Source of the DNA: Anaerolineae bacterium
GTDB lineage: Bacteria > Chloroflexota > Anaerolineae > Aggregatilineales > JAFGMM01
Reading direction: 5' to 3'
Assembly (NCBI GenBank): GCA_016927535.1
Contig: JAFGMM010000019.1
Coordinates: 1-40,365, forward strand
Length of the DNA stretch: 40,365 nt
Position 1 is the stretch's first letter. Each line of letters opens with the position of its first letter. Both the position numbers and the translations under genes were made by a program. Below, in pieces: positions 1 through 40,365 of this stretch. The notes beneath the pieces were generated by a model that did not search any database, had not been told where the DNA came from, and was given only the letters and a program-made list of their open reading frames with translations.

Positions 1-1
1 G

Positions 2-277
2 CACGGGCCGGGCGATATCGCGCCCATGACCCACGCCGCAAACGTTCACCTGGATATCGCCATCCCAAACTTCGGCGTGCAGGAGATGGTTTTCTTCCCG
101 GAGGCGGCGCAGGAAGTGATGCCGGGCGGCCCGGTGTTCAAAGACGGCTACCTGCACGTGAGCGACGCGCCGGGCCTGGGCACCGATGTCAACGAGGCCG
201 CCGCCGCGCGCTACCCGTACCGGCGCGCCTATCTGCCCACGGTGCGCCGCACCGACGGCAGCGTGCACGATTGGTAA
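2..277 (+). CDS. Mannonate dehydratase / RspA-type enolase superfamily protein, C-terminal fragment
   Basis: The reading frame is open from base 2, so the gene starts outside the window and only about 91 C-terminal residues are present. The fragment has HGPGDIAP, HAANVHLDIAIPNFGVQE, then DAPGLGTDVNE and YPYRRAYLPTVR, ending at a TAA after HDW. This order is typical of the C-terminal part of D-mannonate dehydratase and related sugar-acid dehydratases (RspA/ManD group) of the enolase superfamily, cytosolic enzymes that dehydrate aldonic acids such as D-mannonate in uronate catabolism. The catalytic lysine/tyrosine and most metal ligands lie upstream, so the exact substrate cannot be read. The gene is convergent with rtcA, with a long inverted repeat between the two stop codons. 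Confidence 0.85.
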   Translation, partial: HGPGDIAPMTHAANVHLDIAIPNFGVQEMVFFPEAAQEVMPGGPVFKDGYLHVSDAPGLGTDVNEAAAARYPYRRAYLPTVRRTDGSVHDW

Positions 278-306
278 CCGGACAACAGCCAGTCTGAGAC
301 CGGACT

Positions 307-372
307 CACCACAGAGACACAGAGCACACAGAGTCTTTCTAATCTCTCCGTGTCCTCTGCGTCTCTGTGGTG
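307..372. repeat. Long imperfect inverted repeat between convergent genes; copy A of a dispersed repeat
   Basis: Bases 307-333 and 346-372 are inverted repeats of 27 bases matching at 24 positions, with a 12-base loop. The arms are built from the word CACAGAG and begin CACCACAGAGACACAGAG. The element fills the gap between two convergent stop codons (277 and 386), so it could terminate transcription from both sides. There is no clear T-run, so it is not a classical intrinsic terminator. Single arms of the same family recur near 9831-9867 and 14049-14083. Confidence 0.75.
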
Positions 373-385
373 AATATCTTTATTT

Positions 386-1438
386 TCAACTCACGCCGGC
401 AATCTCCAGGCGGCCCGGCGCGCCGGCCTTCCCGCTCAGCGCGACGCCGGCGGCGACGAACTGCTGCACGACGTGGATATTGGTCGTCAGGTGCAGAGTC
501 ACCTCCGGCGTGGTGATGACCGACCGCCCCGCCGCCAGCGCGCACGGCAAGACCAACTGGTCGGCGAGATGCTTATCGACGGCGGCGGCGCTGCGGTGGT
601 GCGCCAGCAGCGCATTACAAGCCTCCTCCGCTACCGCCTCCGACGCCTTGCCCTTCTTCCCCAGCGCCGAGAACCCCGCGCACCCGTTCGCGTAGCGCGC
701 CGTGAGGAAGATGCCCGCGCCGGGCGCCGGGCCGCGCGCCCGCAGCGGCGTGATATCCTGCGGTGCGTCCAGGCCGCGCAGCGCGCCGCGCGCCCGGTTC
801 ACCATGCGCTGCGGGATGTGCGCGGGCAGGTTGGTCACCGCCGCCACGCCCTCGATGCGCGCCAGCGGGCCGCGCGCCTCCAGGTCCAGCGCGGACAGCG
901 CCGCCGGCCCGTCGATCTCGACGCGCACCGCACCGCCGCCGCGCGGATACCAGCCCCAATCCAACACCTCGATTTCGACCGGCAGCCCCAAGGCCGGCAG
1001 GAAGACGGTCTGCAAGTAGTGCATCGGCGGGCTGAAAGGGACGTGCGTGCCGCCCTTGATCGTCAGAGTCGAGCGGCCCGCCGCCAGCGCCAGCGGCAGC
1101 AGCACGGTCTGGATGACCAGGCTCGTCGCGCCGGCGCTGCCGCGCCCCGCCACCGCGGAGACATCCCAGGTGTAGTCGCCCGGCGCGACCGGGCCGCCCG
1201 GCGTGAAGCGCACCCACTGCGAGCCGAGCTTGTCGCCGTGCACCTCGGCGCGGCAGATATCGGCGGCGGCGCGCACGCAGGTGAGATGCTGCGCCGCGAG
1301 GCCGGGCGTCTTGCGACCGGCGCGCAGGTTGGCGATCTCGACCGGCGTCTGAGTGATGCAGGCCAGCGCCAGCGCCGTCCGCAAGACCTGCCCGCCGCCC
1401 TCGCCGTATGAGCCGTCGATGGCTACCGGGTCGCTCAT
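386..1438 (-). CDS. rtcA: RNA 3'-terminal phosphate cyclase
   Basis: A 350-residue cytosolic protein matching RtcA in length (about 340) and motifs. RtcA converts RNA 3'-phosphate ends to 2',3'-cyclic phosphates using ATP. Visible signatures are the N-terminal YGEGGGQVLRTALALA (residues 11-26), the central WGWYPRGGGAV motif (about 161-171) and HLADQ at 290-294, whose histidine is the residue adenylated in the family. The ATG at 1438 is used because homology begins there with MSDPVAIDGSYGEGG; the frame stays open further upstream, but that part overlaps the preceding gene and resembles nothing. It starts one base after the stop of the membrane glycosyltransferase, so it is probably translationally coupled to a surface-polysaccharide operon, an unexpected context. 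No rtcB or rtcR is visible here. Confidence 0.93.
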   Translation of the reverse strand: MSDPVAIDGSYGEGGGQVLRTALALACITQTPVEIANLRAGRKTPGLAAQHLTCVRAAADICRAEVHGDKLGSQWVRFTPGGPVAPGDYTWDVSAVAGRGSAGATSLVIQTVLLPLALAAGRSTLTIKGGTHVPFSPPMHYLQTVFLPALGLPVEIEVLDWGWYPRGGGAVRVEIDGPAALSALDLEARGPLARIEGVAAVTNLPAHIPQRMVNRARGALRGLDAPQDITPLRARGPAPGAGIFLTARYANGCAGFSALGKKGKASEAVAEEACNALLAHHRSAAAVDKHLADQLVLPCALAAGRSVITTPEVTLHLTTNIHVVQQFVAAGVALSGKAGAPGRLEIAGVS

Positions 1439-1439
1439 T

Positions 1440-3518
1440 TCACTGCTCTTTGTCCCCGTCTGCGATGTAAATCTGGCGCAGGAACAAATGGTCGCCGCGC
1501 GGCTGCTCGTTGTCGAGCACCGACAGCCGCTCGCCGTCCGGGACGGTGTACAGTCCGATTGAGATGTCGTAATCGCCTTCGAGCATCGGCCTGGGCAGGT
1601 AGACCAGGCTGTACTGCACGAAAATATCGTCCGGCAAGAGGGTATCGACAATCGGGCTGAGTTGGTCGTTTTGCGCGATGGGCGCCGTGCCCTGTGGGTC
1701 GGAGAGTACATGCACGAACAGGCGCAGCCCTGAAGGCGCCTGGCCGTCCACGCGCCAGTAAGTAATGACCGGGATCGTGTCGCCGGGGTGGTAGACTTCT
1801 TCTTCCGACCCAATCTGGTAACCCACGAATGTCACGTTGCCGCCGAAGCGCACCGGGAGCTGCACCGGGCCGGGGCCGCCCGGTGATTCCGGCGCGAAGC
1901 CGGCCGGCGCAGTCGTGATGAAGCTCCCCAGCAGGTCATGCAGCGGCGTCTCAACACCGACCTCGAACACCGAGCGCGGCGGCAGGCCGGGGAAGTCCAG
2001 CGGCTTCGCATCGCCCAGCCACACGCCTAGCTCTGCCGGGAGCAGAGCCGGGCCGTCCGTATAGGTGAAAGCGATGCGCTGCGACTTTCCCCCGTCGGCG
2101 AGCACCAGGCTGTTACGGCAGTCGGCGTAGCGCAGCGGCAGGTCGTCCTGGTGCAGCATGAAGCGCAGAATCTCCCGGTCGGAGAGCACTTTGGGATCGT
2201 ACACGGTCAGCGAAGGCGAGCATATCGTGGTGGGGATGGTCCTGGCGGTGGCGTCGAGCGACGGCGCGAGGCGGCCCAGATTGGCGCGGTAGGCGACGAA
2301 CACATCTTCCCGGCCGGCCCAGATGACCTGCATCTTGTGCCAGGTCAGGCCGGCGCCGGCGATAAACAGCGCGGCGACGATGGCAAACACGCCGGCCGCC
2401 GTCAGGTTGGTGCGCGCGCCGCTCCAGCGGTCGCTTCGTGTCAAAAATTGGATCACGTAATCCATACCCAGCCCGGCGACCAGGTAAAGCGCCGGCAGCG
2501 CAATCGTAAGCCGGGTAAAATCCGGGCCGCCCGGCGCTATCGCGTGCGGCAGCAGCGCGACGAACACCATGATCGCTGCCAGCGCGTACCTGGGCTTGCG
2601 CACGTAGCGCACGGCCACGGCCAGCCCGACCAGGAAGGCGAACGCGCCGACCAGCCCGAAGATAGGGCTTCCCGGCAGATTGTGCGCGGGGTTCATATCG
2701 CCCTGCCAGAACAGGCCGCCGAGAGTGGCAGCGATGGAGTCGGGTAGAGCGCCGGGCAGCCGCGAGACGTAGTAGACGAGCGCGCTGGCGTCGCGCGCGC
2801 GCAGCGCCGAGACGCTAAACGGGACCGCGATGATAAACGTCGTCAGCAACGCAAACCCCACTGCGCCGCTCTGCCGGTACGCGATGCGCGGGTAGCGCAG
2901 GCCCAGGTAGACGCCGAAGAGCAGAAAGCCGGTCAGGATGGCGATGCCGGTCCAGTGCACGTAGAGCGCCATCCCCATGAGAATGCCCCCGGCGGTCATG
3001 CGGATGGCCGGCATCTGGTCGCCGGGACCGGTGGGGCGCAGCGTAAGGCCGCGCACCAGGTAATAGCCCGCCGCCGCCGCGAAGAGCGGCGCCAGCGTCT
3101 CCCGGCTGACCATGCGCGCCGTGTGGACCGGCCAGTAGCTTACCGCCATGCCGCCCAGCGCCAGCAGCGCCACCGACGGCCCGAACAACCGGCGCGCGAA
3201 GCCGTAGGTGAAGGCCATCGTCAGCGCGCCGGCGAAGACGCCGAGCAGCCGGTAGCCGTACAGCCCGTCGCCGATCAACCCGGTAAACACCACCAACACC
3301 GGGTAGTAGAATCCTTCGCGCGCGCCTTCCTCGTCGCCCACATCGTAGAATACGGTCACCTGGCCGGCGCGTACCCGGTTGGTGATGCGCAGTTCGGAAA
3401 GCTCGTAGTCGCTGAAGCCGGGCGGCGCGTCGAGCAGCCCGATGACGCGCAGCCCGACCGCGCACAGCATGATGAATACAAAGAGGGCTTTCTCGATTCG
3501 CGGCTTGATCGGTTTCAT
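1440..3518 (-). CDS. GT-39/ArnT-like multi-pass membrane glycosyltransferase
   Basis: A 692-residue membrane protein. The first hydrophobic segment is at about residues 10-30, followed by an acidic loop PGFSDYELSELR (about 33-44), where GT-C enzymes carry their catalytic Asp/Glu. About ten further hydrophobic segments extend to roughly residue 400, including GVFAGALTMAFTYGFARRLF and the SYWPVHTARMVSRETLAP loop characteristic of the PMT/ArnT (GT39/GT83) class. These enzymes transfer sugars from polyprenyl-phosphate donors on the outer face of the membrane. The last 280 or so residues are soluble and beta-rich (FGGNVTFVGYQIG, YWRVDGQAPSGLRLFVHVLS), a layout often seen in Chloroflexota family-39 proteins. 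It ends one base before rtcA and follows the secreted glycosidase by 24 bases. Acceptor and donor are unknown. Confidence 0.8.
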   Translation of the reverse strand: MKPIKPRIEKALFVFIMLCAVGLRVIGLLDAPPGFSDYELSELRITNRVRAGQVTVFYDVGDEEGAREGFYYPVLVVFTGLIGDGLYGYRLLGVFAGALTMAFTYGFARRLFGPSVALLALGGMAVSYWPVHTARMVSRETLAPLFAAAAGYYLVRGLTLRPTGPGDQMPAIRMTAGGILMGMALYVHWTGIAILTGFLLFGVYLGLRYPRIAYRQSGAVGFALLTTFIIAVPFSVSALRARDASALVYYVSRLPGALPDSIAATLGGLFWQGDMNPAHNLPGSPIFGLVGAFAFLVGLAVAVRYVRKPRYALAAIMVFVALLPHAIAPGGPDFTRLTIALPALYLVAGLGMDYVIQFLTRSDRWSGARTNLTAAGVFAIVAALFIAGAGLTWHKMQVIWAGREDVFVAYRANLGRLAPSLDATARTIPTTICSPSLTVYDPKVLSDREILRFMLHQDDLPLRYADCRNSLVLADGGKSQRIAFTYTDGPALLPAELGVWLGDAKPLDFPGLPPRSVFEVGVETPLHDLLGSFITTAPAGFAPESPGGPGPVQLPVRFGGNVTFVGYQIGSEEEVYHPGDTIPVITYWRVDGQAPSGLRLFVHVLSDPQGTAPIAQNDQLSPIVDTLLPDDIFVQYSLVYLPRPMLEGDYDISIGLYTVPDGERLSVLDNEQPRGDHLFLRQIYIADGDKEQ

Positions 3519-3542
3519 CTTATTTCGCCGGGGTGAGCGTGG

Positions 3543-4751
3543 TTACTCCTCGCCTCCCGATGATACCGCAGATTGCCGGGGTAAGCTCAGCTTTGGCATC
3601 GCCGCCAGCCGGTCATAAGCCGGCCGTACCAATGTCTCCGGGTAGCCGGGCAGCGTGATCGCCCACCACCACTCCTCGTTTTCTTCGGTCCAGAATGGGT
3701 TGGCGACATAGATCGTGCACACCGGCCCGATCCAGGGCTGCCAGTGCTCCGCCGCGTATTGGTAGGCGCGCGCCAGGTAGTCGGCCTGGGTTTGTTCGTC
3801 TACCGCCATCCAACTATAGGTTGGGTGAACCTGGTCGGTGGTCCAGCCCACCTCCAGCAGCGCGATTTGCTTGTGCGCGTCGCCGTGCTGCACCATGATG
3901 ACGCGAATCTCCTCGACGTGGCGGAACGCGCGCCAGCTATGCCCATCGACGATGCTGCCGGGCGGCGTCTCCGGCGGCAGGCCGTAGCCGCCGGTATGCA
4001 CGCCCAATACATCGAAGTATGACCCCGCGCCGGCATCGTACATCTGCCGGACGAACAGCGCGTCGGGGATGACCGCTTCGTTATGCGTGCCGGTGGGCGC
4101 GAGGCCCGCCGAAATCACGATGGCGTCCGGGTCGCTGCGCTTGATGCCCGTATAACAGGCGCGCAGCAGCGCGGTGTACTCGGCGGCGTTGGGCGAGTGC
4201 TCGACCTCCGGCGTATACCAGTTGTCGCCCCACTCGCGCGCCAGGTTCGGCTCGTTCCACACCTGGTAGGCTTCGATGCGGCCCCGGTAGCGCGCCGCCA
4301 GCGCCGCGCAGAAGTTCTCGAAGGTCGCCAGGTCCGCCGGGGGCGCGCTGTCGAGCGGGGTCGCACCGCCGTCGGCTTGCGTCCAGAAGGGCTGCGCGCC
4401 GATCCGCCCGATGATCTTCAACCCCAGCTTCTCAATGTCTTCAACCATCGCGTCGGTGCGCACCCAGTCGAAGACGCTGGGCGTGTAGGGGTAGGTCTCG
4501 ATCTCGCGCCATGACAGCTCGGTCTTGACATGCGTAAAACCCATGTCCTTGATGAGTTTCAGGTCACGGCGGCGGATATCGTAATCCCAGTAGAAGAAGC
4601 CCTGCACCGCGTAGGTCGGCGAATCGAAGCGCTGCACGACCGGCGAAGGCAGCGGCGGCGGGTCGGCGGCGGCCAGCACCCACGCGAACAGCAGACCCAC
4701 GAGCGCGATAAGCAAGGCGATGCGAGGCCAGGAAGTCGGGTTACCGGTCAT
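3543..4751 (-). CDS. Membrane-anchored clan GH-A glycoside hydrolase (GH39/GH5-like)
   Basis: A 402-residue protein with a signal peptide or signal anchor at about residues 10-28 (IALLIALVGLLFAWVLAAA), then a TIM-barrel glycosidase. Clan GH-A landmarks are AYQVWNEPNLAREW, with the probable acid/base Glu167 after Asn166, and IALLEVGWTTD, with the probable nucleophile Glu300 at the end of strand 7. It should act outside the membrane on a beta-linked polysaccharide; the substrate cannot be told. It is one of four clan GH-A proteins in the 3.5-13.1 kb block but is the most divergent and lacks SH3b or Pro/Thr-rich segments. The start has no good Shine-Dalgarno and lies 6 bases after the nucleotidyltransferase stop, so coupling is likely. 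Confidence 0.8.
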   Translation of the reverse strand: MTGNPTSWPRIALLIALVGLLFAWVLAAADPPPLPSPVVQRFDSPTYAVQGFFYWDYDIRRRDLKLIKDMGFTHVKTELSWREIETYPYTPSVFDWVRTDAMVEDIEKLGLKIIGRIGAQPFWTQADGGATPLDSAPPADLATFENFCAALAARYRGRIEAYQVWNEPNLAREWGDNWYTPEVEHSPNAAEYTALLRACYTGIKRSDPDAIVISAGLAPTGTHNEAVIPDALFVRQMYDAGAGSYFDVLGVHTGGYGLPPETPPGSIVDGHSWRAFRHVEEIRVIMVQHGDAHKQIALLEVGWTTDQVHPTYSWMAVDEQTQADYLARAYQYAAEHWQPWIGPVCTIYVANPFWTEENEEWWWAITLPGYPETLVRPAYDRLAAMPKLSLPRQSAVSSGGEE

Positions 4752-4757
4752 GCAGTG

Positions 4758-5237
4758 TCAGGGTTGGTCTTTCTCGATATACTGCCGGATCAGTTGCGCT
4801 TTCTCGGTCCGGCCCAGTTCCAGATAAGCCCGGTATTCGTACTCCAGCGGGAGCACCGGGATTTGCATATCTTCCAGGACGGCGAACATTGCCAGCGCGC
4901 CCAGGTCGGCAGGCGACGTCCAGCCGCTCTTCTCCAGGCGGTGCTGGATGTCGCCCATAATCTCGACCCGGATACCGTCGATCATCACCTTGCCGAAGTG
5001 CGAGCGAATCTGCTCGGTGGACGAGTACGACACCGGCTTCTCGACGAACGGGGCCAGGCGCTTTTCGATCTCGTAAGCGCCCGCCGCGTCGGTCTGGATG
5101 TCGATGTCGCCCGGCGTCAGCGGGAGACCGCGCAGCGCAAGCCCCATGCTCCCGGTGAGCACCCACTTAACGCCGCCGCCTTGCAGCGCTTCATAGACCC
5201 GGCGCAAGACCTGCCGGTGCTTCGGTGGAATCGGCAT
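4758..5237 (-). CDS. Small nucleotidyltransferase-fold protein (MNT/AbiEii-like)
   Basis: A 159-residue cytosolic protein. VLTGSMGLALRG (about 27-37) followed by PGDIDIQTD (about 42-50) is the GS...DxD signature of the DNA polymerase-beta-type nucleotidyltransferase fold, with the metal-binding pair probably Asp44 and Asp46. A third acidic strand, GIRVEIMGDIQ, follows near 90. The family includes minimal nucleotidyltransferases, AbiEii-like toxins and aminoglycoside-modifying enzymes. No partner antitoxin (HEPN/MntA-type or AbiEi) adjoins it: both neighbours are secreted glycosidases, with gaps of 6-7 bases. A role in modifying a sugar, lipid or tRNA substrate is possible but unsupported. The ATG at 5237 is the only start compatible with the gap to the upstream gene. 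Confidence 0.65.
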   Translation of the reverse strand: MPIPPKHRQVLRRVYEALQGGGVKWVLTGSMGLALRGLPLTPGDIDIQTDAAGAYEIEKRLAPFVEKPVSYSSTEQIRSHFGKVMIDGIRVEIMGDIQHRLEKSGWTSPADLGALAMFAVLEDMQIPVLPLEYEYRAYLELGRTEKAQLIRQYIEKDQP

Positions 5238-5244
5238 GTAAACG

Positions 5245-6615
5245 TCAATCCTTCGGCATCTGCGCCAGCGCGTCGAACGCCGGGCGCGGCATCCCTTGCA
5301 GGTCTAGCACGCTGTACGGCGCGTTGTCGTTGGTGGGGTCGCCGGACTGTGGGCCATAGTTCAGGTTCCACAGGAAAGCGATCCACGCGCCGTCCCAATC
5401 GGCGAGCCACTGGAACGCCTGCACGATCCACCCGGCCTGCTCCTCCAGCGTATTATCGCGCGTGAACTCGAAGCCCTGCGGGAAGTCGTCCATATCCTCG
5501 ACCGTGGGCCAGCCAAACTCGGTGATGCAGAGCTTCTGCGCGCCGCCGGCGTTGACGATGGCGCTGTAGTAGTATTCGAGCGTCGAGCGGAAGCTCCACG
5601 AGTGGTTAAGGTTGGTCCACGGGCCGGTGAAATACTGGGCCTGCGGTCCCATCGTCGAAGGGTCATCCCACACCGCATCGGGCGGGATGTTATAGCCGTT
5701 GTGGTGCGCGCCCACGCAGTCGGCATAGCTGAGCAGACCGGCGTCGATCAATTGGTCGAAATAAACAAAGTCGTCGCGCGCAGTCTCATCGTTCCAGCCG
5801 GTCGGCGAGAGCGCGCCGCTGATGACGATCACGCCGGGATCGACCGCGTGGATGGCGCGCTCGGCGACGCCGAGAAGCTCCACATAGCGCGCCGCGCTGA
5901 GGCCCTGCGGGTCGCTCCATTCGCGGTCGATGTTCTGTTCGTTCCACACCTCAACCGCGTGCACCTGGCCGGGGTAGCGCTCCAGGATGGCGACGATAAA
6001 GTCGGCGTAGTCCTGGAAGTCGGCCGGCGGACCGTGCTTGCTCAGGTCAGCGCCGGCGGGCCGCGCCCATTCCGGCGCGGTGACCACGCTCAGCATCAGC
6101 TTGATGCCGTGTTTGCTCGCGGCCGGCACCACCAAATCCAGCACCGAAAAGTCGATCTTATCTTGTTCCGGCTGCAAGACCTCCCAGCGAATCTGCTGCT
6201 TGACCCACTTCAAGCCCAGCTTGCTAGACACCATCTCGTACCAGTAGTCTTGCAGGTCGTAGTTCTCCTGCACCTGGATACCGTAGCCAAAGCTTTTGTC
6301 TTGCACCGGCAGTAGAGTCGGCGCGGCGGTGGGCGGTTCGGAGACGGCCTCCTGAGTGGGCGCTTGGGTGACGATGGGCGGCCCACCTTGCGCCGATGGC
6401 AGGGTAGGGAGCAGAGTCGCGGTGGCCGGGACCGGGGTCGCGCTGGGCGCGGCGGCCACCATTGCCGCCAGCCGGGGGTCGCCGCTGGCAAAGTAAATGG
6501 CGACGAAGGCGCAAGCACCTACCAGCAGGGTGAGGCCCATCCAGACGACGATGAAAACGCTGACTTGGCGGCGCGCTCGGTGCTTGGGGGGGTGTGACAA
6601 GGTTTGTGTGTTCAT
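5245..6615 (-). CDS. Membrane-anchored clan GH-A glycoside hydrolase with Thr/Pro linker
   Basis: From the ATG at 6615 the protein has 456 residues: a basic cytosolic tail (KHRARR), one transmembrane anchor (about 18-42), a low-complexity Ala/Pro/Thr linker (about 52-103) and a TIM-barrel glycosidase. VHAVEVWNEQNIDREW carries the predicted acid/base Glu226 and KLCITEFGWPT the predicted nucleophile Glu366. The barrel resembles the C-terminal domains of the next two proteins (shared WNEQNIDREW, VIVISGALSPTG, GAHHNGYNIPP-like). An alternative GTG at 6630 lies directly against the AGGAG motif, too close for initiation, whereas the ATG at 6615 is 14 bases away; the start is therefore uncertain. 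It likely hydrolyses or transglycosylates an extracellular polysaccharide. Confidence 0.8.
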   Translation of the reverse strand: MNTQTLSHPPKHRARRQVSVFIVVWMGLTLLVGACAFVAIYFASGDPRLAAMVAAAPSATPVPATATLLPTLPSAQGGPPIVTQAPTQEAVSEPPTAAPTLLPVQDKSFGYGIQVQENYDLQDYWYEMVSSKLGLKWVKQQIRWEVLQPEQDKIDFSVLDLVVPAASKHGIKLMLSVVTAPEWARPAGADLSKHGPPADFQDYADFIVAILERYPGQVHAVEVWNEQNIDREWSDPQGLSAARYVELLGVAERAIHAVDPGVIVISGALSPTGWNDETARDDFVYFDQLIDAGLLSYADCVGAHHNGYNIPPDAVWDDPSTMGPQAQYFTGPWTNLNHSWSFRSTLEYYYSAIVNAGGAQKLCITEFGWPTVEDMDDFPQGFEFTRDNTLEEQAGWIVQAFQWLADWDGAWIAFLWNLNYGPQSGDPTNDNAPYSVLDLQGMPRPAFDALAQMPKD

Positions 6616-6657
6616 TTTGGCTGTGTTCACTCCTCTTGCTTCGTTGTCTATCAGTTA

Positions 6658-9600
6658 TCAGCGCGCTGCGGCCAGGGTATCGCAGGCCGGGCACGAGCCG
6701 TCGGGCCGGATGATCGCATAGCCGGCCATCGGGTCGGCGCCGTAGTTCGAGAAATTGACGTTCCAGACGATCATCAGGCGCACGCCGTGCTGCGAAGCGT
6801 ACACTGCCGCGCCGGCCAGCCACGCCGCCTGTTCTGCAACCGTGTTATCGGCGGCCCAGGCGAACCATTCCGAGAGCGGGCCGTAGCCCTCCGGCGTGAG
6901 ATAGCCCAACTCGGTGAAGCAGATCGGCTTACCCAACCGGCTGTAGACCTGGATCATGGTGGGCAGGTAGCGCGAATAGTGGTTGTCGCTGGGGTGCCCG
7001 GAGGTCGCCGTGGGCGGGACGATACCCTCGTTGTAGTGCGCACCCGTGCAGTCCATGTAAGCCGCCGCACCCGCTGCTACCATACCGTCCAGGTAGTGGT
7101 CATCGTTCCAGGCTTTCTCCAGTCCCAAGAAGCTCTCCGCGCCGTTGGGCGAAAGCGCCCCGCTGATGACCATCACGCCGCCGTTGACGCCCTTGATGGT
7201 GTTGTAGCCGGCGGCGAGCATGCGCGTGTAGCCGGCCGGGTCGATCTGGCCCTGCGGCCACTCGCGGTCGATGTTCTGTTCGTTCCAGACTTCGATGGCG
7301 TCCGGCCCCAGCGCCGCGACCTGCCCCAGGTAGGCGGCGAACTGCGGGATGTAGGCGTCAAGCCCGACGGCGGCGATTTGGTTGGGGTCGCCCACGATGC
7401 CGAGCAGAATCTTGAAGCCCGCGCCGTGCGCCGTCTGGATGGGGCCGGCGGCATTGCCCGGCCCGTCGCCCAGGTTGTAGCGCACCTGCACTTTTGCCCA
7501 GGTCATGCCGGCGCGCTGCATATATCCCACATGGCCGAAGTGCGCCACGTGTCCGCCGTATTCGAAGCCGCCGGCCATGCTGCCGGACGGCACGACCGGC
7601 GCCGGGTTCGAGCCGCCGCCCGTGTCACCGCCGGTATTCGCCGGGGGCACGTACTGCGCGACCGGGGCCGGCGTGGGTGTGGGGGTCGGCGTGGGGGTCG
7701 GCGTCGGCTCGAAGACCGGCACCATCACCTCGCCGCGCCCGCCGCTGAGGTCGCCTTGCAGCGCGGCAACGATGCGGAAGTCGCCCTCTTGCTCGGTGGT
7801 CCACACGAAGGGCGTCGCCAGGCCCGCCACCGATTCGGCGACGACCTCGCCGCTGCCCTTGCGCACGGTCCAGCGCACCGCCAGCGGGTTAGCGCCCGCC
7901 TCCGGGGCGACCCTTGCCTGGTACTGCACCAGCACGTTAGTCACATCGCCCAGGTTACCCGCGCTCAGCAGGTCCAGCACCGCCGCGCCGCCCAGTTTGA
8001 ACGAAAGCGTGTTTTCCAGCCGGTCGTGCAGCACGCGCGGCGTGGTAAGCCAGGTGCGCACGCCGCCGCTCTCGATGTAAGCGACGCCGGCCTCCTCGCC
8101 GCTGCCGCCGGGCGCAGGGTTAAGCGCGGCTTCGATGGTCGTGCCGGGCAGGAAATAGCTCTCGTCGCCCGGATCGGAAAGCAGACTAACCGTACCGATG
8201 GTGTCTACCGCGCTTTCGTAAGAAACCGGGGTGAACTGGTCGCCGACTTGCTGCACGCTCAGGGAAGTCAACGCGGTGAGAATCTTGTAGCGGTCGATTT
8301 GGTCCACGGCCCAGCGCAGCATCGTTTCAACCGCGCCGCCGGATGCGTAGCCAGCGGGATTGTCGGGCAGCACGATCACGACCATATCGGCGGCCCGCCC
8401 CAGCTTGGGCCAGTCGCAGACGCCGGTCTGCCAGGTCGGGCCGTCCTGCTGCGCCGCCGGCATAAATACCGCCAGCCGCCGCCCCTCGGCGTTGAGCTGC
8501 TGCCCCAACTGGGTAATAAAGAGGCTGAAGATATCTTTGTAGTCCTCCGGCAGCCCGCGATAGTCAATCGCCACGCCGTCGTAATTGCCGCTGGCGGCGA
8601 ACGTGCACAGTTCTTCGATGTGCTTTTCGCGCGTCGCGTCCTGGCTGAGGATTTCGGCTACCGTGCGCGAGTCGATGATGTCGGGGTCGGCGAAGTTGCG
8701 CACGACCGGGATCACCAGGTAGGCGGCGTCGGTCTGGAAGCCGGACGGCAGTTCGCCGGCCAACCCGCCGCCGCTCAAGGGCTGCACGCCGGCCGGGAAG
8801 ATCACGTTAAGCGCAAGCGCCGCCTCCGGCGTAACCTGCTGGCCGGGTTCGACCACGGTCGCGGTGAGCGGGGGCAGCGGGCGCGTCTTGAACACCGCCA
8901 GGCTTTGCGGCACGTAGTCCAGTTGGGCGCTTAGCCTGTCGCCCTCCTGCTGCGAAGGGACGAAGGTCCACGCTGCCTTGTCCACGTCCCAGGCGTAGAG
9001 GTCGGCGGCGTCGGCGTCGATGCCGGCCGGTGCGGGCACGTCGAGCGTGACGCGGGCCGGTGTGCTGCCGCGTGTGTCGATGACATAGAGCGGCCCCTCC
9101 AGGCCCAGGTAGCTGGGGATCGCGCCGTAAGCGCGCTGCCACTCGGCGCCGGCCTCGTGGATTTGGCCGGCGTCGTAGGCGCTGAGACTCACATCGAAGG
9201 TCTGGTCGGATGTGCTGATATCCGCCGAGAGGGTCAGGCCGCTGTCATGGGTGAGGGAGGGTGTGGCCGCGTCGAGCGACTGGTACTTCGCCCCGCTCGT
9301 CAGCCGCTCGATCAGCGAGAAAGGCGGCAGGAAAAGCACCGTCCCGCCCACGATGAGCGCGACCACGGCCAGGAAGACCACCGTGCTCAGGCAGCCGCCG
9401 CTTCGCCGTTTTTCGGGGCGCGGCTGCGACGGCAGCGCGCCGGTTTGGTAGGGTGCCTGCGAGGCCGGCGGCAGCAACGTGAGATGGCTCGTATCGAGCC
9501 GGGACGCCGGCGGCTGTGACGGCGGCGCCGGGGTCGGTCGGGACTTGAAAGCGCCAGAGTCCGTCGGCGCCGGGCTGGCGCCGGAGTCGTCGATGCTGTA

Positions 9601-9660
9601 GCGGGCCGCCGGAAACTCGTCGAAGCTTTCGTTGTTTTCATCGCGCGGTGGTTGGCTCAT
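6658..9660 (-). CDS. Large membrane-anchored protein: degenerate GH18-like barrel plus C-terminal clan GH-A glycosidase
   Basis: A 1000-residue protein starting at the ATG at 9660 with GAGGAA about 12 bases upstream; the frame is open further but without homology. Order: Pro-rich cytosolic segment (1-80), transmembrane helix (about 85-110, CLSTVVFLAVVALIVGGTVL), beta-rich region, a GH18/YaaH-like barrel (about 300-510) around YDGVAIDYRGLPEDY, another beta region, a Thr-Pro repeat linker (about 650-675), and a clan GH-A domain (about 695-1000) with AIEVWNEQNIDREW and PICFTELGY. In the GH18-like domain the position of the catalytic Glu (DGxxxDxE) reads Arg, so that barrel is probably a binding module. 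The C-terminal domain is nearly the same as in the next protein, indicating duplication. Confidence 0.8.
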   Translation of the reverse strand: MSQPPRDENNESFDEFPAARYSIDDSGASPAPTDSGAFKSRPTPAPPSQPPASRLDTSHLTLLPPASQAPYQTGALPSQPRPEKRRSGGCLSTVVFLAVVALIVGGTVLFLPPFSLIERLTSGAKYQSLDAATPSLTHDSGLTLSADISTSDQTFDVSLSAYDAGQIHEAGAEWQRAYGAIPSYLGLEGPLYVIDTRGSTPARVTLDVPAPAGIDADAADLYAWDVDKAAWTFVPSQQEGDRLSAQLDYVPQSLAVFKTRPLPPLTATVVEPGQQVTPEAALALNVIFPAGVQPLSGGGLAGELPSGFQTDAAYLVIPVVRNFADPDIIDSRTVAEILSQDATREKHIEELCTFAASGNYDGVAIDYRGLPEDYKDIFSLFITQLGQQLNAEGRRLAVFMPAAQQDGPTWQTGVCDWPKLGRAADMVVIVLPDNPAGYASGGAVETMLRWAVDQIDRYKILTALTSLSVQQVGDQFTPVSYESAVDTIGTVSLLSDPGDESYFLPGTTIEAALNPAPGGSGEEAGVAYIESGGVRTWLTTPRVLHDRLENTLSFKLGGAAVLDLLSAGNLGDVTNVLVQYQARVAPEAGANPLAVRWTVRKGSGEVVAESVAGLATPFVWTTEQEGDFRIVAALQGDLSGGRGEVMVPVFEPTPTPTPTPTPTPAPVAQYVPPANTGGDTGGGSNPAPVVPSGSMAGGFEYGGHVAHFGHVGYMQRAGMTWAKVQVRYNLGDGPGNAAGPIQTAHGAGFKILLGIVGDPNQIAAVGLDAYIPQFAAYLGQVAALGPDAIEVWNEQNIDREWPQGQIDPAGYTRMLAAGYNTIKGVNGGVMVISGALSPNGAESFLGLEKAWNDDHYLDGMVAAGAAAYMDCTGAHYNEGIVPPTATSGHPSDNHYSRYLPTMIQVYSRLGKPICFTELGYLTPEGYGPLSEWFAWAADNTVAEQAAWLAGAAVYASQHGVRLMIVWNVNFSNYGADPMAGYAIIRPDGSCPACDTLAAAR

Positions 9661-9884
9661 AAGGAATTGTTCCTCAGATATTTCTGGTTTCCATTCTACA
9701 CTGATGTGCGCGTCGTTCGTCTTGTCAAAGATAGCACATCGTAAGCGCTTGTGCCTTGCGCGTGCCCGACGGACACCCGCCTCCCCTCGGACAAACAATC
9801 ACCCCAGAAGGCTCAGAAAACCTTTCTGCCTTCTCTTCTCGGTGTTCTCTGCGCCTCTGCGGTGAAATCTTTCTCCTATCTCTC
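9661..9884. other. Intergenic gap with copy B of the dispersed CACAGAG-type repeat
   Basis: This 224-base gap separates two large paralogous secreted proteins on the minus strand. Bases 9831-9867 carry, on the plus strand, the arm ending CCTCTGCGGTGAAA, whose complement (TTTCACCGCAGAGG) matches the repeat arms at 307-372 and 14049-14083. Only one arm is recognisable here. No good promoter or terminator is seen for either gene. Confidence 0.5.
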
Positions 9885-12800
9885 CTATTGTCCCATCGCC
9901 TGACCGAGCGTGATACACGCCGGGCAGCCGCCGCCGGGCCGCACAATCGCATAGCCGGCCATCGGGTCGACGCCGAAGTTCGTAAAGTTTACGTTCCACA
10001 CGATCATCAGGCGCACGTGGCTGCGCGATGCGATCACAGCGGCCTCGGCGAGCCAGGCGGCCTGCTGCGCCACCGTCACCTGCTGCGCCCATGCGAACCC
10101 TGACGAGAGTTGGCCGTAGCCCTCCGGCGAGAGATAACCCAGTTCGGTGAAACAGACCGGGCGCGCCCCGCCGAAAGGCGCGCTGGCCCGCTGGATCATG
10201 CCCGGCAGGAAGCGGGTCGGGTAGTTGTCGCGCGGGTCGCCGCTGCTCCACGAGGGCGGCACGATGCCCTCGTTGTAGTGTGCGCCGATACAATCCATGT
10301 AATTAACCGCGCCCGCCGCCGCCATGCCCGCGTAGTAACGGTCGTCGTTCCACGCCCGGTCGGTGCCAAAGGCGCCCTCCGCGCCGGTGGGCGAGGGCGC
10401 GCCGCTGATGACCATCACGCCGGGGTTGGCGCCCTTGATGGCGTTGTAAGCGGCGGCCAGCATGCGCGTGTACGCGGCGGGGTCGATCTGGCCGGTCGGC
10501 CATTCGCGGTCGAGGTTCATCTCGTTCCAGACCTCGATTGCGTCCGGGCCGAGCGACGCCACGCCGCCCAGGTAGGCGGCGAACTGCTGGATGTAGCTGT
10601 CAAGGCCGGCCGCCGCGATTTGGTTCGGGTCGCCCACGATGCCGAGTAATATCTTAAGGCCGCTGCCGTGCGCCTCCCCGATGGGGCCGGCGGCATTGCC
10701 GGGACCGTCGCCCAGGTTGTAGCGCACCTGCACTTTCGCCCAGGTCATGCCGGCGGTCTTCATATGGCCGACCGCACCGAAGTTCGCCACGTGACCGCCC
10801 AACTCAAAGCCGCCGGAGGCCGTACCGCCGCTGAAAACCGGGGCGCTTTCCGGGACGACGACATCGGGCGGGAGTTCGGGCGCGTCTTCCTGCGCAATCA
10901 GCGGGACGCCGGCGATATCCCCCTGCACGTCGGTGAGCCAGCCGGCGATCCAGGCTTCTTCTGCGCCCTGGAAATTGATCTTGTACCACGGGCCGCTTTC
11001 GGTGCGCGCCAGAATCTCTACAGCGTCGCCGCTGCCCAGATAGCCGATCTGGTCGAAGTACTGGCTGGGGCCGGAGCGCACGTTCAGCCGCCCGCCCTCG
11101 GTGCGCACGATGGCGACGACCGCGCCGGCCGGCAGCGGCAGCGGCGTCCGGGTGAGGCCGGCGGCTGCGCCGGGCTGCGCCGCTGCGTCCTCGACCACAA
11201 TCGGCGTGGAGGTCTCCAGCGGCGCGGCGAAGGGCGGCGTGAGGGTCAGGTCCTCGAAGCTGGGCGCAGGAACGATGCCCAGCGCGTTGATATCGGTATC
11301 CAGTTCAACCAGCCACGACGCAATCCATGCCGGGATGCCGTCTACTTCGATCAGCAGCCAGGGGCGCTCGTTAGGGTCCGGGGCCAGCGTGCGGCCCTTG
11401 ACCGGTACGATATCGCCCGGTTCGACGAAACCCACAACCGGGTACTCGGTGCCGGGACCAGCGCGCAGATTCAAATTTTGGTCGCCCATAATCCGCGCCA
11501 GCGCGTCGGGCACTGGGGTAAGGGAGGGCTTGGGGTCGGGTAGTCGTTCGCTGGTGGCCGGGAGAATGGTCGGCGACGGCGTGAAGCTCACCGTCGGGGT
11601 CGGCGTCAGCGTCGGCGAGGGCAGCGGCGTCGGCGTGCCGGTGGGCGTTGCGGTCGATGGGGGCGTGTCGGTGGGCAGCGGCGTGAATGTGGCGGTCGCG
11701 GTCGGCGGCTCGGTCGGCAGGAGCGTCTCGGTGGGCGCAAGGGTCGGCGTCGGCGTAAGCGATGGGGTCGGCGTGTCGGTCCAGGTATCGGCGGTGGCGG
11801 TGAGCGCCGCACTGGTGGCGACGCGCGCCGTCTCCAGCGCGGCGGCGGTTAGCTGCCTGGGGTCGGGCGTGGCGGTCGGCGGTTCGGCGACGGTGATGGT
11901 TGCCGTGGCGAGCGGTAAAAGCCCTGCGCCGTGCTGCACGCCGACGGCGGCGTAATACGCGCCGGGCGCATCGATGCGGGCCGTGAGCGGCGCGCCGGTG
12001 TAAGGCTCAGCCAGCAGCGGGGCTGCAAAATCGGGCGACGCCGCGAGATACCAGTAGAGCGCCGGCAACGGGACCTCCCCAACCGGCGCGCCGGCCCGGT
12101 ACGCCGCCAAGACATCGACGAGGCCCGGCGTCGGGTCTTCGTGAAAAAGCCCGTCGATCAGCGCGGCGGCAAAACCGTAAGCGCCGGCCTGTTCGAGCAT
12201 AGCCGCCAGGCTGCCGGCGCCGGCGATGTAGACGGTGTGCTCACCGCCTTCGGGGCCGGGATAGGTATAGCTGGCGGTGCTCGCATCGAACGCGGGCGCG
12301 TCCGCGATCTCAAGCGTGAAGGGTTCGCCGGGCGGGATGGATTCGGGGGCCGTGATGCCGGCGAAGGGCGCTAAAGCCTGCCGGTAGCCGACCGGGATAT
12401 CGCCCGCGTCGCTGGCATCGATGCTGCGGGTATCGATCATCAGGCCGGCTTTGCGCGGGTCGATAGCGTCGAGGATATCGTCCGGCTCATCTGAGGGGCG
12501 CAGCCCTTGCAGGAAAATCAAATCGGCGGCGTTCAGCGCGGCGAGGTCGTAATCGCCGAACCGGTCAATGTGGATCACTACGCCCAGCGGGAAGCCCGCT
12601 TCGTCGAACGCGGCGGCGACCTGTGCGACGATATCGGTAAAGCCGGCGCTGCCGCCCTCCGCAAAGTCCAGGTCGAGCAGCGCGCCCTCGAAGCCGGCGT
12701 CGCGCACTTGGGCCGCCAGCGCCGCCGCGATTTGCGCGTTGCGGCCGGCGTCGCCAAGCGAGGTGATATCGCCGAACGGGCTGACGTTGGTCACCAGCGG

Positions 12801-13073
12801 GACGACCTGGTAGCCCCAGTCGTTGGGGTTGATGCCCTTGGCGTGCGCGCCGCCGATAGCGCCGTCCGGCTGGATGTACCAACCGGACGGGACGAGTACA
12901 TCAATCTGGTTGAGGATGGTATTGTCAAGGATTTCGTTGGGGTGGATGACGCCGAACAACCGGGCGGCGGAGGCGAGGCCTCGCTGCCCGGCGGCAGAAA
13001 GGCCGGTGAGAGTTACCAGGATGAGCGTTAAAGTCAACCCAAGTAGACTGATGCTGTGTTTCGACCTTTTCAC
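9885..13073 (-). CDS. Secreted multidomain protein: GH18-like domain, Thr/Pro linker, two SH3b domains, clan GH-A glycosidase
   Basis: A 1062-residue exported protein with a signal peptide (LLGLTLTLILVTLTGLSAAG, about 10-29). A GH18-like barrel follows (about 38-380; GWYIQPDGAIGG, FEGALLDLDFAEGG, VVIHIDRFGDYDLAAL), then a beta segment, a long Thr/Pro linker (about 400-520), two SH3b domains beginning LNLRAGPGTEYPVVG (about 531) and RLNVRSGPSQYFDQIG (about 661), and a clan GH-A domain (about 750-1062). Catalytic candidates are the Glu residues of AIEVWNEMNLDREW and PVCFTELGYLSPEGYG. The GTG start at 13073 is preceded by GGGAG at about 10 bases. SH3b domains usually bind peptidoglycan or proteins, so this may be a cell-wall-attached glycosidase. 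It is the first gene of the minus-strand block. Confidence 0.82.
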   Translation of the reverse strand: MKRSKHSISLLGLTLTLILVTLTGLSAAGQRGLASAARLFGVIHPNEILDNTILNQIDVLVPSGWYIQPDGAIGGAHAKGINPNDWGYQVVPLVTNVSPFGDITSLGDAGRNAQIAAALAAQVRDAGFEGALLDLDFAEGGSAGFTDIVAQVAAAFDEAGFPLGVVIHIDRFGDYDLAALNAADLIFLQGLRPSDEPDDILDAIDPRKAGLMIDTRSIDASDAGDIPVGYRQALAPFAGITAPESIPPGEPFTLEIADAPAFDASTASYTYPGPEGGEHTVYIAGAGSLAAMLEQAGAYGFAAALIDGLFHEDPTPGLVDVLAAYRAGAPVGEVPLPALYWYLAASPDFAAPLLAEPYTGAPLTARIDAPGAYYAAVGVQHGAGLLPLATATITVAEPPTATPDPRQLTAAALETARVATSAALTATADTWTDTPTPSLTPTPTLAPTETLLPTEPPTATATFTPLPTDTPPSTATPTGTPTPLPSPTLTPTPTVSFTPSPTILPATSERLPDPKPSLTPVPDALARIMGDQNLNLRAGPGTEYPVVGFVEPGDIVPVKGRTLAPDPNERPWLLIEVDGIPAWIASWLVELDTDINALGIVPAPSFEDLTLTPPFAAPLETSTPIVVEDAAAQPGAAAGLTRTPLPLPAGAVVAIVRTEGGRLNVRSGPSQYFDQIGYLGSGDAVEILARTESGPWYKINFQGAEEAWIAGWLTDVQGDIAGVPLIAQEDAPELPPDVVVPESAPVFSGGTASGGFELGGHVANFGAVGHMKTAGMTWAKVQVRYNLGDGPGNAAGPIGEAHGSGLKILLGIVGDPNQIAAAGLDSYIQQFAAYLGGVASLGPDAIEVWNEMNLDREWPTGQIDPAAYTRMLAAAYNAIKGANPGVMVISGAPSPTGAEGAFGTDRAWNDDRYYAGMAAAGAVNYMDCIGAHYNEGIVPPSWSSGDPRDNYPTRFLPGMIQRASAPFGGARPVCFTELGYLSPEGYGQLSSGFAWAQQVTVAQQAAWLAEAAVIASRSHVRLMIVWNVNFTNFGVDPMAGYAIVRPGGGCPACITLGQAMGQ

Positions 13074-13167
13074 CTTGCAATCACTCCCGCTAAACCGGAC
13101 CGGCGTAATAATGGCGCGCGGTCACCTGTGGCCGTGCGCCCCCTTCCCACGTGACAAACCATAGTAC

Positions 13168-13184
13168 CCAGGTGTGGCACCTGG
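13168..13184. promoter_or_regulatory. Perfect hairpin in the divergent intergenic region
   Basis: CCAGGTG and CACCTGG form a perfect 7-base stem around a 3-base loop. It lies in the 238-base gap between the minus-strand secreted-protein gene (start 13073) and the plus-strand nucleosidase-like gene (start 13312), upstream of both. There is no T-run, so an operator or a leader structure is more likely than a terminator. Function unknown. Confidence 0.35.
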
Positions 13185-13221
13185 TGCGAGTCGGCGGGGA
13201 TTCTAGCAAGGTGCGGGGGGT

Positions 13222-13250
13222 TTGGCAACCTTTGACGCGCGCCGTACAAT
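13222..13250 (+). promoter_or_regulatory. Predicted sigma-70 promoter for the nucleosidase-like gene
   Basis: TTGGCA at 13222-13227 and TACAAT at 13245-13250 are separated by 17 bases, a near-consensus -35/-10 pair. Transcription would start at about 13257, leaving a leader of roughly 55 bases before the GAAGGA Shine-Dalgarno and the ATG at 13312. Confidence 0.6.
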
Positions 13251-13311
13251 GGATGCGCCTCGTGATGCAGCGTAGCGCAGTGCAAAACATGAAACGTGAA
13301 GGACGAAGAAT

Positions 13312-14034
13312 ATGTCTGGATCGATGAATGCTCGACATGCCCATGTCCGGGTTGTTGTCGTCATCTCGGCCACTGCCGAATGGCGCGTCGTGTGCGCGCA
13401 GTTCCCCGGTGTGGCGCCGCAGCCGTCACCGTTGGGCGAGTGGTTCGTCGCCGAGATGGAAATTGCCGGCCGGCGCGAGCCGCTGTGCTTCTTCCATGGC
13501 GGCTGGGGTAAGATCGCGGCGGCGGCGTCCGCGCAGTACGTGATCGACCGGTGGCGGCCGGCGATAGTAGTGAACCTGGGCACATGCGGCGGCTTCGCCG
13601 GGGAGATCGAACGCGGCACGGTGGTGCTGGCCGAGCGCACGGTGGTATACGACATCATTAATTTGATGGGCGACTATTCTCTAGCGATTGACGCCTACAT
13701 GACCGACCTCGATCTCGGCTGGCTGCCCGACGAATATCCCCATGATGTCTGGCAGGGGACGCTGGTCTCGGCGGACCGCGACCTGCTGCCGGACGACCTC
13801 CCGGCGCTCAAAGAGACGTTCGGCGCGGCGGCGGGCGACTGGGAGTCCGGGGCGATTGCGTGGACGGCGGCGCGCAACGGCGTGCGCTGTTTGATTCTGC
13901 GCGCCGTCACCGACCTGGTGAGCACAGAGGGCGGCGAGGCTTACGGTGATATGGCGGTGTTCGAGGCGCAGACACAGAAGGTCATGCCGGAACTGCTGGC
14001 GCACTTACCCGCCTGGCTGGCAGAGGCGCTGTAA
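13312..14034 (+). CDS. MTA/SAH nucleosidase-like (PNP/UDP family) protein
   Basis: A 240-residue cytosolic protein of the nucleoside phosphorylase fold. The family cleaves the N-glycosidic bond of purine nucleosides such as methylthioadenosine and S-adenosylhomocysteine. Landmarks are Glu23 in ISATAEWR (position of the family's N-terminal catalytic Glu), VVNLGTCGGFAGEIERGTVVLAE (phosphate/ribose-site loop, about 87-108), the DWESGAIAWTAARNG motif with Glu178, and LRAVTDLVS with Asp201, the general acid in MTA/SAH nucleosidases. The sequence is diverged, so another purine substrate is possible. The ATG at 13312 is preceded by GAAGGA at good spacing; a second in-frame ATG follows four codons later. 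The epimerase gene follows on the same strand after 55 bases. Confidence 0.78.
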   Translation: MSGSMNARHAHVRVVVVISATAEWRVVCAQFPGVAPQPSPLGEWFVAEMEIAGRREPLCFFHGGWGKIAAAASAQYVIDRWRPAIVVNLGTCGGFAGEIERGTVVLAERTVVYDIINLMGDYSLAIDAYMTDLDLGWLPDEYPHDVWQGTLVSADRDLLPDDLPALKETFGAAAGDWESGAIAWTAARNGVRCLILRAVTDLVSTEGGEAYGDMAVFEAQTQKVMPELLAHLPAWLAEAL

Positions 14035-14048
14035 AGCAAGAGTCAGAT

Positions 14049-14083
14049 TTCACCACGGAGAGCACGGAGAACACGGAGGAGAT
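14049..14083 (+). repeat. Copy C of the dispersed repeat, supplying the Shine-Dalgarno of the next gene
   Basis: TTTCACCACGGAGAGCACGG, followed by AGAACACGGAGGAGA, matches the arms of the inverted repeat at 307-372 and the single arm at 9831-9867. Its 3' end, GGAGGAGA, sits 6-7 bases before the ATG at 14090 and is a strong Shine-Dalgarno, so this copy doubles as the translation-initiation region of the epimerase gene. Confidence 0.7.
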
Positions 14084-14089
14084 ACCGAG

Positions 14090-15073
14090 ATGAAATACTT
14101 TGTTACCGGGGCGACCGGTTTTATCGGCGGGCATGTGGCCCGGCAGCTTGTCGAAGCCGGACATCGGGTGACTGCGCTGGCGCGCGACCCGGCGAAGGCG
14201 ACCGATCTGGCCGCGCTGGGCGTCACGGTCTGGCAGGGCGATATCCTCGACAAGGAGAGCATGCGCGCGCCGATGACCGGCGTGGACGGCGTGTTTCACA
14301 TCGCGGCGTGGTACAAGGTCGGCGCGAAGGACGCGAGTATGGCGTATCGCATCAACGTCGAGGGTACGCGCAGCGTCCTTGAGTTGATGCACGAGCTTGA
14401 AATCCCGAAGGGGGTTTACACCAGCACGCTTGCGGTGTTCTCGGATACGGGCGGGCGCGTGGTCGATGAAAACTATTACATGACCGGCGAATTCCTCAGC
14501 GAGTACGACCGCACCAAGTGGGTCGCCCATTACCAGGTTGCGCTGCCGATGATCGAAAAGGGGCTGCCGCTGGTGGTCGTACTGCCGGGCCTGGTCTACG
14601 GGCCGGGCGATCACAGCAGCGTGCGTACCGCCGTCGTCCAGTATTTACAGGGCCGCCTGCCGGTTTCGCCGCAGAAGACCGCTTTTTGTTGGGCGCACGT
14701 CGAGGATACGGCGCGCGGGCACCTCCTGGCGATGGAGAAGGGCAAGCCGGGCGCGAGTTACATCATCGCCGGGCCGGTCTACACGTTCATCGAAGCGCTG
14801 GCGATGGCCGAGCAAATCACCGGCGTACCGGCGCCGCGTTTGCACCCCGGCCCCGGCACGATGCGGGCGCTGTCGAAGTTGATGCGCTTCGTCGAGCGGT
14901 TCATGCCGGTGCCGGAGGTTTACGCTTCAGAGATGCTGCGCATACTCGCCGGGGTGACTTACCTGGGCAGTCATGCAAAAGCCCGGCGCGAGCTGGGTTA
15001 TACGCTGCGCCCCTTCGAGGAGGGGTGGCGCGAGACGCTGTATCACGAGATGGAACTGCTCGGTATGCGGTAG
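14090..15073 (+). CDS. NAD(P)-dependent epimerase/dehydratase, extended SDR family
   Basis: A 327-residue cytosolic oxidoreductase. It starts with the Rossmann motif TGATGFIGGHVARQL (about 6-20), then DILDKESM, IAAWYKVGAKD, INVEGTRSVLE and YTSTLAVFSDTGG. The active-site pair is in YDRTKW (YxxxK). It resembles the HpnA/dihydroflavonol-4-reductase-like group of sugar or isoprenoid epimerases, which act on NDP-sugars or related carbonyl compounds. The start is the ATG at 14090 because GGAGGAGA precedes it and the Rossmann motif begins immediately after; the longer open frame overlaps the nucleosidase gene and has no homology. It converges on the histidine kinase gene with a 23-base gap. Substrate unknown. 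Confidence 0.85.
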   Translation: MKYFVTGATGFIGGHVARQLVEAGHRVTALARDPAKATDLAALGVTVWQGDILDKESMRAPMTGVDGVFHIAAWYKVGAKDASMAYRINVEGTRSVLELMHELEIPKGVYTSTLAVFSDTGGRVVDENYYMTGEFLSEYDRTKWVAHYQVALPMIEKGLPLVVVLPGLVYGPGDHSSVRTAVVQYLQGRLPVSPQKTAFCWAHVEDTARGHLLAMEKGKPGASYIIAGPVYTFIEALAMAEQITGVPAPRLHPGPGTMRALSKLMRFVERFMPVPEVYASEMLRILAGVTYLGSHAKARRELGYTLRPFEEGWRETLYHEMELLGMR

Positions 15074-15096
15074 CGTGGGGGGCGGTGTCTTTCCGG

Positions 15097-17016
15097 TCAG
15101 GACTGCTCCGGCGCATAAGCCGGCAGCACCACCGTGAACGTGCTGCCTTCGCCTACTGTGCTGTCAACCCAGACGCGCCCGTCGTGCTGATCGACGATGG
15201 TCTTGACGATGGAGAGACCCAGACCCGTGCCGCTTGCGATGCCGCCGGCGTTGTCGGCGCGGTAGAACTTCTCGAAGATGCGCGTATGCTGCGCGGGCGG
15301 GATGCCGATGCCGGTGTCCGACACTTCGAGAATCACCAGGTCGCCGTCGCCGCGTGCGCGAATTTTGACCTGGCCCGCTTCGGGCGTGTACTTAATTGCG
15401 TTATCCAGCAGATTGGTGACCATCTGCTTCAGACGCAGCGGGTTGCCCAGCACGTCGGGCAGCGTGTCCGGTACATCGACCTCCAGGGCCTGCCGGCGCG
15501 ATTCGAGGTGTTGGCGCTGCGCCTCGACCGCGTAGCGGATGATGAAGCGCAGCGGGGTAGGCTTGCGGTCCACGTCGAAGCCGGCCTCGATGCGCCCCAG
15601 TTCCAGCAGGTCCGAGATCAGCGCGGTGATCGACTGCACACTGAAAACGATGCGGTTGATAAACTCGCCCTGGGCTTCGTTGATCTGGCCCACGCGCCCA
15701 AGCAGCTCGACGTAGCCCAGGATCGCGGTGAGCGGCGAGCGCAGGTCGTGCGACACGGTGGTAACGAAATCGCTTTTGATGCGGTCCAGTTCCTTGAGGT
15801 GAGAAATGTCTTGCATGACCACGGCGCGCCCCACCCCCTCAATAACCGTCAGGTGGGCGTAAAGCGTCTTGCCGTTTTCTAGCTGGATTTCGCTGGTGCA
15901 GTCCCGGCCCTGTACGCAGTCTTTCTCGAAAAGCGCCAATACGTCTTGGTGGGTGATGACCTTCGACAGCGGCTTGCCCACCGAGCCGTTGTTGCTGATC
16001 CCGAACGCACGCCGCGCCGCCGGGTTGCACAACAAAATTTCATACTCGGTATCGACCAGGATAACCACGTCCTCGGCGTTGCGCAGCACCGCGTCCAGGG
16101 TATCGCGCTCGTGCTGGGTTTTCTCGTAGAGGCTGGCATTGCGAATCGCAACCACCGCGCAGTCGGCCAGTGCGGTGAGCAGGCGCACGTGATCCCGGTC
16201 AAACGAGCGATTGACAAAGCGGTTATCCACGCCCAACACCCCGACGGCTTCGCCGTTGAGAATCAAAGGGACATAAATCAAATCTTTCACCAGGTAAGCG
16301 GTGGCAATTTTGAGGGCGTTGGCGCTGCTGAGTGTGATCGGGGTGCGGCTGCGCATTGCCTCGCCGGCCAGGCTGTCTGAAACCTTGAGCCGTAAATGGC
16401 GCGCCATCTCCTCGTCGAAGTTCTGCGCCGCGCGCATGTAAAGCTCGCCGGTCTTCTCGTCTAACAGCAGCAGCGAGCCTTCCTCGGCCTCGGTGAGGAT
16501 CACCGCCGCATCCACGACCTGCTTAAGCACCTGTTCCAGGTCGAGCTGCGCGGCCAGTGATTTCCCAAGCTTGTTCAGGGTGCGCAGCTCGCGGACGCGC
16601 CGTTCCAGCACATCCGCCGGCGAAAGCGCCGGCCGGAGCGCTTCGTCTTTCTCCGGCCAGGCGCGCTTCACCGCTTCGAGCAAGTCCTCCGGCTCGAACG
16701 GCTTGCGCAAAAAATCACGCACCCCGATGCGCATGGCCTTGATGACCAAATCTTCCGAACTGTCGCTTGTGATCAAAATCGCGGGGGTCTCGATGCCATC
16801 CTTCTTGAGGGTCTTTACCAGTTCCAACCCGGTCAATCCGGGCATCTCGTAGTCGAGGACCATCAACTGCGGGGCGAAGCGCCGCGCGGCCTCCAACCCC
16901 TTTGCGCCGTCTTCGGCGGTCAAGACCTCGTAGCCGGCCGGTCCCAGCACATAATCGGCCAACAAGCTGCGTATATCCGTCGCATCATCGACGACCAAAA
17001 CCCGTTTATTGTTCAC
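15097..17016 (-). CDS. Hybrid sensor histidine kinase: receiver-GAF-PAS-HisKA-HATPase
   Basis: A 639-residue cytosolic signalling protein with no membrane segments. Order: receiver domain (about 4-120; VLVVDDATDIR, phospho-acceptor Asp in LMVLDYEMPG, Lys in LRKPF), GAF domain (about 155-305), PAS domain (about 320-420), HisKA with the phosphorylated His in TVSHDLRSPLTAILGY, and HATPase with N-box NLLDNAIKY, G1 DTGIGIP and G2 GTGLGLSIV. An N-terminal receiver on a kinase suggests it is itself the target of another kinase or takes part in a relay; no partner regulator adjoins. The GTG at 17016 is chosen because GAGGAA lies at about 8 bases; a GTG at 17040 in the same frame lacks such a site. 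It is convergent with the epimerase and downstream of priA on the same strand. Confidence 0.93.
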   Translation of the reverse strand: MNNKRVLVVDDATDIRSLLADYVLGPAGYEVLTAEDGAKGLEAARRFAPQLMVLDYEMPGLTGLELVKTLKKDGIETPAILITSDSSEDLVIKAMRIGVRDFLRKPFEPEDLLEAVKRAWPEKDEALRPALSPADVLERRVRELRTLNKLGKSLAAQLDLEQVLKQVVDAAVILTEAEEGSLLLLDEKTGELYMRAAQNFDEEMARHLRLKVSDSLAGEAMRSRTPITLSSANALKIATAYLVKDLIYVPLILNGEAVGVLGVDNRFVNRSFDRDHVRLLTALADCAVVAIRNASLYEKTQHERDTLDAVLRNAEDVVILVDTEYEILLCNPAARRAFGISNNGSVGKPLSKVITHQDVLALFEKDCVQGRDCTSEIQLENGKTLYAHLTVIEGVGRAVVMQDISHLKELDRIKSDFVTTVSHDLRSPLTAILGYVELLGRVGQINEAQGEFINRIVFSVQSITALISDLLELGRIEAGFDVDRKPTPLRFIIRYAVEAQRQHLESRRQALEVDVPDTLPDVLGNPLRLKQMVTNLLDNAIKYTPEAGQVKIRARGDGDLVILEVSDTGIGIPPAQHTRIFEKFYRADNAGGIASGTGLGLSIVKTIVDQHDGRVWVDSTVGEGSTFTVVLPAYAPEQS

Positions 17017-17097
17017 AACGCAGTTCCTCGGTTTTCCCACCCAATTCCGGCTAAAAGCTCAACTAAGCGATTAAGTGACCACAAACTACACCTTAAC

Positions 17098-17103
17098 ATT
17101 ATA
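17098..17103 (-). promoter_or_regulatory. Extended -10 promoter element for the histidine kinase
   Basis: On the minus strand the sequence reads TGTTATAAT, an extended -10 (TGnTATAAT) ending at 17098. The -35 is poor, as expected for extended -10 promoters. It lies 82 bases upstream of the GTG at 17016 and downstream of the priA stop at 17186, so the kinase may be transcribed separately from priA. Confidence 0.5.
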
Positions 17104-17185
17104 ACATGCGTCGAAGATGCCTCGTCATAGGGCGTATGTCCTAAATCGACATAAGAGGTCGAGCCTGGAGGCGTTCGGTAGCCGG

Positions 17186-19942
17186 TTAGAGCAGTTCCAC
17201 CGGGTCGATATCGACGGTCCATTCCGGCTTGAGCGGCAGACCCTCCAAGACATACAGGGGGTCCGGGCTGCGGATGACGACGTGCCAGCGATACTGGCCG
17301 GCCAGCCGCGTGAAGAAGCACGGCACCGGCCCGATGAGGTGGGTCGTGCGGAGGTCGTGGGCGTGTATCTGCTCTCGAATCAGGGCGGCGGCTTCGGTCG
17401 CCATCTGCTCGGCGCGGGCCGCCTGCGGGTGGCGGAACAGCAGCCGCGCCAGCCGCATAAACGGCGGGTAGCCCAGGTCGCGCCGGGCGACGATCTCCTG
17501 CGCATAGAAGGCGTGGTAATCGTGATGCGCGGCGGCGGCGACGGCGATGTGCTCCGGGTTGTAGGTCTGCAAGATCACGCGCCCGCCCAGCAGCCCCCGG
17601 CCGGCGCGCCCGGCCACCTGCGCCAGCACTTGAAAAGTTCGCTCGGCGGCGCGGTAATCGGGGAGATTCAGCCCCACGTCGGCCAGCACCACCCCGACCA
17701 GCGTCACCAGCGGCAGGTCCAGTCCCTTTGCAATCATCTGGGTGCCGACCAGGATATCGGCGTTGCCGTCGATGAAATGCTGCAAGATGGCTTCGTGGGC
17801 ATTCTGGCGCGCGCCGGTCGTATCGCGGTCCCAGCGCAGCACGCGCGCGCCCGGCAGAGTCGCCGTGACCGCCTGCTCGATCAACTCGGTGCCGACGCCC
17901 AGGTACTTGATGCGCTTGCTCCCGCACGCCGGGCAGGTGTGCGGTTGGGCTTCGTGGTGCCCGCAGTGATGGCAGGTCAGCGCGCGGTCCGGGCCGTGAT
18001 AGACCAGCGGCGTATCGCACTGCGGGCAGACGTGCACATACCCGCAGTCGCGGCACATAACCGACGTGGAGGTGCCGCGCCGGTTCATAAACAGAATCGC
18101 CTGCTGGCCGGCGCTCAGCACCGCCTCCAACGCTTGGCGCAGCGCCCGGCTGAACATGCTGCGGTTGCCGGCGCGAAGCTCCTGCCGCATGTCTACGATC
18201 TGCACCGGCGGCATTTTCGCATAAACCGCGTCCGGCGCGCCTTCCGCTTCGTCAGGCCGGTACGCCTGTACTTCGGCCGCGACGCCGAAGCGCCCGGCCT
18301 GCCGGCGCACCCGCTCGCGGTGGCCCAGCACGCGCTGCGGCAGAGTCAGCAGCCGGTACTCGCCGCGCTGCGCCCGGTAGAAATCCACCACATCGGGCGT
18401 CGCCGTGCCGAGAATCACCGCCGCGCCGCACAGCCGCCCTAGCTCGACGGCGGCGTCGCGCGCGTGATAGAAAGGCGGGAGCACCGGCGGCGACTGCTTG
18501 TAGCTGTCGTCGTGCGCTTCGTCGAGCACGATCAGGCCCAATCGAGGCAGCGGCACAAACAGCGCCGACCGCGCGCCCACGATGACATCGAGCCGGCCGG
18601 CGCGCGCCTGCCGCCAGGTATCGTAGCGCACGCCGGCGCCGAGGTGGCTGTGAACCACGCCCACACGGCGCGGGAAACGCGCCAGGAACCGGCGCACGGT
18701 CTGCGGCGTCAGCGATATCTCCGGCACCAGGACGACCGCCTGCCGGCCCTGCCGGACGACCGCCTCGACCGCGCGCAGGTAAATCTCGGTCTTGCCGGAG
18801 CCGGTGACGCCGTGGAGCAGGATAGGCCGGGGCGCGCCCGCGCCCCCCGCGCGCAGGGAATCGAGCGCTGCGCGCACCTCCGCCCAAATGCCCTGCTGGT
18901 CGGGCGTCAGGACGGGCGCTTCGGCGGGCGCGTAGTCGTAGTCGGCGAGCGGGTCGCGGATGATCTCGTCTTCGCCCAGCACGATCAATCCGTCCTCCGC
19001 CAGCGCTTTGAGGTCGCCGAGTTTCGCGCCGGTCTGCTCGTAAATCCACGAGACGTTTACCGCGTCGCCCGCCTCCGCCAGCAGTTGCAGCACCGCATAC
19101 TGCCGCGCGCCGCCGCGCAGTTCGATGATCGCCGGGACGACCGCATCGGGCGGCAGAGCCAGGCTCACACGCGCCGGCTTCGTCTCCCGGAGAAGGTTCA
19201 CCATGCCCAGGTTGTGCAGCGCCTTGACCACGCCCTCGGCGCACTCGGCGGCGTCGCACACGTCGGCCAGCGCGGGCGCGGGGTCGCGCGAAGCCACCAA
19301 CACTTCGAGCACGTTGGCGCGCTTGCTCTCGCGGCCCAGCATACGCGCCACGCCCGGCGCGCGCGCCGGCGTGATGGCGAGGCGCGCGGTCCGCACCGTG
19401 CGCGGCTTGACCGAGGGCGCATCGAGCACCGGCTCGCTGGCGACGACCTGGCGCCGGGCAAGCTGGCCCACCGCGCGCTGCCAGTCGATATGGGGCAGCG
19501 CCCGCGCGATCTGCCGGCCGCGCAGCGCCGGGCCGCGCCGCTCCAGCAGCGCTATCACGCGCTTTTGCGCGGTGGTATTGGCGGGCGCTTCAGGGAGTGG
19601 GTAGCACAGCGTGACTTCGATATCGCCGCGCTTGGAAAGGCCCGGCGGCAGGAACAGGCGCAGACAGTCGGCGAGGCTGCTGAGCGTGGCCTGGCTCATC
19701 CACTCGGCCAGCGCGATATGCACCGGCTGCACCACCGGCTCGGCATCCAGGAGCTTGTGAATCGGCTTGGTTTGAAGAACCGGCGAGTTGGGGTCCAGGC
19801 GCAACACTACGGCCTGCTGGCGCGTTTTGCCGAACGGTACTTCGACCAGATGGCCGGGCCGGATGCGCCCCGCTAGCTTGTCCGGGATGTGGTAGTGAAA
19901 CGTGCCGTCAACCGGCGCGTTGACGACGACTTCGGCGTACAT
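17186..19942 (-). CDS. priA: Primosomal protein N' (replication restart DNA helicase)
   Basis: A 918-residue protein, longer than many PriA proteins (about 730-820). It has the N-terminal 3'-DNA-binding region (VPFGKTRQQAVVL near 36-48), Walker A LLHGVTGSGKTEIYLRAVE, the DEAH box VLDEAHDDSYKQ, ATPDVVDFY, eight zinc-binding cysteines in CRDCGYVHVCPQCDTPL and LTCHHCGHHEAQPHTCPACG, and helicase motifs ILVGTQMIAKGLDLP and VAGRAGRG. It reloads the replicative helicase at stalled forks. The final part (DIDPVELL) is the usual C-terminus. The start overlaps no other gene; the SH3b protein ends two bases upstream on the same strand. Confidence 0.96.
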   Translation of the reverse strand: MYAEVVVNAPVDGTFHYHIPDKLAGRIRPGHLVEVPFGKTRQQAVVLRLDPNSPVLQTKPIHKLLDAEPVVQPVHIALAEWMSQATLSSLADCLRLFLPPGLSKRGDIEVTLCYPLPEAPANTTAQKRVIALLERRGPALRGRQIARALPHIDWQRAVGQLARRQVVASEPVLDAPSVKPRTVRTARLAITPARAPGVARMLGRESKRANVLEVLVASRDPAPALADVCDAAECAEGVVKALHNLGMVNLLRETKPARVSLALPPDAVVPAIIELRGGARQYAVLQLLAEAGDAVNVSWIYEQTGAKLGDLKALAEDGLIVLGEDEIIRDPLADYDYAPAEAPVLTPDQQGIWAEVRAALDSLRAGGAGAPRPILLHGVTGSGKTEIYLRAVEAVVRQGRQAVVLVPEISLTPQTVRRFLARFPRRVGVVHSHLGAGVRYDTWRQARAGRLDVIVGARSALFVPLPRLGLIVLDEAHDDSYKQSPPVLPPFYHARDAAVELGRLCGAAVILGTATPDVVDFYRAQRGEYRLLTLPQRVLGHRERVRRQAGRFGVAAEVQAYRPDEAEGAPDAVYAKMPPVQIVDMRQELRAGNRSMFSRALRQALEAVLSAGQQAILFMNRRGTSTSVMCRDCGYVHVCPQCDTPLVYHGPDRALTCHHCGHHEAQPHTCPACGSKRIKYLGVGTELIEQAVTATLPGARVLRWDRDTTGARQNAHEAILQHFIDGNADILVGTQMIAKGLDLPLVTLVGVVLADVGLNLPDYRAAERTFQVLAQVAGRAGRGLLGGRVILQTYNPEHIAVAAAAHHDYHAFYAQEIVARRDLGYPPFMRLARLLFRHPQAARAEQMATEAAALIREQIHAHDLRTTHLIGPVPCFFTRLAGQYRWHVVIRSPDPLYVLEGLPLKPEWTVDIDPVELL

Positions 19943-19944
19943 GG

Positions 19945-20709
19945 CTAAAACATCCGCCGCAGGATGCTGACGACCAAGCCCATGATCCCCAACACGGCGA
20001 GCACGATAATCGGGACGGCCGGCGGCAGCCCGCCCAATCCATTGTCGCTGCCGGTGCGTGCGGCCAGGCTTTGGTAGGAGGGTAGTTGGGTCGGGCCGAG
20101 CGGCGGCGGCGTGAAGGTCGGCGGGCGGGTGGGCGTGGGCTGGTCGGCCGGCGCGGTCGAGACGCCGCCGGGGAACAGGCCGGCCATTGCGGTCGCGGTG
20201 CCCAACGCGCCGGGCGTGAGCGTGAGCACCTGGAGGGTTTCCTGCATCGCCATGAGCAGCGGGTTTTGCGTCGGCAGCGCCTCCGGCTCGATGACCGGGA
20301 TATCGGCCACGTTGCCGGTCAGCTCAACTAAGTCGCGGTAAACCCAGGCCGTCTTGCTCGACGAGTCTTCAAACTGGATTTGCACCCAGGGATAATCGCG
20401 GTGCACGCCGAGGACGACGTATTTGCCGCCGCTGTAGATCGTCCCGACCTTACCAAAATCCACGCCGGGGCCGGAGCGCACGTTTGCCTCGTCGATGGCT
20501 TCGGCGTAGGCCAGGCCGGGCGGGCTGGGCGTGTAGGTCGGCGTGGCGGTGACGCCGCCTTCGGGCGTGAGGGTATAGGTCGGCAGATCGAGCGGCGCGG
20601 CGGTGGGCGCATCCTGCGCGCGGGCCGGCAGCCGCGCGGGAAGCACACCGCCCAGGCCGGTCACGGCCAGGATCGTCAAAAACAGCAAGGTTACGTTTCG
20701 TCGCATCAT
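19945..20709 (-). CDS. Exported SH3b-domain protein with C-terminal membrane anchor
   Basis: About 254 residues. It has a signal peptide (RRNVTLLFLTILAVTGLGG, to about residue 30), a Thr/Pro-rich segment, one SH3b domain (EANVRSGPGVDFGKVGTIYS through WVYRDLVELTG, about 75-130), a Pro/Thr stretch (PTPTRPPTFTPPPLGPTQLP) and a C-terminal transmembrane helix (VPIIVLAVLGIMGLVVSILRR). It should be anchored in the membrane with the SH3b domain outside. Function is unknown; SH3b domains often recognise peptidoglycan. The adjacent ATGs at 20709 and 20706 are both possible starts, and a TTG three codons earlier is less likely. A minus-strand promoter is visible about 40 bases upstream. The gene ends just before priA. 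Confidence 0.75.
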   Translation of the reverse strand: MMRRNVTLLFLTILAVTGLGGVLPARLPARAQDAPTAAPLDLPTYTLTPEGGVTATPTYTPSPPGLAYAEAIDEANVRSGPGVDFGKVGTIYSGGKYVVLGVHRDYPWVQIQFEDSSSKTAWVYRDLVELTGNVADIPVIEPEALPTQNPLLMAMQETLQVLTLTPGALGTATAMAGLFPGGVSTAPADQPTPTRPPTFTPPPLGPTQLPSYQSLAARTGSDNGLGGLPPAVPIIVLAVLGIMGLVVSILRRMF

Positions 20710-20746
20710 CCCGTCCAACTATGGTATCTTACGGTTCTCATACTCA

Positions 20747-20775
20747 ATATTAGGGGATTGTCGGGCTGCCGGCAA
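20747..20775 (-). promoter_or_regulatory. Predicted sigma-70 promoter for the SH3b protein (and possibly priA)
   Basis: On the minus strand TTGCCG (20775-20770) and TAATAT (20752-20747) are separated by exactly 17 bases, giving a start near 20740 and a leader of about 30 bases. The rest of the 20710-20843 gap shows no gene. Confidence 0.5.
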
Positions 20776-20843
20776 TGGGCGGGTGTATCCCATGTTGTTG
20801 GCGAGATTTTTAATGGGACACGGATTTCCAGAACGAATCAGCT

Positions 20844-21785
20844 CTACCCGCGCCCGGCCAGGCCGAAATAACCGTACAGCAGCATACCGCTCCCCACCGC
20901 GACGAGCGCGCGCGCCGTCGGGGGCGCATCCGACGGCGAGACAAACCCCTCGATAAGACCGGCGACGATCAACAGCAGCACCGACGCCACCACCAGCGGC
21001 AGCACGTGCCGCGCCGCAATCCCCAGCGCATCGCGCCGCGAGTACAGGCCGGGGTTGAGCAGCGCCCAGCCCAGTTGCAGCCCCGCGCCCCCGGCGATGA
21101 AAATCACGCTTAGCTCGATGACGCCGTGCGGGATGATGAAGTTAAACAAGGGCCACCCCATGCCGTAGTGAGCCGCCAAGCCGAGGACCGCGCCGATGTG
21201 CAGACCGTTCATCGCCAGGATGTACAGGCTGAACAGGCCGAAGGTCACGCCGCCGCCGAACGCCAGGATCGCAATGCGAATGTTGTTGCTCATGATGAAC
21301 GCCGACGCATACGGGCGCTGGTTGACCGGGATATCGGTCCAGATATCCTGTTCGGCGAGCGTTTCCTGCACCTCGACTAACCCCAGCGGCTCGGCAATAT
21401 CCGGGTTGGCGAAGGCGATCTGGTAGCCGGCCAGTCCCGGCGCCACGAACAGCAAAAACGCCGCCAGCGTGAACAGCCCGGTCTGCCGGAAGGTCTGCGG
21501 GATGGTGTGCGTGAAATACCGGACGAGCTGCCGGAAGTCGCTCACGTCCTGCTGGTAAATAAAGCTGTGCGCGCGGGTGAGCAGTTGGTTGAGGAACAGC
21601 GTCACGCGCTGATTCGGGTAGTCGCGGCGGGCAAGCGCCAGATCGGATGTGACGGCGCGATACAACATGCCCAGTTCGCGCGCTTCCGCTGCGCTCAGCG
21701 TGTTGCGCCCTTTGTGTTTATCCATCAAAAACTGTAAACGTTCCCAATCTTTCTGCCGAAGTCTGATAAAATCATTAACGATCAT
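20844..21785 (-). CDS. Stage II sporulation protein M (SpoIIM)-like membrane protein
   Basis: A 313-residue membrane protein of the SpoIIM/DUF95 family. A soluble N-terminal helical region (RLRQKDWERLQFLMDKH, LGMLYRAVTSDLALARRDYPN, about 8-60) is followed by about six hydrophobic segments from residue 105 on, including LFTLAAFLLFVAPGLAGYQ and the conserved ILAMNGLHIGAVLGLAAHYG then FIIPHGVIELSVIFIAGGAGLQLG. The pattern HGxxEl with glycine-rich helices is typical of the family. In Bacillus SpoIIM works with SpoIID/SpoIIP in septal peptidoglycan remodelling; non-sporulating bacteria carry family members next to RDD proteins, as here, with unknown function. The gene is divergent from the RDD gene with only 42 bases between start codons. 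Confidence 0.82.
   Translation of the reverse strand: MIVNDFIRLRQKDWERLQFLMDKHKGRNTLSAAEARELGMLYRAVTSDLALARRDYPNQRVTLFLNQLLTRAHSFIYQQDVSDFRQLVRYFTHTIPQTFRQTGLFTLAAFLLFVAPGLAGYQIAFANPDIAEPLGLVEVQETLAEQDIWTDIPVNQRPYASAFIMSNNIRIAILAFGGGVTFGLFSLYILAMNGLHIGAVLGLAAHYGMGWPLFNFIIPHGVIELSVIFIAGGAGLQLGWALLNPGLYSRRDALGIAARHVLPLVVASVLLLIVAGLIEGFVSPSDAPPTARALVAVGSGMLLYGYFGLAGRG
21767..21772 (+). promoter_or_regulatory. Extended -10 element for the RDD gene inside the SpoIIM-like start region
   Basis: TGATAAAAT (21764-21772) fits an extended -10 (TGnTAAAAT) on the plus strand, about 56 bases before the GTG at 21828. It lies within the first codons of the divergent gene, so transcription of one gene would cross the start of the other. 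Confidence 0.35.
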
Positions 21786-21827
21786 GGTCTAATCCGTCGT
21801 AGAAGTAGAAGTAAAGGAACAACCGCA

Positions 21828-22625
21828 GTGTCCGATGATATCAACAGCCTGTTCATCGATACGCCCGAAAACGTCATGCTCGAAGCCGAGATCGCCGGCT
21901 TCGGCAGCCGGTGTATGGCCGCAGTCATCGACTATTTTATCCTGTTCGTCCTGATGATTGCATTTTCCATCTTTTTTTCGCGGGCGGCGATCAACAGCCC
22001 ACTCAGCGGCGATGTACTGGTGGCAATCTTCGTGCTGCTCCAGTTCCTCCTTGTCACCTTCTACCACCTGTTCTTCGAGTTTGTCTGGAACGGCCAGACG
22101 CCCGGCAAGCGCCGCCTGGGGATTCGCGTGGTGCAGGCGAACGGGATGCCGCTGAACACCGGCGGCGCGCTCATCCGTAACCTGGTGCGCCTGTTCGATT
22201 TCCTGCCGCTGTTCTACGGCATCGGGTTGGTCGCGCTGTTCGTCACCAAGCGGACGCAGCGCCTCGGCGACCTGGCGGCGCGCACCATCGTCATCCGCGA
22301 GCGCAAACAGCTTACCCTGCAAACGGTGCAGGAGGACTACACGGTCGTGTACTGGTACCTCTCGCGCTATGACCCGCTGCCGCCGTACATCGATATCAGC
22401 GCGCTGACCGGAGACGACCGCCGTAAGGTAGTAGACTTCTTGCAGCGCCGCGCCGAACTGGACCGCAACCGCGACCAGATCGCCCGGATGCTCGCCGAGC
22501 AGATCGCGGCGCGGATGCAGCTTGACCGCAGCGCGATTCGCCTGACGCTGCGCGCCGAACTATTCCTTGAGCAGGTCGCCCATGCTTTTGAGTTGGCCGA
22601 CCGCGACCGCGCCGCGCCGCGCTGA
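21828..22625 (+). CDS. RDD family membrane protein
   Basis: A 265-residue protein. The start is GTG at 21828 with AAAGGAAC about 8 bases upstream. The RDD domain spans about 20-160: AGFGSRCMAAVIDYFILFVL (the Arg and Asp of the RDD signature), a second segment VLVAIFVLLQFLLVTFYHLFF, WNGQTPGKRRLGIRVVQANG, and LGDLAARTIVIRERK at the end. The last 100 residues are charged and helical (DDRRKVVDFLQRRAELDRNR), probably cytosolic. RDD proteins are small membrane proteins, some linked to ion or osmolyte transport. The divergent SpoIIM-like partner is a recurrent neighbour of RDD genes. The gene converges on the HAMP gene with a 9-base gap. Confidence 0.85.
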   Translation: MSDDINSLFIDTPENVMLEAEIAGFGSRCMAAVIDYFILFVLMIAFSIFFSRAAINSPLSGDVLVAIFVLLQFLLVTFYHLFFEFVWNGQTPGKRRLGIRVVQANGMPLNTGGALIRNLVRLFDFLPLFYGIGLVALFVTKRTQRLGDLAARTIVIRERKQLTLQTVQEDYTVVYWYLSRYDPLPPYIDISALTGDDRRKVVDFLQRRAELDRNRDQIARMLAEQIAARMQLDRSAIRLTLRAELFLEQVAHAFELADRDRAAPR

Positions 22626-22634
22626 GTCTGAAGG

Positions 22635-23873
22635 CTACGCGCCGGCGTCGGGGTTGTCCGGCGGCTCCGGCTTGCGCGCGCGCGCGGCGCGGGCCTTGCT
22701 TTGCAGACCGGCGAGGAAGTCGTCGCCGGCGCCTTCGGCTTGGTCGGCGGCCGGGGCCGGTTCGGGTTTCGCCTCCGCCTCGCCCGGTTCGCGCGTCTCG
22801 CGCTCGCGTTTGGCTTTGCTCTGTAGATCGCGGAAAAAGTCGGTGTCGGTGATTTCTTTCACCGACTTCTCTTTCTTCACCATGTCGATCTCGATCTTTA
22901 GTTCCTGCACCTGCTGTTTGAGCTTTTCTTCGCGCGCCTGCACCTCCACCGCCATGTGGCTGAAGATGCGCGCAAGCTGCCCCAATTCGTCGCCGCGCCC
23001 GGCGATATCTTCGAGCAGGTCGGGCGTGAACTTGTCGCCCTTCTCGACGACTTCGCTGGCGTTGGTGAGCTTGCGCAGCGGGTGGGCGATGGTGAGCGCC
23101 ACGACGACCACCACGACGATCAGCACGGGATAGACCACAACCGCCGTGCTGGCGCCGGCATTGACGATGTGGCGCGGCACGTCGGCGATGTTGAGCGGGC
23201 CGGCGTCGATCCAGGCAATGCCGATCATCGTGCCATCGACCAGGGTAATCGGTGTGTATGCGGTGGCCCAAAGACCCTTATCGTCAACGTGGATATCTTC
23301 AATCACCGGCTCGACATCTACATCGTAGAAGCTCTGGTCCTCCGGGGCCTTGACGGTGATCTTCGATTCGAGTCCTTTAAACAGTTCGGCGTAGCGCGCC
23401 GGGTCTTCGTAAGGGGCGCGCAAGGGGCGGGAGACTTCGGCGTCGGCGTCATACCGGTAAGGCATGTTGACGTCGTCGAGTACTTCGAAAGCGTGTTCGG
23501 TCGAGACGGCATAGACCGGCGTCCCGCCTTCGGCGTTGAGGATGGTATGGATGCGAACGTTTTCGTCGGCGCCCCGCGCCAGTCTCAAATACGACCAGAT
23601 GACGTAATGCATGTAGTCGCCGGCTTCGCCGGCGGCCAGGAAGTTGCCGTAGTCCTCGCCGACAAAATATTCGCCCGGCACCAGGAAGGGGAGCAGTTCC
23701 CTGGCGATGTACTCGATATTGTCGCGGTTCTGCGCGACGGCTACTTCGGTGACTCCGTTGTAAGCGGTGGAGAGGGCCAGGACCGCAAAGACCCCCAGCG
23801 CAATCGTGAAGACTGCTACGAAGGTCAGCAACAGTTTCACGCGCAGACTCAACCTGGAAGCAAGACTCGACAT
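22635..23873 (-). CDS. Membrane sensor with HAMP domain, coiled coil and repeated DxFFxxLxxKA motifs; no known output domain
   Basis: A 412-residue protein. A transmembrane helix (about 12-35) precedes an extracytoplasmic sensory region (about 36-240) with LWATAYTPITLVDGTMIGIAWIDAG-type strands seen in Cache-like folds. A second transmembrane helix (AVVVYPVLIVVVVVVALTIA, about 245-265), a HAMP domain (HPLRKLTNASEVVEKGD...RGDELGQLARIF) and a coiled coil (REEKLKQQVQELKIEID) follow. The tail has two copies of one motif: DTDFFRDLQSKAKRER (about 343-358) and DDFLAGLQSKARAAR (about 384-398), separated by an Ala/Pro/Glu-rich stretch. There is no kinase, cyclase or chemotaxis domain. The tail matches that of the Cache-HAMP protein at 32563-34062. 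The ATG at 23873 has GAGGA at 6 bases. Confidence 0.8.
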   Translation of the reverse strand: MSSLASRLSLRVKLLLTFVAVFTIALGVFAVLALSTAYNGVTEVAVAQNRDNIEYIARELLPFLVPGEYFVGEDYGNFLAAGEAGDYMHYVIWSYLRLARGADENVRIHTILNAEGGTPVYAVSTEHAFEVLDDVNMPYRYDADAEVSRPLRAPYEDPARYAELFKGLESKITVKAPEDQSFYDVDVEPVIEDIHVDDKGLWATAYTPITLVDGTMIGIAWIDAGPLNIADVPRHIVNAGASTAVVVYPVLIVVVVVVALTIAHPLRKLTNASEVVEKGDKFTPDLLEDIAGRGDELGQLARIFSHMAVEVQAREEKLKQQVQELKIEIDMVKKEKSVKEITDTDFFRDLQSKAKRERETREPGEAEAKPEPAPAADQAEGAGDDFLAGLQSKARAARARKPEPPDNPDAGA

Positions 23874-23912
23874 GATCTTCCTCGTTTACTTATAAAACTA
23901 GTACTCCGGTGA

Positions 23913-23918
23913 ATTATA
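23913..23918 (-). promoter_or_regulatory. -10 element for the HAMP gene
   Basis: The minus strand reads TATAAT at 23918-23913, about 40 bases before the ATG at 23873, in the gap after the SGNH gene. No good -35 is visible, so the call is weak. Confidence 0.35.
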
Positions 23919-23922
23919 CTCG

Positions 23923-25551
23923 TTATTGCATTGCCCCGCGCCACACCGCGTCGAGCGCCATGAGCGCGGTCAGGTTGTGGACCGCGTGCCCGGCGTTCAG
24001 CGCGTCGGGTGTGGTGTAATCCAGCGGCGCCCACAGCAGATGCACCCCATCGGCCCGCAGCCCGTTGTTGGGCAGCGTCTCGGCGACTGCGCCGAAATCC
24101 CAGAGCGGCACACCGTATTCTGCCGCAATCTGCCGGATGATCGCGTTATTGCCCTGCGCCGCGCCGCCCGGCGCGTCGGCTTTCGTCGCCAGGATGGGGA
24201 TGACGCCCTTTTCGACGGCGAAATCGATAATTGCGCGCAGGTCATCGGCAAAGGTGCGCGTCCCGGCCTCATTGACGCCGACTTCGATCAAAAACACGGC
24301 GGGCCGGTTGACGCGGTATTCGCACTCGATGGGCGCTTCGCCCGGCTTGCAAAGGTCGGGCTTGGCGTAGGTGGAATCGAAGACCATCCAGGCGTGGTTG
24401 CCGCTCCAGGTCGTCACGCTCCGGCGCGCGAACGAGCCGCCGAAGTGGTCGATCACCGGTTGCAGGTATTGGTAATCAGGCCCCAGAGTGTACTGTCCCC
24501 AGGCGAAAAAGCCCAAATACACGCCGATATCGCTGTTGCAATCGCCGATGGTAGAAATCGCCCCAGGGTTGTTGCCCAATGTCTGGCCGTGCAAGAAGAT
24601 TTCACGGGCGCGCCCGCTCACCGTGATGATTGGGCGGTTCTGCCAGCCCGGCGCCCCGCTGTCTGCCGGAGCGCTGGCAGGCGCGGCAGCGACAATCTCG
24701 TCGGCGACAGGGAGGTCGCCAATCTGCACGCCTGCGTCGAAGCGCAGGTATGCCGCCGCGACCCAGCCGCGCACGCCGGCCCCGGTATGCACCAGCGCCC
24801 AGCCGTTCGTCGCGTTGCGCGCCTCAAGGACGACTGGCGTCTGCGGCGGCAGCAGCGCCAGCTTTTCGTAGGCCAGGCTCGGTCCCTGCCGGACGTTTAG
24901 CTCTGCGGCAGTCCGGGCATTCCACCCGGCGCCGGGCGGCGGTGCGGCGGGCGGAGTGGTCGCCCCGGCCGGCGCGAGGCAGCAAGTCGAGACCCAGCCT
25001 TCGACGCCGCCGGCGGTGCGCACATGCGCCCAGTAGCCATCTAAAGACCTTTCCAGGATTGCGACCGTCGCACCGGCTTTCAGGATCATCACGATGGCGT
25101 CTTCTTCGCTTGGCCCTTCGCGCATGCGCAGCGCCGTAGTGACGGCTGCCGTGCTGCCGCCGGGCGTGGGCGGCGCATCCTGTGTGGGTGGGTCGTCTGC
25201 GTCCGGCGACGCCCCCTCCGCGTATGTCGCGCCGCGCTCCGGGCTGAGCGGCAGGGTTTCTAAGTCGATAGCCGCGTCGAAGACGATGCAGCAGGTCGAA
25301 ACCCAGCCGCGCTTGCCGTCGGTCGTGACCAGCACCCAGCCGGTGGTCGGGTCGCGGCCTTCGACGCGGACGCGCGTACCGGCGGACAGCGACGCAATCA
25401 CCACATATTCCGGCCCCGGCCCGGTGCGTAGGTTAAGGTCGGCGGTAGTCTGGGCCGCCAGGCCATCTTGCGCGCACGCGCTCGGCGCGAACACCGAAAT
25501 AAGGCCGGCCAGGATGATGAAAAAGAAAAAACGGACCGAGCGTCGAGTCAT
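23923..25551 (-). CDS. Secreted protein with three SH3b domains and an SGNH-like hydrolase domain
   Basis: A 542-residue exported protein starting at the ATG at 25551, with a perfect AAGGAG 6 bases upstream; the frame is open further but without signal. A signal peptide (FFFFIILAGLISVFAPSACA) ends near residue 27. Three SH3b domains follow: LNLRTGPGPEYVVIASL (about 36), LRMREGPSEEDAIVMIL (about 135) and LNVRQGPSLAYEKLALL (about 215); the first two end in GWVSTCC. The C-terminal 220 residues look like an SGNH/GDSL hydrolase: TIGDCNSDIGVYLG (block I, with GDCNS instead of GDS), EVGVNEAGT (block III-like) and LRADGVHLLW (the Asp/His block). It may be an esterase acting on wall glycans, but catalysis is not certain. 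It is divergent from the sigma factor gene. Confidence 0.78.
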   Translation of the reverse strand: MTRRSVRFFFFIILAGLISVFAPSACAQDGLAAQTTADLNLRTGPGPEYVVIASLSAGTRVRVEGRDPTTGWVLVTTDGKRGWVSTCCIVFDAAIDLETLPLSPERGATYAEGASPDADDPPTQDAPPTPGGSTAAVTTALRMREGPSEEDAIVMILKAGATVAILERSLDGYWAHVRTAGGVEGWVSTCCLAPAGATTPPAAPPPGAGWNARTAAELNVRQGPSLAYEKLALLPPQTPVVLEARNATNGWALVHTGAGVRGWVAAAYLRFDAGVQIGDLPVADEIVAAAPASAPADSGAPGWQNRPIITVSGRAREIFLHGQTLGNNPGAISTIGDCNSDIGVYLGFFAWGQYTLGPDYQYLQPVIDHFGGSFARRSVTTWSGNHAWMVFDSTYAKPDLCKPGEAPIECEYRVNRPAVFLIEVGVNEAGTRTFADDLRAIIDFAVEKGVIPILATKADAPGGAAQGNNAIIRQIAAEYGVPLWDFGAVAETLPNNGLRADGVHLLWAPLDYTTPDALNAGHAVHNLTALMALDAVWRGAMQ

Positions 25552-25763
25552 GATGGCTCCTTGCCTCCAGGATGACATAAGTGTAGCCATGTTACCCCTC
25601 TCCCGTTCAGTGCGCCATACGGCGCCGTTCCGGCTGGTTGGGATGCGTTGTTGAGACGAATCGATCTCGCCTGGAATCTGCTGTAACATTCTGTAGTCTG
25701 CCGTGTCTTCTCCTTACGGAGGCTACCGGCAAGCCGATGCCATCGAATCGAGGCAGCAAACGT

Positions 25764-26372
25764 ATGATGCGAGAACAGCAAACCCGATCTTTTATCCATC
25801 CATCCGCCGATGAAGCGCCGGACGAGGCCGAGATCATGCGGTTGGCGCGCGCCGATCCTGCGCGCTTTGCTCCGATCTACGAGCGCTACTTCCGGCGCAT
25901 CTATGCCTACTGTTGGCGCCGGGTTGACAGTGAGGTGGAGGCGGAGGATTTGACCAGCCAGGTCTTCACCCGTGCGCTGGGCGCGCTCCCCGGCTACCGG
26001 GGCGGGCGCGTGGTGGCGTGGCTCTTTCGGATCGCGCACAACGTAGTCGCCAACCACTACCGCGCGCGCAGCCGCCGCTCCCAGGTCTCGCTTGAGGCGA
26101 TCAGTTTTGATCCGACCGACGACCGGCCAGGGCCGGGGCAGCAGGTGGTTGAAGCGGAAGAATGGCAGGCGCTCCGCGCGCTCGTCGCGGGGCTGCCCGA
26201 CGACCGGCGCGAACTGCTCGCGCTCAAGGTGACTGGCGGGCTGACCGCGAAGGAAATCGGCGAGATAGTGGATAGATCGCCCGGCGCGGTGCGCGTAGAG
26301 CTGCACCGTATTATCAAGGAGCTGCGCGCGCAGCACTGCGCGGTATACGACCGCCCGGAGGGGGAAAGATGA
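25764..26372 (+). CDS. ECF-type RNA polymerase sigma factor
   Basis: A 202-residue sigma-70 family protein with regions 2 and 4 only. Region 2: DPARFAPIYERYFRRIYAYC, VEAEDLTSQVFTRALGALPG and VVAWLFRIAHNVVANHYRAR. Region 4: ALVAGLPDDRRELLALKV, then TAKEIGEIVDRSPGAVRVEL as the helix-turn-helix. The ATG at 25764 has GAGG 10 bases upstream; an earlier in-frame ATG at 25737 lacks a well-spaced site. The next gene overlaps the stop codon as ATGA, so the two are translationally coupled, the usual arrangement of an ECF sigma factor with its anti-sigma factor. A GGAAT...GTC pair near 25672-25698 could be an autoregulated promoter, but its spacer is longer than usual. Confidence 0.9.
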   Translation: MMREQQTRSFIHPSADEAPDEAEIMRLARADPARFAPIYERYFRRIYAYCWRRVDSEVEAEDLTSQVFTRALGALPGYRGGRVVAWLFRIAHNVVANHYRARSRRSQVSLEAISFDPTDDRPGPGQQVVEAEEWQALRALVAGLPDDRRELLALKVTGGLTAKEIGEIVDRSPGAVRVELHRIIKELRAQHCAVYDRPEGER

Positions 26373-28327
26373 GCACGCCCAAATCCGAACCCGAACCCGA
26401 ACTCGAACACGATTACGCACATGGATACGAGGCCGGACTGATCGACCGCTTTATGGACGCTCTGCGCAGCGACCCTCATGCGCCCACCCCGGCCGGCTTG
26501 GCTTCGGAGACCGCCGCCTTCGTGCGCCTGCTGGTGCAGGCCGAAAGCGCTGTACCGCCGTGCGTCCCAGACGTGCCGGCGCGCATCTGGATGCGTGCGC
26601 TCGCAGCGGCGCGGCTGGAGAACGCCTCGAATGGGCACGGCTCACAAGTCGTGCCGGATCGACAGACTATATCCATGGAGGAAGATATGTACATTGCAGA
26701 CACAACCATAACCAGGAAGACAAGCGCCCGCCGCCCGGTGCGGGCATACTCGATTACGCTGCTGGCCGCCGTGGCGGGGGTTGTATTGTTCGGCGCGCTG
26801 CTCCTCTTGACGGGGCGCGGCGTGGTCGGCAGCCTGCCGAACCCCAGCACCGGCGGCGCGGCAGCGCCGGTCACTGCTACACCCACAGCGGTCCCGACAC
26901 CGACGCCAACCCCTGTCTTAGAGCCGGGATACCAGGCGCCGATGTCGGTCTTCGAGTTGGGGCCTCTGGAGGATATCCAGCCTATCGAGATCCGCCAGGT
27001 AGTCCAGGGGACGATTACCGACGAAGCGCCGGTGGCGTCCTATCGCTTCGTCGCCGAGACGGACATCGTGCTGCGGGTTGACGCGACCTCGACGACTTTC
27101 TTGCCGATCAACTACGCGACGACGTACTCGGAAGCCGGTCCGAGCAGCGGCGGCAGTTTCTTGATGGAGCCGGCCGGTTTCATCGTCGCTTTGGGCGCCG
27201 GCGAGGAACTGTATCTGTGGGTATCGAAGGCGGTAGATGGGCCGTCCGGCGACTTTGCCCTGCGTCTCGATGCGCTGCCCGAACCGGTGCATCTCGCTTA
27301 CGGCGAGACGGTCGAGGGCGCCATTACCGGGGATGCGCGGTTCGCGCTGTTCGCCTTCACCGGCGCAGCCGGCGACCGGATTGATATCGTCGTAGACAGC
27401 GGCGGTGTCGTAGATACTCAGATGAGTCTCTTCGCTTCTGTGACGGGGGGACCGCTCACGGTGGACGAGGACAGCGGCGCCGGCTTCGACCCAGAGATTT
27501 TGGATATGCCGCTCTATGCCAGCATGGGATATTACCTCGTGGTCGGCGCGACCAATCCCGGCGAGGCGGGTGCTTTCACCCTGGCGCTCGACGGCGAGGT
27601 GAACGCCTTTGTGGTGCCGACGCCGGTCTTCCCGCCGACGGGCGATATCGACGCCGTGCCGGTGGAAATCGGCAAAACGGTCAAGGGGAGTCTGACCGCC
27701 GACGACCCCGAGGCAACTTACACCTTGACCCTTGAGGAGGCCGGTACGCTGGTTGTGTTCGTTGCCTCGCCCGACTTCATGCCCGGTTTCAGCCACATGC
27801 AGTATGTCGAAGATGCCGGAGGTGGTGGTGGCGGTGGTGGCGGTGGTGGGAGCAGCGACACGGGCGGAGGCGCGCTTGCTCATGGGAGCACCCTCCGGTT
27901 TCTCCCTATTGCCGACGGCGCGCGGGTGTGGCTGACGGTTTCGAGCGACTACAGTGCGCCATCTGAAGGCAGCTTTACGCTCAGTGTACGGCTGCTCGAT
28001 GACGCCGTCCCGGCGGCGCACGGCGAGACGGTCCAGAGCGCGCTTACCGAGATGATGCCGTTCCAGTTGTTCCGGCTCGAGGCCGCCGCCGGCGAAATCG
28101 TCACCGTCGGCGTGGACGGCGGCGACATGCTGGACAGCCGTATCCAACTGCTGGACGCGAATGGTGTGCGGCTGGTCGAAGATGATGACGGCGGTCCCGG
28201 CGCCAACCCGGAGATCAACAAGTTCGTGCTCGCGCAGGATGGCCCGTATTACGTCGTGGTCGAACCACAGCAGGAGGGTGAGTCGGGCGCTTTCGAGATC
28301 ACCGTCTCGGTGGTGAGCGGCGAGTAA
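26369..28327 (+). CDS. Single-TM protein with four PPC-like beta domains; candidate anti-sigma factor of the upstream ECF sigma
   Basis: A 652-residue protein whose ATG overlaps the sigma stop (ATGA) and follows GGAGGGGGAAAG. The N-terminal 115 or so residues are cytosolic, with an acidic PEPELEHD start and an Ala-rich helical region. A transmembrane helix lies at about 127-149 (ITLLAAVAGVVLFGALLLL). A Thr/Pro linker (TATPTAVPTPTPTPV) and an extracytoplasmic part follow, with four related beta units starting VVQGTITDEAP, ETVEGAITGDA, KTVKGSLTADD and ETVQSALTEMM, resembling bacterial pre-peptidase C-terminal domains. A (GGT)n tract encodes 11 consecutive glycines. There is no zinc-binding anti-sigma motif. 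A second in-frame ATG at 26687 has its own GGAGGAAG, so a shorter form may also be made. Confidence 0.72.
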   Translation: MSTPKSEPEPELEHDYAHGYEAGLIDRFMDALRSDPHAPTPAGLASETAAFVRLLVQAESAVPPCVPDVPARIWMRALAAARLENASNGHGSQVVPDRQTISMEEDMYIADTTITRKTSARRPVRAYSITLLAAVAGVVLFGALLLLTGRGVVGSLPNPSTGGAAAPVTATPTAVPTPTPTPVLEPGYQAPMSVFELGPLEDIQPIEIRQVVQGTITDEAPVASYRFVAETDIVLRVDATSTTFLPINYATTYSEAGPSSGGSFLMEPAGFIVALGAGEELYLWVSKAVDGPSGDFALRLDALPEPVHLAYGETVEGAITGDARFALFAFTGAAGDRIDIVVDSGGVVDTQMSLFASVTGGPLTVDEDSGAGFDPEILDMPLYASMGYYLVVGATNPGEAGAFTLALDGEVNAFVVPTPVFPPTGDIDAVPVEIGKTVKGSLTADDPEATYTLTLEEAGTLVVFVASPDFMPGFSHMQYVEDAGGGGGGGGGGGSSDTGGGALAHGSTLRFLPIADGARVWLTVSSDYSAPSEGSFTLSVRLLDDAVPAAHGETVQSALTEMMPFQLFRLEAAAGEIVTVGVDGGDMLDSRIQLLDANGVRLVEDDDGGPGANPEINKFVLAQDGPYYVVVEPQQEGESGAFEITVSVVSGE

Positions 28328-28362
28328 AACCACCCGGCGGTCGATCCCAACTCCATAAAACG

Positions 28363-28397
28363 GCGCTTCCCGGAAGGACTGTTCTTCCGGGAAGCGC
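28363..28397. terminator. Strong stem-loop terminator between convergent genes
   Basis: GCGCTTCCCGGAAG (28363-28376) and CTTCCGGGAAGCGC (28384-28397) form a perfect 14-base stem with a 7-base loop. Read on the minus strand it is followed by CGTTTTATGG, so it best suits the minus-strand gene ending at 28452, but it may also stop transcripts of the plus-strand gene ending at 28327. Confidence 0.75.
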
Positions 28398-28451
28398 TTA
28401 CTACGACGCTGTGCTCAAACCGACTTTACAATAAGTCACTTCCAACTTATG

Positions 28452-29531
28452 CTACTCCTTGCTTTGTTTTTCCAACCACCGGTCGAATACACTGCCTAGG
28501 CTGCGCCACGCCGAATGCCGGTAGAGCAGCCCGGCAAAACCGATCACCACGAACACCGCGCTGGCGAAGAAGGCGGCGAAGAAGATAAATTGAAGTAAAT
28601 GATCGGATTTGACACCCTGCGCGCCGACGACCGTGAAGTCGAGAATTAGGAGCACCAACCCGCCGATGCCTGCCAGCAGCCACGGGAGCTGTTCGCGCAG
28701 GGTTGGCTTGCCCCGGATGAAATCGGCGACGGCGGGGAGCGCCTTCGTCGCCGCGATGTACGCTTCCGCCATCGCCAGGTAAGCGTCGGGGAACTGGCGG
28801 CGGTATTCATATGAGGCGTGCACGCTCAGGTCGAACGGGGCGGTTGTGCGCAGCCACTCGATAAAGCTGTGCCCCTGGGCGGCGCTGAAGGACAAGATAT
28901 ACATGGATGCGCCGCCCATCGGGATTGCCGGGATCACTGTGCCCGGCATCGAAACAAATTCGCTGCTGCGGCAGTGACCGCGCGCATGAAAGTAAAAGCT
29001 CGCCGTGCCGCGCCCCTCTTCGATGTTAAGGCACAGAATATCCTCCCAGTGGATCGTGCCGCTCTTCTGCACGCTGCCGTGGAATGTAACGCCTTGCTTA
29101 TCGAGCGTGACTTTCTTGCGAACCTTCTCGCTCAAGTAGGACGGCGGCAAAACAACCTTGTGCCGCGCAGCCACCGGGTCGGCTTGGAAGAAAAAGCGAT
29201 GTCTCCCGCACCGGATGAAGTCGCCGTCGCGTAGCGTATATTCTCCGGCGTGTAATCGCTCGCCGTTGACCTGAACCTCTAAATCCGCCGGAAACTCGAG
29301 GACGCAGCTTTTGCCGATGCGCCGGGCGGTCAGGCGGTCTCGGACGAGGATCACGGGTTCGCCGTCCTCGCGCAGCCAGAATGAGCGGTCGAAGGCGACG
29401 ATACGCGGCGGGTAGAGGTGTGCAGACCTGGAGGCCGGCTTTAAGAACTTCTCGACCAGGTCTTGCACGGCGGCGAGGTGTTCTTTGGGCAGCGAGTCGA
29501 TTTGGTCATGGAGTTGGTCCCGGTCGGTCAT
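28452..29531 (-). CDS. FHA-like domain protein with two C-terminal membrane helices
   Basis: A 359-residue protein of unknown function. An N-terminal helix (about 1-32, EHLAAVQDLVEKFLKP) is followed by a beta-rich region (about 40-115: ILVRDRLTARRIGKSCVLEF, LEVQVNGERLHAGEYTLRDG, DFIRCGRHRFFFQ) whose spacing resembles an FHA domain, although the conserved Ser/His of phosphopeptide binding are not evident. A second beta region (about 130-230) resembles a PH-like fold (VTFHGSVQKSGTIHWEDIL). Two transmembrane helices lie near the C-terminus (LLAGIGGLVLLILDFTVVG and FIFFAAFFASAVFVVIGFAG), followed by a short tail. Most of the protein is probably cytosolic. GAGGAAGC precedes the ATG. Domain names are structural guesses. 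Confidence 0.6.
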   Translation of the reverse strand: MTDRDQLHDQIDSLPKEHLAAVQDLVEKFLKPASRSAHLYPPRIVAFDRSFWLREDGEPVILVRDRLTARRIGKSCVLEFPADLEVQVNGERLHAGEYTLRDGDFIRCGRHRFFFQADPVAARHKVVLPPSYLSEKVRKKVTLDKQGVTFHGSVQKSGTIHWEDILCLNIEEGRGTASFYFHARGHCRSSEFVSMPGTVIPAIPMGGASMYILSFSAAQGHSFIEWLRTTAPFDLSVHASYEYRRQFPDAYLAMAEAYIAATKALPAVADFIRGKPTLREQLPWLLAGIGGLVLLILDFTVVGAQGVKSDHLLQFIFFAAFFASAVFVVIGFAGLLYRHSAWRSLGSVFDRWLEKQSKE

Positions 29532-29610
29532 TCAGAGCTTCCTCAACGATTGACTGTTGGCTTCATCATACAGTATTTCTTTGTGGCTGTGCCCCCTAAT
29601 ATTCGGTGTG

Positions 29611-29657
29611 TCTTGAAGCATCGGCGGAGCCGCAATACAATCTGCGGCGATGAAACA
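29611..29657 (+). repeat. 47-base direct repeat, copy 1 (orphan promoter plus start codon)
   Basis: The 47 bases are identical to 30951-30997 and begin TCTTGAAGCATCGG. They contain TTGAAG and TACAAT with a 17-base spacer and an ATG 8 bases after the -10. Here the ATG at 29650 leads into only 14 codons, so this copy looks like a promoter separated from its gene. The 1340-base unit between the copies carries the M23 peptidase gene. Confidence 0.9.
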
Positions 29658-29841
29658 TACTGTTTTAGAGTCAGTCTTGTCTGTCCAATCTTGAATGACC
29701 TTTTGCTTATTATTAAAATTGAAATGACTATATTTTATTTTACTTGAGATTTATTTATGTTCGAGAATTTTTATGATAGAATTAGTAAAACTCTACTGAA
29801 CACACTGTAGCGGTAGAGAACATGCTAGTTATTAGATAGCT

Positions 29842-29881
29842 GCCGAAAGCTTCCCTTATATAGAGGAATACTACTTTCGGC
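29842..29881 (+). promoter_or_regulatory. Stem-loop in the 5' leader of the M23 peptidase gene
   Basis: GCCGAAAG (29842-29849) and CTTTCGGC (29874-29881) make a perfect 8-base stem. Within the loop TTCC and GGAA can extend the pairing. The structure ends about 18 bases before the AAGGAG Shine-Dalgarno of the gene at 29912. It does not match a riboswitch class I recognise. Confidence 0.45.
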
Positions 29882-29911
29882 TTTATAGTTTGTTGAAAAA
29901 GGAGAAATAAC

Positions 29912-30880
29912 ATGAGCGCTGTAGAAGGAATCGCTGATGGCTTTGACTTTCCATGCGGAGCGCCCAGCGGCGCGAACTATTACATAGCAGCAGGGTTGGT
30001 TGACCCAGACTATTTTAAACGCTTCAATGCCTGGCACACCGGCGAGGACTGGAATGGATATGGCTACGGCGATACTGACCTGGGCGATCCGGTCTACGCT
30101 ATTGCAAACGGTGTGGTTACCGCCTCTGATTTTTTTAGTTCTTGGGGAAATATTGTCTTGATCGAGCATGTTATGCCGGATGGCAATAAAGCCTGGTCAC
30201 AATATGCTCATTTGCGAGAACGAATGGTTGGTCGGGGAAATAAAGTTACCAGGGGTCAACAAGTTGGCACAATTGGCAAAGGGGCTAACGACCGCTGGAT
30301 TGCCCATCTTCATTTCGAGATTCGGCGTCGAGAACTGCTGCCCACTGCTTGGGGTTGGACCCGTGAGCAGGTACTCAACCAGTACTATCACCCGAGCGAT
30401 TTTATCAAGAGCCATAGACCGGGGTCTATGCCGGTCATCTCTGGCGTTGAGATCACACTGGATGAGGTAGATAAGGGGTTTGTCAAATCGAGTTCGGAGT
30501 ATTGGTATGAGGCTCCGGTTGGATATCGGGGCCGTTCATATTGGACTCACACGCTGGCCGGAGAAGAGGATTGTTGGGCCGAATGGCGACCTGAAATAAC
30601 TCAAACCGGCCTATACGAGGTAATGGCCTTTATTCCATCTCAAAATGCGACAACAAAGCAGGCACGGTACAAGGTTACCCATCGACGCGGTACCGACACC
30701 GTTTCAGTTGATCAATCTCGCTATTTTGACCAATGGGTCTCACTTGGTCGGTACCCGCTTTCAATTCATCCCTCTATGCCTACGGTCGTTCGGTTATCAG
30801 ATATGACAGGCGAACCACTCGCCAACCGAGTGCAGATTGGTTTTGATGCAATGCGATTTATCCTTCTGCAAAAAGAATAG
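29912..30880 (+). CDS. M23-family (LytM) metallopeptidase with golvesin-like C-terminal domain
   Basis: A 322-residue protein. The M23 domain spans about 15-165: zinc ligands are His and Asp in WHTGEDW (about 43-49), then GDPVYAIANGVVTAS, WGNIVLIEH, KVTRGQQVGTIGKG and the HxH motif in WIAHLHFEIRR. The family cleaves peptidoglycan cross-bridges. The C-terminal part (about 180-322; SSSEYWYEAPVGYRGRSYWT, ITQTGLYEVMAFIPSQ, VQIGFDAMRFI) resembles the golvesin/xanthan-lyase-type beta-sandwich binding module. There is no signal peptide, so export by lysis or another route, or a cytosolic role, must be considered. Base composition and codon use are clearly more AT-rich than in neighbours, and the gene sits between two copies of a 47-base repeat, both signs of acquisition. 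AAGGAG precedes the ATG. Confidence 0.85.
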   Translation: MSAVEGIADGFDFPCGAPSGANYYIAAGLVDPDYFKRFNAWHTGEDWNGYGYGDTDLGDPVYAIANGVVTASDFFSSWGNIVLIEHVMPDGNKAWSQYAHLRERMVGRGNKVTRGQQVGTIGKGANDRWIAHLHFEIRRRELLPTAWGWTREQVLNQYYHPSDFIKSHRPGSMPVISGVEITLDEVDKGFVKSSSEYWYEAPVGYRGRSYWTHTLAGEEDCWAEWRPEITQTGLYEVMAFIPSQNATTKQARYKVTHRRGTDTVSVDQSRYFDQWVSLGRYPLSIHPSMPTVVRLSDMTGEPLANRVQIGFDAMRFILLQKE

Positions 30881-30912
30881 AGCAACAAAGGGTTGTCAGT
30901 CCAGTCATTGTC

Positions 30913-30945
30913 GGGAGGCTTTGTACCAATGAGTGCGAGGCTCCC
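30913..30945 (+). terminator. Weak stem-loop after the M23 gene
   Basis: GGGAGGCT and AGGCTCCC can pair with one internal mismatch across a 17-base loop, about 33 bases after the M23 stop codon and just before repeat copy 2. There is no T-run, so termination is only a possibility. Confidence 0.3.
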
Positions 30946-30950
30946 TTGAA

Positions 30951-30997
30951 TCTTGAAGCATCGGCGGAGCCGCAATACAATCTGCGGCGATGAAACA
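30951..30997 (+). promoter_or_regulatory. 47-base direct repeat, copy 2: promoter for a leaderless mRNA of the WD40 gene
   Basis: TTGAAG (30953-30958) and TACAAT (30976-30981) have the optimal 17-base spacer. The ATG of the WD40 gene is at 30990, only 8 bases after the -10, so transcription would start at or within two or three bases of the start codon, giving a leaderless mRNA. There is no Shine-Dalgarno. The same 47 bases occur at 29611-29657. Confidence 0.7.
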
Positions 30998-32537
30998 CGC
31001 CGCCATCCTTCTCGTCCTTGTGATAAGCTGCGTCCCGGCTACCGCCCAGGATGACGCCTGTGCGGACCTGCGCGCCGGCGGCGGGCCGGCGCTGCGCGCG
31101 ATGGTCGAAATCGCCCAATACCTGCACCAGGCCGCGCAGGTTATGGCAGACGCCGCCGATGATCCGGCTGTGCTAGAGCCGGCGGCGGTGATGCTGTTCA
31201 AGGCGCGCATCGCGGCGAGCGCCGCGCAGCAGGTGATCGGCCCGGAGATGTACCGGCTGGTGCGCGGTGTGCATGAACGGGTCCGAGACTTCGACCCGGC
31301 CACGGACTCGCCGGCGAGCGCGGCGGACGCGGTGCGCGCCGTGCGCGACCGGGTGCACGAGCGCGTGATGGCTTGTTTTGGCGAGGCGGTATCCATCACG
31401 CCATACACCGCGCAGTGGGTCCGGGAGACGGCATCGCTGGCCGGCTGCGGCGACGTGATGCGCGCGGTGGCGTTCGGCGACGGCGGGCGCGTGCTGGCAG
31501 GCGGTGATACCGGCGGCTGCGTGACTCTCTGGGATACGACGACTTGGCAGGTCGTCGGGCGGCTGGAGCACCCCGGCGGCGTCGAGCGCCTCGCCTTTAC
31601 GCCCGACGGGACCTTGCTGGCAAGCGGCGGCGCGGGCGGCGATATCCGGCTGTGGGAGGTGGACGGCGATCTGCGCAGCGCGTGGGCCGGGCACGCCGGG
31701 CGCGTGATCGGGCTGGGGTTCGATGCGGCGGGCGCGGCGCTCATCTCGGCGGGCGCGGACGGCCGGCTGCTCGTGTGGTCGGCGGCGGGCGGGCAGATCA
31801 CCCGGAGCATCGAGATCGACGGGCTGACCGCCGCAGCGGTGCGCGGGGAGGTCGTCGCTGCCGGCGACTTTGGCGGTGCGCTCCACCTGTGGGACCTGGC
31901 GAGCGGCGCGGAACTAGCCGCGCCCGGCGCGCACGAATCGGCGATTTTCAGCTTGGCGCTCGACCCGCAGCGCGCCTTGCTCGCCGCCGGTGATTTCGAC
32001 GGGGTGCGGCTGTGGCAAACCGGCGGTGACGCACCCGGCAAGCTGGACGGGCGCGCCTCGCTGGCGGTGAGCATGGCTTTCAGCCCGGCGGGGGACGTGC
32101 TGGCGGTGGGGACCGCCAGCGCGGTGATGCTGGGGTTCCCGGCTGCGCCGGCCTCAAAAGGCCAACCGGTCAACCTGTACGGGCACGGCGAGGTCGTGAC
32201 CGATGTCGCGTTCAACCCGGACGGTGTGCTGTTGGCCTCGGCCGGCGGCGAGGGCCGGGCGCGGGTGTGGCGGGTGCCGCCGCTCGACCGGCTCATCACC
32301 CAGGCGGAGGTGGTCTGTATGCTCGTCGCGCCTGACTATGTGAACGCGCGCGAAGGGCCGGGCACCGACTTCGCCGTCACGCGCGTGCTCCAGCCCGGCG
32401 CGCGCATCCGGGCCGACGCGCAGACGGTGGGCGAGGACGGCCTGACGTGGTGGCGTCTGACTGAGCGCGGCTACTGGGTGCGCGCCGACGTGGTGGAGGA
32501 GGCCGGCGACTGCGACCAACTGCCGGCGGTTGAATGA
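30990..32537 (+). CDS. Exported WD40-repeat beta-propeller protein with C-terminal SH3b domain
   Basis: A 515-residue protein with a signal peptide (AAILLVLVISCVPATAQ, about 4-20), a helical domain (about 25-140, Ala-rich) and about seven WD40 repeats (about 145-440). Clear repeat ends are GGCVTLWDTTTWQ, GGDIRLWEVDG, DGRLLVWSAAGG, GGALHLWDLASG, FDGVRLWQTGG and EGRARVWRVPP. A C-terminal SH3b domain reads YVNAREGPGTDFAVTRVLQP through RGYWVRADVV (about 448-505). It is probably a periplasmic or surface scaffold for protein contacts. The start is the ATG in the 47-base repeat, without a Shine-Dalgarno. It converges on the Cache-HAMP gene, with a GCCGGC hairpin (32546-32563) in the gap. Confidence 0.85.
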   Translation: MKHAAILLVLVISCVPATAQDDACADLRAGGGPALRAMVEIAQYLHQAAQVMADAADDPAVLEPAAVMLFKARIAASAAQQVIGPEMYRLVRGVHERVRDFDPATDSPASAADAVRAVRDRVHERVMACFGEAVSITPYTAQWVRETASLAGCGDVMRAVAFGDGGRVLAGGDTGGCVTLWDTTTWQVVGRLEHPGGVERLAFTPDGTLLASGGAGGDIRLWEVDGDLRSAWAGHAGRVIGLGFDAAGAALISAGADGRLLVWSAAGGQITRSIEIDGLTAAAVRGEVVAAGDFGGALHLWDLASGAELAAPGAHESAIFSLALDPQRALLAAGDFDGVRLWQTGGDAPGKLDGRASLAVSMAFSPAGDVLAVGTASAVMLGFPAAPASKGQPVNLYGHGEVVTDVAFNPDGVLLASAGGEGRARVWRVPPLDRLITQAEVVCMLVAPDYVNAREGPGTDFAVTRVLQPGARIRADAQTVGEDGLTWWRLTERGYWVRADVVEEAGDCDQLPAVE

Positions 32538-32545
32538 GCGTGAAC

Positions 32546-32563
32546 GCCGGCCGGAAAGCCGGC
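32546..32563. terminator. GC-rich hairpin between convergent genes
   Basis: GCCGGC, loop CGGAAA, GCCGGC form a perfect 6-base stem in the 25-base gap between the WD40 stop (32537) and the Cache-HAMP stop (32563). No T-run follows on either strand, so efficiency as a terminator is uncertain. Confidence 0.4.
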
Positions 32564-34062
32564 TAATCGTCGTCGGGCTGGGGGATTTGTCGGCGGCGTA
32601 TGTTCTCGGCCCTGGTGCGCAGATCGAAGAAGGGGTCGTCTTCGGCGCTGTCGTCGGTGTTTTCGTCCGCCGCATCGTCGCGCACTTTGCTTTTCAACGC
32701 ATCGAAAATGCTGTCCGTGTTCCCGGCGTCGCGTCTGCGGCGCGCATCTACCGCCTTTGCTTTCAAGTCGCGGAAATACTCGGTATCGACGATGCGCGCG
32801 ACTTCGCGCTCCTTTTGCACTTCGTCGATCTCGATGCGCAGTTCCATGACCTGCTGCTTCAAACGTTCCTCGCGCGCTTTGACCTCCTGCGCCATGCGGA
32901 TGAAGACGCGCACCAACTGGCCGATATCGCCGTGTTTGGGTGCGTGCGCTTCGAGACCCACCGCGTCGAACGAGTCGTCGTCGCGTTCCAGGGCTTGCGC
33001 TGCATGGGTGAGGGCGCGCACGGGCCGCGCGATGCTCTGCGCCAGGCTCAGCGCGATCACCGCGACCACCACGCCGACGATGACGACGCTCAACCCGCTC
33101 TGGCGGGCCAGGTTGTTGAGCGGCTCGGCGAATTCGGCCTGTGGCTCGCTGACGACCACGGTCCAGTGTAGCTGGCTCAGCGGCGCGAAACCGCCGATGT
33201 GACGGGTGCCGTCGGTGTTGATATAGCTGGTGTGGTCGGCGTGGGTCGCTTGTAGAACATCCGCCGCGAGGTCGGCCATACCGAGACTCTCGACGCGCCC
33301 GCCCGATAAGGTGAGGCGCTGGACGACGGTAGGAACCTTCTTCGGGGGCAGTGAGACCAGGCTGTGATAATAAAGTTCGGGGTTGGGGTGGCTGACGATC
33401 ACGCCGTCCTGGTCGATTAAGAAAGCGATGCCCTGTTCGCCGATTTGCAGGGTTTTCATGACTTCCTCAACCGCTGCGCCGCCGATTTTAATGGCGGCGA
33501 CGCCGATGGAGTCGCCGTCCGGACCATAGACCGGCGAGGAGAAATACAGCCCCAGTTGGCGCGAGGTGCGCCCGACCAGCACGTCGATGTACTGACCGCC
33601 GGCCATTGCCTGTTGGAAGTATTTGCGGTCTTTCAGGTGCAGGCCCTCGATGCTGCTCAGGTGCTCCAACTGGCGCGACATGACCGCATCGCCGGTGCGG
33701 TCCATCAGATAGACGTATTCGTAGTTGGGGTTAGAGAACAACACGTTATCCAGGGTGAGCGCGGCTGCTTCGTAGGGGACGGCGGTGGGGTTGTCGAGGA
33801 AGCCGATGACGGCCGGCTCGCCGCTGACCTGCTTGGCGACGTGCTGGGTATCGGATAAGAGCTGGTCGAGCCGGCTGGCGATGCTGGACGCCAGCAGCGC
33901 TTTGGTCTCGAATTCGGTGCCTTCGAGGCTATGAAGGCTTACCTGGTTGTTGTAGTAGGCAATCAAGCTCATCGGCACAAGCGCCGCCAACAGCAGCGCG
34001 ACCGAGAGTCGGACGGTCACCGACCAGGCAGGAGGATACAATACCTGTTGCAGTTGTTTCAT
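32563..34062 (-). CDS. dCache-HAMP membrane sensor with coiled coil and three DxFFxxLxxKA-like motifs
   Basis: A 499-residue protein. A first transmembrane helix (about 20-40) and a periplasmic dCache-type domain (about 45-310) come first, with YLMDRTGDAVMSRQ, LKDRKYFQQAMAGGQYIDV and IGVAAIKIGGAAVEEVM. A second helix (LSVVIVGVVVAVIALSLAQSIA, about 320-342), a HAMP domain, and a coiled coil (REERLKQQVMELRIEIDEVQ) follow. The tail has three related motifs: DTEYFRDLKAKAVDAR (about 426-441), DSIFDALKSKVRDD (about 450-463) and DPFFDLRTRAENIR (about 477-490). No enzymatic output domain is present. dCache domains sense small ligands. It shares its C-terminal layout with the HAMP protein at 22635-23873 and lies next to a MinD-like ATPase, a plausible partner. 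A hairpin lies just before the start. Confidence 0.85.
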   Translation of the reverse strand: MKQLQQVLYPPAWSVTVRLSVALLLAALVPMSLIAYYNNQVSLHSLEGTEFETKALLASSIASRLDQLLSDTQHVAKQVSGEPAVIGFLDNPTAVPYEAAALTLDNVLFSNPNYEYVYLMDRTGDAVMSRQLEHLSSIEGLHLKDRKYFQQAMAGGQYIDVLVGRTSRQLGLYFSSPVYGPDGDSIGVAAIKIGGAAVEEVMKTLQIGEQGIAFLIDQDGVIVSHPNPELYYHSLVSLPPKKVPTVVQRLTLSGGRVESLGMADLAADVLQATHADHTSYINTDGTRHIGGFAPLSQLHWTVVVSEPQAEFAEPLNNLARQSGLSVVIVGVVVAVIALSLAQSIARPVRALTHAAQALERDDDSFDAVGLEAHAPKHGDIGQLVRVFIRMAQEVKAREERLKQQVMELRIEIDEVQKEREVARIVDTEYFRDLKAKAVDARRRRDAGNTDSIFDALKSKVRDDAADENTDDSAEDDPFFDLRTRAENIRRRQIPQPDDD

Positions 34063-34070
34063 AACAGCCC

Positions 34071-34085
34071 CCAGGCTGCGCCTGG
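34071..34085 (-). promoter_or_regulatory. Hairpin directly upstream of the Cache-HAMP start codon
   Basis: On the minus strand CCAGGC-GCA-GCCTGG forms a perfect stem, and CAGCC-TGGG-GGCTG is an overlapping alternative that would include the GGGGG ribosome-binding region, 5-6 bases before the ATG at 34062. The two cannot form together, so a translational switch is conceivable. Confidence 0.3.
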
Positions 34086-34112
34086 CAGTTTGTACAAGCT
34101 AGCTTTGTAGTC

Positions 34113-34118
34113 ATTATA
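34113..34118 (-). promoter_or_regulatory. -10 element for the Cache-HAMP gene
   Basis: The minus strand reads TATAAT at 34118-34113, about 50 bases before the ATG at 34062. The -35 region is weak. A 10-base palindrome AAGCTAGCTT (34097-34106) lies around the expected transcription start and could be an operator. Confidence 0.45.
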
Positions 34119-34206
34119 CCTGAAAGTGTTTTCGGGATATTGTGGCTGTGTTCACAAAAAGGGCGCCTAAGATCGCTGCGCGTGGTTGTTTTCAGAAGGA
34201 AGCGAA

Positions 34207-34232
34207 CATGGACCGGGGCGAGCCGGTCCATG
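34207..34232. terminator. Perfect hairpin downstream of the MinD-like gene
   Basis: CATGGACCGG and CCGGTCCATG form a perfect 10-base stem with a 6-base loop, about 25 bases after the stop codon of the minus-strand MinD-like gene. On that strand it is followed by a moderately T-rich TTCGCTTCCTTCTG, so it may be a weak terminator separating this gene from the Cache-HAMP gene. Confidence 0.5.
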
Positions 34233-34257
34233 CGCTGCGGCAGAAAGAACAAGCCGT

Positions 34258-35031
34258 CTAGGCCATCAGCCGGGCGGCGATCTGCCGGTATTTCTCGGTC
34301 ATCGTGTTGTCGGGATAACGGAAGACGAAGACGCCCGAACTCGCCAGCATCATCATCTCGTCGGAATGCGGCAGTACGGCGGCGACTTCGCAAGCATATT
34401 TGTCTTCAACCGTGGCCTTGACTTGGTTGAAATCGTAGACCGTAGGGGTTTTATTGACCACAAGCATCATACGCGGCACGTCGAGCTTGCGCGCCACCTC
34501 GACCGTGACGCTGGTGCCCTGGATGTCCTGCTGGTCCGGGCGCATGATGATCGCCAGCGCATCCGAGATGGCGATGGAGAGCAGAGTTTCCTCGTTCAGG
34601 CCGGGGTGAGTATCGATCATCAAGACGTCCAGGTCCAGCGCTTCGATCAGGCTGTGGAAGCCATCGTTAAGCAACCCCACGTCGTAGCCTTCGCGCAGCA
34701 CGCGCGCGATCTCGCCGGCCTTGACGCTGGAGGGGACAAGCAACAACTGCCCCGGGGGAACCGTGGGGCCGGCGCTGCTTTCGTTGATAAAGGCGGTCAC
34801 ATCGTGCGCCGCATCCGCGATATCGCATTTGCCCCACAAGTAATCGTTGAGTGTGGCGCCCATGGTGTCTTCGCTGATGCCAAATAGGACGTGGATGCCG
34901 GGCGATTGAATGTCGGTGTCAACCATGCCGACCTTCAACCCTTCGGCGGCCAGGACCGTGGAGACGTTCGCGGTTGTGTTCGACTTGCCGGTTCCGCCTC
35001 GGAAAGAGTGGACGGAAATAATATGGGCCAT
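34258..35031 (-). CDS. MinD/ParA-family ATPase with deviant Walker A motif
   Basis: A 257-residue cytosolic P-loop ATPase. The Walker A motif reads SFRGGTGKSN (about 9-18): the catalytic-side Lys of GK is present, but the signature lysine that opens the deviant motif (KGGxGK) is Arg. Further landmarks are VDTDIQSPG (switch I region), VLMIDTHPGLNEE (Walker B/switch II) and LVVNKTP. The C-terminus (MTEKYRQIAARLMA) forms a helix that could be amphipathic, as in MinD. Such ATPases position proteins on membranes or nucleoid by cycling between dimer and monomer. No parB or minC gene adjoins; the neighbours are HAMP, cyclic-nucleotide and ECF proteins. GGAGGAAG precedes the ATG, and a promoter with a 23-base palindrome lies upstream. 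Confidence 0.85.
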   Translation of the reverse strand: MAHIISVHSFRGGTGKSNTTANVSTVLAAEGLKVGMVDTDIQSPGIHVLFGISEDTMGATLNDYLWGKCDIADAAHDVTAFINESSAGPTVPPGQLLLVPSSVKAGEIARVLREGYDVGLLNDGFHSLIEALDLDVLMIDTHPGLNEETLLSIAISDALAIIMRPDQQDIQGTSVTVEVARKLDVPRMMLVVNKTPTVYDFNQVKATVEDKYACEVAAVLPHSDEMMMLASSGVFVFRYPDNTMTEKYRQIAARLMA

Positions 35032-35073
35032 GACTTCCTCCCCCGGATGTTTTGGTAAAGTCTGGGCAGTTGG

Positions 35074-35096
35074 ATTGGTAAACCAGGTTAACCAAT
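35074..35096. promoter_or_regulatory. 23-base palindrome, candidate operator of the MinD-like gene
   Basis: ATTGGTAAACC and GGTTAACCAAT flank a single A; the arms match at 10 of 11 positions. The site lies just downstream of the predicted minus-strand promoter (35108-35136), where a bound repressor would block transcription. The regulator is unknown. Confidence 0.5.
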
Positions 35097-35107
35097 ACTA
35101 CTTTATA

Positions 35108-35136
35108 ATTTTAGCACTGACCAGGTATTACTTCAA
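35108..35136 (-). promoter_or_regulatory. Predicted sigma-70 promoter of the MinD-like gene
   Basis: On the minus strand TTGAAG (35136-35131) and TAAAAT (35113-35108) have an optimal 17-base spacer. The start would be near 35101, with a leader of about 70 bases containing the 23-base palindrome and GGAGGAAG before the ATG at 35031. Confidence 0.6.
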
Positions 35137-35489
35137 AAAGTGCAAGGTTCTTTGGAAATTCGCGGGGTTTTCGGGCGAGCCGCCCAAGATATGACGTCAA
35201 ACCTTCGTTCACCCCGCGAATTCCTGAAGACCCAAGTGCAAGGGGCGCGGGGCGAACGAGAATTCGCTCCCGTATTTTGGGCATTCCGGCGGCTCGCTCC
35301 GAAAACTCCGCAAGTTCTTTCTTTAAGGAACTGAGTGTAAAAGCACGGCAAACGACGGACCTTGTGTTTTAGCCGCGATAGTGCAACAATCGGAGCGCCG
35401 CGCGGAGCCGGCGCGAGCCGGGCCGCCTGGAGGAAAAACGACGCACTTTGGGGCGAACCTGCGACTTAACCTGTAAAGGTGCATGATTG
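35137..35489. other. Gene-free gap with a complex nested palindromic element
   Basis: No protein gene is seen between the MinD-like promoter and the ECF start. Bases 35139-35335 hold several inverted repeats: AATTCGCGGGG (35157-35167) with CCCCGCGAATT (35212-35222); TCGTTCACCCCGCG (35205-35218) with CGCGGGGCGAACGA (35246-35259), 13 of 14 matching; GCGAATTC (35216-35223) with GAATTCGC (35260-35267); and an outer pair around TTTTCGGGCGAGCCGCC and GGCGGCTCGCTCCGAAAA. Some pairings exclude each other. The rest (35345-35480) is GC-rich with short inverted repeats. It could be a structured RNA, a leader of the sigma gene or a small palindromic mobile element. Confidence 0.6.
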
Positions 35490-36017
35490 ATGGGGCAAAA
35501 TGTCAGCGACGGCGCTCTGGTCCGGCGCGCCCAAGATGGCGACCGGGAAGCTTTCCGAGCATTGTACGACCGCTACTTTGATAAGGTGTATAACCGGGTA
35601 AAAGCCAAAGTCCCGATCCAGGAGGTCGAGGATGTCACCCAAGAGATTTTTATCGCGGTAGCGCGTTCGCTCCCGCGCTTCGAGCACCGCGCGAAGTTCA
35701 ACACCTGGCTGTATACCATCGTGAGCCGGCAGATCGCAGATTTCTATCGCCGGTATTACCGGCGCGACGAAGTGAGTGTCGAAAGTGATGAAGAGGGGCC
35801 GGTCGTCAATTTCAACGATGCGCAGATTGACAACAGCGTGATTCTCCAGCGCGCGCTGCTCAGCCTGCCGGCCCATTACCAAGAAATCATCCTGCTGCGT
35901 TTCGCTGATGGACTCCCTTTTGCTGAGATCGCCAGGGTGCAGGGCAAATCGCTGGAGGCGGTTAAATCGCTTTATCGGCGTGCTATCGAGGCCATCCGAG
36001 AGAAAGTAGGGCAGTAG
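35490..36017 (+). CDS. ECF-type RNA polymerase sigma factor
   Basis: A 175-residue sigma factor with region 2 (DGDREAFRALYDRYFDKVYN, VEDVTQEIFIAVARSLPRF, KFNTWLYTIVSRQIADFYRR) and region 4 (SLPAHYQEIILLRFADGLPF then AEIARVQGKSLEAVKSLYRR). The ATG at 35490 has AAAGGTG about 9 bases upstream; a TTG one codon earlier is less likely. Three bases separate its stop from the next gene, which encodes a small protein with two membrane helices in the usual position of an anti-sigma factor. A PrsW-type protease follows, the class that in Bacillus subtilis makes the first cut in the anti-sigma factor RsiW. The stress sensed is unknown. Confidence 0.92.
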   Translation: MGQNVSDGALVRRAQDGDREAFRALYDRYFDKVYNRVKAKVPIQEVEDVTQEIFIAVARSLPRFEHRAKFNTWLYTIVSRQIADFYRRYYRRDEVSVESDEEGPVVNFNDAQIDNSVILQRALLSLPAHYQEIILLRFADGLPFAEIARVQGKSLEAVKSLYRRAIEAIREKVGQ

Positions 36018-36020
36018 GAT

Positions 36021-36476
36021 ATGAATCGTCATAATGATCTAGATGACAAACTCGCGGCGATTACAGATGTGATTTTGGAGGGCAAAGCGATGTCCCTCGA
36101 TTCAGATGTTTCAGATATCGAGATGCAGGGCCTTACCGAGGTTGTGCACGGCCTCTACGAACTGATTGCCCCCGACGTGCCCGCTGACCCGGCCTTCCGT
36201 GCCCGCCTGGACCGCCGCCTAGACCGGGAATGGAACGCCCTGCACCGGCGGCGTGTGCTGCGCTGGCACCAACGGCCTGTCTTCCGCCTGGCGGCGCTGG
36301 CGGCGGCGCTGGTTGTGGCGGTGGTGGGGCTGGCATTGGTCGCGGGCGGTGAAAGCGCGGGCATGACCGGCACTGCCACCGGCCCGCTCTCGCCGGATGC
36401 GCTGCTGCTCGCCGGCATCGTGGGACTGGTCGTCGCGGCGGCGGCGCTCTTCTGGTATATGCGGCGGCGGCGCTAA
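36021..36476 (+). CDS. Small two-TM protein, candidate anti-sigma factor
   Basis: A 151-residue protein with a cytosolic acidic, helical N-terminal part (about 1-75: LDDKLAAITDVILEGKAMSL, VVHGLYELIAPDVPADPAF), a basic segment (RLDRRLDREWNALHRRR) and two hydrophobic helices (about 90-108, LAALAAALVVAVVGLALVAG; about 122-145, ALLLAGIVGLVVAAAALFWY), ending RRRR. No zinc-binding HxxxCxxC motif is present. Position right after the ECF sigma factor (3-base gap) and the cytosolic helical domain fit an anti-sigma factor, and the following PrsW-like protease would be its natural processing enzyme. This function is inferred from context, not from recognised homology. Confidence 0.7.
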   Translation: MNRHNDLDDKLAAITDVILEGKAMSLDSDVSDIEMQGLTEVVHGLYELIAPDVPADPAFRARLDRRLDREWNALHRRRVLRWHQRPVFRLAALAAALVVAVVGLALVAGGESAGMTGTATGPLSPDALLLAGIVGLVVAAAALFWYMRRRR

Positions 36477-36493
36477 AATCTTAAGAATCAATG

Positions 36494-36522
36494 TTGCATC
36501 TAGCCCTTTATTCATTGATAAT
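36494..36522 (+). promoter_or_regulatory. Predicted sigma-70 promoter for the PrsW-cNBD gene
   Basis: TTGCAT (36494-36499) and GATAAT (36517-36522) are 17 bases apart, in the 126-base gap after the two-TM protein. Transcription would start near 36529, giving a leader of about 75 bases. This would allow the protease gene to be expressed independently of the sigma factor. Confidence 0.5.
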
Positions 36523-36602
36523 ATAGGTGACGCGCGCTCACATTATGCCTCTGCCAACGCCAGGCGCGCTGCACATTCGAATGTGCTCGGGTGAAGGCTT
36601 GT

Positions 36603-38378
36603 ATGAGTAATACCCTTACGCTGGTTGTTTCATATGTTATTGCGATAGCGATCCCGCTGAGCGCGGTCTGGCTGGTCTGGGCGCTCGATATTTTCAAGAC
36701 AACCCGCATCCGCACCATTGTTATTGCTTTCCTCTGGGGCGCGACCGGCGCTATCGGCCTCGCTTACGTCGTCAACAATGCGCTGATCCGCAACGTGGGC
36801 CTGGGGTTTACCCAGCTTAGCAACTTCGTTGCGCCCATCGTCGAAGAGATCTTTAAGGCGCTGGTGCTCATCTACCTCATCCGCCATCCCAGTTTCCGCT
36901 ACTTTGTCGATGGCGCCGTGTACGGCTTTGCCGCCGGGATCGGCTTCGCCATGTCGGAGAACCTTTTCCTTTATCTGCCCGGCGCCGGCAGCGCCGTGTT
37001 GATCGGTTCGATCAGCCGTGTCCTCTCGGCGTCGCTGATGCACGCCGGCGCCAGCGCCCTGGTCGGTATTGCGCTGGGGCGGCTGCGCCGCGCCGAGCGC
37101 GGCAGGGTGGGTTGGCCGGCGGCCGGCATCCTGTTCGCCATCGTCCTCCACGTCGTGTATAACAATGTGGTCAACACGCCCGGCTTGCAAGGGGTGATGC
37201 TGCTGGTCATCGCTATTGGGATGGGGCTGGGTGCGGCGATGGCGACGAGTTTTCTCATCAACCAGGGGCTTGGCGAGGAGAAACAGCGTTTCCGGGAGGC
37301 GTTGGGCGTTACGGCCGGCGTCTCGACCGGCGAGCGTAAGGCCGTGCAGCGGCTCGGTGGTTCGGGCGCCGAGGCGATTCTCGATTCGCTGCGCGAGCAG
37401 TTCGGCGACGAGACGGCTATGCTCATCCGAAAGATGCTCGCCAAGCAAGGCAACATCGGCATCTTGAAGGGCAATCTCAGTGTGCCGGTCAGCCCCCGGC
37501 TGCGCCAGGCATGGGAGCGCGAGATTGCGCAGTTGGAGCAGGAGGTCGGCGCGATTCGGAGCCGGCTGGGGCCGATTGTCAAGCAGTTCATCCAGGAGAT
37601 GTTTCCGCCTGAAGATGACGCGCTCTGGGACCGGCTGGACGCCGAACTGGGCGAGCACGACAAGACCCTGGTGCACACCTTTGACCTGTTTATGCGCGTC
37701 ACCGAACTGGCGCAGAGCTTCACGCCCGAACAGCTTGAGAACCTGGCCGAACGCCTCAGCAAGATTGAGATTTTCAAGCACGTCTCGCTGGCGAATCTAG
37801 AAAACCTTTCGCGTGCCATCACCATGGCCCGGTTTGCCGACGGCGCGGTTATTTTCAACAAGGGCGACGCGGGCGATGCGATGTACATGATCGAATCCGG
37901 CTACATCGACATTTATGCCCAGGATTACACCGGCGCAGAGAAGCTGCTGCGCACCTTTCGCCCTGGCGACGTGGTGGGTGAGTTTTCGCTGCTCGACGGC
38001 CAGCCGCGCTCGGCCAGCGCGCACGCCCGGCGCAGTCTCATGGTGCTGGCGCTCCACCGTCAGGCGTTTAACATGTTCATTTCCAGCCGCCCCCAAGTCA
38101 TCTTTGCCATGCTCCAGTATCTCTCGGAGAAGGTGCGCTACACCACTACCGCCGTACAGACCGCCCTGGACTCGGCGCGCCGGATCGCCGAAGGTAACTA
38201 CGAAGAGATGCCGGAGTTTGCGCAGGCGCTGCCGGAGCCGGAGGAAACCGAACTCCTGGAGCCGGAGGCGCTGTCTGAAGACACGCCGAAGGTGGTAGGC
38301 GGGATGTTCGCCCGCCTCACGGAGATACTCGAACAGCGCGAGCGCACACCGAAAGACCGGCTCGATTATATTGAGTAA
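36603..38378 (+). CDS. PrsW-family intramembrane metalloprotease fused to a cyclic-nucleotide-binding domain
   Basis: A 591-residue protein. Residues 1-222 form a membrane domain of about seven helices with all PrsW motifs: VEEIFK (Glu81, Glu82, Lys85), DGAVYGFAAGIGFAMSEN (103-120), His147 in SLMHAGASALVG and His183/Asn187 in LHVVYNN. These would bind zinc and cut within the membrane. Residues 225-385 are helical and cytosolic. A cyclic-nucleotide-binding domain follows (about 388-515) with the phosphate cassette GEFSLLDGQPRSASA, keeping the Glu460 and Arg469 needed to hold the cyclic phosphate. The tail (530-591) is acidic. The ATG at 36603 has GAAGG at 6 bases; a GTG four codons earlier is an alternative. 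It follows an ECF sigma factor and candidate anti-sigma factor, so ligand-gated cleavage of the anti-sigma factor is a natural reading. Confidence 0.88.
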   Translation: MSNTLTLVVSYVIAIAIPLSAVWLVWALDIFKTTRIRTIVIAFLWGATGAIGLAYVVNNALIRNVGLGFTQLSNFVAPIVEEIFKALVLIYLIRHPSFRYFVDGAVYGFAAGIGFAMSENLFLYLPGAGSAVLIGSISRVLSASLMHAGASALVGIALGRLRRAERGRVGWPAAGILFAIVLHVVYNNVVNTPGLQGVMLLVIAIGMGLGAAMATSFLINQGLGEEKQRFREALGVTAGVSTGERKAVQRLGGSGAEAILDSLREQFGDETAMLIRKMLAKQGNIGILKGNLSVPVSPRLRQAWEREIAQLEQEVGAIRSRLGPIVKQFIQEMFPPEDDALWDRLDAELGEHDKTLVHTFDLFMRVTELAQSFTPEQLENLAERLSKIEIFKHVSLANLENLSRAITMARFADGAVIFNKGDAGDAMYMIESGYIDIYAQDYTGAEKLLRTFRPGDVVGEFSLLDGQPRSASAHARRSLMVLALHRQAFNMFISSRPQVIFAMLQYLSEKVRYTTTAVQTALDSARRIAEGNYEEMPEFAQALPEPEETELLEPEALSEDTPKVVGGMFARLTEILEQRERTPKDRLDYIE

Positions 38379-38385
38379 AGCGTGT

Positions 38386-39015
38386 ATGGCAGAAGAAAGA
38401 ACCGCTGTCGCCGAACTGCTGAGTCAATCTGACGTTTCGATCTTTAAAGGCATCGATCCGCCGACTTTGCAGCCGCTCGTCGATAAGATGGAATTGCAGG
38501 TCTACCAAGACGGCGAGCTGATTTTTAACATCGGCGACGCGGGCGACGCGATGTACCTGGTGGAGACCGGGCGCGTCCGAGTCTACCTACCCGACGAACA
38601 GGGCAACGAGTTGATTACCTTTCGCCACTATAACCCGGCGCAGACCGTCGGCGAGTTGGGGCTGCTCGATACCCGGCCACGCTCGGCCACCGCCGCCGCC
38701 GAGAGCGACGCGCCCGGCGCGTCCGTCCGGGTCTACAAGCTGAAGCGTGACGATTTTATCGCTTTCCTGGAGGAAAGCCCGGCTGTCGGGCTTGCCATGA
38801 TGCGCGACCTGACCAGCCGGATACGCTATACTACGCAGTTTCTCGAAAGGCTCATGGATTCGATCAACTGGCTGCTGGCCGGCGATTATGAACGCGCGCT
38901 CCAAGATGTGGCGGTGACCAGCGCCGACAGTGAGATTCAGAATCTGATCGTGGCCTGTCTTCAGATGATTCGCAGCGTCCAGGATCGCGCAATGCCTGGC
39001 CCACCGGGGCGTTAA
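38386..39015 (+). CDS. Stand-alone cyclic-nucleotide-binding protein without a DNA-binding domain
   Basis: A 209-residue cytosolic protein. A CRP-type cyclic-nucleotide-binding domain spans about 15-140: ISDVSIFKGIDPPTLQPL-like entry helix, GDAGDAMYLVETGRVRVYLP, and the phosphate cassette TVGELGLLDTRPRSATA with the key Glu and Arg. The C-terminal 70 residues are helical (RYTTQFLERLMDSINWLLAG) with no helix-turn-helix, so it is not a CRP-like transcription factor. GDAGDAMY and RPRSA also occur in the preceding PrsW fusion, suggesting duplication of the domain. The ATG at 38386 is 7 bases after the stop of that gene, probably in the same operon. It may act as a regulatory subunit or ligand buffer. 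Confidence 0.85.
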   Translation: MAEERTAVAELLSQSDVSIFKGIDPPTLQPLVDKMELQVYQDGELIFNIGDAGDAMYLVETGRVRVYLPDEQGNELITFRHYNPAQTVGELGLLDTRPRSATAAAESDAPGASVRVYKLKRDDFIAFLEESPAVGLAMMRDLTSRIRYTTQFLERLMDSINWLLAGDYERALQDVAVTSADSEIQNLIVACLQMIRSVQDRAMPGPPGR

Positions 39016-39278
39016 AGATTGGAAAATAGCGCAGTTTATTAGAGCTTCAACCGGATTTTAATTTAGGTCTCGTTGTATTTTTACTATAATCATTTAACGA
39101 GGGGCCGTTAATGCACTGCTTCCGCGCACCCAGATCGTCATAGCCACACAGTCGGTCTAAGATGACAGACAACAACCCCTTTGGGCGCAAATGAGCGACC
39201 AAACTGTCGAACGACATCGCTGTCGAAAAGCAAGACAAGTTGAGTGACAAACGTTTAGTAAAGAAAGGAGTGTCTGCT
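39016..39278. other. 263-base gap with a -10-like element
   Basis: Between the cyclic-nucleotide-binding protein and the next gene, TATAAT occurs at 39085-39090 without a good -35. AAGGAG at 39265-39270 is the ribosome-binding site of the following gene. No small gene or strong hairpin is evident. Confidence 0.4.
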
Positions 39279-39884
39279 GTGAATCGTAGAGAAATCTTTT
39301 GGTTGGTCGGAGGATTGGTGATTGGCCTGATCGTGGGCGTCGCCGTCACTTCGCTGGCCGGCGATGTGCCGCCGCTGGGCGGTACGGCTGCCAAAGCGCC
39401 GGCCGTAACGTATTACCTGGCAAAGATGTCCGACGTATCGTCTTGGTTGACCGAGCAGTACAGCGATTCCGCCGACCTGAGCAGCCGGCTTTCCAGCGCG
39501 GCGGTGACCGTGCAGGGTCTCGTCGATACCGAGTTCGATGTTCAGGACGATTTCAAGAACGTCCGTGGCGATATCGACGCCATGTTGGTGGGGGTATACG
39601 GCGCGCTGACCGGTGCGAAGGCCACCGAGGAAGATGTCGAGACCGTGGCCGCCGGCACGGACGAGGTGGTCGGCCCGCAGGACAACCAGGTCTCGGTTTG
39701 CCTTGCTCTCGATGACAACCCGTACAGCCTGGAAGGCCCGTCCGTCTACCTGTACGTCGCGGTGCCCGACTCCAAACGCGCCGAAGTCGAGAGCAATATC
39801 CCCGGCGGTTGGGAGGCAAGCGCCGAGCCGAAGAACGCCGACTTGTTCTGGCTGCTGCTGAGTTGCTATGCTCAGGAAGAATAG
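39279..39884 (+). CDS. Membrane-anchored extracytoplasmic protein of unknown function
   Basis: A 201-residue protein starting with GTG at 39279, preceded by AAGGAG at 8 bases; a TTG 13 codons earlier is also open but has no site. One membrane helix at about 6-27 (FWLVGGLVIGLIVGVAVTSL) anchors a soluble domain of about 170 residues. The first half looks helical (MSDVSSWLTEQYSDSADLSS, DFKNVRGDIDAMLVGVYGAL), the second beta-rich (VSVCLALDDNPY, VYLYVAVPDSKRAEVESN). I recognise no family. It lies between the cyclic-nucleotide block and a calcium-binding-type repeat protein, so a cell-envelope role is likely. Confidence 0.65.
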   Translation: MNRREIFWLVGGLVIGLIVGVAVTSLAGDVPPLGGTAAKAPAVTYYLAKMSDVSSWLTEQYSDSADLSSRLSSAAVTVQGLVDTEFDVQDDFKNVRGDIDAMLVGVYGALTGAKATEEDVETVAAGTDEVVGPQDNQVSVCLALDDNPYSLEGPSVYLYVAVPDSKRAEVESNIPGGWEASAEPKNADLFWLLLSCYAQEE

Positions 39885-39952
39885 CTTTCTTTTCACCGAT
39901 TGGCCCGGCGTCGCTAGGGTTGTGGCGTAGCGTAGTTTAAGGAGGTAACCGG

Positions 39953-40006
39953 TTGGACCTATCTGTACTCGAAACCCGTTCCTGTTTTTATTCGTCTTTA
40001 CCATAA
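39953..40006 (+). CDS. Possible 17-residue leader peptide
   Basis: TTAAGGAGGTAACC (39937-39950) is an almost ideal Shine-Dalgarno, yet the next gene starts far downstream at 40022 with its own TAGGAG. The strong site is 7 bases before a TTG codon at 39953 that opens a 17-codon frame (LDLSVLETRSCFYSSLP) ending in TAA at 40004-40006. It could be a translated leader that influences the downstream gene, or an unused site. Confidence 0.3.
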   Translation: MDLSVLETRSCFYSSLP

Positions 40007-40021
40007 TTAGGAGACCTGAAT

Positions 40022-40365
40022 ATGCTTAAGAGAGTGAATCCGCAAACCATCGCGGTTATCGTTATCGGGCTTCTCGTCCTGGTCGTCGGCGTTCTCATTC
40101 TGTCCGGCGGCTCACTGGGAAGCTTGATCGGTACTGCGGTTGACTCGGACGGCGATGGCGTCACTGACGACCAAGACGCCTGTCCGAATTATCCAAACGA
40201 TGGGGTCGGTGATCCGTGCGTTGATGATTGTCCCGACGGCTCCGGCAAGGACGGTCAGGGCGATCCGTGCAACCACAGCGATTGTCCCGACGGTTCCGGC
40301 ATGGATGGTCAGGGCGATCCGTGCAACCACAGCGATTGTCCCGACGGTTCCGGCATGGACGGTCA
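40022..40365 (+). CDS. Membrane-anchored thrombospondin type 3 repeat protein, 5' part
   Basis: The ATG at 40022 (TAGGAG about 7 bases upstream) opens a frame that runs off the window after 114 codons. A transmembrane helix spans about residues 10-30 (TIAVIVIGLLVLVVGVLILS). From residue 41 come Asp/Gly-rich calcium-binding-type repeats: DSDGDGVTDDQDACPNYPND, then CPDGSGKDGQGDPCNHSD and CPDGSGMDGQGDPCNHSD. From 40231 on the DNA repeats with an exact 54-base period (18 residues), and the third unit is cut by the window end. Such thrombospondin type 3-like arrays bind calcium and form rigid rods on cell surfaces. The number of repeats and any C-terminal domain are unknown. Confidence 0.8.
   Translation, partial: MLKRVNPQTIAVIVIGLLVLVVGVLILSGGSLGSLIGTAVDSDGDGVTDDQDACPNYPNDGVGDPCVDDCPDGSGKDGQGDPCNHSDCPDGSGMDGQGDPCNHSDCPDGSGMDG
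40231..40365 (+). repeat. 54-base tandem repeat inside the thrombospondin type 3-like gene
   Basis: Units start at 40231, 40285 and 40339 with TCCCGACGG and are nearly identical, differing at a few positions (for example GGCAAGGAC against GGCATGGAT). Each encodes one 18-residue repeat, so unit gain or loss keeps the frame. Confidence 0.85.

Follow-up and report, generated by a model that had tools for sequence, protein, structure and literature searches.

A PrsW-type intramembrane protease fused to a cyclic nucleotide-binding (cNMP) domain is encoded behind an ECF sigma factor and a candidate two-transmembrane (2-TM) anti-sigma factor in a contig of a Chloroflexota MAG. Judged from sequence, the intact phosphate cassette, the gene neighbourhood, the synteny with cyclase genes and the repeated fusion point, as the best reading of the locus, to a site-1 protease that cuts this anti-sigma factor under the control of a cyclic nucleotide. 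The window, meaning the whole stretch of 40,365 nucleotides that was analysed, stops where the contig ends, at 40365, and belongs to a genome of 5.1 Mb with 13 sigma-70/ECF matches over the cut-off and 10 cNMP domains. The gene order given in the initial annotation (ECF sigma factor, 2-TM protein, PrsW-cNMP fusion, second cNMP protein) was confirmed, with open reading frames at the positions listed in Table 1, and an Rfam search of 32000-40365 gave no match.

Table 1. Features of the sigma factor-PrsW locus in the window
Feature	Coordinates	Strand	Basis
ECF sigma factor, 175 aa	35490..36017	+	Sigma70_r2, r4_2, ECF (Pfam); TIGR02937 over cut-off
Candidate anti-sigma factor, 2-TM	36021..36476	+	homologues in 43-row alignment; NF052375 matches; AlphaFold model
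PrsW-cNMP fusion, 591 aa from ATG 36603	36603..38378	+	PF13367 + PF00027; alignments; model
Second cNMP-binding protein, 209 aa from ATG 38386	38386..39015	+	PF00027 E=3e-18; cassette
ParA/MinD-like ATPase, 257 aa	34258..35031	-	Pfam AAA_31/ParA/CbiA; PARA profile E=2e-141
dCache-HAMP receptor	32563..34062	-	Pfam dCache_1, HAMP; TAIL profile E=3e-10

Cleavage of ECF anti-sigma factors by site-1 proteases is usually seen as a reply to envelope events, and what switches PrsW on is a standing question. If the reading is correct, the cyclic-nucleotide sensor built into PrsW would provide an intramembrane protease with a defined and testable switch, and a pathway associated with envelope signals would be controlled from inside the cell. 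It would also connect ECF sigma factors with cAMP signalling in Anaerolineae, a class in which both have been little studied; the bacteria of the window belong to a group of poorly studied Chloroflexota.

In the fusion protein, the PrsW family (PF13367) matches residues 40-206 (E=1e-27, 97.4 bits against a cut-off of 23.5) and the cNMP-binding family (PF00027) matches residues 414-498 of the same open reading frame (E=3.5e-20), giving a layout of seven TM helices in the PrsW part (1-233), a helical linker, the cNMP-binding domain (approximately 390-500) and a C-helix. A GTG at 36591 is an alternative start; counted from the ATG, Glu81-Glu82, Lys85, Asp103-Gly104, Glu119-Asn120, His147 and His183 are all present. 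The claim that the protein carries all PrsW motifs was borne out by the Pfam match and by an alignment of 81 homologues, in which the catalytic residues E81, E82, K85, E119, H147, H183 and N187 are unchanged throughout, as is Gly104, while D103 (Glu in 10 homologues) and N120 (another residue in two) vary. These catalytic residues fit the EExxK, FxxxE, H and HxxxN motifs described for B. subtilis PrsW/YpdC in PMC12943098. The residues first written as a single motif, "DG..EN at 103-120", exist as two, at 103-104 and 119-120. Loss of the metal residues in relatives had been set beforehand as grounds for refuting the reading, and no relative shows it.

The cassette of the fusion is intact, as had been claimed, with Glu460 and Arg469 in place. 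The domain has the barrel and phosphate cassette (GE...R[S/T]A) of the CRP type and its model resembles CRP, GlxR and PKA structures; mean pLDDT over the predicted fusion is 74.6, with higher values, mostly 75-96, in the TM core and cNMP barrel. The positive-inside rule (seven TM helices; loops 1, 3, 5 and the C-terminus basic) places the cNMP domain on the predicted cytoplasmic side. The match in Table 1 upholds the second cyclic-nucleotide protein after the fusion, which also has an intact cassette, GELGLLDTRPRSA; the start of its gene overlaps or abuts the protease stop, with TTG 38371 as an alternative start, and the same pair of genes occurs in L054, L055, L058 and L152. Open-licence papers yielded none linking PrsW with cNMP or cyclic nucleotide-binding, in agreement with the initial annotation, to which a link from a cyclic nucleotide to the release of a sigma factor was not known as described.

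The sigma factor contains only sigma region 2 and region 4, as expected of an ECF member, with Pfam matches at 2e-13 to 4e-13. The 2-TM gene starts 3 bp past its stop, and the product comprises a cytoplasmic part of about 85 residues, two TM helices joined by an outer loop of about 13 residues with a conserved TA, and a basic C-terminus. Since the candidate has almost no outer domain, it is unlikely to read an outside signal. The window protein has no Pfam match, and 22 of the 43 rows of its family alignment match the anti-sigma family NF052375 (NCBIfam) at E<=0.01, all sub-threshold, the best at 1.2e-7. The N-terminal domain of class I anti-sigma factors (ASDI) consists of a three-helix bundle, a linker and a fourth helix (PMC7406223). 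The AlphaFold model has three soluble helices (3-19, 33-49 and 57-82) followed by TM helices at 86-111 and 125-150, with a pTM of 0.32; a fold search with this model found no match to any solved fold, and a PDB profile search with the family returned unrelated helical proteins only. In a reciprocal test over 150 genomes of the class, 10 of 10 strong 2-TM matches have a PrsW of this subfamily downstream, eight of the 10 genomes with matches having themselves contributed rows to the profile. We infer that the 2-TM protein is a probable anti-sigma factor for the adjoining ECF sigma factor.

Upstream of the sigma gene, AAC...CGT/GTC patterns were rejected as an ECF autoregulation motif, being no commoner than in shuffles. 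A strongly conserved element, GATTATAGCCTAAC...GAAAGTCAA, lies upstream of the sigma gene in about half of the loci and was likewise rejected as an ECF motif: its opposite strand reads TTGACT-N16/17-TATAAT, a sigma-70-type promoter of the divergent ParA gene.

Upstream context is complete for 60 relatives of this PrsW subfamily; among them, a cNMP domain is fused or adjacent to PrsW in 39, the sigma pair and cNMP occur together in 30, and a class III cyclase lies within 7.5 kb in 25. The cultured relative Longilinea arvoryzae (L078) also has a subfamily PrsW; in its fetched flank a gene of the 2-TM family stands upstream, with no sigma gene recognised immediately next to that gene. The cNMP genes accompany the subfamily whether fused or separate, and in the tree the fused or split state has changed at least four times. 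The association of such fusions with sigma/2-TM pairs, whose absence the initial annotation had named as grounds for refutation, was borne out in part: the pair is upstream on the same strand in 33 of the 60 relatives, but eight of 21 fusions lack it in the fetched flank (L054, L055, L058, L085 and L155-L158), among them L155, at 54% identity the closest relative of the window protein. Similarly, the expected retention of the cassette applies to nearly all linked cNMP domains for both Glu and Arg, and to Arg in 12/12 sigma-linked fusions (L033 among them), but Arg is lost in four of the eight unpaired fusions, namely L085 and three paralogues from the same order that are not sigma-linked. In G391 one copy is sigma-linked and two are unlinked, and unpaired fusions such as these suggest that some PrsW-cNMP members probably act on other targets.

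The syntenic cyclase is a two-domain enzyme whose closest counterpart is human soluble adenylyl cyclase, both domains being aligned. A cyclase directly precedes the sigma gene in two genomes from the same order as the window: in L152 a double-cyclase AAA protein stands before sigma-2TM-PrsW:cNMP-cNMP, and L153 repeats the order cyclase-sigma-2TM-PrsW:cNMP up to its contig end. In the window no cyclase adjoins the cluster before the contig end, and about ten class III cyclase genes lie elsewhere in the genome, which also has three M50 site-2 protease matches over the cut-off. Fusion and nearby cyclase are suggestive of, though no proof for, control of the protease by an internal messenger.

In the proposed mechanism, the 2-TM protein would use its N-terminal cytoplasmic part to tether the ECF sigma factor to the membrane. 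PrsW, whose active site lies in the membrane's outer half, would cut the 2-TM protein within or close to its short outer loop, after which a site-2 protease (one of the M50 candidates) would set the sigma factor free. The cNMP domain of PrsW, on the cytoplasmic side and assisted by the second cNMP protein, would tie this cut to the cellular concentration of a cyclic nucleotide. This is most likely cAMP, made by the class III cyclases that are encoded beside the cluster in relatives and at other sites in this genome, and its binding could turn PrsW either on or off. Anti-sigma function, cleavage, ligand and gating direction are all putative here. We consider it reasonably probable that the locus performs regulated intramembrane proteolysis by a site-1 protease bearing its own second-messenger sensor, a cyclic nucleotide controlling the cut of the 2-TM anti-sigma factor. 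The narrower version, that cytosolic cAMP (or cGMP) made by the soluble-adenylyl-cyclase-like enzyme of the locus allosterically gates this cleavage and so ECF release, has an about even chance of being right. The ParA/MinD-like ATPase gene is divergent from the sigma gene and its family recurs at this locus in relatives; in the narrower version it would be an additional partner there. The dCache-HAMP receptor adjoining the ATPase has the C-terminal tail common to the cNMP proteins of relatives and is possibly, though not certainly, part of the system.

The ATPase also underlies a rather unlikely alternative, in which PrsW cuts the anti-sigma factor on membrane stress as in Bacillus, while the cNMP parts feed a separate ParA-like module and only share the operon, or set localisation or oligomer state. 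In most relatives the cNMP gene has the C-terminal tail, which HAMP and GAF receptors bear as well; of 85 tail ORFs, 51 have a ParA-like ATPase fused to them or no more than 300 bp away, single cNMP-tail-ParA proteins exist (L104, L125), and the cNMP gene lies upstream of the sigma gene in L065, L067 and L084. However, cNMP has been fused to PrsW itself repeatedly and independently, and in the window's clade the fused domain lacks the tail, and a search of L049-L055 and L058 showed no ParA gene next to it.

Less likely still, the 2-TM protein may be no anti-sigma factor or not the substrate, with PrsW acting on another membrane protein such as the PD40 beta-propeller and the sigma factor controlled otherwise. 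Sigma-less PrsW-cNMP members, the lack of a known anti-sigma fold in the 2-TM protein and the PD40 genes often located between the 2-TM and PrsW genes of relatives are consistent with this, but no PD40 gene lies there in the window, these loci have the 2-TM gene immediately behind the sigma gene, the NF052375 match is weak but repeated, and the 150 genomes yielded no strong 2-TM homologue away from PrsW. PrsW alone, with no sigma pair, cNMP or cyclase, in 10 of the 60 loci might suggest neighbours without shared function, to which we give a negligible probability: at the sigma density of the own genome, a given gene has a chance of ~0.8% of an ECF gene on its strand in the 6 kb upstream; chance adjacency was rejected on the 33 observed against ~0.5 expected in 60, and the fusions are repeated.

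The cyclic-nucleotide-controlled protease proposed here resembles the PrsW (YpdC)-RsiW-SigW system of B. subtilis in its EExxK, FxxxE, H and HxxxN motifs, in a membrane protein next to the ECF sigma factor in the role of RsiW, and in its M50 candidates. It differs in the cytoplasmic cNMP domain of PrsW, in the two TM helices and very short outer loop of the anti-sigma candidate, and in the position of prsW within the sigma cluster, with cyclase genes nearby in relatives. Like the class I anti-sigma factors RseA, RsiW and RskA, the candidate has a small N-terminal cytoplasmic helical part, a membrane anchor and a gene directly after the sigma gene, but three predicted soluble helices as against four, two TM helices, and neither a zinc motif nor a fold match. 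The nearest precedent for PrsW-cNMP is Leptospira LIC_20173 (PMC12943098, 2026), in which PrsW is joined C-terminally to a cytoplasmic nucleotide-second-messenger domain; this is a PilZ domain (c-di-GMP type, described as non-canonical) rather than a CRP-type cNMP domain, and the passages of that paper on the fusion describe no adjoining sigma/anti-sigma pair. A cNMP barrel with intact cassette and C-helix is shared with CRP/PKA-type proteins such as CRP, the SthK and MlotiK channels and the mycobacterial Pat acetyltransferase, in which it gates an attached module; the gated module here would be an intramembrane protease.

The initial annotation had placed an ECF sigma gene, a gene for a protein with two transmembrane helices (2-TM), a PrsW protease fused to a cyclic-nucleotide-binding (cNMP) domain and a second cNMP gene in succession, and open reading frames were recovered in this arrangement. 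All match Pfam families except the 2-TM protein, which has no Pfam match. The sigma stop (36017) and the 2-TM start (36021) are so close that both are probably translated together. A gap of 126 bp precedes the protease gene (ATG 36603), and the second cNMP gene starts at ATG 38386 or TTG 38371, abutting or overlapping the protease stop at 38378. A consensus scan of the + strand detected one terminator-like site in the intergenic region 5' of the cluster and none within it.

Features of the window and of relatives' PrsW loci (L-numbers); tail, a C-terminal segment; sigma pair, ECF sigma plus 2-TM gene
Feature	Location	Strand	Remark
ECF sigma	window 35490-36017	+	
2-TM, candidate anti-sigma	window 36021-36476	+	
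PrsW-cNMP fusion	window 36603-38378	+	
Second cNMP protein	window 38386-39015	+	
Unknown membrane-anchored protein	window 39240-39884	+	no Pfam match
Repeat protein	window 40022-40363	+	DxDGDGxxDxxDxC-like repeats; truncated at contig end; no Pfam match
Second sigma-70/ECF-like gene	window 25638-26372	+	4-bp overlap with next; perhaps a sigma with its own regulator
652-aa protein	window 26369-28327	+	C-terminal PPC domain
Tail ORF	window 32563-34062	-	
Tail ORF	window 22635-23873	-	
Further tail ORFs	L049-L128		
cNMP domain, tail and ParA-like ATPase in one protein	L104:1285-2808		
cNMP domain, tail and ParA-like ATPase in one protein	L125:6810-8327		
Fusions with sigma pair (12)	window, L033, L049-L053, L057, L061, L064, L152, L153		
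Fusions without sigma pair (8)	L054, L055, L058, L085, L155-L158		

The initial reading that all PrsW motifs are present was upheld. Against the Bacillus subtilis PrsW motifs E75E76xxK79, F110xxxE114, H138 and H175xxxD/N179 (PMC12943098), the window protein has E81E82xxK85, F115xxxE119, H147 and H183xxxN187, and E81, E82, K85, E119, H147, H183 and N187 are invariant across 81 homologues (the window protein and 80 loci from GTDB genomes). The phosphate cassette reads GEFSLLDGQPRSA in the fused cNMP domain and GELGLLDTRPRSA in the second cNMP protein. The consensus GE..L.D..PRSA holds almost throughout the linked cNMP domains; the cassette is lost in L085 and lacks the Arg in the unlinked cNMP domain of L105.

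Relatives' loci were found by scanning contigs with peptide patterns of the PrsW part only, and therefore without selection for sigma or cyclase neighbours; profiles built on the first 10-14 loci were then applied to all. Among the 60 loci with 5.7 kb or more of upstream sequence, a sigma and a 2-TM gene lie upstream on the same strand in 33, and a cNMP domain is fused or adjacent in 39, a count somewhat favoured by the use of the full-length fusion as query in confirming and ranking loci. Sigma pair and cNMP occur together in 30, a class III cyclase lies within 7.5 kb in 25, a ParA-like ATPase is present in 46, and ten loci have neither sigma pair, cNMP nor cyclase. The most frequent order is [ParA divergent] - sigma - 2-TM - (PD40 propeller protein) - PrsW - cNMP with tail - ParA - (convergent cyclase). 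Five sigma-less loci (L091, L092, L099, L108, L114) share the order tail receptor - ParA - (small gene) - PrsW - large cyclase - cNMP with tail; their cyclases have 1300-1400 aa. Here PrsW is associated with cyclic-nucleotide genes in the absence of sigma. In L033-L046 and related loci the sigma-ParA intergenic region carries a conserved TTGACT-N16/17-TATAAT, by its sequence a strongly conserved sigma-70-type promoter of the divergent ParA gene, which was not found in the window. One record with a PrsW of the Chloroflexota subfamily (L127, MAG HRSG-H13-bin-83) is titled Bordetella parapertussis, probably wrongly.

On the 81-row PrsW tree at least four changes of the fused state are required, and at least six of sigma linkage. 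When further sequences of the window's order were included, in a second tree, the window protein pairs with L155 (93/92), next with L152/L153 (82/86) and then with L049-L053 (81/84). The expected association of the fusion with sigma pairs, and retention of its cassette, held in part. Among 21 distinct fusions (L050 and L154 being one locus), 12 have a sigma pair and all of these keep the cassette Arg, with E replaced by D in L152 and L153; eight are unlinked, four of them without the Arg, and one (L056) is cut by a contig end. Since one genome (G391) holds a linked copy (C57) and two unlinked ones (C22, C12), unlinked fusions are at least partly paralogues. L085 and L156-L158 are diverged fusions with no sigma neighbours, in which the cassette Arg is gone and the fusion retained; these are possibly ligand-independent or bind another ligand.

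A 2-TM profile search of 150 genomes of the class gave ten strong matches (E<1e-15), all on the same strand as a PrsW of the window's subfamily and 0.1-5 kb upstream of it, eight of them in genomes that had contributed profile rows and two (G343, G369) independent. More telling is that these genomes yielded no strong homologue away from PrsW. Eight weak matches (1e-5 to 1e-9) showed no clear PrsW link, and roughly one hundred more distantly related PrsW genes of these genomes are without a 2-TM neighbour. Class I anti-sigma domains accompany 72% of Chloroflexi ECFs (PMC7406223). The anti-sigma family NF052375 (NCBIfam) matches 22 of 43 2-TM relatives at E<=0.01 (best 1.2e-7), the window protein reaching 19 bits, far below the curated cut-off of 100 bits. 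The AlphaFold model of the 2-TM protein predicts three soluble helices, where the ASDI layout has four, and two transmembrane helices joined by some 13 residues. Given the sub-cut-off match and the three predicted soluble helices, the 2-TM protein is named a candidate anti-sigma factor. In the alignment of 43 relatives the loop between the transmembrane helices has a conserved GTA, ATA or similar motif, which might, at a guess, be the cut site.

In the AlphaFold model of the fusion, seven transmembrane helices (2-28, 36-65, 69-93, 101-124, 134-163, 170-190, 198-233) are followed by a helical, partly poorly predicted linker, a cNMP barrel matching CRP, GlxR, PKA and cyclic-nucleotide-gated channels, and a long C-helix. 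Basic residues are located in loops 1, 3 and 5 and at the C-terminus, which would put the cNMP domain in the cytoplasm and the N-terminus on the outside. The syntenic cyclases of relatives have two catalytic domains, with human soluble adenylyl cyclase as their best match. In L152, a locus from the window's order, the gene directly 5' of sigma - 2-TM - PrsW:cNMP - cNMP encodes an AAA domain together with two cyclase domains. Some ten class III cyclase genes occur in the window's genome, none adjoining the cluster. Together these point to cAMP as the likely ligand.

The tail, with consensus VKxREDxLKQQLEKLxxEIDxARRKQEFEEITxTxFYAxLKEQAxxLR, is common to cNMP proteins and HAMP, Cache or GAF receptors, and of 85 tail ORFs, 51 are either fused to a ParA/MinD-like ATPase or no more than 300 bp away from one. 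It may serve for docking or output in a receptor-ATPase system that is not yet described, and the joining of cNMP domain, tail and ATPase in single proteins suggests that the three cooperate. A ParA-directed role of the relatives' cNMP protein is a live rival to its acting on the protease. Conservation and repeated fusion make a functional link among PrsW, cNMP domains and ECF sigma well supported in this subfamily; from this link we infer gating of the protease by a cyclic nucleotide.

The link had been supposed undescribed, and a literature search of an open library found no paper on the combination of PrsW, cNMP and ECF sigma. A second-messenger domain on PrsW had, however, already been noticed in Leptospira, in the form of a PrsW-PilZ fusion.
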